From Pirellula sp. SH-Sr6A (GTDB lineage Bacteria; Planctomycetota; Planctomycetia; Pirellulales; Pirellulaceae), in assembly GCF_001610875.1 (NCBI RefSeq), contig NZ_CP011272.1, forward strand, positions 5,127,988 to 5,191,987: a DNA stretch of 64,000 nucleotides, in the 5' to 3' direction. Position 1 is the first letter of the stretch. Each line of letters starts with the position of its first letter. This document shows, in pieces, positions 1-64,000 of the stretch. The position numbers and the translations under genes are program-made. Under the pieces are notes generated by a model, which saw only the letters and a program-made list of their open reading frames with translations, was not told the origin of the DNA and searched no databases.

Positions 1-1152
1 TGCAGATACTGTAGCAAGACGCTTCGTGTCGCCGATCAATCCGCTGGCAAGAAATGCAAGTGCCCTTCCTGCAGCGCAACACTCGATATCCCTGTGTTTG
101 AACCCGCTTCCCTCGCTCCAGTCGATGCTCCCCCGTCAGCCGATACGAGCGACTCAGATGTATTGCAAATCGGTTGTCCGAAATGTCGGGTCGTCCTGCA
201 CTACGTCAGCGCGCTCGAAGGGACGCGGGGCATGTGCAAAGGATGTGGACACATCTTTACGCTCAGCCAAAAAGCAATCGATGCACCCACTACCGACAGC
301 TTCCCATTCGAGTGCCCTGCTTGCCATTTCATGTTTGAGGGTAAACCGGGCATGGAAGGAAAGAAAGGAAAGTGCACCGAGTGCAATGAAGTGTTCTTCA
401 TCGCTCCCTTAAAACTCCCTGAACCGAAGCCTGCCGTTTCACCGGTACAAGTCTCCAAGCCTAGACCCACGCCGACTCCTGCACCGGCCAATCCCAAATC
501 AAGACAAACGGCTGCACCTAAGCCTAGTACACCAAAGTCCAATGGCCCCAAGTCTCCAGTGCGTCCGTCTGCCACGACCCCCCCTGTCACTCCGTCCGTT
601 CCGTCTCCTTCGATTTGGGATGATCTCGCGATCCCCGATGCAAATTGGAATGCCCCAGCCCAGGCGACTCAGAATCCATATACTGCAAGCTATCCAACGG
701 GGGGAGGCTACCGAGCGCCTTCGAAACGCAAGCGTTCCCTTGATCAAGACACCGTTTACTCCATCGCCTATTGGCATCGCGCTCTCGTTACATCGTTCCT
801 ATGGAGTCTTGTGGTCGGGATCCTGTACGGAATCCTTGTAGTCGTAGCCCAACTGGTCCTGGTAAAGGGACAGGTCGATATGACTCTTTTGATCGCCATC
901 GGCGTCCCGTTTGCCATCCTCGTTCTTTCCCTCTTATTTCTCGCGATTCGATTTTTGATTGCGTATATCTTCTTGTGCATTCGGCTCTACGATGGTCCTG
1001 TGGCGGCCCTATTCATTCTGGGTTACTTCCTTGGCTGTATCCCGTTTCTGCCACTCATCCTCCTGATAATCGTGTTGATCAAAGCGCACTCGGTACTCAA
1101 AGGTGCGGGCTACGATGTCGGACTCACTGGCGTCGATCCCAATTCGCTTTAA
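1..1152 (+). CDS. Zinc-ribbon membrane protein (5' truncated)
   Basis: The reading frame is open from the first base, so the gene starts before the window. Its N-terminal part carries at least three CxxC...CxxC zinc ribbons in series (starting CRYC/CPSC, CPKC/CKGC and CPAC/CTEC), of the MJ0042-like kind common in planctomycetes. A long Pro/Ser/Thr/Lys-rich linker follows, then three hydrophobic segments in the last 130 residues that should anchor the protein in the membrane. The architecture (cytosolic zinc ribbons, flexible linker, C-terminal membrane domain) is known from many planctomycete proteins of unknown function. The stop TAA overlaps by four bases (TTAA) the stop of the convergent adaptor gene, so the two genes share their 3' ends. 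No enzymatic function can be assigned. Confidence 0.8.
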   Translation, partial: CRYCSKTLRVADQSAGKKCKCPSCSATLDIPVFEPASLAPVDAPPSADTSDSDVLQIGCPKCRVVLHYVSALEGTRGMCKGCGHIFTLSQKAIDAPTTDSFPFECPACHFMFEGKPGMEGKKGKCTECNEVFFIAPLKLPEPKPAVSPVQVSKPRPTPTPAPANPKSRQTAAPKPSTPKSNGPKSPVRPSATTPPVTPSVPSPSIWDDLAIPDANWNAPAQATQNPYTASYPTGGGYRAPSKRKRSLDQDTVYSIAYWHRALVTSFLWSLVVGILYGILVVVAQLVLVKGQVDMTLLIAIGVPFAILVLSLLFLAIRFLIAYIFLCIRLYDGPVAALFILGYFLGCIPFLPLILLIIVLIKAHSVLKGAGYDVGLTGVDPNSL

Positions 1153-2282
1153 TCGATTTTCCCTTCGATATAGACGTCGACTTGCTGACCAACCGAAGCC
1201 TTGAGCTCGTCGGGTTTCGCCGAGTAGATGACTTGCAATACGCGTGTGTCGACTCGCTCACTCACAGTCCCCGTCAAGGTCCTCTTTGGAACAACTAACG
1301 GTTCCGTGCGGACATACTGGAGTGGAACCTTGGTACCCGGTTTCCCACGCAAGGACGCATAGGCCTTCGCTCCGGCTGAAAAACGTGGGATTTCTGCTTC
1401 ATCGATATCGACTCGAACATGCAATGGATCGATGACTCCTAACGAGATGAAAGGAGTCGAAAGAATAGAAGCGGGGACGAACTCGCCTACTCTCAACCGA
1501 ACGCTAAGAACTGTTCCGTCCTTAGGTGCCACGATGGTTCTCAGATCCAAATTGGTTTGGGCTCGTTGCAAATTCGCCTCCGCTTGCACGACGGCAATTT
1601 TCTGGACCTCTATGGAAGGAGCCTGCGGTCCCGCGAGGAGGTCCAAGTTGGCCTTGGCCTCAAGCCGCCTCGCTTCGGTCTCGGCAATTTTTCCTTTCGC
1701 GGTCTCCAAATTAAGTCGTCGCGTATCGATTTCCTCTTCGGACAGTGCAAAGGTTCCTTGAACCGATCGCACACGTTCAAAGTCTTTTTCCGCGTTGCGG
1801 AGCGCCGCCTCCGCTTGTTCATGAATCGCGATCGCAGCTCGATAGCGAGCTTCGAGGGTTGGAATATTCCCTTGCAGTTCTGCCAATCGAGCTTGTTGTG
1901 ACACCAATTCAGCCTTAGCGACAGCGACGTCTGCGATCGCGGACCGGCGATCCAATCGAATCAGTGCATCCCCTTGTTTCACTGAGTGACCGGGTTGCAC
2001 ACACACTTCTTCGACTACACCCGGGAGTTGAGAGCCGATCGTCGTCGCTTCTCCTACGGGTTCGACTATTCCAACACCTCCAATGAAGTTGGCGTTCGAG
2101 GGATAGTCAGATGGCCGTGAAGCAACCGATTGAACATTTGGAGCGGTGGGAGGAGTTCGCTTCACCGCAGTCTCTTGCTCCCGGGGTGTATTCTTTCGAA
2201 TGAAAGAAATGGCGAAGACCAACAAAACACCCGCTAGCACAACCGAAGCAATTGCAAAAAGAGAAGTTAAAGATCGATTCAT
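1149..2282 (-). CDS. HlyD/DevB-like efflux periplasmic adaptor subunit
   Basis: This 377-residue membrane-fusion protein should bridge an inner-membrane ABC exporter and the outer envelope. Residues 8-28 form one membrane anchor. A biotinyl/lipoyl-like half motif (GVVEEVCVQPGHSVKQGDAL) comes next, then an Ala/Glu/Arg-rich coiled-coil hairpin at roughly residues 100-210. The second lipoyl half (APKDGTVLSV) and a beta-barrel domain follow. The gene is the last in a row after the permease and ATPase genes, separated from the ATPase stop by only 8 bases, which strongly suggests one tripartite DevBCA/MacAB-like exporter. The transported substrate is not evident. Confidence 0.88.
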   Translation of the reverse strand: MNRSLTSLFAIASVVLAGVLLVFAISFIRKNTPREQETAVKRTPPTAPNVQSVASRPSDYPSNANFIGGVGIVEPVGEATTIGSQLPGVVEEVCVQPGHSVKQGDALIRLDRRSAIADVAVAKAELVSQQARLAELQGNIPTLEARYRAAIAIHEQAEAALRNAEKDFERVRSVQGTFALSEEEIDTRRLNLETAKGKIAETEARRLEAKANLDLLAGPQAPSIEVQKIAVVQAEANLQRAQTNLDLRTIVAPKDGTVLSVRLRVGEFVPASILSTPFISLGVIDPLHVRVDIDEAEIPRFSAGAKAYASLRGKPGTKVPLQYVRTEPLVVPKRTLTGTVSERVDTRVLQVIYSAKPDELKASVGQQVDVYIEGKID

Positions 2283-2290
2283 GGCATTTC

Positions 2291-3067
2291 TCAGTGCGAG
2301 GACTTCTCGCTTTCGGAGCGGGTAGATTCTGTATCGGGTTGCGCCGAGACGTCCAGGATACGGCCATCCGACATGCTTGCGATCAGATCCGCGAATCCAT
2401 AGATTCGGTTATCGTGGGTCACGACAATCACTGCGCGCTGCGGTGAGTTTGCCACCTCTTGCATTAGTTGCATGACAGCGTAACCGGATTCGGTATCGAG
2501 CGAGGCGGTGGGCTCGTCGCATATGACGATCCGCGGATCATGGACGAGAGCCCTCGCAATGGCGACGCGCTGCTGCTGTCCACCTGAAAGTTGATTCGGA
2601 TACTTGTTCGCATTGCTGCTCATGCCCAGTTTGTCTAGCAACACAGAGCTCTTTCGCTTGGCTGCAGCGAGCGTGTGGCCTTGCACAACCAGCGAAACCG
2701 CCGCGTTCTCCGCAGCGGTCAATGCAGGAATCAAGTTAAATTGCTGGAAGATAAACCCTAAGGTCTGAGCTCGAAACGAAACCAATCGTCCCCCACGCAG
2801 CTTGGTAATCTCGCGATCTAAGACATGAACCTGCCCCGACGTCGGCGTGAGCAGACCTGCGATAATGGAAATCAAAGTGGTTTTTCCGCATCCGCTAGGG
2901 CCGACTAAAAAAGTCGTCTTGCCGAGTGGGATGACTAGGTCCACACCGTGCAACACTCGCACCTTCGCTTGCCCCTCGCCGAAATCGCGAGTGATTGACC
3001 GACACGCAACTGCGATGTTCTCATCGGCCTTCGACGGGAGGGTGTTTCGATGCACAGTTAGGCTCAA
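2291..3067 (-). CDS. ABC transporter ATP-binding protein, MacB/DevA type
   Basis: A complete 258-residue ABC ATPase. The Walker A motif GPSGCGKTT is at about residues 56-64, the signature LSGGQQQRVAIARAL near 160, the Walker B with catalytic Glu reads IVICDEPTASLD, and a switch His lies in VVTHDNR. The Q-loop region (FIFQQFNLIPALTAAENAAV) matches the MacB/LolD/DevA branch, which powers FtsX-like permeases. It lies 26 bp after the permease gene and 8 bp before the adaptor gene on the same strand, so the three subunits are most likely co-translated. It should hydrolyse ATP on the cytoplasmic face of the exporter. Confidence 0.92.
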   Translation of the reverse strand: MSLTVHRNTLPSKADENIAVACRSITRDFGEGQAKVRVLHGVDLVIPLGKTTFLVGPSGCGKTTLISIIAGLLTPTSGQVHVLDREITKLRGGRLVSFRAQTLGFIFQQFNLIPALTAAENAAVSLVVQGHTLAAAKRKSSVLLDKLGMSSNANKYPNQLSGGQQQRVAIARALVHDPRIVICDEPTASLDTESGYAVMQLMQEVANSPQRAVIVVTHDNRIYGFADLIASMSDGRILDVSAQPDTESTRSESEKSSH

Positions 3068-3093
3068 AGAGATTCTCCACTTCGGTGCATCGG

Positions 3094-4233
3094 TTAGCCT
3101 CTAAAAACAACGGCGGGATCGACAAATAAAAGACGGCGCAGCGCGACCAGCGATGCTAGAAAAATGATTCCCGCCGCAACCGCTCCCGAGAGGAGGCCAA
3201 TCTGCCAAGGCAAATAGAAGCCAGCGAAGTTTGAGTTCCTTCCAGCGAATTCAAAGAAGGAGGCTGCCCCGAAGAGCCCTAAACTGAAACCCACGAAACC
3301 AACGACTATGGCCTGTAGAAATACCATTCCAACCAATTTCGCATTGCGGGCACCGATCGCTTTGAGAACGGCAAAGTATCGAAGATTTTCCAAGACGAAC
3401 AGGTTGAACATCAATCCCACCACACAGACCCCTACCAAAATCCCCAACCCCACTACTGTCCCAAAACTCACGGGAATGCCGGTATTGTCGATCACATATT
3501 GGATGGCCTTATTCCGAAACTCGACCGACGTCATGGCTTGAAGTCCTGTCTTTTCGGAAATGGTCGCTGCAACTTGCTCCGCCGATTGCGAACCTTGCGC
3601 TCGAGCGAGAATAAACGACATTTGATTGCGGCCGTTGTTGGTGTACTGCAATGCTTGGGAGTAACGGGTGAAAAACGTAATCGACGATGTGAATTTGGGG
3701 GAGTCCTTGACCACTGCCACGACAACGGCTCGGCGATCGTTTAGTTCCACGGTGCGCCCTAGCGTGATGGGTTCATTCCGCCAAACTTTTCCGTACCCGT
3801 CTAGCCCCACCGCCACAGCATCCGGACGCCTGAGTTCTTCGATCTCCCCTAGGACCACCTCCGAAGGAACACCTACTAGCGAGGCATCGTCGACGCCGAG
3901 GAGAAGTGCCGACTCAAGCTCCCCCGTTGCCGTCCGAATGGTGGCCATCGATTTAAAAAATGGTACTGCCCACTCCACGCCTGGTACCCCTCGAACGCGT
4001 CCAAGTTCGGTATCTCGGAGAGGAAACACCGTGTCTAGATTCTTTACCCCAGGATCCATCACCCAGATGTTGGCTTCGGGCACGTCGACAATGACGGCGG
4101 CTGCACGTGCCAGGAGCCCCAAGAAAATCCCCAACTGCTGATTGATAAGAAGCGTGGAAAACGCGACGCCAATGACCAAGCCTAAGTATTTGGCTCGGTC
4201 GTGAAAAAGCATCTTGAGCGCGATCCAAAACAT
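3094..4233 (-). CDS. FtsX/DevC-like ABC transporter permease
   Basis: This 379-residue permease has one N-terminal transmembrane segment (about residues 15-40) and a large extracytoplasmic domain of the MacB-PCD type. Three C-terminal segments follow (about 265-290, 315-335 and 345-370). The start, MFWIALKMLFHDRAKYLG, is typical of DevC-like permeases, which have four segments in total. The extracytoplasmic part contains the usual repeated 'VPGVEWAVPFF...RTATGELESALLLGVD' type strands, shown here only in part. It is the first subunit of the permease-ATPase-adaptor row and is preceded on the same strand by the DUF3299 gene 174 bp upstream. The substrate is unknown; DevBCA systems export glycolipids and MacAB systems export peptides or macrolides. 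Confidence 0.88.
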   Translation of the reverse strand: MFWIALKMLFHDRAKYLGLVIGVAFSTLLINQQLGIFLGLLARAAAVIVDVPEANIWVMDPGVKNLDTVFPLRDTELGRVRGVPGVEWAVPFFKSMATIRTATGELESALLLGVDDASLVGVPSEVVLGEIEELRRPDAVAVGLDGYGKVWRNEPITLGRTVELNDRRAVVVAVVKDSPKFTSSITFFTRYSQALQYTNNGRNQMSFILARAQGSQSAEQVAATISEKTGLQAMTSVEFRNKAIQYVIDNTGIPVSFGTVVGLGILVGVCVVGLMFNLFVLENLRYFAVLKAIGARNAKLVGMVFLQAIVVGFVGFSLGLFGAASFFEFAGRNSNFAGFYLPWQIGLLSGAVAAGIIFLASLVALRRLLFVDPAVVFRG

Positions 4234-4407
4234 AGTGGAGTTCCATCAACCGCGAAGAGAAGACCGGCGGATGAAACCAACGGTCGAGGCGTTGTACGGT
4301 TGTACCCACGACGCCGGATGCATGAAAGGTAGATGCGAAAGATAAAGGGACGGTCCATCGTTGGATTCCCAAGCCCCCTCCTCCACGGAATCCTGCTCCG
4401 CACCCTG

Positions 4408-5100
4408 CTACTGAAAATGCTCTGCTTCGAGGACGTAATAGACGCCCGTCAAGCCATCGATCTCTTTGATTTGTGGCATTACCTCGAAAGTCCCCGCGAG
4501 AGAATGCTGCCGGTACGATCGAGTCGCAAACTTCTCGTTCACCAATCGGACTTCAATCATGTGTGTCAATGGCGGTTGTGTACCGAAGCAGCAAGTCGCC
4601 CAATCGGGGACCAGGACAAACGACTTGGAGCTCATACTGGCCAACGAGGTGGGGTGGATGTACCCCTTTAAGAAGATCTTCTTCCCGTTGAGCTTCAATG
4701 CTTCCAGCGTTGGCACATCGGGAGCCCCCATAGGACTTTTTAAGGCAGCGAACGAAATGCGTTCGTATCCGTCCGGAACCTCGGTCAAATAAATGTAAGA
4801 GTGTTTGGCAGGAGCCCCGATCAACAAGGCAATACCTAGGACACCGCCGATGGCAGCCCAAAGCTTCCCAGTTAGCTCGGCCGGAAATCTGTTGAGATTA
4901 TAGAAAGCTAAGCACGCGAAGAGGGTCGCCAGGAATGGCAAAACCGTCAACAGCGGGGAGAACCAAGCGAGAAGACCAAAGAGGCCAAAGAACACCGACA
5001 AGATAGCCGCTCGGCTCAGCGCCTTGTAGGAGAACTCCTCAGGTAGGTCTTCAGCAACCCCTTGAAAGAATGCCTCGTTTTGCGATTCAGGTTTCAACAT
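4408..5100 (-). CDS. DUF3299-domain membrane protein
   Basis: A 230-residue protein with hydrophobic segments in residues 32-66 and 81-96, followed by a soluble C-terminal domain. That domain contains the paired cysteines and glycine of DUF3299 (CCFG at residues 170-173, within PDWATCCFGTQPP). It also has the family phrase 'LNGKKIFLKGYIHP'. DUF3299 proteins are of unknown function and often accompany MacB-like exporters. Here the gene is the first of the minus-strand row that continues with permease, ATPase and adaptor. The adjacent Cys pair and nearby His suggest metal or redox chemistry, but that is inference. Confidence 0.75.
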   Translation of the reverse strand: MLKPESQNEAFFQGVAEDLPEEFSYKALSRAAILSVFFGLFGLLAWFSPLLTVLPFLATLFACLAFYNLNRFPAELTGKLWAAIGGVLGIALLIGAPAKHSYIYLTEVPDGYERISFAALKSPMGAPDVPTLEALKLNGKKIFLKGYIHPTSLASMSSKSFVLVPDWATCCFGTQPPLTHMIEVRLVNEKFATRSYRQHSLAGTFEVMPQIKEIDGLTGVYYVLEAEHFQ

Positions 5101-5179
5101 ACGCGATGAGTCTCTCGGAAAAGCAAGAGAACCTAATTTGTCGAGGGACTAGGGTCGATGCCAAAACACCTGTCGATGC

Positions 5180-6616
5180 CTAGCCGTTTCGGGTAGCAAC
5201 CAACCACATAAACGTACCGGTTGTCAATGTTGCGAGCGATACTACGCCGAGCGCTCGCCAGTGGTTCAAGTGAATGGAATGTGGATTCGATAGAGTAGTA
5301 TCGAAATCGTTGAAAACGATCGATTCTCCTGCCACCGTAGCGACGCGCGACTGCATGCGAGCCGCGAAGCCTGCTCGGAACACCCTTTCTTCATCAGCCC
5401 CACTGGACGCATCCGCGAGAATGCTCTTCGGAGCCCAACGGATCTGGCTCGACTCGTCCTTTTTGGGAGCATTCGAGCCCGGAATAGGAATAGGGAAGAA
5501 CGTCTTCGATCGCTTCACGGCTGCCGGATCGATCTGCTCCATCTCTTTAAGTCGCTCTTTGGCCTCGGGGAGCGGGCAAGCTCTCGTGTAGTTCACGATC
5601 GGCATCCGAATCCACGCATTGTCTTCCTTGGCATCTTTGAAGAGCTGGGTCAAACGATCCAATTGGGACCAGTCCTCCATACGTGCTAGATCGGGAATGA
5701 CCAAGTCGGCCAAATCGGGTCGTTCGAGCAAATGGCACATCGCCTTGGCAACGGCAGGCTTCGTCAACACTTTCCCCTCGGTGGAGTGGAATCGCAATGC
5801 CATTACCGCAGCAAAAATATCAACGTACTGAGACTCAGGGTTTTTCAAAAAGGAATCGACGATCAAGGGAAGGCCAGCTTCCCCTTTGAGTGTCAAGTAA
5901 GCGGCGATCAACGAATCCAAACCGGCGCGATCCTCGGGCTTGGTACTCGTGATCATCTTCTCCATCCACACGGTGTCTTCGTTGGTTCCACACACACCTA
6001 GCATCGTGTAGTAGAGCCGTTTGCGATCGGGAGCCATTGCGGGATCTTGCACCCACCCGATGAGCTTGGGGCGATCCATCTTGCTTTTGAGCTTGATCAC
6101 CTCTTCATAGGGAGTCAGTGCAAACTCGTCATAGCAATCGCGAGAAAGCAAAGCATCGGGATGCTCGAAATATTCTTGAAAGAACGCCAATCGCTCGACG
6201 GGATCCTGGGGGAGTTTTAAAAGCTTCGAGACGTATTTCTCCCCTTCGTCAGTCAGGGGGACGGGAGAGGACCAAACCAGTTCGCGAGGGTCGACACCCT
6301 GCATGAGGAAACGCTTTGTCGATTTGCCAGGTCCGAAATAGGTGGCTTGAAATTCCTGCCCCACCTTGACGAGCGCGTCCCCTTTGAGGATCGCCTCCAG
6401 CTTGAACTTCGCAAGCCCATCGATGTCATCGCGGCCATCGGGGACGAGAGTCGCGATGGCCACAACGTCCATCGATTCCATTTCTTGCCGAAGCGTCTGA
6501 CCTGCGGCGGTGCAGAAGGGACACAGGGACGCCATGGCGTGGGCGTTCCCTAGCGAGTTCCAAGGATTCGTCCAAGCGACAAATGCGCACGCGAGAACTG
6601 CTAAAATCCTTACCAT
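5180..6616 (-). CDS. Secreted planctomycete hypothetical protein
   Basis: A 478-residue protein of unknown function. The start chosen at 6616 gives a signal peptide (MVRILAVLACAFVAW...NAHA) and is preceded by GAGGA at a suitable distance; alternatives are an ATG at 6631 and a TTG at 6658. Just after the signal peptide lies a CPFC motif (in LCPFCTAAGQTL). The following domain is rich in beta strands and asks for comparison with OB-like 'cytochrome c/thiol' domains. The middle third is alpha-helical and HEAT-like (helix pairs with repeated Leu/Ala). A C-terminal hydrophobic segment (about the last 20 residues) may anchor it. It is monocistronic or co-transcribed with the downstream DUF3299 gene (79 bp apart). 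Confidence 0.7.
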   Translation of the reverse strand: MVRILAVLACAFVAWTNPWNSLGNAHAMASLCPFCTAAGQTLRQEMESMDVVAIATLVPDGRDDIDGLAKFKLEAILKGDALVKVGQEFQATYFGPGKSTKRFLMQGVDPRELVWSSPVPLTDEGEKYVSKLLKLPQDPVERLAFFQEYFEHPDALLSRDCYDEFALTPYEEVIKLKSKMDRPKLIGWVQDPAMAPDRKRLYYTMLGVCGTNEDTVWMEKMITSTKPEDRAGLDSLIAAYLTLKGEAGLPLIVDSFLKNPESQYVDIFAAVMALRFHSTEGKVLTKPAVAKAMCHLLERPDLADLVIPDLARMEDWSQLDRLTQLFKDAKEDNAWIRMPIVNYTRACPLPEAKERLKEMEQIDPAAVKRSKTFFPIPIPGSNAPKKDESSQIRWAPKSILADASSGADEERVFRAGFAARMQSRVATVAGESIVFNDFDTTLSNPHSIHLNHWRALGVVSLATLTTGTFMWLVATRNG

Positions 6617-6785
6617 CGATACATTCCTCATTCCACGAACCTTAACAAGTCGACTCAAGTCCCGGGCGGCCCCAGACCTAGGGCGGGGCGGACCGTTTAA
6701 TTTAAGTCATTTGTAGGGGTCAGGACCAGGAGTGAATGGAATAAATTACCAAAAGGGGGTGGGACTTTAACGGTCCTGGCGGAGT

Positions 6786-7724
6786 TTAGCGGCTCCAAAA
6801 AAGTCCAAGAAGTGCGCCGGTCGCCAACCCACCTAGGTGCGCCATATTCGCCATTCCTAAACCGCCTTGACTCAAGAAGCCTGCCAACAAAAGCATCCCC
6901 GTAAGCACGTAACCATCGGGAGGAAAGTAGAAACCGCAATCGGGCCGCAACTGAGACTTCACCGCCAAATAACCGAAAAGCCCCAGAACGACTCCTGAGA
7001 TGCCCACGAAATTGGGTGTCCCCCAGAACTGGGTAGGCATCAACCCCTGCAGCAAGTGCGCGCCGATCGCGGACAGAAGAAGAATGATCGAATACTTTCC
7101 GATCCCTTCGACACGTTCGGTCAATCGCCCCAAGGATGCGAGCGAGATCATGTTTAGCAGCAAGTGCAGTGTTCCGCCGTGCAAGAAAGCTGGAGTGATG
7201 ACGCGCCAGATTTCCCCTTGTTTCAGCGAGTAGGCGGGATCGCGCGTCTCGACGTATTTCGCGTAATCGACGAACTTCAGTTCCTTCATCGCTATCGCAC
7301 CGAGTCGGTTCCCATCGCTCACGTACCCGAACTCCGTGACCAACCCCAACACAACGCACAGGATGATCAAAGCCAATGTCAAAGGCGGCATCTTGCCTCC
7401 CACACCGGCCGGGCGCGTGTATTTGACCTTTTGAACGTTTTTCTCGCGTTGCTTTTGTAAGTCGCGTTCCTTCTGAACAATCGCCCTCGCCTCGACTATC
7501 GCACTGCGATACCGCTCGTGATTCGGGTCCGCGAGAAAGTATTGCAGCTCTCGATCCGCCTCGGGAATCCGGTCTTCCTCTCGGATCCATATGGACCAAC
7601 TGGGATCGCTCGTTCCCGGTCGCGGGGATTCGGTCTCGACGTGGGTCGATATTCCTTTGGTGAGCAGATAAGCGACAAAAGCCTCCGCTTGGGGTTTCGA
7701 ATCGATGTCCGTTAAATGTCTCAT
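6786..7724 (-). CDS. Rhomboid family intramembrane serine protease
   Basis: A 312-residue membrane protease that should cut single-pass membrane proteins within the bilayer. The catalytic pair is visible: Ser243 in GISG and His296 in MAHLGG. His187 and Asn191 in HLLLN match the family's oxyanion/structural positions. The N-terminal ~100 residues form a GlpG-like cytosolic domain (DSKPQAEAFVAYLLTKGIS), and a charged linker precedes the first membrane helix at about residue 112. The gene starts 7 bp after the stop of the SprT-like gene on the same strand, so the two are probably co-transcribed. Confidence 0.92.
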   Translation of the reverse strand: MRHLTDIDSKPQAEAFVAYLLTKGISTHVETESPRPGTSDPSWSIWIREEDRIPEADRELQYFLADPNHERYRSAIVEARAIVQKERDLQKQREKNVQKVKYTRPAGVGGKMPPLTLALIILCVVLGLVTEFGYVSDGNRLGAIAMKELKFVDYAKYVETRDPAYSLKQGEIWRVITPAFLHGGTLHLLLNMISLASLGRLTERVEGIGKYSIILLLSAIGAHLLQGLMPTQFWGTPNFVGISGVVLGLFGYLAVKSQLRPDCGFYFPPDGYVLTGMLLLAGFLSQGGLGMANMAHLGGLATGALLGLFWSR

Positions 7725-7731
7725 GCGTTGA

Positions 7732-8622
7732 TCAAGCGATTGGGCGGAGTTGTTGGATGGGAACGTAGTACTTCACGTAGCGGCGACCATCGCTAAAGCG
7801 CTGCCCGCGACTATCTTCTACCAGAATAGTGGCTCGACGAGTAATCCTATTGACCAGGCCGACCAAGGTTTTTCCTTCATGTCGAAACGCAACGCGCGTG
7901 CCGGGACGAATATTGAATTCCTTGGCCGCTCGCTCCTGCTGGGTAATCAACTCATGCCGATGCTCCGTGTGAGCAAACAAACTCTTCGCAATCGACTGGA
8001 AACGTCCGGCAGCGCAGTCGCTTTGGATCCAAACCAGCATCTCACAAAGATGGATCAACTCGTGCTCGACCACCCGTTGCATGGCGGTGAGACGGTCTTG
8101 GCATTCGAACCCGCAAACCCGAATCGTATCGCCCGGAGCACGAAAAGATTGAAACAAGAGGGACGTCGACAAGGCGATTTCGTAATGAGTACGCCCCGGT
8201 TTGCCCGCCGTGGGCGGAAAGGTCGTCCGCGTCGTCTTTCCACCCGCCCGAGTCATTCGCGAACTCAATCGAAAGGAAAGACCATACGATTCCGCCAAAG
8301 GCAACGCGATCCCCCCCAAGAACGACTCGTCATACAACCAAGCCATCGACTCGAGATCGCTGCGAGAAACGGCATGAAAATTTCGAGTCTTCATCACTTT
8401 GGATCGTGATAAGATTCGATCTGCGATCCACTTCTGACGTTCCGATCGATCGCGCCACACATGTGGGTCCCGGTACAACACCTCCCCCAACTGCTTTTGC
8501 ATGGCGATCCGCTGCGATGTCGACAAGGATGTAGCAGCGGGAGTCGACGGCCGCGCAGCGTTCGAAAGCCTTTGCTCCTCGCCCATCTTCGATGACCCGT
8601 TCGGTTTGGCTGGTTTCCTCAT
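7732..8622 (-). CDS. SprT-like zinc metalloprotein
   Basis: A protein of 296 residues when started at the ATG at 8622; a longer frame to 8694 adds 24 residues that overlap the promoter region. The metal-binding helix HELIHLCEML fits the HExxH of SprT/Spartan-like proteases, and a later His-rich stretch (HTEHRHEL) can supply the third ligand. The N-terminal part is basic and Ser-rich. The C-terminal ~70 residues resemble the small basic beta domain that follows SprT domains (VGLVNRITRRATILVE). SprT-like proteins act on DNA-protein crosslinks in eukaryotes; the role in bacteria is less clear. Rhomboid protease follows directly. Confidence 0.75.
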   Translation of the reverse strand: MRKPAKPNGSSKMGEEQRLSNAARPSTPAATSLSTSQRIAMQKQLGEVLYRDPHVWRDRSERQKWIADRILSRSKVMKTRNFHAVSRSDLESMAWLYDESFLGGIALPLAESYGLSFRLSSRMTRAGGKTTRTTFPPTAGKPGRTHYEIALSTSLLFQSFRAPGDTIRVCGFECQDRLTAMQRVVEHELIHLCEMLVWIQSDCAAGRFQSIAKSLFAHTEHRHELITQQERAAKEFNIRPGTRVAFRHEGKTLVGLVNRITRRATILVEDSRGQRFSDGRRYVKYYVPIQQLRPIA

Positions 8623-8661
8623 ATCCTTTGAATCGTCCTCGCTGCGCCATATCGCACGGGA

Positions 8662-8732
8662 AGTATACCGCAGGACATGCCACCAGTGCAGCATCGAAAC
8701 GGCTGCCCGACGGAAAAGGCTTGCGGTATACT
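8662..8732. promoter_or_regulatory. Divergent promoter region with 11-bp mirrored arms
   Basis: Between the divergent SprT-like and DUF2760 genes, AGTATACCGCA (8662-8672) and its exact reverse complement TGCGGTATACT (8722-8732) face outwards with 49 bases between them. Each arm ends in TATACT pointing towards its own gene (start codons 40 and 51 bases further on), which fits a -10 box. No convincing -35 boxes were seen. The arms could equally be operator half-sites. Confidence 0.45.
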
Positions 8733-8783
8733 CACTCGCTCGATTTCGCGTTCGTCCACCCTTTTTCCTCTTGAGCGAGTCTC

Positions 8784-9350
8784 ATGCGAATCCTGCTCGC
8801 ATTCCGCGCTTTCTTCGCCGTTCTCCTGAACAAGGAGCGAGCGGCTGCGGTACAAAAACTTCTTTTGCCCGCCCCGGCCCAGCCCGATCGGGGGCAAACC
8901 CCATCGGGATCGAAGCCAACGATGGAGCCGGAACGACCCCTTGCGACTCCGAAAAAGCCCGCGCCGATCGCCCCGAAATCCACACGAAGTGAAGCGCTGA
9001 CGCTGCTCAGCACGCTCCAACGAGAGGCGAGACTGATCGATTTGATCCAAGAGTCCCTCGACCAATACAGCGATGCGCAAATCGGCGCCGCCGCGCGCGA
9101 TGTCCTGCGAGACTCTAAAAAGTGCTTGCAACAGGCCTTCGGAATCAAACCCCTGCTCGAACAATCGGAGGGGGAAGCAGTCTCCATTCCCGATACCCCA
9201 TCCCCCATTCGCTGGCGATTGCTCGGATCGCCCAAAACGAACGGCCGAGTCGTTCACCCCGGCTGGATCGCCACTCAATGCAATCTTCCGACTTGGTCGG
9301 GCAACGCCGACGACTCTTTGGTCCTCGCAGCGGCCGAAGTGGAAACTTGA
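8784..9350 (+). CDS. DUF2760-domain protein
   Basis: A 188-residue cytosolic protein. The N-terminus is short and hydrophobic (MRILLAFRAFFAVLL) and leads into a Pro/Ala/Lys-rich linker. The conserved DUF2760 domain covers about residues 68-188 (ALTLLSTLQREARLIDLIQE and, near the end, VVHPGWIATQCNLP). The function of the family is unknown; it is often encoded near Hsp70-like chaperones, but none is next to it here. The next gene, beta-RFAP synthase-like, begins 26 bp downstream on the same strand. Confidence 0.8.
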   Translation: MRILLAFRAFFAVLLNKERAAAVQKLLLPAPAQPDRGQTPSGSKPTMEPERPLATPKKPAPIAPKSTRSEALTLLSTLQREARLIDLIQESLDQYSDAQIGAAARDVLRDSKKCLQQAFGIKPLLEQSEGEAVSIPDTPSPIRWRLLGSPKTNGRVVHPGWIATQCNLPTWSGNADDSLVLAAAEVET

Positions 9351-9376
9351 CGCGCGGATCTTCCATCAACCACCGC

Positions 9377-10393
9377 ATGACCAGCTTGTCCCCCGCCACC
9401 AACTCGGCCGATGCCCCCTCGAACCGATATGAAATTCGAGCCGGGTCCAGACTGCACTTGGGACTCGTGGAGATCCATCCTGGCACAAACAGCTGTTACG
9501 GCGGAATCGGCTGGATGGTAACCGATCCTTACTCCACCCTTCGGTTCGAAATCGCAGAGTGTCACATCGACGAATTACAAGTCGTTGCACCAAACGAGTG
9601 GCAAGGCCGCGTTTTGGAGTTGTGCCGTCGCTGGCTTGCAATCCATCCAAGCAGATCGCACCTGCCTGTTCGCAGCCTATGGCTTGCCACCACCCAGCGC
9701 CCGCATCAAGGTCTGGGTTCCGGAACGCAGTGGAGTTGTATGGTGATCCACGCCTTGATGGCTGCCGCATCGGGAGACCCCATGGGTTGCCGGCTGTCTA
9801 TCGAGGAATTGGCACGCCTGAGCGGGCGAGGTCTTCGTTCGTACATCGGTTTGGCAGGTTACCTGGCCGGTGGCGTTATCCTCGATTACGGCCTGCCCTC
9901 GAGAAGCGTTCGTCTTCTCCCTTTCCCCAACTGGCCCGTTCTCTTGTTGCGAGACAGGAACACCGAAGGGGAATCCGGCGATGCTGAAAAGGAAATGTTT
10001 CAAGTCTGCTCGCAGCACCCCAATGCGGGCCGGGGAGCCATGCTTTCTCTGATCGAAGAACATCTGGTGCCCGCCCTCGAGTCGAACGATTGGACAAGGT
10101 GGGACCACCATATTGGCCAATATGGGCAGTTAGCTGGGAAAGTGTTTGAGAAGGTGCAGGGAGGTGTTTATCGATCTCAATCGATCCAACGCATCATCGA
10201 AACGGCAAAAGGATTGGGATACCGGGGCGCTGCGCAAAGCAGCTGGGGGCCAAGCGTCGCTTTGGCCTTACCCGAAGGGGCAGCGGCGGAATCGATTATC
10301 GACGCGTTTCAGCGCAGACTGCCCGGCATCTCTATCACCTTAACCGGAGGCCGAAATAGCGGTTCGCACGTTTCACCATGGAACGATTTATGA
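9377..10393 (+). CDS. Beta-RFAP synthase-like GHMP-fold protein
   Basis: A 338-residue member of the GHMP superfamily branch that includes beta-ribofuranosylaminobenzene 5'-phosphate synthase. That enzyme joins 4-hydroxybenzoate or 4-aminobenzoate to PRPP at the entry of (tetrahydro)methanopterin biosynthesis. Diagnostic stretches are SRLHLGLVEIHPG with CYGGIGW near the N-terminus, the Gly-rich loop RPHQGLGSGTQ, and LARLSGRGLRSYIGLAGYLA. The ATG at 9377 was chosen because the frame extends upstream into the DUF2760 gene without family similarity. The downstream gluQ begins 6 bp after the stop, so the genes are likely co-transcribed. Planctomycetes are known to carry H4MPT-linked C1 genes, which supports the assignment. 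Confidence 0.8.
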   Translation: MTSLSPATNSADAPSNRYEIRAGSRLHLGLVEIHPGTNSCYGGIGWMVTDPYSTLRFEIAECHIDELQVVAPNEWQGRVLELCRRWLAIHPSRSHLPVRSLWLATTQRPHQGLGSGTQWSCMVIHALMAAASGDPMGCRLSIEELARLSGRGLRSYIGLAGYLAGGVILDYGLPSRSVRLLPFPNWPVLLLRDRNTEGESGDAEKEMFQVCSQHPNAGRGAMLSLIEEHLVPALESNDWTRWDHHIGQYGQLAGKVFEKVQGGVYRSQSIQRIIETAKGLGYRGAAQSSWGPSVALALPEGAAAESIIDAFQRRLPGISITLTGGRNSGSHVSPWNDL

Positions 10394-10399
10394 TCATGA

Positions 10400-11542
10400 G
10401 TGACTGCGAATAATCCCATGGCTCCGAATCCTCCAACCATCGGTCGGCTGGCACCCTCTCCGACGGGCGCCCAACATCTGGGTAACGCTCGAACCTATCT
10501 CGTGGCTTGGATGCTGACGCGATGCAATCAAGGCAAACTTTACTTGCGAGTCGAAGATTTGGATACTCCGCGCACCAAGGCTGGTGCCGAGTCACTGTTG
10601 CTCGAAGATCTTCGATGGCTCGGGCTAACATGGGACCGCATGGAAGAGGTCGATGCGACCGCAGTGTCCGGGCAGTCAGACCAAGCGAGGGAGATCTTTT
10701 GGGGAAAGTCTCTTCGCGAACGAGGATACGTGCTACAGTCCGAGCGATTGGCTCGCTACCAAACGATTTTGGAAACGCTTCGCGAAAAGGAAGTGATCTA
10801 TCCTTGCACGTGCACCCGTAGCGAAATCGAACAATCGGCGAGCGCCCCCCACGAACCGACGCCAGGGGAGGGAAGCTCCACTTTAATGCCCCATCCCGTC
10901 GATGGGCCTGTTTACCCGGGCACTTGTTCGTATCGCACCGCATGCGATGCAGAAAGACTCGACGCACAAGGTCTCAAGTACGCATGGCGATTTCGGTTCT
11001 CTTCGATCGCGGCCCTTCCGAGCGGTGCGACCGAAATCGATCGCGAGACACTTCGAATGACGTGGTGGGATGATTTCCTTGGAAAACAAAGTCTTGCACC
11101 GATCCAATCCCTGGGCGACTTTGTCGTCGCTCGAAACTACGGTCCACCTGCCTATCAACTCGCGGTAGTCGTTGACGATCATGACATGGGAATCAACCAA
11201 GTGGTGCGCGGAGCGGACTTGGTCAGCAGCACCTATCGGCAGCTGGCTCTCTACGGCTCGATGGGATGGGCCCCTCCTCGCTGGTTTCACGCGCCACTCG
11301 TCGTTGGACCAGACGGTAGGCGGCTCGCGAAACGGCATGGTGACACCCGGCTTTGCACCCTTCGAGACGAGGGTTATTCCAATCGCTTGATACTAGGGTT
11401 TTTGGCAAACAGCTTAGGCTGGATCGATCGCCCAGAAGAAATAGATCTCGGGGAATTGGAGTCAATGCTCAGGCAGGATCGAACGCTGCTCGATAGAATC
11501 CCAAAAGACCCCGTACAAGTTCTGTTGCCACGCCCCGCATGA
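10400..11542 (+). CDS. gluQ: Glutamyl-Q tRNA(Asp) synthetase
   Basis: A 380-residue class I synthetase-like enzyme without an anticodon-binding domain. It should attach glutamate to queuosine at position 34 of tRNA(Asp). The N-terminal RLAPSPTGAQHLGNAR holds the HIGH-type motif (HLGN), and LAKRHGDTRL occupies the KMSKS position. A zinc-site cluster is represented by CTCTR and, after a loop of about 35 residues, YPGTC. It is longer than the ~300-residue E. coli YadB because of that loop and an extended C-terminus. The annotated GTG start at 10400 could be replaced by the in-frame ATG at 10418. It lies 6 bp after the beta-RFAP synthase gene. Confidence 0.88.
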   Translation: MTANNPMAPNPPTIGRLAPSPTGAQHLGNARTYLVAWMLTRCNQGKLYLRVEDLDTPRTKAGAESLLLEDLRWLGLTWDRMEEVDATAVSGQSDQAREIFWGKSLRERGYVLQSERLARYQTILETLREKEVIYPCTCTRSEIEQSASAPHEPTPGEGSSTLMPHPVDGPVYPGTCSYRTACDAERLDAQGLKYAWRFRFSSIAALPSGATEIDRETLRMTWWDDFLGKQSLAPIQSLGDFVVARNYGPPAYQLAVVVDDHDMGINQVVRGADLVSSTYRQLALYGSMGWAPPRWFHAPLVVGPDGRRLAKRHGDTRLCTLRDEGYSNRLILGFLANSLGWIDRPEEIDLGELESMLRQDRTLLDRIPKDPVQVLLPRPA

Positions 11543-11569
11543 TACCTCCTCACGACAAGGCTCCCTCGT

Positions 11570-13081
11570 ATGTCCTCGGATGATCCGAATAAATCGATTG
11601 CGAAGCGGCAGATTGCCAGACTGATCGGTAGCTCGGACATTCCGATGTATGTGCTAGACGAGCAAGACATTCTCGTTTACGCGAATGAAGCGATGTTGGC
11701 TTGGATCGCATCAATTCGCGGGCCCGATTCCGTTCCCTTGGACTTGATTGGTCTCAACTGCCGTTTTCATTCTCGACCTCTCGAAGGTCAACCGGATACC
11801 GAGCCAGACGGCGCCACCGACCGTCTCGCCGATTGGATCGCCCAGCTCGCTCCCCCCACCCTTTGGGATCGGAGTTCTCTTCACGTTTCGTCATGGGACG
11901 ACGCGACGGCGAAAGTGATTGTACCACTGGAGCCGCATAGCGACGGGATGGGCGTACCGGGGCCAACAGGTACGTTGTTGGTGCTTCGGCTGCCGGAACG
12001 ATTGCTCGATATTTATCGACGATTGCAATCGGGCAGCCGCGAATGCCCTTTGCCAAAATCGACCGATGGAGAATCGTCACTACCTTGGCCATGGTTAATC
12101 GCGGGACAGTCGCTACGAGCCGTACTACTGCGACAGCAATGGGAAATGGCATGCGCATCCGAGACCTCGACCATCTTGATCGGTGATGTTTGTGAAGAGC
12201 GGGACGCCCTCATTGCCATGCTCGCCCGCACGCGTGCCTCGCGAAAGAATCTGCTTTATCAACCCGGATCGACCATCCGGGTTGACTGCCATCTTATGGA
12301 TGGATCGCTTTTGGAAAGCGTCCTCGAAGCGGTGGATGAAGTCATTCGTTCCTTTGGGTCCCGAGCCAGTCTCTTTTTATCGAGACTCGATGAACTTCCA
12401 GAAGAACTCCTGCTCGCCTTGGATCGCTATCTCGCCTCGAGACCGGAGCTCGTTACCTTTGCGAGCTGCCGTAAGCCGCTTCACGAATCGCGTGGCACGA
12501 ACTCGTTATGGTTGCGCCTTTGGTTACGTCTTTCACCGCTCCGCATCGAGCTCCCCTCGCTTCGCGAAAGGTTGGAAGACTTGGATTCCATCATTGCAAG
12601 CTGGTTTCAAGCAAGGCAGCAGTTGGCGGAGCAAGGGCTTCGCATTCGCTCCGAGAAAATCTCTCGGCACCTCACGATCGCTTCTCCAGCAAAAGATGCG
12701 TTGCTAGCCTATCCCTGGCCAGGGAGCTACGAGGAGTTGGCCAGCGTCCTCGAATCTTCGATTCAACAATCCGAGGGAGGCGAGATCGGCGTATCCCACC
12801 TTCCGATCGCAATCCGTACGAGCCCCAGCCACTTTGAACGGCCTCCTTCTCTCGAACCCATTGCGCTCGATGAAGTCCTCGAGCAAGTTGAGAAGCAGCT
12901 TATCATGGAGGCGCTCGAGCATTGCAAAGGAAATCGCACCGCGGCGTCGAAACTCCTATCCATTTCTCGCGCTCGTATGATTCGTCGATTGCAACAATGG
13001 GGACTGATCCAAGACTCGACCTCGGGAGACGAGGAGGCCGAGGGCGATCTCCCGCAGTTCGAAGAAATCCGCGATGACTGA
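11570..13081 (+). CDS. PAS / degenerate AAA / Fis-type HTH regulator
   Basis: A 503-residue protein with the layout of a sigma-54 activator but with lost core motifs. Residues ~12-110 are PAS-like (IPMYVLDEQDILVYANEAML). The middle retains the AAA-domain landmarks LPSLRERLEDLDSI and YPWPGSYEEL. The Walker A position reads GDVCEERDALIAML instead of GESGTGKE, and no GAFTGA loop exists. The last 45 residues are a clear Fis-type helix-turn-helix (GNRTAASKLLSISRARMIRRL). It therefore probably binds DNA but should not hydrolyse ATP or contact sigma-54 in the usual way. It begins 27 bp after gluQ and converges on mnmE. Confidence 0.72.
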   Translation: MSSDDPNKSIAKRQIARLIGSSDIPMYVLDEQDILVYANEAMLAWIASIRGPDSVPLDLIGLNCRFHSRPLEGQPDTEPDGATDRLADWIAQLAPPTLWDRSSLHVSSWDDATAKVIVPLEPHSDGMGVPGPTGTLLVLRLPERLLDIYRRLQSGSRECPLPKSTDGESSLPWPWLIAGQSLRAVLLRQQWEMACASETSTILIGDVCEERDALIAMLARTRASRKNLLYQPGSTIRVDCHLMDGSLLESVLEAVDEVIRSFGSRASLFLSRLDELPEELLLALDRYLASRPELVTFASCRKPLHESRGTNSLWLRLWLRLSPLRIELPSLRERLEDLDSIIASWFQARQQLAEQGLRIRSEKISRHLTIASPAKDALLAYPWPGSYEELASVLESSIQQSEGGEIGVSHLPIAIRTSPSHFERPPSLEPIALDEVLEQVEKQLIMEALEHCKGNRTAASKLLSISRARMIRRLQQWGLIQDSTSGDEEAEGDLPQFEEIRDD

Positions 13082-13102
13082 TTCACCAATTGGCTTGGGT
13101 AG

Positions 13103-14470
13103 CTACTTGCCGATACAAAACCGACTGAAGAGCGCGTCCAACACGTCTTCGGTGTAGACCGTGCCTGCTACCAAACCAATTTCGTCTAACGCTATCCGAA
13201 TTTCGGCAGCGATGATTTCATCGCCACATCGACCTCGGACAGCATCGAGGGCGGCTGCGATCGCACCCTTTGCGTTTAACAAAGCGCCTTGGCATCGCTC
13301 CACCGTCATCGGAACCGCGTCGGCCTGTTCCGCTTTTTGTTGCTGTACCCAATGCAAGAGGGCATGGCCAAGCTCCGCGACACCGTCCCCTGTCTTCGAA
13401 CTGACTTCGTATCGCGCCTCGATGCGTTCGACGTTTCGATCGCGTGTCCCACCGTGAGGGCGAGATACATCGCATTTTGTTTCGATGAGCCAAATCGGTT
13501 TGGACGAACTCAACACCGGGGCAGGGATTGGTTCTGACAACTCATCGTGTGGAGAACAGTAAAGAAGCAAGTCCGCTTGCTCGATCTGCGATCGAGTAAA
13601 TGCCTGTGCGAGGCCGCGCGGTGAGTCCTCCTGCCACTCTTCCATGCCAGCGGTATCGAGCAGATCGAACGCGACATCGGACTGTTGGACACGGTAACGA
13701 AGGTAATCACGCGTGGTGCCAGGTGTCGGGCTAACCATCGCGACCTCGGTGCCTGCAATGGCATTGAGAAGCGAGCTCTTGCCCGCGTTGGGAGGACCGG
13801 TGAGAGCGATCTGCCACTCGTGTTTTTGTCCGGAGCGAGAGTCCATTTGGGAGAGGATCCCTTCTACACTCGATAGGGCATCGAGCAACCTCGACTCGAT
13901 CTGCTCGGGTGAAATGAACTGGATGTCCTCGTCGACAAAATCCAATCCAGCTTCGATGTCCGCCAACAAATGGATCAAATCGCGACGAGTGTCAGCCAAA
14001 GGTGCGGCCAACCCTCCCGCTAATTGGTTCAGTGCCACCGCAAGACTTCGTTGGTCGTGTGCGTGGATGACACCGAGCACCGCTTCGCATTGCGTCAAGT
14101 CCAGCCTTCCTGCCAGAAACGCTCGGAGCGTGAACTCTCCTGGTTGCGCGAGTTTCACCCCGGACAAAATCAGTTTTCGTTGTAGTTCGCTCAACAAGAC
14201 CGGTGCACCGAGCGTGTGCAATTCGGCGGAAGGCTGACCGGTGTAACTTCTGGAGTCCGGCCAACAAAAAACCGAGACGGGGAGCGGCCCGAGCTCTCCG
14301 AGGTCGATGTCCATCCCGACTCGTTGGGCAAACGGGATTTTTTCAGGAAGCGGGCCAAGAGTTCGGAGCATGGCCAGCGTATCCGGACCGGTGATCCGAA
14401 TCGCTCCTCGGAGGGCAGGCGCCTCGCCTGTGGCGATGGCGCAGATGGTCGTTTCGGTATCGAATTGCAT
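13103..14470 (-). CDS. mnmE: tRNA modification GTPase MnmE
   Basis: A 455-residue protein of normal family length. With MnmG it installs the (carboxymethyl)aminomethyl group at U34 of several tRNAs. An N-terminal tetrahydrofolate-binding domain is followed by a helical domain and an inserted G domain with GPPNAGKSSLLNAIAG (G1), TPGTTRD (G2), and DTAG (G3). The G4 element reads ETKCD rather than NKxD. The protein ends in FCIGK, the conserved catalytic C-terminus. It is convergent with the regulator gene 21 bp away and divergent from hom 104 bp away. Confidence 0.95.
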   Translation of the reverse strand: MQFDTETTICAIATGEAPALRGAIRITGPDTLAMLRTLGPLPEKIPFAQRVGMDIDLGELGPLPVSVFCWPDSRSYTGQPSAELHTLGAPVLLSELQRKLILSGVKLAQPGEFTLRAFLAGRLDLTQCEAVLGVIHAHDQRSLAVALNQLAGGLAAPLADTRRDLIHLLADIEAGLDFVDEDIQFISPEQIESRLLDALSSVEGILSQMDSRSGQKHEWQIALTGPPNAGKSSLLNAIAGTEVAMVSPTPGTTRDYLRYRVQQSDVAFDLLDTAGMEEWQEDSPRGLAQAFTRSQIEQADLLLYCSPHDELSEPIPAPVLSSSKPIWLIETKCDVSRPHGGTRDRNVERIEARYEVSSKTGDGVAELGHALLHWVQQQKAEQADAVPMTVERCQGALLNAKGAIAAALDAVRGRCGDEIIAAEIRIALDEIGLVAGTVYTEDVLDALFSRFCIGK

Positions 14471-14574
14471 GCCCTGGGCATCCCGGTTTGCGGAACGGTA
14501 ACTTTGCGAGATCGTGATCTTGGTTTACTATTGTGCCTTTTCGGATGATCACCAACAGAGGATGACGCTCTTTC

Positions 14575-15939
14575 ATGGAGAAAACAAGGGTTGCCATTGT
14601 CGGCATGGGAACTGTCGGCACCGGGGTGGCAAAACTCCTGCTCGATCATGGGGACCGTTTGGCTCGCCACGCGGGCCGCGTTCTTTGGCTTGAAAAGGCG
14701 ACCGTTCGGGACCTGAAGAAGAATCGATCTATCCAACTGCCCAAAGGGGTTTTGACGGATGACTTGAACTCCGTCCTCCAAGATCCGAATATCGAAGTTG
14801 TCGCGCACTTGGTCGGGGGCATCGAGCCGGCTCGCACGATCATGTTGCAGTTGCTCGATGCAGGAAAAGATGTAGTCACCGCAAACAAAGCGCTCCTTGC
14901 CGAACACGGAGAGGAACTCTTCGATCGAGCTCGAGCGTTGGGTCGGACCATCGCGTTTGAGGCGAGCGTGGGGGGGGGAATCCCGATCATTGCGAACATT
15001 TCGCAATGCTTTTCTGCCAATCAAATCCGCTCGCTCCGCGGGATTCTCAATGGTACGAGCAACTACATCATCACACAGATGGAGGAGCAGGGGGAAGACT
15101 ACGCCGACGCGGTTCGCCACGCTCAGGAACTCGGGTACGCGGAAGCAGATCCGACGATGGATGTCGATGGAAGCGATGCCGCGCAGAAGCTTGCTATTCT
15201 CGCCCACCTCGCATTCGGTGTTCGCGTGAAATGGAGAGAGATCCATCGCCGTGGCTTGGAAGCATTTCAGCTTGCCGATTTGCGATATGCATCCGAACTC
15301 GGATATCGAATCAAACTGATTGCCACGGCTCACCTGCACGAAGAAACCGGTCAGCTCGAACTTCATGTCTCACCGACGCTGATCCGAAAAGGACGTCCGC
15401 TCGCGGAAGTTCGAGGGGCCTACAATGCAATTTTGGTCGTCGGCGACGCGGTTGGAGATATGTTTTTCCACGGCAAAGGGGCAGGACAGATGCCGACCGC
15501 GAGCGCGGTGGTCGCCGATATGATCGATACCGCAGCCGGTCGTACCGATATTACGTTCCGGCGATTGGAACTTTGGTCCGACCGGGAATCGAAAATCGAA
15601 ATTCTACCTTACGAGCATTCCAAGGGCCGCTATTACATGCGGTTTCACGTCGCCGACGAACCTGGTGTTCTATCTCAAATCACAGGCATCCTTGGTAAAC
15701 ACCAAGTATCGATCGCATCGATCATCCAGCACGAGCCCGAGCCCGAGCAAACAACGGGTTCTTCGTCGGATGAGTCGCGGGATGGACGCGAGGGTTCGCC
15801 TTTGACTGTCCCACTCGTGATCATGACCCACCAAGCGACCGAATCGGCTGCCATGGCGGCCAACACCGAAATCCGTAATTTAGCCTCCGTGCGCGACGAA
15901 GCCGTTTATCTTCGTGTTTCCGAAGGGGATAAAGCATGA
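14575..15939 (+). CDS. hom: Homoserine dehydrogenase
   Basis: A 454-residue enzyme reducing aspartate semialdehyde to homoserine in threonine/methionine synthesis. The NAD(P)-binding stretch GMGTVGTGVAKLL begins at residue 11. The catalytic-domain signature includes NGTSNYIITQM, LGYAEADPTMDVDGSDAAQKL, and the substrate Lys in the 'KG' element (FHGKGAGQMPTASAV). A C-terminal ACT domain (from about residue 345: YYMRFHVADEPGVLSQITGI) suggests allosteric control, classically by threonine. It contains a 20-residue acidic/Ser insertion inside the ACT domain (PEPEQTTGSSSDESRDGRE). The apgM-like gene follows after 43 bp on the same strand. Confidence 0.95.
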   Translation: MEKTRVAIVGMGTVGTGVAKLLLDHGDRLARHAGRVLWLEKATVRDLKKNRSIQLPKGVLTDDLNSVLQDPNIEVVAHLVGGIEPARTIMLQLLDAGKDVVTANKALLAEHGEELFDRARALGRTIAFEASVGGGIPIIANISQCFSANQIRSLRGILNGTSNYIITQMEEQGEDYADAVRHAQELGYAEADPTMDVDGSDAAQKLAILAHLAFGVRVKWREIHRRGLEAFQLADLRYASELGYRIKLIATAHLHEETGQLELHVSPTLIRKGRPLAEVRGAYNAILVVGDAVGDMFFHGKGAGQMPTASAVVADMIDTAAGRTDITFRRLELWSDRESKIEILPYEHSKGRYYMRFHVADEPGVLSQITGILGKHQVSIASIIQHEPEPEQTTGSSSDESRDGREGSPLTVPLVIMTHQATESAAMAANTEIRNLASVRDEAVYLRVSEGDKA

Positions 15940-15982
15940 CGCGAACAGGACCTTTTCACCTCCAATCAGAAACGACACGACT

Positions 15983-17203
15983 ATGAAATGGGTTATCATC
16001 ATTCCGGACGGCTGCGCGGATTTCCCTGTCGAGTCGATCGGCGGAAAGACACCGCTTCAAGCCGCGAAGATCCCCAACATGGACCGCATCGCACAACAAG
16101 GCGTCGTGGGACGTTCGGACAACGTGCCGCGCGTCTTCACGCCTGGCAGCGAAGTCGCAAATATGACGCTCTTTGGCTATAACCCGCACGAGTTCTTTAC
16201 CGGGCGGGCTCCAATCGAAGCCGCCGCGCAGGGGATCCAACTCGGGCCCTACGATTGGGCGATCCGATGCAATTTGGTAACCGTCCAAGATCAGATTATG
16301 GTCGACTTCACCGCGGATCACATTTCGAGCGAAGAAGCGGCGGAGATGCTCCGGACAGCTCAAGAGAAGCTGGGGAACGCCCAGTTGGAATTCGTCCCAG
16401 GTGTCAGTTACAGGAATCTCTTGATCTACCGAGGCCAGTCTCCCTCCGATGTTCCATTCTCGTCGGACACGCGCACGACCGCCCCGCACGACCTGACCGA
16501 TGAATCGATCGAAAGCGACTTCCCCAAGGGACCCGGATGCGAACTTCTCTGTCGCCTGATGGAAGAAAGCCAAGCGGTTTTCCAAGATCATCCGGTCAAT
16601 CAAAAACGAGTGGCTGCTGGCAAACGTCCAGCGACCAACCTCTGGCTCTGGGGACTGGGAAAGACTCCACAACTTCCCTCCTTTGAATCTCTTCACGGAT
16701 GCCGCGGTGCCATGATCACCGCCGTCGACCTGCTTCGAGGTCTAGCTGCCTTGATCGGTTGGGATCGAATCGACGTCGTCGGCGCAACTGGGTACCTCGA
16801 TACCAACTATGCTGGAAAAGGACAGGCTGCTATCGAAGCTTTAAAAACGCACGATATCGTCTGCGTCCACGTCGAAGCCACCGATGAAGCGAGCCATGAG
16901 GGGCGAGTCGATGAAAAGATCAAAGCCCTCGAAGCGATCGATCATCACGTCGTCGGACCCGTTCTCGATGCGTTGGAAAAGATCGGCGACTACCGCATTC
17001 TCGTCATGCCAGATCACCCGACCCCGGTCAGCACCAAGAAGCATTCGCACGGCTGGGTACCTTTTGCCACATGCGGTAAAGGCATTCAAGCAGATGGTTC
17101 GAAGAGCTACGATGAAGTCGCAGCAGGGGAATCGAATCTTCAGTTTCCGGATGGATGGAAATTGATTCCGAGTTGGATCCAAGCGGGCTTTTCTGGACGA
17201 TAA
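15983..17203 (+). CDS. ApgM-type phosphoglycerate mutase, proposed homoserine kinase
   Basis: A 406-residue member of the alkaline-phosphatase superfamily, in the archaeal-type 2,3-bisphosphoglycerate-independent mutase branch. Visible landmarks: IIPDGCAD (first metal Asp), TPGSEVANMTLFGYNP (nucleophile region), HVEATDEASHEG, and the metal-binding VMPDHPTPVSTKKHSHGW. The ATG at 15983 precedes MKWVIIIPDG and is chosen over the longer frame from 15914, which would overlap hom. The subfamily is catalogued in TIGRFAM as a proposed homoserine kinase because it sits beside threonine genes in organisms that lack ThrB. The position 43 bp after hom fits that proposal, but the mutase activity cannot be excluded by sequence. 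Confidence 0.82.
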   Translation: MKWVIIIPDGCADFPVESIGGKTPLQAAKIPNMDRIAQQGVVGRSDNVPRVFTPGSEVANMTLFGYNPHEFFTGRAPIEAAAQGIQLGPYDWAIRCNLVTVQDQIMVDFTADHISSEEAAEMLRTAQEKLGNAQLEFVPGVSYRNLLIYRGQSPSDVPFSSDTRTTAPHDLTDESIESDFPKGPGCELLCRLMEESQAVFQDHPVNQKRVAAGKRPATNLWLWGLGKTPQLPSFESLHGCRGAMITAVDLLRGLAALIGWDRIDVVGATGYLDTNYAGKGQAAIEALKTHDIVCVHVEATDEASHEGRVDEKIKALEAIDHHVVGPVLDALEKIGDYRILVMPDHPTPVSTKKHSHGWVPFATCGKGIQADGSKSYDEVAAGESNLQFPDGWKLIPSWIQAGFSGR

Positions 17204-17216
17204 AAACGACAGCTCG

Positions 17217-17936
17217 CTAGCCCCGAATGATCTTCGCTCGCTTCGCTTCCAATTCTGCGAGGCGAGCTTTCACACGGTCGATTTCAGCATCCAATTGCTG
17301 GAGACTCTCTGAAAGTGCCGAACGATCTAGGGACCTCGTCGAAACGTCCACGTCAACTTCCGCAGGATGAAGTTTGTGCATCACAGGAATTGTCGTTGTC
17401 ATGGCCGTCACGAAGATCGATAGCACCGCGAGAACTTGGGCCTCCAAGAAAAACGATGCAGGAGCGAGGATCATCATCGAAATGAGAATTGCCAGTGCGA
17501 TAATGCCACCTCTGGCGACGAACTGCAACCACTGAACTCGACTCGCTAATCTCGCGAGCGAGAGTAGAACGATGTGGCCACAGGCGATTGCAGAAACCAC
17601 CAGTACCATGTTCGTTTGCCAAAAGCCGATAACGAACCGGTCCGACCATATGAGTACCAGACTGAACAAGGTAGCGAGGAGCGACAACCCGACGCCTAGG
17701 ATCGCTACCGACTCGACAAAGAGATCTCGCCCCGAGAACAGTTCTCTACGCAACCCAGGACTGCATGCTAGCCCTCCCAAGCTCCCTCCAGCGATGACCA
17801 AAGTCGAGAACAGGATCCGGGCCTCGAAAGGACTAAATCGACCGATCAAGACAATAACGATCCCGATACACGCGGCCAACACGATGGAAACGATCAGGGA
17901 GATGAGAAACGGCTTTTTCAACGACGCAAGAACCAT
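17217..17936 (-). CDS. Hypothetical membrane protein with C-terminal coiled coil
   Basis: A 239-residue protein of unknown function. The ATG at 17936 is chosen over the longer frame from 17984 because it has GAGGA just upstream and avoids overlap with dnaE. Seven or so hydrophobic segments occupy residues ~8-180 in short hairpins. The last ~50 residues form a heptad-rich coiled coil (LQQLDAEIDRVKARLAELEA). It starts 10 bp after the dnaE stop, so it is probably the last gene of that transcript. It converges on the apgM-like gene, 13 bp apart. Confidence 0.75.
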   Translation of the reverse strand: MVLASLKKPFLISLIVSIVLAACIGIVIVLIGRFSPFEARILFSTLVIAGGSLGGLACSPGLRRELFSGRDLFVESVAILGVGLSLLATLFSLVLIWSDRFVIGFWQTNMVLVVSAIACGHIVLLSLARLASRVQWLQFVARGGIIALAILISMMILAPASFFLEAQVLAVLSIFVTAMTTTIPVMHKLHPAEVDVDVSTRSLDRSALSESLQQLDAEIDRVKARLAELEAKRAKIIRG

Positions 17937-17946
17937 GCGCGAATCC

Positions 17947-20900
17947 TCACGTCGCAGATCGACGGAACTGGTTTTGGCTACCACCGCTCTTCATCTTCGG
18001 CTTGGTCGCTAGCAGTTTATGGCTCGGGGGTCCCAACAAATCGTCCAATCGTGTTCGCAATTCGGAATCGATGGCAACCCGATGTTTCGTCGCTTTGATG
18101 TGTACTGTTTCACCAGAGTGCAATCGCAACGCGAACATCACATCGCGTTGGCCTGGATACCCGCGCAGGATCTCGCGAATCTTCGTCATCAATTCAGGGT
18201 CGTGTCGTGATTGATCGAACAGAATGTGTATCCCGGTTGTGAACTTGGTGTCCGCTTCAGCGATCGGAATAAGTTCATTGACGATGAAATTTACTTCGTC
18301 CCCTTCCCCTCGCTTGTCGACGGTTCCCCGCGCCAAAACAACCGCATCGTGCTGGATCAATTCGCCGAACTGCTCAAAGTCGCTTGGCCAGCATATTCCA
18401 CGAACGTAACCATCCATATCTTCCAAGTCGAAATTGGCGTACTTGGCTGACTGCCCCGGTTTCGGATTCTTGATAAACGCCATCTTGATAGAGGAAATCA
18501 TCCCTCCCATCAACACTTCGTCACGATGCTTCGCATTCTTGATCGTCGAGGAAGTATGCGAACAAAATGCTTGCAGGGTTGTCGCATATTCGGAAAGGGG
18601 ATGGGCGGTCAAGTAATACCCGAGCACTTCTTTTTCCATCGCCAGTTTCTCACGTTCCGGAAACTCCGGAACATCTGGCAATACCACCTTGACCTCTTCG
18701 GCGACCGCCGAAACATCGTCGAAGAGACTCATCTGTCCGCTCTTCTTGTCCTTCAGCTTCGCGGCTCCTCCCTGCAGAGCTTTCTCGATCACAGCCATTA
18801 CCTGCGCCCGCTTTGCACCGAAACAATCCATGGCACCGGCTTTGATCAATGATTCGATCGTGGATTTGCCGCAAGCTGCTGCGTCGACACGTTCGCAAAA
18901 CTCAAAGATGTTTTTGAAAGGCCCGTTCTTTTTCCTTTCGGTGGCAATTGCATCGGCAGCGGAACTACCGCAACCTTTGATCGCCGAAAGGCCAAAGTGA
19001 ATCTTGCCATCGGCGACGCTGAAGTCGGCAGAGCATGTATTGACACTGGGGGCCTCCACAGCGATTCCCATCCGTTGGCAATCTTCGATATGCTCGACCA
19101 GACCATCTTTTCGTTTGAAGTTCCGGTTGGGAATATCACCCGTCAACAAGGCGGCCATGAACTCCACTTTGTAGTGGGTCTTTAAGTAGGCTGTTTGGTA
19201 TGCGACGAGCGCGTAAGCTGTCGAATGACTCTTGTTGAAGCCGTACCCCGCGAACTTAAGAATCATGTTCCAGAAGTCTTCGGCTTCCTTCCGGGTTAGA
19301 CCTTTCTCCAGGCATCCCGCCAGAAACTTCTCGGCGTTGGCAGCGATCAATTCTTCCTTCTTTTTGCTGATCGCCTTGATACACGTGTAGGCTTTGGCGA
19401 GCTCGATTCCTCCCAATCGGTTCAGAATCCGCATGACCTGCTCTTGATAAACCATCACGCCGTTGGTCTCTTCCAAGATCTCTTGGAGAACGGGATGGAT
19501 ATAAGTAGCCTGCTTCTTCTTCAGTTTCACGGCGACATATTCATCGACCATTCCCCCTTCGAGAGGACCGGGCCGATAGAGCGCATTGGTCGCGATGATA
19601 TCGTGGAATCGGTCGGGCTTCATACGCTGGAGCAAGTCGCGAATCCCTCCAGACTCCAACTGAAATACCCCTTTCGTCTCCCCGCGTTTGAGCAACTCAA
19701 AGGTCTCTTTGTCATCCAGCGGGAAATCGAGTGGGTCGATTCGAACTCCTCGAGTCTGCTCGATGATGTCGACCGATTTGGAAAGGATGGTCAAGTTGCG
19801 GAGGCCCAAAAAGTCCATCTTGAGCAATCCGGCCGCTTCCACGTCCCCCATCGACCACTGGGTGATAATGTCCTCTTTGCCCGATACGCGCATCAATGGG
19901 ACGTATTCGGTAAGGGGTTTGTCCGCAATCACGACGGCCGCGGCATGCGTACCGATGTTGCGTGCCATCCCTTCGATCTTCATCGCATAATCGAGCAATT
20001 CGCGGACATCGGAATCGCTCTCGTAAAGCTTCTTGAGGTCTTCGCTTTCCTCCATCGCGTTTTGAATCGAGATCTTAGGATCGTCCGGAACCAACTCGCT
20101 GACTTGAGCAACCCGATTCAACGGCAATCCGAGCGTTCGCCCCACGTCTTTGATCGCCCCTCGCGCCTTCAACGTACCGAACGTTCCAATCTGAGCTACG
20201 TTCGACTCGCCGTACTTTTCCTTTACATACCGAATGATTTCGCCCCGTCGCTCCTGGCAAAAATCGATATCGATATCGGGCGCCTCCAATCGGCTCTCGT
20301 CCAAGAACCGTTCGAACAGCAAGTCATACCGGACGGGACAAACGTGGGACAAGTACAGCGCATAACACACCAGTGCACCGACTCCAGACCCCCGAGCGGT
20401 CGCGGGTACGTCGATCTCACGTGCGTAACGGACGAAATCCCATACGATCAAAAAGTAATTCGAGAATCCCAGCTTGCGAATCACACCCAACTCGCGATCC
20501 AATCTCTCTTGAACCACCGTTGCCAATTCGCCATCGACGAGCATGTCAGGACTCTTCGCATACCGGGCCTTGAGACCATTGGTACACAGCTCTCGCAAGT
20601 AATCGTCGGCAGTGATTTCGGGATTGGGCAACCGATAGGTCGGGAAGTTCCGTTTACCCAATTCCAAATCGATATCGACCGAATTGGCGATCTCCTGCGA
20701 TCGAGCGACGGCATCGGCATGACCTGGGAAGTGCTGGTACATTTCCTCCGGCGAACGGAGGTAGAACTGATCCCCTTCCATCTGCATGCGATTGGTATCG
20801 GTGCGGAATTTTCCCGTTGCAATGCAAAGCAAGACGTCTTGCACTTCTGCGTCTTCTTTGTCGACATAATGGGCATCGCTGGTGGCGACCAAGGGAATAC

Positions 20901-21528
20901 CGACTCGATTCGCCACATCGATTGCCCCGGCCATTTGCTGCCGCTGGATCTCGAGATTGTTGTTCATAATCTCGATGAAAAATCGATCTTGAAAGACCTT
21001 CGAAAACCATTCGGTGACATGGGTCGCGTCTCGAATCGCCGCATCGGTGTCTTGTCCCCGAAGGATCGCGCGCGAAAACTCGCTCGAGACACAACCGCTG
21101 AGGCAGATAATCCCTTCGCTGTACTTCGCCAGGATCTCTTTGTCGATTCGCGGCTTGAAATAGAAACCTTCCAGACTTGCTGCCGAAGCGAGGCGGATCA
21201 AGTTCTTAAAGCCGGTTTGATTCTTAGCCAGCAGCGTCAAATGGTACGCCGCTTCTTTCGACGAGGAAGCGTCCCGTTCGAAACGACTGCCCGGCGCGAC
21301 GTAGGCTTCATACCCCAGAATAGGATTGATGCCCAAATCCCGAGCCTTCTTGTAGAACTCGAGAGAGCCGTGCAGGTTACCGTGATCGGTGAGCGCCAAC
21401 GCGGTCATGCCGTGCGATTTGGCCCTCTTGAGCAGTTTGCCGATCGGGCTTGCACCATCGAGCAAACTGTAATGACTGTGGCAGTGCAAGTGAACAAACG
21501 GACGCTGGGCAGGGGTGTTGGATTCCAT
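17947..21528 (-). CDS. dnaE: DNA polymerase III subunit alpha
   Basis: The replicative polymerase catalytic subunit, 1193 residues, close to the family norm. The N-terminal PHP domain has HLHCHSHYSLLDGAS and ALTDHGNLHG. The catalytic palm carries PDIDIDFCQERR and the thumb/fingers region shows 'KMDFLGLRNLTIL'. A helix-hairpin-helix follows, and an OB-fold domain is near residue 1000 (FDLEDMDGYVRGICWP). The extreme C-terminus is short and basic, ending in SQNQFRRSAT. It is preceded by the HMA lipoprotein gene 61 bp upstream and followed by the membrane protein gene. A 725-codon open frame on the opposite strand is judged a shadow. Confidence 0.96.
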   Translation of the reverse strand: MESNTPAQRPFVHLHCHSHYSLLDGASPIGKLLKRAKSHGMTALALTDHGNLHGSLEFYKKARDLGINPILGYEAYVAPGSRFERDASSSKEAAYHLTLLAKNQTGFKNLIRLASAASLEGFYFKPRIDKEILAKYSEGIICLSGCVSSEFSRAILRGQDTDAAIRDATHVTEWFSKVFQDRFFIEIMNNNLEIQRQQMAGAIDVANRVGIPLVATSDAHYVDKEDAEVQDVLLCIATGKFRTDTNRMQMEGDQFYLRSPEEMYQHFPGHADAVARSQEIANSVDIDLELGKRNFPTYRLPNPEITADDYLRELCTNGLKARYAKSPDMLVDGELATVVQERLDRELGVIRKLGFSNYFLIVWDFVRYAREIDVPATARGSGVGALVCYALYLSHVCPVRYDLLFERFLDESRLEAPDIDIDFCQERRGEIIRYVKEKYGESNVAQIGTFGTLKARGAIKDVGRTLGLPLNRVAQVSELVPDDPKISIQNAMEESEDLKKLYESDSDVRELLDYAMKIEGMARNIGTHAAAVVIADKPLTEYVPLMRVSGKEDIITQWSMGDVEAAGLLKMDFLGLRNLTILSKSVDIIEQTRGVRIDPLDFPLDDKETFELLKRGETKGVFQLESGGIRDLLQRMKPDRFHDIIATNALYRPGPLEGGMVDEYVAVKLKKKQATYIHPVLQEILEETNGVMVYQEQVMRILNRLGGIELAKAYTCIKAISKKKEELIAANAEKFLAGCLEKGLTRKEAEDFWNMILKFAGYGFNKSHSTAYALVAYQTAYLKTHYKVEFMAALLTGDIPNRNFKRKDGLVEHIEDCQRMGIAVEAPSVNTCSADFSVADGKIHFGLSAIKGCGSSAADAIATERKKNGPFKNIFEFCERVDAAACGKSTIESLIKAGAMDCFGAKRAQVMAVIEKALQGGAAKLKDKKSGQMSLFDDVSAVAEEVKVVLPDVPEFPEREKLAMEKEVLGYYLTAHPLSEYATTLQAFCSHTSSTIKNAKHRDEVLMGGMISSIKMAFIKNPKPGQSAKYANFDLEDMDGYVRGICWPSDFEQFGELIQHDAVVLARGTVDKRGEGDEVNFIVNELIPIAEADTKFTTGIHILFDQSRHDPELMTKIREILRGYPGQRDVMFALRLHSGETVHIKATKHRVAIDSELRTRLDDLLGPPSHKLLATKPKMKSGGSQNQFRRSAT

Positions 21529-21589
21529 TCGGTCGCCACGGTTACGTCAAGAAGGTCTAAAAATCGGAGCTCAATCGATCGCGTACCAA

Positions 21590-22042
21590 CTACTTGGTCG
21601 GCTCGCCCGTCGAATCGGTAGCGGTCGCTTCGGAAGGCTCGACAAACTCGACGCCGTCAAACCCGGCTCCCAGGATCGTTTTTTCAATATTGGCTCGATC
21701 CAGTTCCCCTCGATACGAAATGGTGATCACTGAGTTGTCGATCAATCCCTCCGTATTCTTCTGCGGAGCCAGCCCGACATCCACCACGCCCTCCCGCTTT
21801 TTGAGGACGCTCTGGATTCCGTTGAAACAACCTTCGACACAGCTCATCGTGTCGATCTTCACCGACACCGTTTTTACCGCTTCAGCGGGAGAATGAGGGG
21901 TCGGCATTTCGACATCAGGCGCGACGATTTCGCTCAAATCGGGCGCTCCTTCCACCGTCACATCCCCTTTGGTATCGCACCCCACCATGGCAGCTGCGAG
22001 GCACATCCACGAAAGCAACGAAAGCTTGGTAACGATCTGCAT
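21590..22042 (-). CDS. HMA-domain lipoprotein
   Basis: A 150-residue lipoprotein. The signal MQIVTKLSLLSWMCLAAAMVGC places the lipid-modified Cys at residue 22. After a Pro/Asp/Glu-rich spacer a heavy-metal-associated fold spans ~residues 58-135 (KTVSVKIDTMSC ... GELDRANIEKTILGAGFDGV). The metal loop reads MSCVEGC, with three residues between the cysteines in place of the usual two. The ATG at 22042 is chosen because the longer frame from 22135 adds a non-signal N-terminus. It sits between uvrA (96 bp upstream) and dnaE (61 bp downstream). A periplasmic metal-binding role is likely; the partner is unknown. Confidence 0.78.
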   Translation of the reverse strand: MQIVTKLSLLSWMCLAAAMVGCDTKGDVTVEGAPDLSEIVAPDVEMPTPHSPAEAVKTVSVKIDTMSCVEGCFNGIQSVLKKREGVVDVGLAPQKNTEGLIDNSVITISYRGELDRANIEKTILGAGFDGVEFVEPSEATATDSTGEPTK

Positions 22043-22138
22043 TTTCACTGATTCGATCCTTGGAGAGAGGGATTCAATAAGACTTCTCTCAGTTATATCT
22101 CCTCGGGGAGCGAAGACCAAACGGAATTGAAGCACGGG

Positions 22139-25100
22139 TCATCGAGGCTTGCTCGGCGGTCGGGACGGCCGCTTGGTCCCCTCCCAAAATTCTCGCAACG
22201 CTTCGCCCGTATAACTGCGGTGGCCCGTCGGTTTGGCGGATGATGCAATGTCGGTTTTCGAAGCCGCTTTGCGTCCCCTTGTCTTCTTTTCGGAAACTTG
22301 CAAAGCGATCCCTTCCGCATCGCCATAGCTTCTATTCGAAGCATATTCGATCAGTTTTTCAGGGGTACCGGCGAAGACAAGTTCTCCTCCTTGCTCGCCT
22401 GCCTCCGGGCCGAGGTCGAGGATCCAGTCGGCGCATTGGATGATATCGAGGTTGTGTTCGATTACGACAACCGTGTTCCCGCTATCCACCAAGGCTTGCA
22501 AGACGTGAAGGAGCTTCTGGATGTCATTGAAGTGCAATCCGGTCGTTGGTTCATCGAGAAGATAAATGGTCTTCCCATTGTTGGGGCGACAAAGCTCGGT
22601 TGCCAATTTGACCCGCTGAGCCTCACCACCACTCAACGTCGGGGCGCTTTGCCCCAACGCGAGATAGTCCAGCCCGACATCGCAGAGGGTTGAAAGCATG
22701 TGATGGATCTTCGGGATCTCGCTCATCAAATCTCTCGCTTCCCCGATCGACATGTTGAGCACATCGTCGATCGAATGCCCTTTGAATTTCACGGCGAGGA
22801 CCTCGGAGGTATACCGCCGTCCGTTGCAGGCGTCACATGAAATCCAAACATCGGGTAGAAAGTGCATCTGAATACATACTTGCCCTAACCCCTCGCACTT
22901 CTCGCATCGCCCGCCCGAAACGTTGAAGCTGAAATGACCGGCTGTGAGACCTCTGGTTTTCGCTTCCGGCAATCGTTGAAATAGCTGCCGAATATGATCA
23001 AAGACTCCGGTGTAGGTCGCTGGATTGCTTGACGGAGACGCCCCCAGTGGCGACTGATCTACCTTGAGCACTTTCTTAAAATGCAAATGTCCCCTGATTT
23101 CGCGAAAGGGGCCCGGCACACCATCCGTAGCGTAAAAGTATCGTGCCAAGGCGGGGTACAGAATTCCGTTGATCAAGCTACTCTTGCCACTTCCGCTCGG
23201 ACCCGTCACCGCGGTGAAACAACCGATCGGGATCGACACATCGATTCCCTTGAGAGAGTTCGCTTCGGCTCCTTTCACCGTTAACCAACCGTGCGGTGTG
23301 ATCGCGATATCGGTCCAATCGTGCTTGGATATGTGGATCGCATCGTCGAGGGAAACACGACGGGTTGAAGGGGGTGTGATCTTCTTTTTACCACTCAGAA
23401 AAGGTCCCGTTACCGAGTTCTTCGCGCGGGCTATTTGTGCGGGAGTACCCTGCGCGACCACATTGCCTCCAAGCGGCCCGGACGCCGGCCCAAAGTCTCG
23501 CAACTGATCGCTTTGCGCAATCACCTCGCGATCGTGCTCAACAACGACCAAGGTATTCCCCAGGTCCCGAAGCGACTTCATGGCCCGAATCAGTCGATCG
23601 TTATCACGAGGATGCAGCCCGATGGTCGGCTCATCCAAAACATAAAGGACGCCGCTCAATCCGGCGCCGAGTTGACTGGCCAACCGGATACGTTGTGCTT
23701 CGCCTCCGCTCAAGGTGTTCGCCGAGCGATCTAGGGTCAAATACTCCAACCCCACATCGCATAGAAATTGCAAGCGATGCTGGATTTCGCGCAGAAGTTC
23801 GCCTGCAATTTTTTGCTCGCGCTTCGAAAGCTTCCAACTGAGCACCCGTTCATTTAACGATCCAATTGGTAATTTGACAATGTCAGAGATCGTATGATTG
23901 CGATATCGGGCGTGGGCTGCTTCGGAACAAACCCGTGCACCACCACAATCAATGCATGGTCCCTCGTTGATGAAGTTTGCCAACGCGTATCGATCGCGGA
24001 TGTTCGAACTAGATGCGGATTCCACAGCCGCGTAAACGCCTCGATAGGCAAATGTCATATACACCTTCGAATTCGGAGCCGCATTCGGATCGATCGCCGC
24101 TGCCAAATCCCCTTGGGTGACAACAAATTGACGATTTGGAAGGCCCTTGAGGAGCATAGCGCGTTGCCCGGCCGTTAACTGTTTGATGGGTCGATCCAAC
24201 GGCAATCCGGTCTCACGCCCCAACGCATACAACATGGCTCGCGAGAGGGGAGATTGAAGATCGGGCCAAATTGGCAATCCTCCTTCCAATAAACTCTTCT
24301 CTGTTTCGAAAGCCGCATTGGGATCGATCCCGCGCATCGAACCGATTCCCAGGCAGGCTTCGCACCAGCCGACCTGAGAATTGAAAGAAAATCTGTGCGG
24401 TGTCAGGGGCTGAAATGAGATGCCGCACGCGTGGCAGGCGAGCTGCAGCGACATCGTTTTGACCTCCCAGTGCACCTCTGACCTTGAGTCATCGACCATG
24501 GCGATTTGTAAAATCCCATTTCCCATCGTGAGGGCCGTATCGACGCTGTCCCTCAAACTTTTAGGATCGAGCCGATCCCACTGCAACCGGTCGACCACCA
24601 ACTGGAATTCATTTCGCGACTGGTATTGCAAGGTGGGTATATCGTCGAGCGGATACACCTTTCCGTTGATCCGCATCCGCACGAAGCCTTGCTGGCGGAG
24701 CGATGTGAGGAAGCTCGTGAGGTCGGTGTTTGCATTTGGGGCGACCGGGGCGAGCAGCAATGCCCGGCCAGTGCCTTGAGCAGCCGCTAAGTCTCGAATG
24801 CGATCGAGGATTTGATCGCTGGTCTGGCTGCTCACCGGCGCATCGCACTGCGTGCAATGCATCTGGGCAAGACGGGCAAACAACACACGAACGTAATCGT
24901 AAATCTCCGTTACCGTCCCGACCGTGCTGCGCGGTGTATGCGATAGATTCCGCTGCTCGATGGCCACGGAGGGACTCAAACCATCGACCCGAGCAACCTT
25001 GGCTTTGGGCATTTGACCGACAAACTGCCGTACATACGGGCTCAAACTCTCCACAAACCGACGTTGCCCTTCCGCATACAACGTATCCATCGCCATCGAC

Positions 25101-28100
25101 GTCTTTCCACTGCCGCTTTGACCACAAAAAACGGTCATTCTGTTGCGGGGGATGGTCAAATCGACGTTCTTTAAATTGTGATGTTCCGCGCCAACGACGT
25201 GAATATCCTGCAACGCCGGTGCATCTTTTTGTTCCTTCTTCGTTTTGGTTTTCGGCGTAGCTTTCTTTTTCTTCGATACTTTTCGGTGCGACTCGAAATA
25301 CCGTGCAAGTGCCTTTCCGGTATGCGACGCTTTGCACCGAGAAACCTCTTCTGGAGTCCCTGTGCAAACGACCTGACCACCAGCCTCTCCCCCCTCCGGT
25401 CCCAGGTCTATCACCCAGTCGGCTGCTTGGATCAGATCGAGATTGTGCTCGACGACGATCACCGTGTTTCCCAATTCCACCAGGGACTGCAACACGCCGA
25501 GTAGTAAATCGATGTCGTAGAAGTGCAAGCCCGTCGTCGGTTCATCCAGCACATACACGGTCTTGCCCGTCGATCGACGACTCAGCTCCTTGGACAATTT
25601 GATACGTTGCGCTTCGCCCCCCGATAGGGTCGGGGACGGTTGCCCCAGCTTGAGGTAATCCAATCCGACTCCGTGCAACGTCTCTAGTTTGCTCGCGATC
25701 TTTGGAAACTCGCTGAAGTGCTCGAGAGCTTGCTGGACATCGAGCTCCAAGCAATCGGCGATCGATTTCCCTTTGTACTCCACCTGCAATGTCGCTCGGT
25801 CGTACCTCTTTCCTTCGCATACCGCGCAGGGAACCCAAAGGTCGGCGAGAAACTCCATATCAAGCCGTACTGCTCCATGCCCCTCACAAGCCGAACATCG
25901 GCCTTGCTCCGTATTGAAACTAAATGTGCCCGCATCGAATCCTCGCCGTTTGGATTCAGGCAATTCGGCAAATAGGGAACGTATTTCGTCAAAGACTTTG
26001 ACATAGGTTGCAGGGTTGCTGCGCGGGGTCCGTCCAATGGGACTTTGATCGATATCAATGACCTTATCAATATGCTCGATCCCTTGGATTTCGCGGTGCT
26101 TTCCAGACTCTTCCACACCCCGCTGAAAAACACCCCGAATGGCTGGCGATAGGATCTCGGTGATCAATGAGCTTTTCCCGCTGCCGCTCACACCGGTGAC
26201 GGCGATGAAGCACCCGAGTGGAATATCAACATCGAGGTTCTTCAGATTGTGATGTTCCGCTCCGAGAATCTTGATTTTCTTCCCGTTTCCAGGCCGTCGC
26301 GACTCGGGGGACCGAATGCGCCGGGTTCGATTGAGAAAGCCTCCCGTCAGGCTTTCGTCATTCGAAATAATGTCGTCGAGCGTCCCCGACGCGATTAGCT
26401 TCCCCCCTCGAACACCAGGTCCCGGACCGAAATCGACGATGGTGTCCGCGATGCGCATCGTGTCTTCGTCGTGTTCAACAACGATCAGAGTATTCCCTAG
26501 ATCGCGCAAACGTTGGAGCGAGGCGAGCAACCGATCGTTGTCCCTCGGGTGGAGCCCAATGCTCGGTTCGTCCAACACGTAGAGCACCCCTACCAGTCCG
26601 GATCCGATCTGGCTAGCAAGCCGAATACGCTGCGATTCTCCGCCTGACAAAGTCGGAGCCGTCCGATCGAGCGAAAGATACCCGAGACCAACATCGATCA
26701 AAAATCGAAGCCTCGCTCGAATCTCCTTGACCGCTTCCTCTCCAATCTGCCATTGGAGTGGGCTCAATTCCAAACCTTCAAAAAATTCACTGCATCGATC
26801 GATCGAGAGGCGGGAAACGCCACCGATCGAATACCAAGGGACGTTGTGGAAGCCCTTCGCGTGCGTCTTCAGTCGAATCGATCTCGCTTGTGCATTCAAT
26901 CGAGAACCGTCGCATGCCGGACACCGACCGATTCGCATACAGCGCTCATGGTTGGCACGCGTAAATGGATTCGACGTCGCGCGATAAGTATCGCGCAACT
27001 CAGGTACGATTCCACGGAAGTCTTGTCCATGTAACGCTTTGCCCTTTACCCTCACCGATTCCCCTTGGTAACCGTTGAGCAGCGCTTCTTGCTCCGCCTC
27101 TGAGAGTTTCGACCAAGGAGTCGAGAGGAGACTCCCAGTCTCCAATCCCAGGCTTCCCTCAATCGTCGCGCAGTACAGGGAGATCGATCGGCGATACCAT
27201 CGCGTCATCTCGCTGTGTTTGCCGATCAGTGGAATCGCACCGTTCTTAATCGATTTGTCCGGCAGCTGAATCAATAGCTCGGGATCATAACGAAAAGATT
27301 CCCCTAAGCCCTCGCATTCTTGGCACGCCCCCTGTGGGGAATTGAAACTCAACAATTGCGGAGAAGGTGGGGGATAGGATTTGCCACACGAAGCGCACGC
27401 GTAACTCGTCGAAAAGACAATATCGTCAGCCGTGTCGTAGGTTGCCGTATCGTCCTCGCCGGGGACCATGGGGGCGAGTAAGAGTGTTCCTTCACCAAAT
27501 CGAATCGCAGTGTCCACCGCTTCTGCGATCCGCTGCCGACTGCTAGCTTCAACGGAAATGCGATCTACGACCAATTCCACGTGGTGCTTGATCTGTCTCT
27601 CCAGGGACGGGGGCTCGGAAAGGAGATACACGCGTTGGTCGATGCGTGCTCGATTAAAGCCTTGTTTACGCAAATCCTCGAACAGATCCCGATGCTCCCC
27701 CTTCTGCCCTCGAACAATAGGAGCGAGAAACAAGTAGGGTTTCGAACGATCGAGCCCCATGATCTTCTCGACCATCTGATCGCGAGTCTGCGATGAAATC
27801 TGAATCTGACAGTCTGGGCAGAATCCCGTGCCAACTCGTGCAAAGAGAACGCGAAGGAAGTCGTGAATCTCGGTGATCGTCCCTACCGTCGAACGAGGAT
27901 TATTCCCAGTCGACTTTTGGCTGATCGAGATCGAAGGGCTCAGTCCGGAAAGATAATCCACATCCGGCTTCGGAATCTGACCTACGAACTGACGAGCGTA
28001 AGTGGATAGACTCTCCAAATAGCGTCGCTGCCCCTCGGCGTACAATGTGTCGAAAGCGAGCGAACTCTTTCCGCTGCCCGACACGCCGGTAAAGCAAATG

Positions 28101-28192
28101 AGCTGGTTCCTAGCGAGCGTCAGATCTACGTTTTGAAGGTTGTGTTCGCGAGCACCGCGAACGACGATCGGCAGATCACGCGTCGTTGCCAA
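22139..28192 (-). CDS. uvrA: Tandem-duplicated (double-length) UvrA
   Basis: A 2017-residue excinuclease subunit A made of two complete UvrA units in one chain, so it has four ABC ATPase modules. Walker A motifs read GVSGSGKSSLAF, GVSGSGKSSLIT, GQSGSGKTSMAM and GPSGSGKSSLIN. Signatures LSGGESQRI, LSGGEAQRIKL, LSGGEAQRIRL and LSGGEAQRVKL each precede a DEPS/TIGLH or DEPTTGLHF Walker B. Both halves keep the CxxC zinc modules (CASCGKSY...CQEC and CHACGISF...CEAC). A Lys-rich linker near residue 970 (KKKKATPKTKTKKE) joins the two. Normal UvrA is about 940 residues. It should scan DNA for bulky lesions, perhaps as an intramolecular dimer. Confidence 0.93.
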   Translation of the reverse strand: MATTRDLPIVVRGAREHNLQNVDLTLARNQLICFTGVSGSGKSSLAFDTLYAEGQRRYLESLSTYARQFVGQIPKPDVDYLSGLSPSISISQKSTGNNPRSTVGTITEIHDFLRVLFARVGTGFCPDCQIQISSQTRDQMVEKIMGLDRSKPYLFLAPIVRGQKGEHRDLFEDLRKQGFNRARIDQRVYLLSEPPSLERQIKHHVELVVDRISVEASSRQRIAEAVDTAIRFGEGTLLLAPMVPGEDDTATYDTADDIVFSTSYACASCGKSYPPPSPQLLSFNSPQGACQECEGLGESFRYDPELLIQLPDKSIKNGAIPLIGKHSEMTRWYRRSISLYCATIEGSLGLETGSLLSTPWSKLSEAEQEALLNGYQGESVRVKGKALHGQDFRGIVPELRDTYRATSNPFTRANHERCMRIGRCPACDGSRLNAQARSIRLKTHAKGFHNVPWYSIGGVSRLSIDRCSEFFEGLELSPLQWQIGEEAVKEIRARLRFLIDVGLGYLSLDRTAPTLSGGESQRIRLASQIGSGLVGVLYVLDEPSIGLHPRDNDRLLASLQRLRDLGNTLIVVEHDEDTMRIADTIVDFGPGPGVRGGKLIASGTLDDIISNDESLTGGFLNRTRRIRSPESRRPGNGKKIKILGAEHHNLKNLDVDIPLGCFIAVTGVSGSGKSSLITEILSPAIRGVFQRGVEESGKHREIQGIEHIDKVIDIDQSPIGRTPRSNPATYVKVFDEIRSLFAELPESKRRGFDAGTFSFNTEQGRCSACEGHGAVRLDMEFLADLWVPCAVCEGKRYDRATLQVEYKGKSIADCLELDVQQALEHFSEFPKIASKLETLHGVGLDYLKLGQPSPTLSGGEAQRIKLSKELSRRSTGKTVYVLDEPTTGLHFYDIDLLLGVLQSLVELGNTVIVVEHNLDLIQAADWVIDLGPEGGEAGGQVVCTGTPEEVSRCKASHTGKALARYFESHRKVSKKKKATPKTKTKKEQKDAPALQDIHVVGAEHHNLKNVDLTIPRNRMTVFCGQSGSGKTSMAMDTLYAEGQRRFVESLSPYVRQFVGQMPKAKVARVDGLSPSVAIEQRNLSHTPRSTVGTVTEIYDYVRVLFARLAQMHCTQCDAPVSSQTSDQILDRIRDLAAAQGTGRALLLAPVAPNANTDLTSFLTSLRQQGFVRMRINGKVYPLDDIPTLQYQSRNEFQLVVDRLQWDRLDPKSLRDSVDTALTMGNGILQIAMVDDSRSEVHWEVKTMSLQLACHACGISFQPLTPHRFSFNSQVGWCEACLGIGSMRGIDPNAAFETEKSLLEGGLPIWPDLQSPLSRAMLYALGRETGLPLDRPIKQLTAGQRAMLLKGLPNRQFVVTQGDLAAAIDPNAAPNSKVYMTFAYRGVYAAVESASSSNIRDRYALANFINEGPCIDCGGARVCSEAAHARYRNHTISDIVKLPIGSLNERVLSWKLSKREQKIAGELLREIQHRLQFLCDVGLEYLTLDRSANTLSGGEAQRIRLASQLGAGLSGVLYVLDEPTIGLHPRDNDRLIRAMKSLRDLGNTLVVVEHDREVIAQSDQLRDFGPASGPLGGNVVAQGTPAQIARAKNSVTGPFLSGKKKITPPSTRRVSLDDAIHISKHDWTDIAITPHGWLTVKGAEANSLKGIDVSIPIGCFTAVTGPSGSGKSSLINGILYPALARYFYATDGVPGPFREIRGHLHFKKVLKVDQSPLGASPSSNPATYTGVFDHIRQLFQRLPEAKTRGLTAGHFSFNVSGGRCEKCEGLGQVCIQMHFLPDVWISCDACNGRRYTSEVLAVKFKGHSIDDVLNMSIGEARDLMSEIPKIHHMLSTLCDVGLDYLALGQSAPTLSGGEAQRVKLATELCRPNNGKTIYLLDEPTTGLHFNDIQKLLHVLQALVDSGNTVVVIEHNLDIIQCADWILDLGPEAGEQGGELVFAGTPEKLIEYASNRSYGDAEGIALQVSEKKTRGRKAASKTDIASSAKPTGHRSYTGEALREFWEGTKRPSRPPSKPR

Positions 28193-28251
28193 GTTTCATT
28201 TGCCTCATCAAAAGCGTTTTGTTGATCCCACACACACTGGGGCGTTGTCTT

Positions 28252-29322
28252 CTAGTGGATTCCCGCCGCTCCCAAATATCGTTCCGCGTCCAAAGCCGCC
28301 ATGCAACCCGTTCCAGCCGATGTGATGGCTTGTCGGTAATAGTCGTCAGCGACATCTCCCGCTGCGAAGACTCCTGGCACGCTCGTCAATGTTCGGTACG
28401 GCTGAGTCCAGCGGATGTATCCACTGGCGTGAGTTTCGACCTGGCCACCTAGGAATTTCGTGTTGGGCGTATGCCCGATTGCCAGAAAGAGTCCCGAGGC
28501 CTCGATGTCGCGAGTCGATCCGTCTTCTACATTCTTCAATCGAATGCCTGTTACACCCACGCGATCGTCCGACTCGTTACCGAGCACTTCCTCGACCACC
28601 GAGAATTTTACGAGATCGATCTTTGGATTGGACAACGCACGATCCTGCATGATCTTCGAAGCACGCATCTCGCCTCGGCGAAGAATCATGTAAACCTTCG
28701 ACGCATACTTGGTCAAATAGCTGGCCTCCTCCACGGCCGAATCCCCGCCACCCACTACGACGAGGGGCTTGTTGCGGAAGCGGGGTAAAGCACCATCGCA
28801 GACCGCGCAAGCGCTGACGCCACGGTTCTTGTATTTGGTTTCACTCGGCAGTCCCAAGTAATTCGCACTAGCACCCGTCGCAAGGATTACGGTGTGCGTT
28901 TCGAAACAACCGTTCTCCGACGTGTGAAGCTTCAGCGGCTGGCCACTAAAGTCAACGGAAGTCACGTCATCGGTGATCACTCTTGTTCCGAAGTTCGTTG
29001 CTTGCTGACGCATCAGCTCCATCAACTCAGGACCTGTGACTGCGTGAGGATGCTCTTCGACCGGTGGGAGCATGTACTTGCGGTCCTCGGATATAGCCGA
29101 TTCTAGAAACTCCTTGAGTTTGCCAGAAGGAAACCCCGCATAGTTTTCCACTTCGGTCGTTTGGGCCAACTGCCCCATCGGATAACGGCCGTTGATCCGA
29201 TTATCTTCGGTCATTGCCCCTTCGAAGAGCAGAGGCTTCAGATTGGCACGGGCGGCGTAAATCGCAGCAGACCATCCCGCGGGTCCGCTCCCGATGATAA
29301 TGCAATTTTCAACGTTGCTCAT
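28252..29322 (-). CDS. trxB: Thioredoxin-disulfide reductase
   Basis: A 356-residue FAD/NADPH enzyme that reduces thioredoxin. FAD binding GSGPAG is at residues 11-16. The redox pair is Cys172/Cys175 in [11 protein letters not shown]. The NADPH-binding motif [13 protein letters not shown] follows, and the second FAD motif reads [15 protein letters not shown] near the end. It is 30-40 residues longer than the E. coli enzyme, mostly through loop insertions ([12 protein letters not shown]). It lies 90 bp downstream of the EF-G gene and 59 bp upstream of uvrA on the same strand. Confidence 0.95.
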
Positions 29323-29412
29323 ACTAGCTATCCAATGTCCGGGAGAATCGAATCAAGAATTAATCGTCGTGGATTTGTATACGAATTGTACGCGTCCGAC
29401 CAGTTGCGAACG

Positions 29413-31506
29413 TTACATGGCGAAGGCGTCCGCGTCCTCTTTCGGTGCGACTTGATAGCCGTGGGGTTCCATCGAACAGCCCGCTCTTCCCTGACTTAGC
29501 GAACGGATCGCACTCGAATAACCAAATAGCTCCTTGAGCGGTGCTAACGCGATCACGCTGGTTACCGCTCCGCGGGCTTCGGTTCGCTCGATCAATCCGC
29601 GTCGTTGTTGCAAATCGCCGACAATCTCCCCCAAGTAATCGGGGGGAGTGGTGATGTCCATCTTCATGACAGGTTCGAGCAATGTCGGCTCACCCAGTTT
29701 GAGCCCTTCGTCGAATGCATCATTGGCGGCGATGCGAAACGCGACTTCATCGGACCCGACTTCCGCTGTCTCGGCTCCCAAAATGCTGATTCGTATTCCC
29801 GTAATGGGGAACGATCCGATCAGTCCACCCCCTTCCGCGCGATTGCGAAGCTCCTCCAACGCGGCTTGGCGAAGATTGTCGGGAAGCATCTGCTCGACAG
29901 GCGTTCGATCCAGCACGATCACTTTGCCAGAACGATCCTCGAGCGGCTCAAATCGGACGCGAAGCCGCGCGAACAACTGCTGCGATCCGACTTGGCGATG
30001 GCATTCGCCCATGACCTCGGCCGTATCGGCGATGGTTTCTCGATAACTGACACGCGGTTTGTAGAATTTCACCGCTAACTTGAAGTCGCGCACCAACCGA
30101 TTCTTGATCACTTCCAAGTGCAATTCTCCCATTCCGCTGATGAGAGTCTGCCCCGATTCGGCGTTCTCGACCGCATGGAAAGTTGGATCCTGACGCTTGA
30201 GCATCTCCAAAACTTCCGCCAGCTTCTTCCGTTCGGTGGTGTTCTCGGGCTCGATCGCCATCGAAATAACCGACTGCGCAAACTGGATCGATGGGAGCTC
30301 GATCATCTCGCGGGTATCGCACAGCGTATCCCCCGTGATCGAATCGCGAGGGCCGATCGCGCATGCGATGTCCCCGCACTCCAGTGCATCGATTTGTCCC
30401 TGTCGCTCTTTCTTTGTGGCATGGATTTGCCATAACTGGGCGACGTTCTCTTTCTTATCGCGATTGGGATTGTATACGCGGGAATTGGATTCCAAACGTC
30501 CCGAATAAACGCGGATCCAAAACATGTCGCCGGTTTTGGCCGGCAAAATCTTGAAAACCAAGCCGCAGAAAGGTTCTTTCGCATCCGGATTTCGCAGCAA
30601 AACCTTATCACGCTTCTTGGGATCGACCCCTTCCACGGGCGGTCGATCCAAGGGGCAAGGTAAATACGTCGCCACGCTGTCCAAGAGAGGTTGAACCCCG
30701 GCACCGTGCAGGGCAGAGCCACACACCACTGGCTGCAACTTCATTTGAATACAGGCGTCACGAAGCGTTGCCCGAATCAGGTCGCTCGGGATCGGCTTTT
30801 CTTCCATCGCCAATTCCATCATTTCGCTGCTATGGGCATAGAGCTTTTCGAGCATCTCATTGCGCCAATCCATCGCGTCGGCTCGAAGCTCCTCCGGAAC
30901 CTCATGCACCTCGACCGTCTTCCCATTGTCGTCATGGTTAAACGTTAAGAACTTGAGATCGATCAAATCGATGATGCCGCGAAACGGATCGCTCGTGTGC
31001 GCCGGTCCTTGCCCGACCGGGATTTGGATTGCGACGGGGTCCGCATGCAAACGGGGACCAATCTCCTCGAGAACGCGGTAAAAGTCCGCCCCTTCACGAT
31101 CCAATTTGTTGATGAAAACGACGCGAGGAACACCGTACTTATTTGCCTGCCTCCAAACCGTCTCGCTTTGAGCTTCCACCCCCTCGCGGGCCGAAAAGAC
31201 GACGACAGCGCCGTCGAGAACACGAAGACAGCGTTCGACCTCAGCGGTGAAGTCGACGTGACCAGGAGTATCAAGCAAATTGACCGTGCAATCCTTCCAA
31301 CGGAACGTCACGCAGGCTGCGAAGATCGTGATGCCCCGTTGCTGTTCCTCAGGATCGTCGTCGGTCTCCGTGGTTCCTGAATCGACTGCCCCAGCGCGGT
31401 GCTTGGCTCCGCTCATGTAGAGCATCTGCTCGGTGACCGTAGTCTTTCCGGCGTCGATGTGGGCGATGATACCGATGTTCCGTAAGGTCTTAAGTTCTCG
31501 TGCCAT
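29413..31506 (-). CDS. fusA: Translation elongation factor G, EF-G2-like
   Basis: A 697-residue translational GTPase; the ATG at 31506 (MARELKTLRNIG) is preferred over a TTG four codons earlier. G1 is AHIDAGKTT, G3 is DTPGHVDF and G4 is NKLD. The switch I region reads VDSGTTETDDDPEEQQRGITI and the next strand VTFRWKDCTVNLLDTPGH, which resembles mitochondrial EF-G2 (ribosome recycling) more than canonical EF-G. It is not next to rpsL, rpsG or tuf, as the canonical gene usually is. All five domains, including the last (EPVMKMDITTPPDYLGEIVG), are present. The exact role (translocation or recycling) cannot be decided from sequence alone. Confidence 0.85.
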   Translation of the reverse strand: MARELKTLRNIGIIAHIDAGKTTVTEQMLYMSGAKHRAGAVDSGTTETDDDPEEQQRGITIFAACVTFRWKDCTVNLLDTPGHVDFTAEVERCLRVLDGAVVVFSAREGVEAQSETVWRQANKYGVPRVVFINKLDREGADFYRVLEEIGPRLHADPVAIQIPVGQGPAHTSDPFRGIIDLIDLKFLTFNHDDNGKTVEVHEVPEELRADAMDWRNEMLEKLYAHSSEMMELAMEEKPIPSDLIRATLRDACIQMKLQPVVCGSALHGAGVQPLLDSVATYLPCPLDRPPVEGVDPKKRDKVLLRNPDAKEPFCGLVFKILPAKTGDMFWIRVYSGRLESNSRVYNPNRDKKENVAQLWQIHATKKERQGQIDALECGDIACAIGPRDSITGDTLCDTREMIELPSIQFAQSVISMAIEPENTTERKKLAEVLEMLKRQDPTFHAVENAESGQTLISGMGELHLEVIKNRLVRDFKLAVKFYKPRVSYRETIADTAEVMGECHRQVGSQQLFARLRVRFEPLEDRSGKVIVLDRTPVEQMLPDNLRQAALEELRNRAEGGGLIGSFPITGIRISILGAETAEVGSDEVAFRIAANDAFDEGLKLGEPTLLEPVMKMDITTPPDYLGEIVGDLQQRRGLIERTEARGAVTSVIALAPLKELFGYSSAIRSLSQGRAGCSMEPHGYQVAPKEDADAFAM

Positions 31507-31542
31507 AGTGGGAGGCAATGTACCCCCTTCGAACGCGAAATC

Positions 31543-31938
31543 CTAGCCCTGTAGCGATTCTCGCTCCCTCGCCTTCCTCGCCGCGATAAAGGATTGCACG
31601 CAAGCCCCCACGAAGGTCAGACAAATGATCGCCATCGACCAGACCATTCCAAAAGCGAGCATGTTCACTTCTTGGTCCCTCATCAGCTTGATCAATCCGC
31701 TGATCCCTTGGAACAAACACAAAAATGCGCCAATCGTTCCGATCAGCGCGGCGGTGTGCATCGCGTGCTTGCGAACCTTCCCGCCCCGCAATGCTATCAC
31801 CCCTAAAAGGATGAGGACGATGCCAAATCCGGCTGGAATCAGCCAAGTCCCAGGCTTCAGTTCACCTTCGATCAACATGGCGGTAAAGCCGGTCAGTCCG
31901 CAGAGCAAAAATCCGAAAAAGACGGTAATCCAAGGCAT
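31543..31938 (-). CDS. Small hypothetical membrane protein
   Basis: A 131-residue protein with four transmembrane segments (roughly residues 5-22, 30-48, 58-80 and 93-118). The ATG at 31938 is chosen over the longer frame to 32109, which adds a hydrophilic Arg/Ser-rich extension with no family character. The C-terminus is basic and cytosolic (AARKARERESLQG). It begins the minus-strand row: EF-G starts 37 bp after its stop. Similar small planctomycete membrane proteins exist without a known function. Confidence 0.65.
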   Translation of the reverse strand: MPWITVFFGFLLCGLTGFTAMLIEGELKPGTWLIPAGFGIVLILLGVIALRGGKVRKHAMHTAALIGTIGAFLCLFQGISGLIKLMRDQEVNMLAFGMVWSMAIICLTFVGACVQSFIAARKARERESLQG

Positions 31939-32145
31939 ATTGGGAACTCGTTTTGATGGGGTTACGGAAGAATGGGAGGAGGAGCGACGGGCGGGAGCCC
32001 GCCGTGAACCAGCAAGGAACGCCGGTTTGGGAACCAAAAAGTTGACCGCGCGATTTTCGCGTCGTACAGTGGATGGATCCGTGGCGGGTGAATAAGACGC
32101 TCGCCACAAGCGAACGCCCGATTCTATTCCTCTTTCGAGTGCATC

Positions 32146-32565
32146 ATGGCGAACTTCGGTTTTCTTGTCCCCACCGGCGGTGGCGAAGACATTCCGCTCA
32201 AGAAAGAACGGATCTTGATCGGTCGACGGGACAACTGCGATATCGTCCTCCGATTTCCCAATGTCTCAGGCCAACACTGCCGACTATCGCTGGAACAAGG
32301 ATATTGGTTCGTCAAGGATCTGGATAGCCGTAACGGCACCAAGGTGAACGGCTACCGCGTCAGCCGAAAGCGATTGGATCCGGGCGTCATCCTCACCATC
32401 GCCAAACACCAATACGAAATCCGATACAACCCCGAAGATCTAGGCGCAATGGGGCCTCCTCCAGGGGACGACGACGTCATCGATTTCTCCCATCGTTCCT
32501 CCCTGCTGGAACAAGCGGGCTTGGAACGCCGAAAGAAACCAGACTCCGACCACCCCGACGAGTAG
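32146..32565 (+). CDS. FHA-domain protein
   Basis: A 139-residue single-domain forkhead-associated protein that should bind phosphothreonine peptides. The core is complete: IGRRDNCDIVL (first loop with the Gly-Arg pair), SGQHC (conserved Ser/His) and SRNGTKVNG. The domain covers about residues 10-90 and is followed by an acidic/basic tail. Partners are probably Ser/Thr kinases, of which one is encoded at 57-59 kb. It is divergent from the membrane-protein gene by 207 bp and 185 bp upstream of the PQQ-domain gene. Confidence 0.88.
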   Translation: MANFGFLVPTGGGEDIPLKKERILIGRRDNCDIVLRFPNVSGQHCRLSLEQGYWFVKDLDSRNGTKVNGYRVSRKRLDPGVILTIAKHQYEIRYNPEDLGAMGPPPGDDDVIDFSHRSSLLEQAGLERRKKPDSDHPDE

Positions 32566-32750
32566 AACGGTTGTTGGCACTTCGGTCCCCCCTCCTAGCC
32601 GAATCCCCCTGTCAACTTTGCGAACTGCTACACTATCGTCCGACCACTCTCTGACGCGCGACGGGTGGTAGGCAACGAACGTTGTGCCACGAGAGGATCG
32701 GCTGATTCGATCGCGCGATGACCTTTGTACAACTGCAAGTGAGGGGTTTC

Positions 32751-34046
32751 ATGCGTCGCCGTTTACCGTTCGAGTCTGCTCCCCAGCTTTCGATTCCACT
32801 GCGAACCTTCGCGCTCACGGGCTTGCTCGCCTTCGCGCAGGCACCCTCCTCTCTGGCAGAGAACTGGGGCCATTGGAGAGGTCCCAATGGGAATGGCGTG
32901 GCATTAACCGGCCAGCCACCCACCGAGTTCAGCGACACCACGAATGTGAAATGGAAAGTAGCGATTCCCGGCAAGAGCTCGGGCTCACCCGTTGTCTGGG
33001 GACAAAAGGTATTCGCCGTAACGGCTGCCCCAACGTCCTCCGGCAACCGACTCGCGTTTCAGGTCTATTGCTTCGATCGTCAGACAGGGAAAACGCTCTG
33101 GCAGCAAACGGCCCTGGAAGCCGCTCCCCATGAGAGTACCCACGAGACCAACACCTACGCCTCTGCTTCCCCCTGCACCGACGGTGAACACGTTTACGCA
33201 CACTTCGGTTCCCAAGGACTTTTCTGCTACACGATGGATGGGAAACTAGTCTGGAAACGGGACTTCGGCGATATGACCATTCGCAATGGTTTCGGCGAAG
33301 GGAGCTCCCCGACCATCGTGGACGACAAGATCATCGTCCCATGGGATCACGAACAAGAGTCTAAACTCTTTGCCCTCAACAAAAAAACTGGCGACGTGAT
33401 CTGGACCGCGAATCGACCTGAACCAACCTGCTGGTCGACTCCCCATATCGCGATATCACCCGACGGCTCTAAGCAAGTTGTGATGAACGGCCAAAATGCA
33501 GCCCGCGGTTACGACTTGAACACAGGAAAGGAACTGTGGCATTGCGGCGGTCAAACCGAAAGACCTTGCGCATCCGCAGTTTCCGCCAACGGCACGGCGA
33601 TCGTCGCGAGTGGATATCGCGGGGCATTCATCGGGGCTTTCGATTTGAGCGGTCGAGGTAATTTGGCTGCCACGGATAAGCTTCGGTGGTCGCATAAAGA
33701 GAATACGCCTGATGTCGCTTCTCCGGTTCTCAGCGGCAACCGTGTCTACTACTACAAAGCGAGGACCGGGCTGCTAACCTGCGTCGATATCCAAACTGGC
33801 AAGGTTCTTTTTAGTGCCGCTCGCGTTCCGGGAATCAAAGCGACCTACGCATCTCCTATCGCCGCGGGTGGGCATCTCTACTTGACCGACCGGGAAGGTA
33901 CGATCGTGGTCGTTCGCGATAGCGATTCCCTGGCCGTCGTCGCGACCAATTCCATTGGGGAAGGTGTCGACGCAACGCCGGCAGTGGCGGACAACGAACT
34001 CTTCATTCGTGGCGAGAAACATCTCTTCTGCATCGCAGCGCCATGA
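32751..34046 (+). CDS. PQQ-like beta-propeller repeat protein
   Basis: A 431-residue secreted protein. The ATG at 32751 is chosen because GAGGGG precedes it and it gives a signal peptide ending near SSLAEN; the frame extends to 32718. The mature part has tandem PQQ/BamB-type blades, recognised by repeated 'TGK.LW' or 'TGDVIW' turns (RQTGKTLWQQ, KKTGDVIWTA, NTGKELWHC, QTGKVLF). The start 'WGHWRGPNGNGVA' is the planctomycete PQQ-family hallmark. It likely acts in the periplasm; a catalytic role is not evident. The next gene starts within its stop codon (ATGA), implying translational coupling. Confidence 0.85.
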   Translation: MRRRLPFESAPQLSIPLRTFALTGLLAFAQAPSSLAENWGHWRGPNGNGVALTGQPPTEFSDTTNVKWKVAIPGKSSGSPVVWGQKVFAVTAAPTSSGNRLAFQVYCFDRQTGKTLWQQTALEAAPHESTHETNTYASASPCTDGEHVYAHFGSQGLFCYTMDGKLVWKRDFGDMTIRNGFGEGSSPTIVDDKIIVPWDHEQESKLFALNKKTGDVIWTANRPEPTCWSTPHIAISPDGSKQVVMNGQNAARGYDLNTGKELWHCGGQTERPCASAVSANGTAIVASGYRGAFIGAFDLSGRGNLAATDKLRWSHKENTPDVASPVLSGNRVYYYKARTGLLTCVDIQTGKVLFSAARVPGIKATYASPIAAGGHLYLTDREGTIVVVRDSDSLAVVATNSIGEGVDATPAVADNELFIRGEKHLFCIAAP

Positions 34047-34699
34047 TTCCCCTTGCGATGGAACGATTCAAAATGGTGTGGAGCAATCCGATAAGCCTGC
34101 GCTGCAAGCCTCGATTCCAACGGCGATCCTGGGGTGTTTCGCTGGTCGAGTTCTTGGTCGTAATCGCCATCCTCGCAACGCTTATGGGGCTATTGTTCCC
34201 TGCCGTCCAAGCCGCGCGCGAGCGAGCGCGCGAGTTGATGTGCAAGAACAACATCGACCAGCTGAACAAGGGACTCGTACATTACATCGAAGTCCACAAA
34301 CAGCTCCCCAAGCCACCCCAGCCCAATGCGATCAGCGGCTGGATGGTCGAGGTCTTACCCTTTGTCGAACAAAAGAATCTTTACGAAAGACTCCCACTCG
34401 AGGGACCGATCGCTGAGCTGCCCGAAATCGCCTATCGGCCCCCGAAGATCTTTCGATGCCCCCGTCGCGAATCGCTGGATCGACAACAAGACGGTGAAAT
34501 CTTCTTTGGTCATTACGTCCTTTCGACGACGAATCGTCGCGAGCATTTCTCTTTGTTCGATGCGCCGATCGATTTCCAAACGCGTTGGGCCTTGAGCCCC
34601 GAGTTGTCAACGCAACAAATCCGCAGTCGAACCGGCCCCCACTCCGGTGGCTACTTCTCCTCACAGGGCTTTCAACAGGGCGTCGGACGCGCCGACTAA
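34043..34699 (+). CDS. Pseudopilin-like protein (N-methylation signal, DUF1559-like)
   Basis: A 218-residue protein with a type IV pilin-like signal: SWGVSLVEFLVVIAILATLMGLL, cut before the hydrophobic helix; the prepilin Glu at +5 is present (LVEF). This follows a 30-residue basic leader, longer than usual. The region after the helix, VQAARERARELMCKNNIDQLNKGL, matches the start of DUF1559 proteins, which planctomycetes carry in many copies. It is shorter than the ~300-residue family average. ATG at 34043 overlaps the PQQ gene stop (ATGA). The N-terminal MIPLAMERFKM gives alternative starts, for example at 34058 and 34073. Confidence 0.78.
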   Translation: MIPLAMERFKMVWSNPISLRCKPRFQRRSWGVSLVEFLVVIAILATLMGLLFPAVQAARERARELMCKNNIDQLNKGLVHYIEVHKQLPKPPQPNAISGWMVEVLPFVEQKNLYERLPLEGPIAELPEIAYRPPKIFRCPRRESLDRQQDGEIFFGHYVLSTTNRREHFSLFDAPIDFQTRWALSPELSTQQIRSRTGPHSGGYFSSQGFQQGVGRAD

Positions 34700-34886
34700 C
34701 CCCAATTGGAAAGTCAGGCCCCATCCCGTCGTCTCCCAGTTGCTTATTGCCTTCTTTCTCCATCAACCGAGCTGAGACCAGCGCCCGTATTAGATTTTCT
34801 AGCGACCTCCCCCGTTCCCAGGTATATTGTCCCAGGTCGCCTCCGGCGAGTTCTCTCCATCCTTCCCCTTTTCCCCTCCCATCAAA

Positions 34887-35828
34887 ATGCGTCTTTCGTT
34901 GTTTTGCCTTGTGACCTGGGCTGCTCTCGTTCTCTTCGGAACCAGCTCGCAGCCTGCTTCGGCCCAGTCGAATGAATCTTCGCGAAAGCTGGTGCTCATC
35001 GCTGGCAAGCCGTCGCACCCACCTCGCATGCATGAGTTCAATGCGGGTGTTCAGCTTTTGAAAAAATGCCTGTCAGAAGTACCCGGGCTCCGAACGGAGT
35101 TCACGCTCAATGGCTGGCCACAGGACGAGTCGATGCTGGATGACGCCGATGCCATTGTCTTTTATATGGATGGTGGAGGCGGACATGAAATTGTGAAGGA
35201 AAACGGACGCCGATTGAAGAAGATCGAGGCCATGGCCGACAAGGGGCTTGGTCTGGGCTTCATGCACTACGGCGTCGAAATTGTTCCCGACCAAGCCGGT
35301 CGCGAGTTCAAGAAGTTTATCGGCGGCCATTACGAACACATGTTCTCGTGTAACCCCATGTGGGAACCGCAGTTTGCCAAGTTCCCCGAGCATCCGATCA
35401 CCCGCGGCGTGAAACCCTTTACCATCCGCGACGAATGGTACATGAACATGCGATTCCTCTCGGATATCGCCGGCAATGAACCTGCTGTTATCGAAGGAAC
35501 CAAATTTACACCTATTCTCGTCGCCGCTCCGTCCGATGACGTCCGCGATGGTCCTTACGTTTATCCCAAAGGCCCCTACGAACACATCGTCGCTAACTCC
35601 GGTCGATCCGAGGCCATGATGTGGGCGGTCGAGCGAACCGACGGGGGGCGAGGCTTCGGTTTCACTGGTGGTCACAACCACGACAATTGGGGGGACGAGA
35701 ACTTTCGCAAAGTCGTACTGAACGCCTTGCTTTGGATCGCCAAGGTGGATGTACCGGTCGATGGTGTCAAGTCATCGGTCACCGCAACAGAACTCGATGC
35801 CAACCTCGATCCTAAGAATCGCAAGTAG
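34887..35828 (+). CDS. ThuA-like domain secreted protein
   Basis: A 313-residue protein with a signal peptide (MRLSLFCLVTWAALVLFGTSSQPASAQ). The ThuA-like, class I glutamine amidotransferase-type fold covers about residues 35-270: KLVLIAGKPSHPPRMHEFNAGVQLL, then DADAIVFYMDGGGGHEI, GLGFMHYGVE, and GFTGGHNHDNWGDENFRK near the end. In other systems ThuA acts in trehalose or sucrose utilisation with Gfo/Idh/MocA enzymes; such an oxidoreductase is the next gene (56 bp on). The frame extends to 34827, but the ATG at 34887 gives a proper signal peptide. Confidence 0.85.
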   Translation: MRLSLFCLVTWAALVLFGTSSQPASAQSNESSRKLVLIAGKPSHPPRMHEFNAGVQLLKKCLSEVPGLRTEFTLNGWPQDESMLDDADAIVFYMDGGGGHEIVKENGRRLKKIEAMADKGLGLGFMHYGVEIVPDQAGREFKKFIGGHYEHMFSCNPMWEPQFAKFPEHPITRGVKPFTIRDEWYMNMRFLSDIAGNEPAVIEGTKFTPILVAAPSDDVRDGPYVYPKGPYEHIVANSGRSEAMMWAVERTDGGRGFGFTGGHNHDNWGDENFRKVVLNALLWIAKVDVPVDGVKSSVTATELDANLDPKNRK

Positions 35829-35884
35829 TTTTCGAGAGCCCTCCCCTCCCTTCCATCCCCCCTCCTTCAAAAGGACTATGCCAA

Positions 35885-37249
35885 ATGGCCAATCAGCAAC
35901 CATCTCGATCGAATCGACGTCGCTTCCTCACTCGTTCCGCTCAAGCCGGCGCGATCACTGCTGCTTGGATGCAAGGGGTCCATTCGGCCGTCGGAAGCCC
36001 AGGTATCGACGGTGGCAAAGTTCGATTGGCCAGCGTCGGAGTGGGAGGAATGGGAGCCGCGGACTTGGGGGCGCTGAGCTCGCATGCGAAAGTCGAAGTC
36101 GTTGCGCTGTGCGATATCGATGCCCAGCGACTGGCAGCCGCGAAAGAAAAGCATCCGATGGCCAAGGTCTTTAGTGACTACCGCAAAATGCTCGACGCCA
36201 TGCACGATCAAATCGATGCCGTCAGTGTCTCCACACCTGACCACACCCATGCTCCCGCCGCCATGACTGCGATGAATCATGGAAAACATGTGTATTGCCA
36301 GAAACCGCTGACCCATGATGTCTACGAAGCGAGACAACTCAGGCTCGCCGCCGCAAAGGCCAAAGTCGTCACCCAAATGGGAACCCAAATCCACTCCCAC
36401 ACCGCGTACCGAACCGCCGTGAATCTCATTCAAAGCGGCGCGATCGGCAAGGTGAAGGAAGTCCATTCCTGGAGTAGCAAGACCTGGGGCTACGAAGGTC
36501 CAGCTCCCATGCAAACTGCAGTTCCAGCCCATGTCGATTGGGACTTGTGGCTCGGAACAGCACCAGCACGTCCCTTTGCCGAGGGTCACTACCATCCTGC
36601 GAACTGGCGACGATGGTATGACTTCGGCTGTGGAACCATGGGAGATATGGCGATCCATATTCTCGATCCAGTCTTCACGGCACTGAAACTTGGAACTCCC
36701 CACTTGGTGGAATCCTCTAGCCCCGTCCCACCGAAAGATTCCTACGGGCTGAAGAATCAAACCACATTCCGCTTCGGTTCATCCCCCTTCACCACCGACT
36801 CCTTTGTTCTCACGTGGAGCGATGGTGGCTTGATGCCGAACACTGCTGATTGGCCAAAGCAGACGGACAAAGAAGGCAAGCCCCTCGGGCTGCCCGATCA
36901 AGGCTCGATGTTCGTCGGGGAGAAAGGCTATGTACTCCTTCCTCACGTCGCTCAGCCGATCCTTCTGCCGGAAACGGATTTCAAATCGACCAAGATCGAG
37001 ATCGCCCCCAATGGCAATCACTATCATCTCTTCATTGATGCCTGCCTGGGAGGAACACCGACAACTGCCAACTTCGATTACGCAGGACCTCTCACGGAAG
37101 CGGTGCTACTGGGTGTATTGGCAAACCGATTCCCTGGCTCGCCCCTTCGCTGGAATCCCGATCAAATGAAGATTGAAAATCATTCCGAAGCCCAGGCTCT
37201 GATCAAACGGAACTACCGCGAAGGCTTTACCGTCGACGGACTCGCCTGA
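35885..37249 (+). CDS. Gfo/Idh/MocA family oxidoreductase, Tat-exported
   Basis: A 454-residue NAD(P)-dependent oxidoreductase. The N-terminus NRRRFLTRSAQAGAITAAW is a twin-arginine signal, so the enzyme is folded before export. The Rossmann fold begins at VRLASVGVGGMGAADLG, followed by VALCDID. The EKP-like catalytic element reads CQKPLTHD. C-terminal residues (FTVDGLA) are common in planctomycete homologues. The neighbours (ThuA-like upstream, sulfatase convergent) suggest sugar or polysaccharide degradation. The substrate is not predictable. Confidence 0.9.
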   Translation: MANQQPSRSNRRRFLTRSAQAGAITAAWMQGVHSAVGSPGIDGGKVRLASVGVGGMGAADLGALSSHAKVEVVALCDIDAQRLAAAKEKHPMAKVFSDYRKMLDAMHDQIDAVSVSTPDHTHAPAAMTAMNHGKHVYCQKPLTHDVYEARQLRLAAAKAKVVTQMGTQIHSHTAYRTAVNLIQSGAIGKVKEVHSWSSKTWGYEGPAPMQTAVPAHVDWDLWLGTAPARPFAEGHYHPANWRRWYDFGCGTMGDMAIHILDPVFTALKLGTPHLVESSSPVPPKDSYGLKNQTTFRFGSSPFTTDSFVLTWSDGGLMPNTADWPKQTDKEGKPLGLPDQGSMFVGEKGYVLLPHVAQPILLPETDFKSTKIEIAPNGNHYHLFIDACLGGTPTTANFDYAGPLTEAVLLGVLANRFPGSPLRWNPDQMKIENHSEAQALIKRNYREGFTVDGLA

Positions 37250-37266
37250 TCGCACGGAACGCCGAA

Positions 37267-38793
37267 CTATTGCAATTCGCGATCTCGCTTCCTCTTCTTT
37301 GGCGTTTTGGGGGGCTTGGAGTCCCCCGCACTGGAATCTGCTTGATGGGGTGTTGGCATCGGTGCCTTCACCTCGATGCGCCAACGGATCAATTTCTCAT
37401 GAAGCTCCTTGGCTTTCGCGGGCTCTCGTTGGACTAGGTTTTTGGATTCGCCAATATCCTCGCGCAGGTTGTAAAGCTCTAATCTGCCATCTTCGAGAAA
37501 CTCCATGAGCTTCCAATCCCCCTGGTGAATCAAACTGACCGGCGTGGTACGCCAAGTGTTTTCACCCGCCCCCAAATAACCAGGGAAGTGCTGGTAGATC
37601 GCGTCCCGTTTCCATTCGCTCGCAGGATCCTTCCACAGGGAAGCCATGCTCACGCCATCGAGAACATGGGACGGCTTTGGAGCCGATGCGATCTCGAGAA
37701 GTGTCGGATAGACATCGACATGAATGGTCGGCACGTCGCATGTGGACCCCACGGATACCACGCCGGGCCAGCGAACGATGAATGGGTCGCGAGTCCCTCC
37801 TTCGTAGAGACTCCCTTTTCCGCTGCGAAGGGGAGTGTTGTCGGTTACATCTCCCCCCTTCTTAATGCCCTCTCGAACATACCCGCCGACACCACCATTG
37901 TCGCTCGTGAAAACCACCAACGTATTGTCGGACAGCTGGAGTTCGTCGAGCAACCGCGTGATGCGGCCTACGCTCTCATCGACCGAGGCAATCATCGCAG
38001 CATAAACAGGATCGCGATGTCCTCCAACGGCGGGCTTCGATCGGAACTTCGCAATCCAATCTTCTTTTGCTTGATAGGGCGAATGAACTCCAAAGTGAGG
38101 CAAATACAAAAAGAAGGCTTCATCGCGATGGCGGCGGATAAAGTCTTCGGCGCGATCCGTTAAGAAATCTGCCAAATAGGTACCGGGTGGATAATCCGTT
38201 TTGGGATTGGTGTTGAAATCAAAGTGCTTCCCCGCACTGGTGATCGCTTCGTCAAAACCTCGTTTGCCAGGATGATACTCTCCGGATTCACCGATATGCC
38301 ACTTGCCAAAGATGGCCGTCTTGTACCCGGCTTTCCCGAGCTGCTTCGCAATGATATCCCGATCAAGGGGTAATTGCGTCACATTGTCGACAGGCCGAAG
38401 GGGGCGCTGTTGCCATGAAAAGCGATCGATTCCACCCACCGTATATACCCCCGTCCGTGCACCGTACTGACCGCTCATCAAGGCAGCGCGGGTAGGAGTG
38501 CAATTCTGACACTGGTGGTAATTGGTCATCCGCATCCCTTGCGAAGCCAATCTATCTATATGAGGTGTCTCGTAGTACTTGCTTCCAAAGCATCCCAAGT
38601 CCGTGTACCCGAGATCGTCAGCCATAACAAAGACAATATTCGGCCGACGTGGCGATTGCTCACCCTTGGGTGCACCGGTTGGCTGCTCCTCACCAAGAAG
38701 GCTCCCGAATGGAGTCTGAGCAGCAACCAATGTGAGTAGAAAAACTAGAGGTTGCACCCAACCCGTTCGAAACCATCGCGTCATTCGGCTCAT
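37267..38793 (-). CDS. Sulfatase (arylsulfatase type)
   Basis: A 508-residue secreted sulfatase. The sulfatase signature is CTPTRAALMSGQ with Cys98 as the expected formylglycine; metal-binding MADDLGYTDLGCFG precedes it and FGKWHIGE is the second landmark. Later elements include VVFTSDNGGVGG and KGSLYEGGTRDPFIVRWPG. The ATG at 38793 is chosen because AAGG precedes it and the signal peptide follows (WVQPLVFLLTLVAAQ). It should release sulfate from sulfated sugars after export, and it needs a formylglycine-generating enzyme that is not seen here. It converges with the oxidoreductase gene 17 bp away. Confidence 0.93.
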   Translation of the reverse strand: MSRMTRWFRTGWVQPLVFLLTLVAAQTPFGSLLGEEQPTGAPKGEQSPRRPNIVFVMADDLGYTDLGCFGSKYYETPHIDRLASQGMRMTNYHQCQNCTPTRAALMSGQYGARTGVYTVGGIDRFSWQQRPLRPVDNVTQLPLDRDIIAKQLGKAGYKTAIFGKWHIGESGEYHPGKRGFDEAITSAGKHFDFNTNPKTDYPPGTYLADFLTDRAEDFIRRHRDEAFFLYLPHFGVHSPYQAKEDWIAKFRSKPAVGGHRDPVYAAMIASVDESVGRITRLLDELQLSDNTLVVFTSDNGGVGGYVREGIKKGGDVTDNTPLRSGKGSLYEGGTRDPFIVRWPGVVSVGSTCDVPTIHVDVYPTLLEIASAPKPSHVLDGVSMASLWKDPASEWKRDAIYQHFPGYLGAGENTWRTTPVSLIHQGDWKLMEFLEDGRLELYNLREDIGESKNLVQREPAKAKELHEKLIRWRIEVKAPMPTPHQADSSAGDSKPPKTPKKRKRDRELQ

Positions 38794-38866
38794 TTTTAGT
38801 ACCTTGGGAGAGAATCGTGTCGACCCTCCCAATGTACATGGATCCGCCAGTCTCTTGGAGGACAAC

Positions 38867-39427
38867 CTACTTTTTCTTCTTGGATGTCCCTGTCATAAAT
38901 GTGACCCACTTGCCATCGCCCCCCAGTATTTTAGAGGTAACGATTATCTCATTTTCCGAGCGAAACTCGTAGATATCATGGAACTTGGTCATGGTCTTTA
39001 GATCGCCAATGAAATTGGGGCCTTCCGCCTCCAACGTCAGTATCTTTCCGCTAGCATCGACAGTCCCTTCGTATTTCCACATGAAACTGTTCTCGGAATC
39101 AACCCAAGTTCCCACATACTTCTTTAGATTCGGATCGTAACCGATGGTTTGAATGGCGTTCATGGGGGAGCCGAATGACTCGCCCTTCATCTCATTGATG
39201 ATCCAGAATTCCCCAAGCGGTTTGGAAACGATTGCTGCTGTGCACTTCATCTCCTGCTGCTCCGGTCCCATCTTCGCTGTCGCTTGAGAATCCCACGTCC
39301 CAAGGAACTTGTGGAGCCACTTGTGCTCAGCTGTTGGCTTAGGCATCTCAGGTGGTTCTTGGGCAATGATTTGGCCGGCCAGACCAAGGGAAACCAACAA
39401 AAGCAGGGATGCGATCAACGACTTCAT
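38867..39427 (-). CDS. DUF1579-domain secreted protein
   Basis: A 186-residue protein. The ATG at 39427 has a strong AAGGAG upstream and yields a signal peptide (MKSLIASLLLLVSLGLAG). The domain, about residues 30-180, begins EHKWLHKFLGTWDSQATAKMGPE and contains FWIINEMKGES and GYDPNLKKYVGTWVDS. DUF1579 folds as a lipocalin-like barrel of unknown function. It ends in a Lys-run. It lies 73 bp upstream of the sulfatase gene on the same strand, so they may share a transcript. Confidence 0.85.
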   Translation of the reverse strand: MKSLIASLLLLVSLGLAGQIIAQEPPEMPKPTAEHKWLHKFLGTWDSQATAKMGPEQQEMKCTAAIVSKPLGEFWIINEMKGESFGSPMNAIQTIGYDPNLKKYVGTWVDSENSFMWKYEGTVDASGKILTLEAEGPNFIGDLKTMTKFHDIYEFRSENEIIVTSKILGGDGKWVTFMTGTSKKKK

Positions 39428-39605
39428 GAGAATTCTCCTTTGCAGGGAACGTGAAACGGGAACAAGCTCAATCCTATCAGGCAGTCGAACGCCGATCGGC
39501 AAAATCGACACCATCTCGCCGATGATGATCTTTTTTGCCGCTCGCAGGAACCATGGAAAACCGTTTCACGACGATGCCGGGAATCACGACGATACCAGGA
39601 AGAGG

Positions 39606-40574
39606 TTATCGCTCCCACCGCAAGTGCTTGTTGAAGAATCCCAAGACCAAGGGTCGCAGATCCTTTTGCTTTGGCTGCAGATGGAACGTATGAGGAGCCC
39701 CTTCGATGATCTCGAGTTGATGTTCGATGCCCGCCTTGGCGAGCGCTTCGGCGAACCGAGTCGATTGCTCGACCGGGACGGTCTTGTCCGCCGTGCCATG
39801 CAAAATGAGAACGGGGGGATCCTTCGGATCCAGATACGTCTGAACCGAAAACGACTTGTACAATTCCGGCGCATCGGCTCGCTTTGCTCTCAGCGCGCTC
39901 ACGTCGTCTCGATCGGTAACATCGACCGGACCATACAGATCGACGACGCACCTCACGCTGCACGGAAACTCACCGTACGGTCCGGCAGGGTCCAATCCGC
40001 ATTCTGGACCGGTAACCCCGACCATGGCGGCCAAATGACCACCAGCCGAACCACCGATGACACCAATTCGTTCCGGATCGATACGATACTTTTCCGCGTT
40101 CGCTCGCAACCACCGAACAGCGGTCTTGCAATCGTACAGGTTTTGAGGCCAGCAAGGTTTCTCGCTTTTCGGATCGTGTAGCATGTAATCGATGCTCAGA
40201 CAGACATAGCCTTCCAATGCACACGTCGTCCCGATGTTGATCTCTCTGGCAGCATCCCGCTTGCCCCCGACCCAACCACCGCCATGGATGATCAAGATCG
40301 CTGGACGCCGCTCCGCCGCCTCACGTTCCTTTGCGTCGTCTCCCTTCGATTCCGGAGGAAGGTAAAGGTCCCCCTTCTCGATTCGATCGGCAGGCAGATA
40401 AGCGATCTCCTTAACGATCGGAACGTCACTCGAAGAAGACTTTTTCGCCGTGGACTGCTGGGGCTCGATCCCGACGGCCGTACCAGGGTGGAGTATCGAG
40501 GAAGCGACCGAGAGGGCGATTCCCGAAAAAAGGCGAACGCCTATGAAGCGTTTGGATTTTCGAGCACCGATCAT
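39606..40574 (-). CDS. Alpha/beta hydrolase (carboxylesterase/BD-FAE-like)
   Basis: A 322-residue secreted hydrolase. The oxyanion-hole motif HGGGW is at residues 97-101, the nucleophile elbow GGSAGG has Ser176, the acid is Asp263 in HGTADKTVP and the base is one of the His in APHTFHLQ near residue 295. An N-terminal hydrophobic signal (SGIALSVASSIL) indicates export. The ATG at 40574 overlaps the stop of the TlpA-like gene (ATGA), so translation is probably coupled. This fits esterases that remove acyl groups from plant or algal polysaccharides, but other esters are possible. Confidence 0.88.
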   Translation of the reverse strand: MIGARKSKRFIGVRLFSGIALSVASSILHPGTAVGIEPQQSTAKKSSSSDVPIVKEIAYLPADRIEKGDLYLPPESKGDDAKEREAAERRPAILIIHGGGWVGGKRDAAREINIGTTCALEGYVCLSIDYMLHDPKSEKPCWPQNLYDCKTAVRWLRANAEKYRIDPERIGVIGGSAGGHLAAMVGVTGPECGLDPAGPYGEFPCSVRCVVDLYGPVDVTDRDDVSALRAKRADAPELYKSFSVQTYLDPKDPPVLILHGTADKTVPVEQSTRFAEALAKAGIEHQLEIIEGAPHTFHLQPKQKDLRPLVLGFFNKHLRWER

Positions 40575-42295
40575 GGTGCACCCACTAGTTCGGCAACTTT
40601 TGTGTCCAAGGCTCGGCCGCGGGTATGAATCGCCGCTACCTTGCCATCTTTGCCGAGGATGGCGATGAAGGGGATAGCGTTGATCCCAAGCCGTGCTACG
40701 GCTTCTGTTTCGAAGGCCTTCTTCTCTGGATTGCCGGACACAAAGGTTTTCCACGGAAGCTTTTCTGTGCTCAGAAAGGCATCGAGGCGAGTGCGATCTT
40801 CATCCACGTTGATTCCAACCACCTCAACCCCTTGCTCTTTGCGGGTCTCAAGCAGCTTTCGCATGCTCGGAATTTCTTCCAAGCAAGGCCCACACCAAGT
40901 CGCCCAGAAGTCGAGCACGACAACCTTGCCTTTGTAATCGTCGATCTGAAACGGTTTCCCTTCCGTGTCAACTAAGCCGGATAGGTCCAGTTCTTTACCC
41001 AGCACATCCACACGCTTCCAAAAATTTTCACAAGTCGCTTTGAGCTCCTTGATGTTCTCAGAGGGGGGAAGGGAATCCAATTGTGACTCGACCGTCTTGA
41101 TCAGTACCTTGGCCGCTTCGATTCTCCCCGAGTACTCCACGTTGGTGGACTGGGAAGCGATGAAGAACGACGTCCATTGCGAAGGGAGATCCTTGAGCAC
41201 TTGCTGAACCTTAGCTTCGATCTCCTCTGGCTTCATGGCCGTCTCGGACCCAGGCTCGAGGGCTTGCGTCAACGCGTCCAAGCTAGGGGTGCGCTGCGCG
41301 AGGAGTTTCCAGGAAGTCATGGAAAGGCTCGTGTCCTTGCTGTCGCGAAACTTGGCCTCCACTTTTTGAGCTAATTCCAGTTGGGGCTTTTCTGTTTTCG
41401 CCTCGAGCGCTTCGATTGCACCGGTGATGCTCGATAGGGTTGGTGCTCCTAGTGTTTTGGCCTCAAGCGATTTTTCGATCGTCGCGATCACTGCCTCAGG
41501 AGTCGTGGTCCCCTTTTCCAGGTCGCCGATGGACAAGGCCAACAATAGCGCAGCCGCTTGTTCGGCGATTTGAGGCAGCTCGCTCGAAGTCAGTTTGCTT
41601 GCGAAGTCCCTGAGATCATCCGAGGAAAGAATATCTCCCATACTCGTCATCTGCGCGAGAGCTTCGAGCTTGGAGAGAGCCGCGAGAGACTTTTGTTCGT
41701 CGTCGGCAGCAATTTTGGCCAACGCATCGGCCGCCTTCACCTTGTCTCGACCTAGTTCCATTCCTCGCTTGAGCGCTTCATCGCTAGGCAAAGTCTGACG
41801 ATTGGCTTCGGCCAGCAGTTCACGCATCGACCGGGAGTTCTTTGCAATGTAGGTTTTGAGCGTCTCGGCATCGGTAAGACTTTCCGGCAGCTTCAGTGTC
41901 ATAAACTCTCGAGCTGCGATCTTGGGGTCGATTTTCCCAAGTTCGAATTCCGGCGGTGTCGGGGCTGCGGGCATGGCAGGGTCTTTCGATCCTGGCGCCG
42001 AATCTGACGACGCAACGGCGGGGGGAACAGGAGCGGCCGCGTTGGTGGTGCTCGCGTCAGCAGCTACCTTGGCATCCTTCTCCGGCGTGCCTCCTGCCGG
42101 CTTGGCAGATGCGACTCCACCTTTCTTGTCCGCTGGCATGTAACCGCTGGTTTCCGCGGATATCTCTTCCTTCTTCTCCGGACCGCAACCGAACGAAGTC
42201 AACGAGGCGAGCGTGATCGCAATCCAAACGCGGGCGGCTTTTCGGGAGAATGGGGAACTTAGCACGGTCTTCCTACCTTCTACAAAATTTCTCAT
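40571..42295 (-). CDS. TlpA-family thioredoxin-like lipoprotein
   Basis: A 574-residue protein. An N-terminal lipobox (LASLTSFGC, Cys37) marks it as a lipoprotein; a Pro/Ala/Thr-rich stretch follows. A long helical middle region of about 350 residues has no recognisable family. The last ~150 residues form a TlpA/ResA-like domain with WCGPC at about residue 467 and VVGINVDED and INAIPF, the cis-Pro loop. It should reduce or shuffle disulfides outside the cytoplasm. The ATG at 42295 was chosen over the longer frame to 42373. It is the first gene of a two-gene unit with the esterase. Confidence 0.88.
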   Translation of the reverse strand: MRNFVEGRKTVLSSPFSRKAARVWIAITLASLTSFGCGPEKKEEISAETSGYMPADKKGGVASAKPAGGTPEKDAKVAADASTTNAAAPVPPAVASSDSAPGSKDPAMPAAPTPPEFELGKIDPKIAAREFMTLKLPESLTDAETLKTYIAKNSRSMRELLAEANRQTLPSDEALKRGMELGRDKVKAADALAKIAADDEQKSLAALSKLEALAQMTSMGDILSSDDLRDFASKLTSSELPQIAEQAAALLLALSIGDLEKGTTTPEAVIATIEKSLEAKTLGAPTLSSITGAIEALEAKTEKPQLELAQKVEAKFRDSKDTSLSMTSWKLLAQRTPSLDALTQALEPGSETAMKPEEIEAKVQQVLKDLPSQWTSFFIASQSTNVEYSGRIEAAKVLIKTVESQLDSLPPSENIKELKATCENFWKRVDVLGKELDLSGLVDTEGKPFQIDDYKGKVVVLDFWATWCGPCLEEIPSMRKLLETRKEQGVEVVGINVDEDRTRLDAFLSTEKLPWKTFVSGNPEKKAFETEAVARLGINAIPFIAILGKDGKVAAIHTRGRALDTKVAELVGAP

Positions 42296-42616
42296 AACGA
42301 TGCGCCTAGCAACGCCCGATCGCGGGCCTATTGCGCACCCCCTGAGCTTGACCGATATCCAACCAGATGGCAAGGCCGCCCATGAACCAAACTAAGACGA
42401 CCCTCGAACCATCCTCCACGCGGCAGAGGTGGAATTTCCCCATCCAACCTTCCATCGGACCAGCCTATTCTCAACCGATCCACCAGGTTCATTTGGATTC
42501 CTGCTAGGATGCGTTGTAGATTCCGATCAGATGGCACAACAAGTGCTCGTGGATGATCGGCGACCACAATCTGCCATTACGATTTCAATAGCCCTCCCCG
42601 TTAAGGAAACCGATAG
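42296..42616. other. Divergent intergenic region
   Basis: A 321-bp stretch between the divergent TlpA-like lipoprotein and the YugP-like gene. It must hold both promoters. No gene with family character was found; short open frames on both strands lack supporting signals. AAGGAAA close to its right end is the ribosome-binding site of the YugP-like gene. Confidence 0.5.
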
Positions 42617-43330
42617 ATGCTGACTTACCTCCTTTTTCTTGTTCCCCCCATGCTGCTGGCGTTGCTTGCACAATGGATGGTTCAATCACGCTATCGCGCG
42701 ATGAGCCAGGTTCCCGCTCGGCTTTCGGGAGCGGAGGCTGCGCGTCGGATTCTCGATGCCAATGGTCTTTACGATGTTCCAATCGAACAGGGCCACGGGC
42801 ACTTGTCCGATCACTATGACCCTAGCTCCAAAGTGGTTCGGCTGAGTCCTGAGGTTTACCAAGGTCACTCGATGGCGTCCGTTGGAATCGCAGCCCACGA
42901 AGTCGGACACGCGATCCAAGATGCGAAAAGCTACGCACCTCTCGTGATCCGGAACATGGCGGTGCCCATCGCAGGTTTTGGTAGCTCGATTGCTAGCATT
43001 TTGATGATGGCAGCTTTCGGATTGTTGATGGCAGGGCTATCGAAACTTGCCCTACCATTCATGCTCATCGCAATCATCGGATTCTCGGCGGTCGTGGTTT
43101 TCCAAGTTGTCAACTTGCCCGTGGAATTCAATGCCAGCACGCGGGCCAAAAACGAACTCGTCGGCCTGGGGTTGATCGGCCCGAGTGAACTTCCCTACGT
43201 GAGCAAGGTGCTGAATGCAGCGGCATTGACGTACGTGGCCGCAACGCTCCAATCGGTCGCGCAAGTCGCCTACTACGTCCTGCAATTCCTGTTGATCAGC
43301 GGCGCTGGCCAATCGAACCGGGATTCCTAA
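42617..43330 (+). CDS. YugP-type membrane zinc metallopeptidase
   Basis: A 237-residue membrane protein of the Zn_peptidase_2 family. Zinc ligands appear in HEVGH (residues 94-98). The conserved VPIEQGHGHLSDHYDPSSKVV precedes it and PVEFNASTRA lies near the C-terminus. Four hydrophobic segments frame the catalytic part, with one at the N-terminus (LTYLLFLVPPMLLALLAQ). The start has AAGGAAA at a good distance. It is followed by cysS 84 bp downstream. The substrate is unknown. Confidence 0.9.
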   Translation: MLTYLLFLVPPMLLALLAQWMVQSRYRAMSQVPARLSGAEAARRILDANGLYDVPIEQGHGHLSDHYDPSSKVVRLSPEVYQGHSMASVGIAAHEVGHAIQDAKSYAPLVIRNMAVPIAGFGSSIASILMMAAFGLLMAGLSKLALPFMLIAIIGFSAVVVFQVVNLPVEFNASTRAKNELVGLGLIGPSELPYVSKVLNAAALTYVAATLQSVAQVAYYVLQFLLISGAGQSNRDS

Positions 43331-43369
43331 GCGTTCGATATTGCCTCCAATAGGGAGGTCTTTGTTAGA

Positions 43370-43413
43370 ATCCGTGCTCTGCACTTGACCCTAGAACCAA
43401 CTAGAGCACGGAT
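43370..43413 (+). promoter_or_regulatory. Inverted repeat ending at the cysS start codon
   Basis: ATCCGTGCTCT (43370-43380) pairs perfectly with AGAGCACGGAT (43403-43413); the ATG of cysS starts at the next base. An 11-bp stem with a 22-base loop in the mRNA would enclose the ribosome-binding region. It may regulate initiation or represent an operator in DNA. It is not a recognisable T-box. Confidence 0.45.
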
Positions 43414-44985
43414 ATGACTTCATCGATTCGCATCTACAACACCCTCACAAAGACCAAAGAACCCTTTCAGACCGTCGAACCGGGGAAAGTGGGGATGTAT
43501 CTGTGCGGCCCTACGGTTTACGCCGAGGCCCACATTGGTCACATGGTTGGGCCTGTCATCTTCGATACGATCAAACGCTATTTGGTCTATTCTGGATTCG
43601 AAGTGACTTGGGTTGTAAACATCACGGATGTGGATGACAAGCTGATCAATAAGTCGCGAGAAAAGGGCATCTCCATGTTCCAACTCGCAACGCAAATGAC
43701 GGCTGATTATCTCTCCAACTTGCAATCGCTCGGTGTCGACCAAATCGACCATATGCCGCGAGCCACCGAGAACATGGAAGAGATTATTCGTTTTATCGAA
43801 GAGCTGATCGAGAAGGGATTTGCTTACGAAAGCCAAGGAGACGTCTATTTCGACGTTCTCAAAGACCTCGAATACGGCCGCTTGAGCAATCGCACGGCCG
43901 ATGCCCAGCAAGGGGAAGGGGGCGAAACGGCTTCACGCAAAAGGTCGCCCGGCGACTTCGCCCTTTGGAAATCGTCAAAGCCTGGAGAGCCGAGTTGGTC
44001 GAGCCCTTGGGGGAATGGTCGACCCGGTTGGCATATTGAGTGCTCCGCGATGAGCCGGCGAATTCTAGGAAGAACTTTTGATATCCACGGCGGCGGACTC
44101 GATCTTGTATTCCCCCACCATGAAAACGAACTGGCACAAAGTCGTTGCTGCCACGGCCAACCCATGGTCCGGTACTGGCTTCACAATGGCTTGATGCGAG
44201 CCGATGCGGAAAAAGGAAAGGTGGGAGGGAAAAGCGATCGCGAATCGGAGTCCCCTTCCGCAGAAGAAGCGACCGCCGGAAAGATATCCCGATCCAAAGG
44301 GGCCGGCGGACTCGCAACCTTGATCGAGCGCCACACCGGAGAGCGCATTCGATTCTTCCTACTCCGATCCCACTACCGATCTACCACCATCTTCGGCGAC
44401 ACTCCCCTCGATGAAGCCGGTGCATCGCTGGAAACATTTTATCGTCTTATCCAACGATACCAGAAAATCACGGGCGCTGACTTTTACGACGCGTCTGCGA
44501 TGCCCATCCGAAAACGTCGATCGGACTTTGTCTCTCCCCAAGATGCGCATCCTCTGGTGCAGGAGTTGGTTCAGCTCCGCGAGTCGTTCTTGACCAAGAT
44601 GGACGACGACTTCAACACTGGCGGCGCTATGGGAGACCTGTTTGAAATCGTACGCGTTCTCAATCGGTTGATCGACAGCGAACAATTGGAGGATCCTGCC
44701 AAGCGAACATCCACCCTCACAGCGTCTTTGCAGACCGGCATGAGCATTCTCAAGGAACTGGGGTGGATCCTCGGCATCTTCCTCAAGCCGCCGAAGCAAA
44801 CCAGCGGGAGCGACAACACCGCGAAGTTGTTAGAGGGAGTCATGCAGCTTGTTATCCAGCTCCGCGCAGACGCGCGTGCAAAACGGGACTTCGCCACCTC
44901 CGATGCGGTGCGTGACGGCCTAAACAAGCTTGGAATCAGCATGCAAGACGGCAAGAACGGTACGACCTGGGAAGCCGCATCGTAA
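43414..44985 (+). CDS. cysS: Cysteinyl-tRNA synthetase
   Basis: A 523-residue class I synthetase. [17 protein letters not shown] holds the first zinc Cys and the HIGH motif; ECSAMSR and HHENEL supply later zinc ligands. The KMSKS position reads KISRSKG and is preceded by an insertion of roughly 27 charged residues (from [14 protein letters not shown]). The C-terminal helical anticodon region is of normal length. E. coli CysS has about 460 residues; the surplus sits in this and a second insertion ([18 protein letters not shown]). It is the last gene of the plus-strand run and is followed by a strong hairpin. Confidence 0.94.
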
Positions 44986-45008
44986 GCAAAGGCAAATGCG
45001 TGCGACGC

Positions 45009-45034
45009 GGGGGGACAGCGTCTGTCTGTCCCCC
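45009..45034 (+). terminator. Hairpin downstream of cysS
   Basis: GGGGGACAG (45010-45018) and CTGTCCCCC (45026-45034) form a perfect 9-bp stem with a 7-base loop, 24 bp after the cysS stop. No U-run follows, so it may be a transcript-end stabiliser or a copy of a dispersed hairpin rather than a classic intrinsic terminator. Confidence 0.45.
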
Positions 45035-45242
45035 ACCTCTGTTGTCCTGGGAATCGCAGGGTGTTCTCTTGTGAAGGGGCGGGCTCGATCTTCACGCGTT
45101 TGCACCCAAGCGGCTATCCCGTCGCGCAGGAAATTGCCGCCAATTGGTTATCTTGCCAAGCTCGCCCTTCACCATGAACCGAAATTGGCTTTCTGACCCG
45201 TCGCTCTGGTCTGCCATGCCTTACACGGATTGATTTGCATCT

Positions 45243-47285
45243 TCATGCGGGCCCGGCAGCAACCAGTGTTTCCACCGCTTCGCTTTCCATGACTTCAATT
45301 CCTTCGGATGGCAACGCGTCCCAATTCGCTCCGCAATGCTCGCAACTCGCGAGTTCAACTCGACGACGTCGATGACAGGCGCTGCAACACTCATACACTG
45401 CAAGTGGATATATTGCGAACGCGGCAAGCGGCACTCCCAGTCCAAACAAAACTGCAAGCAAGCACCAAAGCAACGTCTGCCTTGGTCTCAGTCCTCGATG
45501 CCGAGATACGAAGAATATCAAAGCGGTAGAGACCATCATCTGGAGGAAGAGAGGTATATAGTCATTCGTATTGAAATCGAAAAACGATTGCGTGAGGATT
45601 AAACTGCCAATGGTCAGCACGGGGGGCAAGGCCCCAAATACAAACAAGGATTCGCTCCGAACACGTCCCAAGGACGCCAGCGTTTCACGAGGCAGGACGA
45701 ATGTATATTCTCGCGTCTTACCTGCTGTACTACGAGTCACATGGAAATAGCGCTGCATTGCATAGCCATCCAAGTAACTCCAGTTCTCGCTATCGAGATA
45801 CCAGAGAAAGCCCCCAGATTTCCCATCTATTTTGAGCGTCGACTCCAACGTAAACTGCTTGGGCTGGATGCCAGCCTCAGCCACGTCGCTCTTGTAGATT
45901 CGTACGGAATCTCCAGACTGCACGGCAAATCGCTCAATCCCCCCTTTTACGGGGAAGCCAATGGAATCGATCGATTCCTCGATCAATGTCTCGATAGTTC
46001 GCTTCTGCAACTCGACGCGTTTGATTCCGTCACTGGTCACAAATGCCCATTCTGCCAATCGATCGAATTGAGCTGACGTAGGATGCGCACGTTCCGAACT
46101 GAAAGGAACGGAGGGATAGAAAGAAGCTAACGTCAAAAACCGAGGGATTCTTAGGAAGGGAGTCCCGCGAGACTCGTTGGGGAGCGACACCGCGTCGGAC
46201 GCGATGACATAATCCAAAACCATCCCCAGAACTGGATTTACCTGGTAAACCAACAGGTATCCCGATGGATCGAAGTACATTTGCCGTTGCCCATCATGAC
46301 TCGCTTGCACAAATGTCGGATCGAACTGGTTCTCCGGAACTCGCAAGGAGTTAATCGAGAAATGGGTCCCGAAGTCAGAAATCGCGATACCTTCCGGTTT
46401 TGAATCGGATGAGTCAGTCATCGGAATCGATTCCAGCACTTCGTTTATTCCGCCTCGGTTTCGTGCAGAACTGCGAATCGCATAGATAGGTATTCCATCC
46501 TTATCGAATTCAATCGTTGGATACATGTAGGCGACTTGATCAAGAAAATGAAGGGGCAAAAGACCCACAGCGCCAACGATCAAAATGCTCGATGAGAGGA
46601 GTACGGAATTCGTGGCCAGCGACATGGATCGAAGCCGAGTCGGCTCCAGTTCACTCGGTTTCCTCACAAACGAGTGACGTGCGGCAAAGGCCATCACAAG
46701 CGCGGATATGCAAGATAAGGCATAAACCAACACCGTCACGATCATTGATGCGTGGATGTGCAGGATGAACGACAAACAGCTGCCTCCGATGGCCGTTGCC
46801 AACGGCAACAAACGAGTTCCAAACCAGTTGGATGGCCGGCAAGCGATGGCGATTCCTGCGAAATAGAAACTCGTGCCCGTAACGATCACCAAGAAAGCAG
46901 GAACCAATTGCCATGGGCTGACTGGCAAACGGACTGGACCGATCGATGCAAGATAGATCGCGAGTGCACTGAAGGGAATCAACATCCCCAACCCGTAAAC
47001 TATCAGCCCAACCAGGATGCGTATTCGAAAAATCTGATCCGGAGAGATCGCACGATTTATCAAAAAGGCTCGAGCAGCCTCACGCTCATCAGGTAAAAAC
47101 GTTACCAGACTCAAGAACGAACCGTAGAGAAGGGAAGTTAACCACGCGATCATGGTTAACTGACTGGATAAACTCGGAGCGTGAATCGTGCGAGAAACAT
47201 AAATCAAGATCACGCCGAGCAACGCTATTCCCATCGGAAGCCATCGGACTGCGTCTCGGATTTCTTTTCGCAGCAAAGCGTTCAT
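45243..47285 (-). CDS. Large ABC-transporter-associated membrane protein with C-terminal zinc ribbon
   Basis: A 680-residue membrane protein. Residues 15-220 contain about six transmembrane segments, in the ABC-2 permease style (MNALLRKEIRDAVRWLPMGIA at the start). A long extracytoplasmic domain follows to about residue 540, then more membrane segments. The final 50 residues hold two CxxC pairs (C635-C638 and C649-C652) forming a zinc ribbon. It starts 26 bp after the ATPase gene on the same strand, with a GntR regulator before that. It probably works as the permease of the YtrA-like operon; the extracytoplasmic domain is not recognised. Confidence 0.75.
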   Translation of the reverse strand: MNALLRKEIRDAVRWLPMGIALLGVILIYVSRTIHAPSLSSQLTMIAWLTSLLYGSFLSLVTFLPDEREAARAFLINRAISPDQIFRIRILVGLIVYGLGMLIPFSALAIYLASIGPVRLPVSPWQLVPAFLVIVTGTSFYFAGIAIACRPSNWFGTRLLPLATAIGGSCLSFILHIHASMIVTVLVYALSCISALVMAFAARHSFVRKPSELEPTRLRSMSLATNSVLLSSSILIVGAVGLLPLHFLDQVAYMYPTIEFDKDGIPIYAIRSSARNRGGINEVLESIPMTDSSDSKPEGIAISDFGTHFSINSLRVPENQFDPTFVQASHDGQRQMYFDPSGYLLVYQVNPVLGMVLDYVIASDAVSLPNESRGTPFLRIPRFLTLASFYPSVPFSSERAHPTSAQFDRLAEWAFVTSDGIKRVELQKRTIETLIEESIDSIGFPVKGGIERFAVQSGDSVRIYKSDVAEAGIQPKQFTLESTLKIDGKSGGFLWYLDSENWSYLDGYAMQRYFHVTRSTAGKTREYTFVLPRETLASLGRVRSESLFVFGALPPVLTIGSLILTQSFFDFNTNDYIPLFLQMMVSTALIFFVSRHRGLRPRQTLLWCLLAVLFGLGVPLAAFAIYPLAVYECCSACHRRRRVELASCEHCGANWDALPSEGIEVMESEAVETLVAAGPA

Positions 47286-47311
47286 TGCATTCTTCCTTTT
47301 CTAACTCTGAC

Positions 47312-48247
47312 TTAACGGGTTGAAGTGGCTGTCGCGCTGTTCCCTAAGAACGAATGCGAGCTTCGCGAACGAGATAGATAAGCGACAACACATTCATCAA
47401 AAGACGAATCGCTTCGACTCAGCGATGGACCGCCGATTCGCACCATTGCGGCTTCCGATTCTTGGTCCACGTCGACAACAGCCATCGTTAGCCTTCTCCC
47501 TGTTTGGTAGGCATGAATCAGACCGGGAACGCAGGGTACCTGACGAGTCTCCCCGCTGGTATCGCATGACCAAATGGATACCCTTTCCAAGAATGCAGAT
47601 ACGGTGCTGTTCACGAGAATACGACCGTCCACCATTACAAGCACGCGATCCGTCACGCGTTCGATGTCATCCAGCAGATGGCTACTTAAGAGAACGGTAC
47701 GGGAATCATCTTCCATAAACTCAAGGATTGTTTCATTGAGAGCTCGCCGTGAAACAGGATCCAACCCCAAAGCGGGATCATCCAATATCAAAAGCTCCGG
47801 AATACTGCTCATGGTCAATGCAATCGATACTCCCGCGCGCTGACCGCGGCTGAGTGTTCGAATGCGAGCGGTAGGACGAATCCCAAATCGATCAATCGTA
47901 TTTTGAAACAGAGTCGGATTCCAATTCGGAAATGAATCCGATTGCAGTTGCTCTGAGTCGCGAACGGTCATGCTGCCGTAGGCGAAGTGCCCTTCAATGG
48001 TATAGCCAATCCGAGCTCGAACACTGGGAGTCAGAATGGTGCTGTCAACACCGAGAACCGAGCAAGTACCCCGGGTTGGAGCTAGCAGCCCCATCAGCAT
48101 CTTGATCAACGTTGATTTACCAGCTCCATTGAGCCCCAGCAGACCTGTCACGGTTCCAACTGGAAGATCAAAGGACACCTGCCGAACGGTAGGCGTTTTA
48201 CCAAAGTATCGAGTCAGATTGTTAGCAGAAATTGCGATCGGCTTCAT
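47312..48247 (-). CDS. ABC transporter ATP-binding protein, YtrB-like
   Basis: A 311-residue ABC ATPase. The Walker A motif GLNGAGKST is intact. The signature is LSRGQRAGVSIAL instead of LSGGQ, and the Walker B reads LLILDDPALGLDP, with Asp where most have the catalytic Glu. This Asp is common in the Ytr/CcmA-like branch, so activity cannot be ruled out. Its position between the GntR gene and the large membrane protein supports a transport function. The gap to the GntR gene is 65 bp. Confidence 0.88.
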   Translation of the reverse strand: MKPIAISANNLTRYFGKTPTVRQVSFDLPVGTVTGLLGLNGAGKSTLIKMLMGLLAPTRGTCSVLGVDSTILTPSVRARIGYTIEGHFAYGSMTVRDSEQLQSDSFPNWNPTLFQNTIDRFGIRPTARIRTLSRGQRAGVSIALTMSSIPELLILDDPALGLDPVSRRALNETILEFMEDDSRTVLLSSHLLDDIERVTDRVLVMVDGRILVNSTVSAFLERVSIWSCDTSGETRQVPCVPGLIHAYQTGRRLTMAVVDVDQESEAAMVRIGGPSLSRSDSSFDECVVAYLSRSRSSHSFLGNSATATSTR

Positions 48248-48312
48248 CGATTCGCCCCTTCCTTGTGAATGAAAACGGAAAGAAAAGTGCCAATGTCGGC
48301 CATCACGTCGAT

Positions 48313-48711
48313 CTAATCGCTCGCGGGCTTCAAATTGTTTTCAAAGCGTTCCTGTAAACGCTGAACGATTACTTCGCGCTCAATATCCAACGTGACCGCT
48401 TGATTCACCAGCTGTTCGATGTATTCATCAATCCGCCGCAAACGCTCCGCTTTGGTGTACACCTGCCGCCGCTTGGCAACAAAGTAACCTTTGCCCGCCT
48501 GCGTTTCTAGAAATCCGCGATCTACTAACTCGGCATACGCTTTCGCCACCGTGTTAGGATTTATCACCAACTCACGAGCCAATTGCCGAACGCTAGGAAC
48601 CGAAACTCCCACTGATAATTCGCCCGAAGCAACGCCTCGTGTTATCTGGTCGACAATCTGGCGGTAAATGGGCGAGGTACTCCCCGCCACGATCCGAATT
48701 GTGAAAGCCAT
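48313..48711 (-). CDS. GntR-family regulator, YtrA type
   Basis: A 132-residue repressor-like protein. An N-terminal winged helix covers residues ~8-78 (PIYRQIVDQITRGVASGEL, then the recognition part SVRQLARELVINPNTVAKAYAEL, and GKGYFVAK). A short C-terminal helical stretch of about 50 residues replaces a ligand domain, as in YtrA. The ATG at 48711 is preferred to the longer frame to 48771, which would run through the operator candidate. It is the first gene of the regulator-ATPase-permease unit and likely controls it. Confidence 0.9.
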   Translation of the reverse strand: MAFTIRIVAGSTSPIYRQIVDQITRGVASGELSVGVSVPSVRQLARELVINPNTVAKAYAELVDRGFLETQAGKGYFVAKRRQVYTKAERLRRIDEYIEQLVNQAVTLDIEREVIVQRLQERFENNLKPASD

Positions 48712-48728
48712 GCGTCCCTCCGTATCTT

Positions 48729-48751
48729 CTGTACTACATGTAATAATACAG
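48729..48751. promoter_or_regulatory. Operator candidate for the GntR/YtrA regulator
   Basis: CTGTA (48729-48733), 13 bases, then TACAG (48747-48751) form a symmetric site whose inner TA pairs also match, centred on 48740. It lies 18 bp upstream of the regulator's start codon. YtrA-type proteins bind palindromes with a similar 13-bp spacing, so autoregulation is plausible. Confidence 0.55.
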
Positions 48752-49027
48752 TTTTGAATCCGCACAGTCAAGCCACTTTGACGTTTTGATCTGGATTCTT
48801 CCGAGTGCCAACGGAGGGGAGGGCCCTAGACCAGTGAAAGGGGAATCGAGACTATCCAAGTACAGAGCCCCATGAAATCGCTGCTGCCTGGCCGAGCATT
48901 TTTGAATTGGACAGAGCGGCGAAACTTGACGCGTTCGGGGCCATTCGTCAGGCTAACGGGATGCAATGATTTCCGCTCGGGACAACCGTTTACCTAATTT
49001 TCTCAACGCAACTTAGACGAACAAACT
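48752..49027. other. Intergenic region between GntR and DUF1697 genes
   Basis: About 276 bp between the operator candidate and the DUF1697 start. The divergent promoters for both units are expected here. No gene, repeat or RNA was identified. Confidence 0.4.
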
Positions 49028-49567
49028 ATGCAGACCTGGGTCGCATTGCTCCGCGGCATTAACGTCGGGGGCCGAAATAGGATGTCGATGTCGGATCTGG
49101 CTACCACGTTCGAGTCCGCAGACTGTCATTCCGTCCGCACCTACATCCAAAGCGGCAACGTTGTCTTTTCGTCTTCCTCCCGATCGAAACGTGACCTCAA
49201 CAAAAAGTTGAGTAACGCCATCGAGGGCAAGTTCGGTTTTCGTCCCCATGTGTTTCTGCTGACGGCAGCGGACTTTCGTGATGCTGTCGCTAAAAATCCA
49301 TTCGCGGAGTCGGTGGCTGAACCCAAGTCGCTTCATTTCTTCTTTCTCGATGCCATACCGGAATCACCAAACCCAACCGACATAGTGGAACTCGCGGCGC
49401 CCACCGAGCGCTTTCAGTTGATTGGAAACGTGTTCTACTTGCATGCACCGGACGGCATAGGACGATCGAAACTCGCTGCAGGTGTCGAACGAAGACTTGG
49501 TGTCCCTACGACGGCTCGAAACTTCACCACAATCCAAAACCTGGTCTCCTTGCTGGCGGTCGATTGA
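49028..49567 (+). CDS. DUF1697-domain protein
   Basis: A 179-residue protein of the DUF1697 family, recognised by WVALLRGINVGGRNRMSM at the start, YIQSGNVVFSS, and the central FGFRPHVFLLTAADF. The C-terminal GIGRSKLA and PTTARNFTTIQNLV are typical. The function is unknown. It has a weak ribosome-binding site and stands alone, flanked by long non-coding stretches, which fits an accessory gene. Confidence 0.88.
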   Translation: MQTWVALLRGINVGGRNRMSMSDLATTFESADCHSVRTYIQSGNVVFSSSSRSKRDLNKKLSNAIEGKFGFRPHVFLLTAADFRDAVAKNPFAESVAEPKSLHFFFLDAIPESPNPTDIVELAAPTERFQLIGNVFYLHAPDGIGRSKLAAGVERRLGVPTTARNFTTIQNLVSLLAVD

Positions 49568-49961
49568 TCCACACCGCGAAACGGAAGACAATATACGTCA
49601 CACCTTTGCAGGGACTGCCCCCCTATATCGCCATCCCTCACATCCGAGAGGAGATGTAGCTCTCCTAGTTCGAGAAACGCATCTCTAGGGGGCTTCCTCG
49701 TGGATTAGCATCAACGATCCAATCGATGGAGTCGCCACCCATTCTAAAACTATTGCTGCGATTTGGATTCGTACCGAGATCCGACTCGATTGTGTATTCG
49801 AATCGCAGTATGAAAATCGCAGCTCAGGTATAGTGAACGAGACGACCAAGAGCGGCCTGACCTCGATGCTGAGAACGATGGTGCGGCACGCCGACGGTGG
49901 TCTCTCGTCGTGCCCCCATTCCTTTTGGTAGCAAGAGCGCCTTAACGCAAGGAACGTAACA
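49568..49961. other. Non-coding stretch between DUF1697 and a small membrane protein
   Basis: About 394 bp without a convincing gene. A 114-codon minus-strand frame crosses it, but it overlaps the next gene and has no family character. No repeat or RNA gene was recognised. AAGGA near its end is the ribosome-binding site of the next gene. Confidence 0.4.
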
Positions 49962-50417
49962 ATGCCCTCGTCAGAAGATTTCAAGCAACACGACTCACAA
50001 AAATGGCTTGGACTGGTTGGAATATTCACAAGTCATCTGATCGCTTTTTGTGTGCTCTACCTAACGCTGACGAGATTTGTTCCAAGCCTCAAGCTACATT
50101 ACGCGAGCAATGGGGTAACGCTAACACCCGTATATAATCGTATTGAACACATCTCCGATCTCTTTGTCGCCTACTCGCTGATCTCGTTGGCAATCATCGC
50201 CGCGAACGCACTGATCATCGTGATGGTGTCCAAGTATCAACCTCGTTGGCTCTCAACCTATTCCCACTTGGTTCATTCTTGCCTCGCAGTCGCGTTGTTG
50301 TTTTCTTTTGCCTGGATGCTGAACCCGCTTTTCTCGACCGTCATGCCCACCGGGAATCTTGCAATCCCAGCGGCAATCACACAGTCTGAACAAGCGAGCG
50401 AATCCGCAAATCAATGA
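49962..50417 (+). CDS. Hypothetical membrane protein
   Basis: A 151-residue protein with three hydrophobic segments (about residues 15-38, 66-90 and 103-122), separated by hydrophilic loops. AAGGA lies at a good distance from the ATG. Composition is typical of a small inner-membrane protein. No family was recognised and no neighbour suggests a role. Confidence 0.6.
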   Translation: MPSSEDFKQHDSQKWLGLVGIFTSHLIAFCVLYLTLTRFVPSLKLHYASNGVTLTPVYNRIEHISDLFVAYSLISLAIIAANALIIVMVSKYQPRWLSTYSHLVHSCLAVALLFSFAWMLNPLFSTVMPTGNLAIPAAITQSEQASESANQ

Positions 50418-50746
50418 GGCTGAACAAGGAGGTCGTAACGCAATTCATGAGAAGAAAATAGAACGCACCAACCTTTGAGTGGTTCAAGGTGAGTGGCTAG
50501 CGTTTTTCTCGCCAACGCGCCGAGACGCAAAAGAAGATCGCATAGCGCCCTTCGAAGCTCTCGTCCTCTTGGAATTTGTAAAGTTATCAACCGTAACGAT
50601 ACTCTCACCTCACCGATACCCCTTAAGGTGTTCTGGGGACTCCCATTGAAAAACAGGTAACCACCAATGCGACAACAATCGGGCTTTATTGCATCCGCGA
50701 CCTCGCTAGCTCCGCTCGACAGCATGATTACTTTGGAAAGAGCGTT
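50418..50746. other. Non-coding stretch with dispersed repeat-like sequence
   Basis: A 329-bp region. A 26-bp segment at 50505-50530 matches 54026-54051 with three differences (core GCGCC.AGACGCAA), so it belongs to a repeat also present in the 54-kb array. A 104-codon minus-strand frame covers the region; its translation (RGRELRRALCDLLLRLGALA) appears to be a by-product of the repeat, not a gene. Confidence 0.5.
50505..50530 (+). repeat. Dispersed 26-bp repeat, copy near 50.5 kb
   Basis: This segment is 23/26 identical to 54026-54051. Both begin TTTCTCGC and end AGACGCAA. The other, more degenerate copies in the array start GAGGTTTC and continue GCGCGAAGGCGCAA (near 54450, 54720 and 55130). 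Confidence 0.6.
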
Positions 50747-51361
50747 TCAGCTTTGCCACAGGAACTTCGCTTTGTCTCTGCAATCGGTGCAAGCGAAAAC
50801 ATAGCCGGCGCCACCACCACCAAAATTAATCCCTCCGCCACCACGCTCTTCCAGCAATGCAACAAATCTCATTCGAGAACCGCAGTCGCACTCGGGGGTC
50901 TCATCGGCCTGAATCCAAAGAGGATCTCCGCCGATTTTGCCAAGCACCAACTCGTTCTCGTTGACGGCGTCGACGTAGTTATCGTCGTCCGTTTGATCTT
51001 TCACGCTTGAATCATAAGGCTTCAAGCTAACGAAGGTTTCTAGCGGGAGAACCGTTTCTCCATTTTCCGGTGCATGGATTTGGACTGATCCTGGAGTAGC
51101 GACAACGACCGCATTGCCGCCTGAGTTCGCATCCCAGTCATTGCACATTCCGGGATCGTTCTGGCACATAAAGATCAGTAAAGATTCGGGCCGCGAATTC
51201 CAAATCGGATCGGTTGAATCCGACAACATGATTTGTGCGACAAACTGCATGGACCGGCTGCATGCGCGACAAACGGGCCACTTGAAGCCTGAGACGTCCA
51301 TTGGAAGTCCACCAATTTTTGTCCTCGAGGGAATCTCGGAATTCTCGATTAGTAGGCCCAT
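50747..51361 (-). CDS. DUF1963/YwqG-like protein
   Basis: A 204-residue cytosolic protein. The ATG at 51361 has GAGG at the right distance; the longer frame to 51454 adds 31 residues. The stretch KIGGLPMDVSGFKWPVCRACSRSMQFVAQI is the YwqG/DUF1963 pattern, broken here for length. Further marks are ESLLIFMCQNDPGMC and the C-terminal pair of CxC/CxxC (CDCGSRM and CTDC), a zinc-ribbon-like end. YwqG-family proteins are often linked to toxin immunity, but no toxin is visible here. Confidence 0.68.
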   Translation of the reverse strand: MGLLIENSEIPSRTKIGGLPMDVSGFKWPVCRACSRSMQFVAQIMLSDSTDPIWNSRPESLLIFMCQNDPGMCNDWDANSGGNAVVVATPGSVQIHAPENGETVLPLETFVSLKPYDSSVKDQTDDDNYVDAVNENELVLGKIGGDPLWIQADETPECDCGSRMRFVALLEERGGGGINFGGGGAGYVFACTDCRDKAKFLWQS

Positions 51362-52134
51362 AATTTTTACCTCAGATGGATGGAGAAAACGAACGTCTTG
51401 CATCACCGATTTTCCGTCAGAGATGCCTTCATCCTGCAAACGCACGAGCCCCACACAGGTGCATGCGATTGTTCAGTACCATTCGCTTGCTTTCAGTAAC
51501 TAGTTCCGAATTCTGACGCTGGGTGGGGCGAAACACCGGATGATTCTATCGAATCCTGCAGAGCTATTCAAATCCGCGGCGGTCACGGAACACCCCGGCT
51601 CCCTAATTGGATCGAGCACGAAGAGTTGACTCGGCGCAAATCAAAACAGCCCGAAAGTTGTTCGCGCGTTCCATGACTCAAGCCATTTTTTGCTTTGTGG
51701 TCACAAGACCGATTGGCAGTCAAAGCAAGTTGTATGCAGGTGGTGATGTCCACAACTCCCCGTCACGAATAAACGTTTCCATGAATTTCGAAGCAGGTAT
51801 TGGTACTCGATAATACAGAGGTCGCCTTGTGTGCGTGCGTCTTCCAGTCTCGTTTCTTCTGCAAACCAAATTCTTCACCCGGGCGATCCAGTCAATGTCG
51901 AAACGCTTTGCTAGGCAATTCGGAAAAGGTCGCCAACCATGCCTTCCTTCGTGTAGAGATCCCACACGCGGACGCGCCAATTGACAGGAAATTCTATCGA
52001 CGCGTTTCTCGCCATCCGTACAAGAGATAGCACAACAGCAACGTTTGCGGTGCGAAAGAGAAGCAATCGAATGGAGTTGTTTCGTGGTTGTCGCATTGTG
52101 CAAGCAAGGGTGGCGATCACCATGTCGCCGAAAG
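51362..52134. other. Mostly non-coding region with a possible gene remnant
   Basis: A 773-bp stretch between the YwqG-like and a membrane-protein gene. Minus-strand frames that look protein-like overlap in two registers between 51720 and 52123. No complete gene, tRNA or mobile element was recognised in the rest. Confidence 0.35.
51720..52123 (-). pseudogene. Possible frameshifted remnant of a small gene
   Basis: On the minus strand, one frame reads ...IEFPVNWRVRVWDLYTKEG and ends at 51911. A second frame continues as FDIDWIARVKNLVCRRNE, then YYRVPIPASKFMETFIRDGE to 51720. Joining the two by one frame change would give about 130 residues. The second part faintly recalls the start of DUF2971 proteins, but this is weak. 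The ends are not defined. Confidence 0.2.
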
Positions 52135-52617
52135 TTACGGATCCAAGTTACCCATGACCTGCGAGCTAGAATTGTCAATCGGTTCCTCGTTTATTCGTTT
52201 CACGCGATCGCGCTTCGAAGCTTGGTCGATGAAGTGTCCCCCTATGATCATGGCTGCGATCGTTACAGTCATAAAGCACCAGTGGTACCAGCGCCAAGGT
52301 TTATTTATAGGGTGCTCCAGCACGAATCTGTCGAACGTATAAAAACAAAGTGTCAATAGTAATATGACTCCCAGGAACACAAGAAGGCGTATTGTCCATG
52401 GATTCCCTTCAATCGTTTCGATTCGAGAACCAGAGACTGGGGTCGTTTTTCGAACGTATCCCCACATCCCTAGCAACACAAAAGGCCCCGCACAGGAGTA
52501 ATACTGGCCAGTGAGACCAATGCAAAGTCCAGCGACAATCACTGCGGCGACTGTCCCGAATGCAAACAGGCGATCCCATCGTCTTCGAGTGAACAAAATG
52601 GTGTGCGGTTGAGTCAT
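52135..52617 (-). CDS. Hypothetical membrane protein
   Basis: A 160-residue protein with four hydrophobic segments: FGTVAAVIVAGLCIGLTG (about 19-36), CAGPFVLLGMWGY, RLLVFLGVILLLTLCFYTF (about 77-95) and WCFMTVTIAAMIIGG (about 113-127). The C-terminal tail is charged. No family was recognised. The gene stops just after the remnant region and begins 54 bp from the left end of the IS element; it is not interrupted. Confidence 0.62.
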   Translation of the reverse strand: MTQPHTILFTRRRWDRLFAFGTVAAVIVAGLCIGLTGQYYSCAGPFVLLGMWGYVRKTTPVSGSRIETIEGNPWTIRLLVFLGVILLLTLCFYTFDRFVLEHPINKPWRWYHWCFMTVTIAAMIIGGHFIDQASKRDRVKRINEEPIDNSSSQVMGNLDP

Positions 52618-52670
52618 GTCGATCTAGATTGGACTCTACGTTGATGCCACGATATCGAGGCGGTAACCTA

Positions 52671-52688
52671 GGCTCTGTTTGAAAACTG
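52671..52688 (+). repeat. IS left terminal inverted repeat
   Basis: GGCTCTGTTTGAAAACTG; matches the inverse of the right end at 17 of 18 positions. It is preceded by TA, the presumed target duplication. Confidence 0.9.
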
Positions 52689-52748
52689 GTGTTTTCGTAA
52701 CTTTGCGAATTTGCGATAATCGACGGATCGCCAATCAAGGAGGATACG

Positions 52749-53590
52749 ATGGCACGTCACAGATTAACCGATTTGCAATGGGAATGCATCGAGGAACTGT
52801 TTCCGTCTCCGAAGACAACGGGGCGGCCTCCTACGAACTACCGCTTAGCGTTTGATGCCATTCTTTGGATTCTGCGCACCGGATCGCCTTGGCGCGATCT
52901 CCCTGAAGAATTTGGGAAGTGGAGAACTATCTACGGCCTCTACGATAAATGGAACGGTGATGGAACCCTTGACGCTGTTCTGAATAAGCTTCGTTCAGCT
53001 CGCATTGATGATGGTGCAATCGATAGTGATCTATGGTGTGTCGATGGGAGCGTCATCCGTGCCCATCGATGTGCTTCTGGCGGTGGAAAAAGGGGGCGCC
53101 AGACGAGCCAGCTGATCATGCACTAGGCCGTTCGCGAGGCGGATATTCAACCAAAATCCATCTTCTCGTGGATGGCATGGGCAATCCTCTGGCATTCACC
53201 ATTACGGGAGGGCAAGCTCATGAGACCACAGCACTGCTCGAGGTCCTCGAGAAGGCCGACAACGATCTTCATGACAGCGAAGGTCGCCCGGTTGCTTGGC
53301 CAGTGAATCTTGCAGGAGATAAAGGTTATCGAGCCGAATGGATCGACGAGACGCTCATCGATCTTGGAATCAATCCGATCATCCCGTCGAAGTCGAATGA
53401 AGATCGCGACGCACGAACGGCACAATTCGACGGGGATTGTTATCGACGCCGGAATATTGTCGAACGCTCCATAGGTTGGCTCAAAGAGTGTCGACGCGTC
53501 TTTTCGCGATTCGAGAAGACCGCCATTAACTACGCTGGGATGATTAAAATGGCGATGATCGAACGATTCCTCCGAATGATGTGTAGTTAA
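52749..53590 (+). CDS. IS5-family transposase, expressed by -1 frameshift
   Basis: A DDE transposase in two overlapping frames: the first runs 52749-53126 and the second is open to 53590. A -1 shift at the A5G5 run (53087-53096) would join GGGK of the first frame to GAPDEPADHALGRSRGGY of the second, giving about 280 residues, normal for the group. Catalytic residues are the Asp in CVDGSVIRAH, the Asp in LAGDKGY, and the Glu in VERSIGWLKECRR. The AAAAAGG stretch is a plausible slippery site. A true frameshift mutation cannot be excluded, but a two-frame layout is usual here. Confidence 0.87.
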
Positions 53591-53608
53591 CAGTTTTCAA
53601 ACAGTGCC
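53591..53608 (-). repeat. IS right terminal inverted repeat
   Basis: On the minus strand it reads GGCACTGTTTGAAAACTG. It is followed on the plus strand by TA, the presumed target duplication. Confidence 0.9.
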
Positions 53609-53610
53609 TA

Positions 53611-53888
53611 GTCACCGCTAGGAATTGGTAATTACTAATCTTAATTCATCAAGGACGCCAGTTAATCGCCCCGTTCAAGGACTATTCGCGTTGGCATCCG
53701 TCTTTTCCACGATGCGAAAACCCCGGCTTCTCACATCGTCGACTCTATTGCCGAAATCTTGAGCGGACGTTGACCACTTCGAGTGTTTCACTCGGCCACC
53801 TAGTAAATGACACTTACAATTAGCGGTCGCCGGCCAAGCGAGATTGGAGTGGACTGCCAACTGGTCGAGAGCAGGTCCGTTAGGTGAC
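53611..53888. other. Region between the IS and the repeat array
   Basis: About 278 bp with no convincing gene. A minus-strand frame ends here with STSAQDFGNRVDDVRSRGFR, which could be the tail of a lost gene, but its upstream part consists of array repeats. Confidence 0.3.
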
Positions 53889-54191
53889 TGAATAGCAGGC
53901 CCCCAGTGAATAGCAGACACCCACCTTTTGGGGGGAGAGTGTATAGCAGGCACCGAGAGTGAATAGCAGGCACCCACCTTTTGGGGAGTGAATAGCAGAC
54001 ACGCACCTTTTGGGGGGAGGGGAGGTTTCTCGCAAAGGCGCCAAGACGCAACGAAACGCGATCACCAAATCCGAGGCACCCACCCATAACAGTGAATAGC
54101 AGGCACCCACCTTTTGGGGAGTGAATAGCAGACACCCACCTTTTGGGGGGAGGAACAATAAGAAGGCACCCACCTTTTGTCTTCTCCGATA

Positions 54192-54220
54192 GAAGGCACC
54201 CACCTATTGGTGGTGCCTTC
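54192..54220 (+). repeat. Hairpin within the array
   Basis: GAAGGCACC (54192-54200) pairs with GGTGCCTTC (54212-54220) across an 11-base loop that contains the rest of one motif copy. It is one place where the motif meets its own inverse, so this segment can fold in RNA or single-stranded DNA. Confidence 0.6.
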
Positions 54221-54300
54221 CCCGATAGGAGGCACCCATCTTTTGTAATTGCAACACCTAGCACCTTAATAGGAGGCACCCATCTTTTGGAGGACCGAGA

Positions 54301-54565
54301 GGAAATAGAGGGCACCCACGTTCTGGAGTACCATTCGATCGTAGATTAGGGGCACCCACCTAATGGGGGGCAGTTCAATGGACTGTTCAATGGACTCAAA
54401 TAGGAAGGGACTCAAATAGGAAGCACCCAACTTTTGGGGGGGAGGAGAGGTTTCGCGCGAAGGCGCAATGATGCAAGCGGGGAGGGGCGGAGATTGGGGG
54501 GGGAAGGAGATCAGGCTAGTGAGTTCGGATTACTCGACCCGAAATAGGAGGCACCCACCAAATGG
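54301..54565 (+). repeat. Segmental duplication A, copy 1 (265 bp)
   Basis: Almost identical to 54978-55244. It begins GGAAATAGAGGGCACCC and ends CACCCACCAAATGG. It contains several motif copies, the GCGAAGGCGCAA element, a G-run and the GAGTTCGGATTACTCGA element in the same order as copy 2. Differences are a handful of base changes and G-run length. Confidence 0.85.
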
Positions 54566-54821
54566 ACCCGAAATAGGAGGCACCCACCAAATGGGGGGAG
54601 GTAAATCGAGGGCACCCACCTTCTGGAGTACCCTTTGATCAAAGATTGGGGGCACCCACCTATTGGGAGGCAGTTCATTGGACTCAAATAGGAAGCCACC
54701 ACCTTTTGGGGGGAGGGAGGTTTCACGCGAAGGCGCAAGTGGAGATTTGGGGGCACCCATCTTTTGGAGAATGAAAATGGAAATAGAGGGCACCCACGTT
54801 CTGGAGTACGCTTCGATCGGA

Positions 54822-54977
54822 GATTGGGGGCGCCCACCTTTTGGAGGGGAGGAAACAGTTGATGGCCCTGGGGACCATCGTCTCGCACTGGGGACCATTG
54901 TCTCGCGAGTCGAGTTTTTGTCGCCTTTCCCTACTGTCCCTATTGAGTTCGGATTACTCGAATCGATGGAGCCGATG
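54822..54977 (+). repeat. Segmental duplication B, copy 1 (156 bp)
   Basis: A direct near-copy of 55374-55530. It runs from a motif copy through GAGGAAACAGTTGATGGCCC, the paired GGGGACCAT elements, and GAGTTCGGATTACTCGA to GCCGATG. The last ~38 bp resemble the 3' end of the Cys-rich lipoprotein gene. It directly abuts copy 2 of duplication A. Confidence 0.8.
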
Positions 54978-55244
54978 GGAAATAGAGGGCACCCACGTTC
55001 TGGAGTACCATTCGATCGTAGATTGGGGGCACCCACCTATTGGGGGGCAGTTCAATGGACTGTTCAATGGACTCAAATAGGAAGGGACTCAAATAGGAAG
55101 CACCCACCTTTTGGGGGGGAGGGGAGGTTTCGCGCGAAGGCGCAATGATGCAAGCGGGGAGGGGCGGAGATTGGGGGGGGGGAAGGAGATCAGGCTAGTG
55201 AGTTCGGATTACTCGACCCGAAATAGGAGGCACCCACCAAATGG
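54978..55244 (+). repeat. Segmental duplication A, copy 2 (267 bp)
   Basis: Second copy of the 54301-54565 segment, in direct orientation about 680 bp downstream. High identity points to a recent duplication or gene-conversion-like event. Confidence 0.85.
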
Positions 55245-55373
55245 GGGGAGGGAAATCGAGGGCATCCACGTTCTGGAGTGCCCTTCGATCGCAGATTGGC
55301 GGCACTCACCTAACCAACCCTTTGATCAAAGATTGGGGGCACCCACCTAACCAACGCTCACCTAACCAACGGA

Positions 55374-55530
55374 GATTTGGGGGCACCCACCTTTTGGAGG
55401 GGAGGAAACAGTTGATGGCCCTGGGGACCATTGTCTCGCCCTGGGGACCATTGTCTCGCGAGACGAGTTTTTGTTGCCTTTCCCTGATGTCCCTAGTGAG
55501 TTCGGATTACTCGACTAGATGGGGCCGATG
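55374..55530 (+). repeat. Segmental duplication B, copy 2, entering a gene (157 bp)
   Basis: Second copy of the 54822-54977 segment. Its right end overlaps the last dozen codons of the Cys-rich lipoprotein gene on the minus strand (55493-55530). The array therefore borders on, or grew out of, the gene's 3' end. Confidence 0.8.
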
Positions 55531-56152
55531 CGTTGCGAACTTGGACTTTCGAAGGTGTCGATCGATAGCGAGCGTTCTCGTCAGGTGTAGGGGACGGTGC
55601 TGGTGCCGGGACCGATTCCAGCCTTGGTTTGGCGGGCGTCGGCTGCATGGATCCACTCGGGCGATTGGATCTGCTCGGAGACGCGGGAATGGCTTGCACG
55701 CTTTCTGGAGCATAGTCACCTTCGGAGACGATCATTCCCGAATCATAGGATGATTGGCAGCTTGAACATCCAGATGCACCAACGTGACCGGTGCTGCAGG
55801 TGGAGCAGTCATTGGGAACATATTGGAATCCCCAAAGCTCTCGAAAACGGCTGAGTGCGCCTGGGCATCGCCCACAGGAATCGCCGCCAATAAAGGTGTT
55901 ATCGCATCCGCAAGGATCGCAAACGGGTGGTTCGTTGATTTGCTCGTCCCAATACACCTCGCCACACCCCGAGTTGCAATGATTGACGGATAGTCGAGAG
56001 GCGATGCGATTGCGCAGTCCTAAACCATCGCAACCGACGTCGCATCCCGTCCCGCATGCGTTACCGTAGCGATCGACAACTTGAATTCCGCAGCAGCCGA
56101 TCTGCAATGCAAGCGTGAACAAGGCTACCCATCCGAACGCAATTGATCTCAT
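55493..56152 (-). CDS. Cys-rich secreted lipoprotein, planctomycete type
   Basis: A 219-residue protein. The signal MRSIAFGWVALFTLALQIGC ends in a lipobox-like Cys. Residues 20-130 hold about 20 cysteines in short patterns (GTGCDVGCDG, DPCGCDN, CSTCSTGHVG), so the exported protein should be heavily disulfide-linked or metal-bound. The C-terminal 80 residues are Pro/Ser/Arg-rich and probably unstructured. Its last codons (RVIRTH) lie within sequence repeated in the neighbouring array. No function is known. Confidence 0.75.
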   Translation of the reverse strand: MRSIAFGWVALFTLALQIGCCGIQVVDRYGNACGTGCDVGCDGLGLRNRIASRLSVNHCNSGCGEVYWDEQINEPPVCDPCGCDNTFIGGDSCGRCPGALSRFRELWGFQYVPNDCSTCSTGHVGASGCSSCQSSYDSGMIVSEGDYAPESVQAIPASPSRSNRPSGSMQPTPAKPRLESVPAPAPSPTPDENARYRSTPSKVQVRNASAPSSRVIRTH

Positions 56153-56368
56153 GTCTTGACTCCCAAGGTTGTTGGCTACCAGGGGGAGTATCGGCTCGCA
56201 TAATCCCTACAATCAGCAAATCTTGCCAAGATTCCCGTTCAAACCTCCCTCGCCTCCCCATTTTTCCCAGTCTGCGTGCGCGGTATTTTGGTCGACGATT
56301 GAAGCCTTGGCGGCGAACGTCCGATGGATCAAGGACCGTACCACTGTCTCTCACGAGAATCGGGTTCT

Positions 56369-56656
56369 ATGGACATCGACCGCAACCGCTACTTCATGTT
56401 CGGAGTAATCCTATTTCTGTTAGGTCTCCAATTTCGGCTCGTGGATTCTTTTGTCCTGAACGAGAGTAGCACGCGCACGTTACACAAAATTGCGCAACAG
56501 TCTAAGATTGCGGACAACAATGTCGCAACGAACATGTATATGGAGATGGGGACTCCCAAGAAATCGATCAAGCCGCCGAACTGGGTTGGTTTTGTTCTCC
56601 TCACGGCAGGTGGGGTGATGGCTCTGCATGCCATGGTGCTCCCAAAGCGTTCGTAA
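56369..56656 (+). CDS. Small hypothetical membrane protein
   Basis: A 95-residue protein when started at the ATG at 56369 (MDIDRNRYFMFG). Two hydrophobic segments: FGVILFLLGLQFRLVDSFVL and WVGFVLLTAGGVMALHAMVL, joined by a hydrophilic loop (SSTRTLHKIAQQSKIADN). The frame extends to 56324 without a better start. It faces away from the Cys-rich lipoprotein gene and precedes another small gene 87 bp downstream on the same strand. Confidence 0.65.
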   Translation: MDIDRNRYFMFGVILFLLGLQFRLVDSFVLNESSTRTLHKIAQQSKIADNNVATNMYMEMGTPKKSIKPPNWVGFVLLTAGGVMALHAMVLPKRS

Positions 56657-56743
56657 AGCGAAGACCCTGCGGTAAGGCACTTTGAAGTGCGCTCCTCGTC
56701 TACTCCTCCTTGTCGACCTTCTCTGGAAAAGGATTTCCTCATC

Positions 56744-57166
56744 ATGAGAAATCGGTGGCGAACAGTCCGATCCCCTGCGCTTTGGGTTTTGCTCAGCGCA
56801 GCGGCGATTGCAGGCGCATCCAATTGGAGGTCGGAAACTGCTGGATCCGTAGCAACTTGGGGGAGCGAGATCGGCGCTAGCCCGGTTCAGAATCGTTCGA
56901 GCGAAGACAAGGAATCTCTGCTCCGTGAAGACACTCCCCTTACTCAGTTGCGGGGACGATTTCGTCAATCGGGCGATCGCATTTTGTTTACCGAAGAGGG
57001 GGCCAGCCGATCGATGAAATGCCTGGAGAATCTTTGGCTTCAAAGGATTTTGGATTCGCAGAAAAACGAAGATCGCAAGGTGATTTGGTTGGTCAACAGC
57101 GCTCGAGTTACCGAATTCAACGGCGAAAACTTTCTGTTGATTGAGAGCGCGACCAAGACGCGATAG
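56744..57166 (+). CDS. Small exported hypothetical protein
   Basis: A 140-residue protein. The ATG at 56744 has AAAGGA upstream and begins a signal-like segment (SPALWVLLSAAAIAGASN). The mature part has a short conserved-looking domain (LRGRFRQSGDRILFTEEGAS, then CLENLWLQRILD and VIWLVNSARVTEFNGENFLL). No family was recognised. It is convergent with the kinase gene 57 bp away. Confidence 0.65.
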   Translation: MRNRWRTVRSPALWVLLSAAAIAGASNWRSETAGSVATWGSEIGASPVQNRSSEDKESLLREDTPLTQLRGRFRQSGDRILFTEEGASRSMKCLENLWLQRILDSQKNEDRKVIWLVNSARVTEFNGENFLLIESATKTR

Positions 57167-57223
57167 CGAGAACGCGAGCGGTCGTCGCGTTGTTGCCGAA
57201 GATTTGAAGTAACCTATTCCGGC

Positions 57224-58792
57224 CTATGAAGCCGTGGCTGCTTCCGTGGTCTGCTTGGTCATCTCGCGCTGATCCCAAGCCACGCGGATGGCTCTGGGAA
57301 GTGATCCAAGGATAAGCTGTCTCTTGTCCGGCTGGTCACTCAATTCGCTCAGAAGGGTTTCTGCTTTTTGAAAGAATGCTTCCGCGAACGCGTTGTCGGG
57401 GTTCCCTCTACGTTCGATCCATCCCATTTCAATGTTCGCAATCGCCGCAATGACTTTGTCCGTATCCGGAAACCCCGAGGTCAGCACCTTTCGCAACGAA
57501 TCTCGAGCCTCTTCGTAATTGGAAGCCTCTATGTGAAGCCTAGCTATTTGAAGCTCGGCCTTGAGGTAATAGTTTCTGCTTACCGCGTCTTTGGGTGGGT
57601 AGTACTCGGATATTGCATTCCAATGGCGAAGGTCGTTTTCGAGAATGGCCAAGGCAAATTGTTTCTCGATGGTCTCTTGGCGAGGAACTCCCACTCCTGT
57701 TACCGGGCCACCGAACAGATCGTGATAAGTGACTCCATAGACGATACCCATGGTTGCAAGGCCGACGGCTAAACAAGCCGCTGCACGTAAGAGGGGCGCT
57801 GCCCAAGCTCGCTTGTCACCTTTGCGAATATTCTTGTTTTGCTCGGTGGCGAGTTGTTGCAATTGCTGCGTTACTGCCAGATTGCTCAGACGTTGATGTT
57901 CGATTACCAAACCCGTGAACGGAATCATCTTATCGATGCTGCCACCCATGACTTCATCGATCACACCTCGCAGCGACCTGCTCAGTTCGGCAGCGGTTGC
58001 GAATCGTTCTTCCGGACTTTTGTTCAGTAGCTTGTGTACGATATCGACCAGGGAGTCTGGCAAGTCAGGGCGCAGTTGCTTGAGAGATACGGGAATCGCC
58101 TGTACGTGCTGCATGGCTAAGGCCAAGGGTGTTTCCCCTGAGAAGGGAGGACGCCCTGAGAGCATGTGATACGCCGTCGCGCCGAGAGAGTACAAGTCGC
58201 TACGGGAATCGACGGCCAAGCCTTGGATTTGTTCCGGGCTCATGTAAAGAGGCGTACCGAGCGCGACACCGACTGCCGTCAAGTTCTGCGATTGTCCCCT
58301 CGCCCTGGCCAATCCAAAGTCGGCGATCTTGACTTCACCATCGGGTGTAAGAAGTAGGTTATCAGGCTTGATGTCGCGATGAACAAGTCCGATGGATGAT
58401 GCCTTTTGCAAAGCCGCAGTGGCTTGCCAGAGGATCGAGATCGCTTCCGCCAGCGGGAGCGCACCGCGTCTTTGGATATAAGCGTGGAGATTGCTGCCGG
58501 GAACATACTCCTGCGCGATGTAATGGATCGAATCGAACTTCCCGACGTCGTAGACTTGGACAATGTTCGGGTGCATCAATGATGCGACAGCCCTCGCCTC
58601 TTGGAGGAAACGCTGCTCATGGTCTTGCGAACCGACGTAATCGGATCGCATCACTTTGAGCGCGACGTGTCGGTGAAGCGATTGTTGAAACGCCAGATAT
58701 ACCTCGGACATCCCACCGACCCCCAGTCGATGCAGGATCGCATAGCCGGCAACGGTCTTGTTGGTCAATTCTGGGGATGAATGGTTGAACAT
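57224..58792 (-). CDS. Transmembrane Ser/Thr protein kinase
   Basis: A 522-residue Hanks-type kinase. GVGGMSEVYLA forms the ATP loop from residue 24, Lys46 lies in VALKV, HRDIKPDN at 138-145 is the catalytic loop, DFG is at 158-160, and GTPLYMSPEQ closes the activation segment. A membrane helix follows at ~332-356. The extracytoplasmic C-terminus of ~165 residues is helical and TPR-like (NYYLKAELQIARLHIEASNY). The start at 58792 is one base after the upstream gene's stop, so translation is probably coupled. It may sense envelope conditions and phosphorylate FHA partners. Confidence 0.92.
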   Translation of the reverse strand: MFNHSSPELTNKTVAGYAILHRLGVGGMSEVYLAFQQSLHRHVALKVMRSDYVGSQDHEQRFLQEARAVASLMHPNIVQVYDVGKFDSIHYIAQEYVPGSNLHAYIQRRGALPLAEAISILWQATAALQKASSIGLVHRDIKPDNLLLTPDGEVKIADFGLARARGQSQNLTAVGVALGTPLYMSPEQIQGLAVDSRSDLYSLGATAYHMLSGRPPFSGETPLALAMQHVQAIPVSLKQLRPDLPDSLVDIVHKLLNKSPEERFATAAELSRSLRGVIDEVMGGSIDKMIPFTGLVIEHQRLSNLAVTQQLQQLATEQNKNIRKGDKRAWAAPLLRAAACLAVGLATMGIVYGVTYHDLFGGPVTGVGVPRQETIEKQFALAILENDLRHWNAISEYYPPKDAVSRNYYLKAELQIARLHIEASNYEEARDSLRKVLTSGFPDTDKVIAAIANIEMGWIERRGNPDNAFAEAFFQKAETLLSELSDQPDKRQLILGSLPRAIRVAWDQREMTKQTTEAATAS

Positions 58793-58793
58793 A

Positions 58794-61718
58794 CTAGCGG
58801 CTCCAACGCACGGCGATTCGACATTGTTCCGAAGGTCGAAGATTGATGAGAACCTGGCCGTCTTCCACATCCAGTTTAGTCGATTGTCGATGGTGTGCGT
58901 CGATTCGCCATGCTTCCTCTGCGTTTTTCAAGAAACTCAGCTTGGTCGAGGCTCGTTTCCCTCGCGTCTCTCGCACCCAGAACAACGAATCGAATGATTC
59001 TCGCGGAGCGTCCTCGTCGACCCACATCGTTCCGTCCCGAGGATCGTCCCCTTCGATGCCGACATTGGGAAGATTGCTTTGGGCCAACCAAGCTCCGGAG
59101 TCGACTTCGTCGGATGCCAATCGAACGGCCGTCCAATAGGCTGGATCGATTCCGTCCTGTGCGGTCTCTAGCGGGCGTGGCCAGTCCATGCCCAACCGCA
59201 ACGCAAACCTCGCACATCTGGGGCCATCGTGTGGCAACGGGGTTACCAGATAGCGATGGTCGAATCGCTGGTGAGTCGACAATCCGCCTGCGGCCAGGTA
59301 GATCTTGTTCTCAATGTCGTCAATTTCTACCAACTCCACGGTCGCCTGCATGGGAGCGGGGAGTTTACCCTTCGTTCCTTGCTGCCAAGCGGAAAGAGTT
59401 GCCGATTCGTTTGCCCAAGCGGTTCGCCATACGCACTGAAAGCGATGATCGTGGGGGGCGTCGCACTCGACGTCAATGTCGATCCATCGCGCCCCCTTCC
59501 ACAATGTGTAGCGCGTCGTCAGTCTGACAGGCCCCACCCCGGGTACGACCGTTGTTCCTGTCGTTTCGATAACCCCTCGAACAGTAGAGTTCTCAATCAG
59601 ACGCAGCTCGGTCTTGTCACGGGGCAAGAAATCCGCTTCCTGCCATTTCTTGCCAGCACCCTGTTCTCCCAGAACAATCGAGGCCATCCCGCTCATCCGG
59701 CTTCCCCGTTTGTTCGGCACGAAGACCGATCGCAAATGCCCCTTCTTCGGATCGATCTGCACTTCGAGATATTCATTGGCGAGGGTCCAGTCCGAATCTG
59801 CGATGCCGGGCCGCTTTCCAGTGAGTTTGCTCAACACACCTGGTCTGGAAAGGACGGGTCGTACAGGCCCCGTTGCCTCATTCAGCCCGGCAGCTCGCAC
59901 TTTGACAAATCCAAAAGGAGGAAGATCCGCAACCAAATGACTTCGATTGCCCTGGGTGACTGCCCCAACGATACGTGTCGACGAGCCGGAATCGATTTCT
60001 CCCGGAATGCTTTCCAAGAAAACGCGTCGAGCGTGACTGCTGTTGTTCACAATCAAATAACCATTTGGCGACCCAGATTCGGTCGCGGCTACTCCAGCCC
60101 CTGCAATCATTTCTAACAACCGACTCTTCGCATTCAAGAAATCTGCTTCCAGTTCCTCCGACGAACGGAAAACATCCGGTTGCGCCGAAGCGGTACAGTC
60201 CTTACAGCGATGCGCTTTACTCTCTATCGCAAGAATCGATTGGGCGAAATCTCTCGTAATGCACTTCGGGGCAACATTTTGCCATATCCATGCGAGCGAT
60301 CGGAGGCGGGAGGTTCGAACGAATCGACCGTATGCCCCAAGATGCTCCCGTTGTTGAGCTGCAATCTGGGGAGCATCCCCTACCAACGGAATTCGGAACT
60401 GGCGATTCTGAAAAGCGTCCGAGCTGTAGGGTTGATTCGTTGTGGTAAAGAATCTTTCCATTCGATCCAACGATCCCAACGCAGGGGAACGCTTCATCAC
60501 GGCAGCGAGATCCGCATACGCATCTGCGACTTGGTCGGGCCAATGTGCCAAGACCAATGTGGGGACGTGGTGATAGTCGAGCTGTTTGGAAAGGTGGGAA
60601 GTGAAATGCAGGAAAGTTTCTGCATTGGACGCATCGACCACATGCCCCAATACCGCATCGATCGCATCTCCCTCCGAATGGGCTTGCCAGCGAATCTTTG
60701 CTGAATCCTTTTCAGGGACAATGCCACCTGACCATGCGTGGATAAGTGCACCGCGGTAGCCATGGCTGAGCAATAGATCGGGGTACAAACTACTCCAACC
60801 CGGGGCAAACTGGCTGAATATGGTGGGAGGTTCCACTCCCAGCGTCCGATACGATTCCGCTCCGTCCTTGAAGGCTTGGTCAATCCCCCAGTGGGTAGAA
60901 AAACTCGACTGCAATTCGCGTTCGAAACCCCCGATCAACTCCCATTCGCTTTCCACCAGCTTTTGTCGAAGGCGACGCCAAGTCTCGGGCTTCTCGTCGT
61001 GAAGCTTCCGCAGCAGAGATCCATTAGCAAGTAGCCCGATCGATTGAGGTGCATCGAGTTGTCTTGAAAATGCCTCGCCCAAGGTTGACTCTGCGAGTAG
61101 AACGACTTCGAGGAGATGGATCTGTTGTGAGCAATAGCGATCCCGCTCTTGCGAAACCGTATCGAAGGCGGCCTGGATCCATCGCTCGGTTTCCTCGGCG
61201 TCCCCAGCCAAAGCGGCTTTCGCTGCGGAGAGAACTTGTTCAGAAAACGCGAGCCAATCCAAGTTCCACGAGTATCGCAGTTTTCTCGCCATGATTTGGA
61301 TCTGCAGGACTGCGTATCCAAGAGCATAAAAGTCACTCAAGCACAGAGGAATCGCGTTCGGAATTTCGACTTTTTCATCTGCAAGCCCCTTGGCGATGGC
61401 TTCGAACAAGTCTGAGCGCTTTCTACCATTGCTGTCGATGGTCAAGCACTTGCCCAGCGTCAACCGCTCTCGCTGCGGTTGATCCACCTTGTCTCGACTC
61501 CACTCCGGTATGACGACGACAGACGATTCGAGTTCCAAGGAACTCGAATCGGAGCGTTTCCACTCGGGTAGGGAATTCAACGCTACTAAAAGTCTCGGGT
61601 CCCACCCGACTGTCCAAGCAGCTAGAAAATCGGCCGCCGTTTCATGTCCAACGCCTGTTGGCAAGTCTTCGATAGCATAGCTGGGAACGACGATGACGGA
61701 ACGCTGAATGGGAGACAT
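58794..61718 (-). CDS. Large GH38-like protein (alpha-mannosidase-related, function uncertain)
   Basis: A 974-residue protein. The middle shows GH38/57-like phrases (GGFERELQSSFSTHWGIDQAF, IFSQFAPGWSSLYPDLLLSH), and the last ~350 residues are a beta-rich domain like the GH38 C-terminal region (LANEYLEVQIDPKKGHLRSV, RYTLWKGARWIDIDVECDAP). The classical HxHxD/NDPGW entry motif is not visible, so activity is doubtful. No signal peptide is seen. It lies between a DUF1080 gene (45 bp upstream) and the kinase gene (1 bp downstream), forming one operon. Confidence 0.55.
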   Translation of the reverse strand: MSPIQRSVIVVPSYAIEDLPTGVGHETAADFLAAWTVGWDPRLLVALNSLPEWKRSDSSSLELESSVVVIPEWSRDKVDQPQRERLTLGKCLTIDSNGRKRSDLFEAIAKGLADEKVEIPNAIPLCLSDFYALGYAVLQIQIMARKLRYSWNLDWLAFSEQVLSAAKAALAGDAEETERWIQAAFDTVSQERDRYCSQQIHLLEVVLLAESTLGEAFSRQLDAPQSIGLLANGSLLRKLHDEKPETWRRLRQKLVESEWELIGGFERELQSSFSTHWGIDQAFKDGAESYRTLGVEPPTIFSQFAPGWSSLYPDLLLSHGYRGALIHAWSGGIVPEKDSAKIRWQAHSEGDAIDAVLGHVVDASNAETFLHFTSHLSKQLDYHHVPTLVLAHWPDQVADAYADLAAVMKRSPALGSLDRMERFFTTTNQPYSSDAFQNRQFRIPLVGDAPQIAAQQREHLGAYGRFVRTSRLRSLAWIWQNVAPKCITRDFAQSILAIESKAHRCKDCTASAQPDVFRSSEELEADFLNAKSRLLEMIAGAGVAATESGSPNGYLIVNNSSHARRVFLESIPGEIDSGSSTRIVGAVTQGNRSHLVADLPPFGFVKVRAAGLNEATGPVRPVLSRPGVLSKLTGKRPGIADSDWTLANEYLEVQIDPKKGHLRSVFVPNKRGSRMSGMASIVLGEQGAGKKWQEADFLPRDKTELRLIENSTVRGVIETTGTTVVPGVGPVRLTTRYTLWKGARWIDIDVECDAPHDHRFQCVWRTAWANESATLSAWQQGTKGKLPAPMQATVELVEIDDIENKIYLAAGGLSTHQRFDHRYLVTPLPHDGPRCARFALRLGMDWPRPLETAQDGIDPAYWTAVRLASDEVDSGAWLAQSNLPNVGIEGDDPRDGTMWVDEDAPRESFDSLFWVRETRGKRASTKLSFLKNAEEAWRIDAHHRQSTKLDVEDGQVLINLRPSEQCRIAVRWSR

Positions 61719-61763
61719 CCACGACTTTGATGTTGGTGTGATGAATGAACAACTTTGGACTGA

Positions 61764-62585
61764 CTACTTGTCCAAATTCAATAGCTCGACCTTCCGAAAC
61801 TCGATCGGGTGGCTTTCGGATTGGAGAGAAATAGTTCCCGACGAAAGCATCTTGGTACCCGCTTTCTCCGCCAACTCTTTGGCATGCGCATCGCGGTCGT
61901 CCAGTTGGGGTTTTGCGTATTCCAGGACGAGCTCGCCGTTTACTTTGTGTCGGATCACCTCATTCCCACGCACTTCGATTTCAGCGGTGACCCATTGGTC
62001 TCCGTGAAACGTCTTCGACTTGGAATTGGTGCAGTGATTGAGAATCAGTTTTTCGTTCATCACCACGTTGGTTCCCGGGGTGCAGAGATTGCAAGTTGTC
62101 CGAGGATTCTTGCCGTCGCCGCCCAAGAACTGGACTTCGATTGAAGCTGGAAAATCTTGGTCCTTGGTCATGGTTTCTGGGCGCTCGCCATGGAGCATGA
62201 CGCCGCTATTGCGAAGAGCCCAACCGGGCCCTCCTCGCACTTGCTCCCCTACGAATCGATATTCGATTCTTAAGATGTAGTTGGAGAATACATCTTTGTA
62301 AAAGAGATGGCCGAAGGTTTCATTGAACTCGCTATATCCCTCGTACCCGACCTTGAGCGCCCCGTTTTCAACTCGAAACGTATTGGCAAAGTTCTCACCG
62401 AGATTGTGGTATCGGATTTTCGGTGTCCACCCCGTAAGGTCCTTGCCGTTGAAAAGCTGAATCCATTCTCCTGAGCTGGCAGGCGTCTTCGCTCCTCCGT
62501 CCTGCGCCCTTCCAAAAGAACCCAAGGAGAGGGTAACGCCTACGGCACCGGCGAGGGCCAGATTCATCAAAAAGGTTCGTCTCAT
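61764..62585 (-). CDS. DUF1080 (3-keto-disaccharide hydrolase) protein
   Basis: A 273-residue secreted protein with a signal peptide (RRTFLMNLALAGAVGVTLSLGSFGRAQ). The DUF1080 domain starts WIQLFNGKDLTGWTPK and contains NYILRIEYRF, GWALRNSGVMLHGE and SIEVQFLGGDGKN, all standard for this concanavalin-like fold. Some relatives hydrolyse 3-keto-disaccharides. It heads the minus-strand unit with the GH38-like protein and kinase. Confidence 0.9.
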   Translation of the reverse strand: MRRTFLMNLALAGAVGVTLSLGSFGRAQDGGAKTPASSGEWIQLFNGKDLTGWTPKIRYHNLGENFANTFRVENGALKVGYEGYSEFNETFGHLFYKDVFSNYILRIEYRFVGEQVRGGPGWALRNSGVMLHGERPETMTKDQDFPASIEVQFLGGDGKNPRTTCNLCTPGTNVVMNEKLILNHCTNSKSKTFHGDQWVTAEIEVRGNEVIRHKVNGELVLEYAKPQLDDRDAHAKELAEKAGTKMLSSGTISLQSESHPIEFRKVELLNLDK

Positions 62586-62838
62586 GGGAGGATCGGCTGG
62601 GTAAGGGATTTGGGAGGCAGCAGAGTGAGAGTTGCAAGTATACCGATCGTAGCGATTTTACGAATTGGACTGATCAAAATCGTATCGGGCCGCCACAATC
62701 TGAGACGGTCTATTGTACTCGACAATTCTACGGGGCTAGTCTTCCGGGGCTGATAACGCCCCATCGGCACGCTGACTCGTGACCGGCTCCTCTATCCAAA
62801 CTTTCCCATCAAAGGGCTCAAATCACTTGGAAATCGCG

Positions 62839-63516
62839 ATGCAACTCGTCGACTGGATTTTGCACCTCGACAAACATTTGAATGATCTCATTGGGACAAT
62901 CGGCCCCGGTTGGCTATACGCGATTATGTTCGCTGTGGTTTTTTGCGAAACCGGATTGGTCGTCACGCCGTTCCTTCCTGGGGATTCGTTGCTTTTCGCC
63001 CTCGGGGCGTTGTGCGCTATCGACGATGCCAAACTATCCATTTACGTAATGGCCCCATTGTTGATCGTCGCCGCGATCCTGGGTGATGCTCTGAATTACT
63101 GGCTTGGGGCTTGGATTGGACCTCGCGTTTTCACCAGCGAGAGTTCGTGGTGGTTGAGTAAAGCGCATCTGACTCGCGCCCAAGCGTTTTATAGTCGGTA
63201 CGGTGCGAAGACAATCGTTTTGGCCCGGTTCGTTCCCATCGTTCGGACCTTCGCCCCCTTCGTAGCGGGCATTGGAAAGATGCACTTCTTTCGCTTTTGG
63301 ATTTACAACGTCATCGGGGCGATTGCGTGGGTCGCGATCTTCTTACTGGCAGGTTATTTCCTAGGCAGGATCGAATTGATTCAAAAGAACTTCTTCCTCG
63401 TTACCCTCGGCATCATAGCCGTGAGCGTTATTCCCATCGCCTTGGAATGGTGGATGCATCGCCGCGAAAAGAAGCGGATACAGGGTACGACGCACGATCA
63501 AGTTGCAGGGTCATAA
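62839..63516 (+). CDS. DedA-family membrane protein
   Basis: A 225-residue protein of the DedA/SNARE-associated family, related to undecaprenyl-phosphate and lipid flippases. Diagnostic features are FCETGLVVTPFLPGDSLLF, GDALNYWLGAWIG, and FYSRYGAKTIVLARFVPIVRTFAP with the conserved acidic and basic residues in membrane helices, followed by VAGIGKM. The ATG at 62839 is chosen over a GTG at 62779. The last 19 bp overlap the 3' end of the convergent gene. Confidence 0.92.
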   Translation: MQLVDWILHLDKHLNDLIGTIGPGWLYAIMFAVVFCETGLVVTPFLPGDSLLFALGALCAIDDAKLSIYVMAPLLIVAAILGDALNYWLGAWIGPRVFTSESSWWLSKAHLTRAQAFYSRYGAKTIVLARFVPIVRTFAPFVAGIGKMHFFRFWIYNVIGAIAWVAIFLLAGYFLGRIELIQKNFFLVTLGIIAVSVIPIALEWWMHRREKKRIQGTTHDQVAGS

Positions 63517-64000
63517 AGATCCGTTTCCCAGATGGTCTTGTCCGTGGAAGCGTCGGGACGATAGAGGAAGTCGGACTCTTGGAACGTGACGTTGGAAGTA
63601 GGATCGTTGTACTTGATCACACTCACTGGCACGTGGCCTTGCGGTCTCCCCTCTTTGTCTTTCTTCACTCGGAAGTAAACGACCGAGTAGGGGAAGTAAG
63701 GGAACGCCGAGGATCGACCGAGCGTTAGTCGCACGGCTGTTGGAAGTCCTTCGTTCTGAGGTTGGACGGCCAAGTTCTCGCGATCGATCCGAGCGGTGCC
63801 TGCAATGCGTGGCGGTTCGGTTCGCAATTGTCCTACCAACTGCCAGACATCGATTCCGCTGATGGTCCCTTCTGCGACCTCGTACCAGTGGTACCGCTGA
63901 TACAAATTGCGAAGCAACTCAGCGTGGCCGCCGACTGCGAGATGGAGCACAACTTCTGGAGACTGTTGCAATTGATGGAGTTTGGGAGTGAGCTTCTCTC
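63498..64000 (-). CDS. Hypothetical protein (5' part outside window)
   Basis: The frame is open from the right edge to a stop at 63498, so only the C-terminal ~166 residues are seen. They include GGHAELLRNLYQRYHWYEVAEG, LAVQPQNEGLPTAVRLTLG and FPYFPYSVVYFRVKKDKEG. No family was recognised. A planctomycete conserved exported protein is likely, but the N-terminus is needed. It overlaps the DedA stop by 19 bp. Confidence 0.6.
   Translation of the reverse strand, partial: EKLTPKLHQLQQSPEVVLHLAVGGHAELLRNLYQRYHWYEVAEGTISGIDVWQLVGQLRTEPPRIAGTARIDRENLAVQPQNEGLPTAVRLTLGRSSAFPYFPYSVVYFRVKKDKEGRPQGHVPVSVIKYNDPTSNVTFQESDFLYRPDASTDKTIWETDLYDPAT

Follow-up and report, generated by a model that had tools for sequence, protein, structure and literature searches.

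This study asks what kind of element is represented by a crowded intergenic block of short repeats in the chromosome of Pirellula sp. SH-Sr6A, and how that block could have grown. The block lies in a 64,000-nt stretch of DNA (hereafter the window). We found 26 copies of the motif GGCACCCACCTTTTGG at positions 53889-55400 when up to three mismatches were allowed, all of them (26/26) on the plus strand. In shuffled sequence 0.007 copies were expected, with a maximum of 1, and no copy was present in the remainder of the 64,000-nt window on either strand at the same threshold. The copy number depends on the rule used: a 10-mer with one mismatch or a 16-mer with four mismatches gave 29 copies, in agreement with the approximately 29 irregularly spaced copies reported in a preliminary description of this DNA, and repeat finding recovered 25 copies of a 24-mer with an irregular spacing of 29-159 bp. 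An AATAG/GATTG-type stretch lies upstream of the motif copies, whose sequences grade into one another. The main features of the block are:

53889..55400, plus strand: array of the (N)ATAGNRGGCACCCAYCTTTTGG-type motif, strand-pure, 26 copies with at most three mismatches
53916, 53969, 53998, 54102, 54131, 54165, 54195, 54231, 54275, 54311, 54351, 54422, 54550, plus strand: starts of motif copies 1-13
54579, 54611, 54651, 54694, 54752, 54789, 54829, 54988, 55028, 55099, 55229, 55261, 55382, plus strand: starts of motif copies 14-26
53991..54116, plus strand: module consisting of a motif, a GGGGAGGTTTCTCGCAAAGGCGCCAAGACGC spacer and a motif

Other short repeat families are present as well, namely AGGTTTCTCGCAAAGGCGC (four copies), a GATC-centred 73-mer (five copies), CTGGGGACCATYGTCTCGC (four copies) and GAGTTCGGATTACTCGA (four copies, including one at the end of the neighbouring gene), and the longest G-run was ten rather than the nine of the preliminary description. 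The view expressed there that the block is neither a CRISPR array, a tandem satellite nor an IS agreed with our results. First, a CRISPR array was rejected on account of the spacing (29-159 bp), the graded repeats and the spacers, which are themselves repeated. Second, a tandem satellite was rejected, as no head-to-tail run of one unit was present: TRF reported only fragments of two to three copies with different periods, and thus the block is no regular satellite.

The block is intergenic, with an IS5 copy on one side and a gene whose last codons lie at 55493-55530 on the other:

52668..53612, plus strand: IS5-family element with two overlapping ORFs, adjoining the array but not within it
55493..56152, minus strand: gene for a Cys-rich protein of 219 aa, with homologues in 21 of 27 genomes of the genus

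The IS5-family transposase is split over two overlapping frames, like that of frameshifting elements, and two other copies of the element, in L169 and L063, match it at 99.9% identity.

Stepwise growth of the block by successive local duplication, as the preliminary description had supposed, is visible in three internal duplications (92.5-98.4% identical):

54292..54565 to 54968..55244, plus strand: shift of 676 bp, 96.8% identical over 277 bp
54818..54977 to 55370..55530, plus strand: shift of 552 bp, 92.5% identical over 161 bp
53958..54020 to 54091..54153, plus strand: shift of 133 bp, 98.4% identical over 63 bp

These duplications reach the neighbouring gene. Segment 54818..54977 contains sequence common to the end of that gene, the last codons of the gene sit within the outermost duplicated segment (55370..55530), and 23 bases comprising the stop and last codons (55493-55515) recur exactly at 54516-54538 and 55195-55217. 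Most orthologues that were read have a conserved tail; it is missing from the 219-aa protein, whose C-terminus ends in array-shared sequence. The array may have supplied this new gene end or may have copied it. An expansion of a gene tail, one of the origins considered at the outset, therefore holds in a limited sense only, in that the repeats have sequence in common with the last part of the adjoining gene, its stop codon included. A similar alteration was observed at 3.87 Mb, where an IS1380 copy (L022:7211-8107) retains the first 897 of its 1888 bp and is cut exactly at the start of the array; intact IS1380 copies are present in L166 and L167. Thus, the arrays damage their neighbours. The block might also be read as a decayed protein-coding repeat gene, given that repeated, PKRWVPAIHS-like peptides occur in minus-strand frames that stay open for 100-171 aa. 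However, many of the spacings (29, 34, 44, 128 and others) are no multiples of three, so that the repeat peptide switches frame, and the remaining cluster loci in the genome (see below) would need to be pseudogenes as well; we give this reading almost no credence.

The possibility raised in the preliminary description that the motif belongs to a family dispersed over the genome was borne out by a search of the complete chromosome (6,534,136 bp), which revealed 172 copies with at most two mismatches, compared with 5 for a reversed control. Nearly all of them (160/172) fell in 19 fetched loci, 18 of which were clusters, and a looser count gave 298 copies over 18 loci. Almost every copy (221 of 222 with at most three mismatches) followed the direction of its own locus. 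Sampling of 0.88 Mb elsewhere in the genome yielded single copies at chance level and one more array (L199), which was found by chance; the count of arrays may omit those made up of diverged copies alone. With copies concentrated in loci and singles elsewhere at chance level, the motif family is clustered rather than scattered. Parts of the window array are shared with other clusters, as stretches of the module at 53991..54116 were 87-97% identical to array loci at 1.81, 2.68, 3.87 and 6.15 Mb. The exact 16-mer of the window was absent from 99 relatives, 26 congeners among them.

The orientation of the arrays appeared to change along the chromosome. Before ~3.1-3.3 Mb, 8 of 8-9 sites had their array on the minus strand, and past this point 6-7 of 8-9 sites had it on the plus strand (Fisher p 0.002-0.015). 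The switch near 3.1 Mb is about half a chromosome away from dnaA (0.6 kb), as would be expected if insertion were dependent on the replication strand. However, array L199 (2.6 Mb), which was outside this test, has the opposite direction, and sampled GC skew was so weak and irregular that origin and terminus could not be located from it, and it did not confirm the switch. Thus, a replication-strand bias should be taken as a lead. A search for parS sites gave nothing useful.

We also considered whether the block could be a functional structured RNA or regulatory DNA, that is, a transcribed repeat, a terminator cluster or a protein-binding platform for the flanking genes. Two of the 26 copies fold strongly as single-stranded DNA, one of them starting at 55261 (z -4.7) and the other being:

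54186..54219, plus strand: near-perfect hairpin motif copy GAAGGCAC-CCACC-TATT-GGTGG-TGCCTTC, -12.4 kcal/mol, z -6.2

The mean over all 26 copies was z -0.9, and only these two were below z -4, most copies folding hardly better than shuffled sequences; the earlier suggestion of a structured element is thus weak. The Rfam family Acido-Lenti-1 (RF01687) is interleaved with the motif at four other array loci, but an Rfam search around the block (window positions 50000-60000) found no match, RF01687 included. Furthermore, gene context differs between loci, the exact motif is missing from the 26 congeners, and the array has changed, rather than served, the end of the adjoining gene. It is very unlikely that such a function explains the block.

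A link to a transposase was missed in the preliminary description because it is not visible within the window. We found a unit of ~1.5 kb, 95-99% identical between copies, inside the arrays at 11 loci. Over 400 bp, these loci have essentially only the unit, the adjoining array and a few ISs in common, with the exception of a 463-bp stretch (79% identical) shared by L017 and L027. The gene of the unit encodes a protein of 390 aa, all 11 copies being intact and 98-100% identical. In each of the 11 copies the conserved unit sequence reaches a motif on both sides, and in this genome the two flanking motifs have the same direction in 11 of 11 cases. The window array itself has no transposase gene; the copies closest to it are at 4.40 and 6.15 Mb.

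The 390-aa protein is predicted to be a HuH/Y1, RAYT-like transposase. Sequence comparison by itself gave very faint signals: a weak match to NCBIfam REP_Tyr_transpos (E 1.5e-6, below the cut-off), no Pfam match at 0.001 for the protein alone, a weak Pfam Y1_Tnp match in 47 of 49 homologues and no relative in a PDB sequence search. The residues N76-H77-x-H79 of the HuH motif and Y189, D191, L192 and N193 were invariant in sets of 20 and 49 sequences, and about 200 residues follow the Y motif. A structure model built with 48 homologues from public genomes reached pLDDT 85.7 and pTM 0.87 (single-sequence model, pLDDT 45), and its best PDB match was 4ER8 (probability 1.00, E 5.9e-4, TM 0.66 of target), the E. 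coli REP-associated transposase TnpA_REP bound to a REP hairpin, followed by IS200-like, ISDra2 and IS608 transposases. This HuH/Y1 transposase family (family A) has probably multiplied recently in the genome.

A second RAYT-like family (family B) with six copies, 39% identical to family A, is flanked by 19-bp CTGGGGACACTCAC arrays of its own, and its motif is present in 142 copies in the genome. The array at 2.464 Mb contains dozens of CTGGGGACACTCACGAGGA copies, and the B-family motif GGGGACAC fits GGGGWSAS, the published TIRtron consensus. The loci are:

L061-L066 (0.107, 0.59, 0.89, 2.46, 2.55, 2.80, 2.89 Mb): B family with tandem 19-bp CTGGGGACACTCACGAGGA arrays

To examine motif and transposase in relatives, we scanned public genomes and analyzed 80 loci, nearly all from Pirellulaceae and other planctomycetes (Rhodopirellula, Stieleria, Neorhodopirellula and others). 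Homologous genes in Pirellulaceae were bracketed by inverted motifs GGTGCCACCCACC. Within 1.3 kb on the 3' side of the gene, the 80 loci contained 66 occurrences of TGCCACCCA (3 inverted), and on the 5' side they contained 80 of TGGGTGGCA (2 inverted). The background was 3 in 235 kb further out, and permuted 9-mers gave an average of 0.3-0.5. Exact GGTGGGTGGCACC was found 8-37 times per genome in nine relatives, compared with 0-1 for controls. When three classes of flanking motif were placed on the protein tree, 13 changes were needed, compared with 37.4 after shuffling, and none of 200 shuffles was as low. Thus, the flanking motif tracks the transposase protein tree across Pirellulaceae. The window motif deviates from the family motif, the common part being CACCCACCTTT; one example of the family motif, GGTGCCACCCACCTTTT (L081), has CACCCACCTTTT in common with it. 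Plasmid relatives of the protein were found in Alteromonadales, Vibrionales and Aeromonas, several of them near 325 aa. Of the six plasmid loci read, two, both from Pseudoalteromonas, had inverted GACACCCA-type motifs on either side of the gene.

Based on these results, the block probably represents a solo cluster, enlarged locally, of the end repeats cognate to a HuH/Y1 (RAYT-like, subclass 2.3-like) transposase. The predicted fold, the residues, the linkage and the copy number lead us to infer that this protein acts on the motif by cutting and moving it, and that such activity seeded the window array. The target of the transposase would be the strand with ...ATAGnnGGCACCCACCTTTTGG, where it would nick single-stranded DNA; segments bounded by motifs, among them the transposase gene itself, would be moved between clusters. 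Once at least two direct copies are present, recombination or slippage could enlarge the array locally, and the same processes may shuffle spacer modules and eat into adjoining genes. The local duplications, the sharing of modules and the changed gene ends were observed directly. Several findings speak against this account, namely the lack of a gene at the window array, the direct orientation of motifs that are inverted in relatives, the divergence of the window motif, its mostly weak folding and the lack of a GTAG/GGAG foot.

The main rival keeps only the recombination half of this mechanism: the block would be a self-growing, minisatellite-like array, its motif a relic of an ancient element that was later multiplied by replication slippage and unequal recombination, with no current part for the transposase. 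The large internal duplications (shifts of 133-676 bp), the modules common to several loci and the lack of a transposase at the window locus are all compatible with it, and junctions at motifs are the outcome of recombination between repeats. Array breakpoints do fall at motif boundaries, but ordinary recombination predicts this too and the breakpoint test is biased because motifs are present in every module; motif-enriched breakpoints were therefore rejected as proof of transposition, as they do not separate transposition from recombination. However, the motif class is specific to the transposase flanks family-wide and tracks the protein tree, 11 near-identical units lie within arrays in otherwise unrelated contexts, and a second transposase family has a different array. 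A purely minisatellite-like origin thus appears rather unlikely.

The reading as cognate end repeats places the block in a kind already known, i.e., REPs with RAYTs and TIRtrons; what is new is the 11 transposase copies and the motif at a subclass 2.3-like gene. As in REP/RAYT systems (REPtrons), the transposase has a predicted HuH/Y1 single-strand fold with 4ER8 as the top structure match of the model, every transposase family is paired with a short cognate repeat of its own that is largely intergenic and present in many copies, two families coexist in one genome with separate repeats, and the repeats flank a RAYT-like gene at 11 loci, though not at the window array. In contrast with canonical REPs, the GT[AG]G foot is missing, with AATAG, GATTG or AATCG in its place, and the window copies mostly fold weakly, whereas canonical REPs are palindromes of 20-40 nt with a stable hairpin. 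Unlike the inverted pairs of BIMEs and REPINs, the arrays are direct and strand-pure (221/222), with almost no lone dispersed copies. Moreover, tnpA_REP is reported to be mostly single-copy, without evidence of mobility (PMC8266576), whereas the transposase here occurs in 11 near-identical copies.

Comparison with TIRtrons gave a similarly mixed picture. A Y1 gene bracketed by short inverted repeats that are also clustered elsewhere was observed in the relatives (66 vs 3 and 80 vs 2 occurrences), and Di Nocera et al. (2013) list Rhodopirellula baltica as rich in such genes (TIRYTs) and repeats (PMC3733652). However, the repeats around the A-family gene of this genome have one direction on both sides, and the expansion (298 loose copies, 18 loci) is larger than the 8-37 exact cores per genome in relatives, two counts whose definitions differ. 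As for IS200/IS605 elements (IS608, ISDra2), HuH/Y1 chemistry with ends recognized on one strand would be expected here by analogy. Single-stranded circle excision between directly oriented ends is established for IS608, and the directly oriented ends found here would allow the same. On the other hand, the ends are motif arrays, not one left and one right hairpin, and the protein has 390 aa compared with about 125-155 aa in solved IS200-type chains.

In its length, its tail and its taxonomic spread, the 390-aa protein is similar to TnpA-Y1 subclass 2.3. Members of this subclass are the longest (median 325 aa), have a long C-terminal tail and are prevalent in Alteromonadales and Chromatiales (PMC6006769); the long protein, its long C-terminal tail, the Y---N motif and the presence of several copies per genome agree with this. 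Quentin et al. (2018) described subclass 2.3 genes as lacking REP-like sequences and as having genomic copies without high identity (PMC6006769), whereas the gene has a CACCCA(C)-type motif on both sides in Pirellulaceae and at two Pseudoalteromonas plasmid loci, and the copies within this genome are 98-100% identical. The conserved flanking motif forms at most a short hairpin, and thus a structure-based search could miss it. We tentatively suggest, although we doubt it more than we believe it, that Y1 proteins of the subclass 2.3-like type are autonomous single-strand transposons active at present, with ends consisting of a short CACCCAC-type motif that has hardly any structure and is kept from planctomycetes to Alteromonadales. 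In this species, a switch of both ends to one orientation would free any motif-bounded piece, and the resulting arrays would be modular, strand-pure and able to overwrite the ends of genes.

The spread of REP-type repeats is still debated, since the linked transposases are usually single-copy and their movement is unseen. In this respect, 11 near-identical units in species-specific arrays, together with a second family with another repeat, amount to a natural experiment that makes cutting and movement, as well as array growth, directly testable. Our results also suggest that subclass 2.3-like proteins, reported to be without REP-like sequences, have conserved short target motifs.

Several other elements were observed at array loci. 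Acido-Lenti-1 gave 21 matches in composite repeats of ~240-400 bp, interleaved with the window motif and on the opposite strand:

L017:9772-10791 (1.27 Mb), L020:9768-10603 (2.75 Mb), L027:8213-11981 (4.57 Mb), L199:5711-11461 (2.60 Mb): Acido-Lenti-1 loci

RF01687 is a proposed sRNA of unknown function. It was not found at the transposase loci of 16 relatives, and the arrangement seen here suggests that it may belong to a mobile repeat and not be an sRNA in its own right.

The window motif is also a target of ISs. Repeated insertions of a 1.65-kb IS (476-aa transposase, ends GAATGGCACTGTAATC) interrupt the motif, with GGCACCCA on either side of the element:

L024:9694-11339, L027, L030, L013, L016: loci of the 1.65-kb IS

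An ISKra4-like IS with ends GGGTGCATTTGCTTTTATGG lies within the array at L022. Insertion of ISs into REPs has been described (PMC1525189). Two further repeats were noted. First, nine GTTTCAATC copies are located directly upstream of a RAYT-like gene in L091:1-689 (MAG UBA11397 contig_164998), possibly a CRISPR array beside that gene. Second, a tandem array of ~170-bp units (96-98% identical) at L167:2767-3960 adjoins an IS1380 copy, and diverged relatives of these units are present in L178 and L175.
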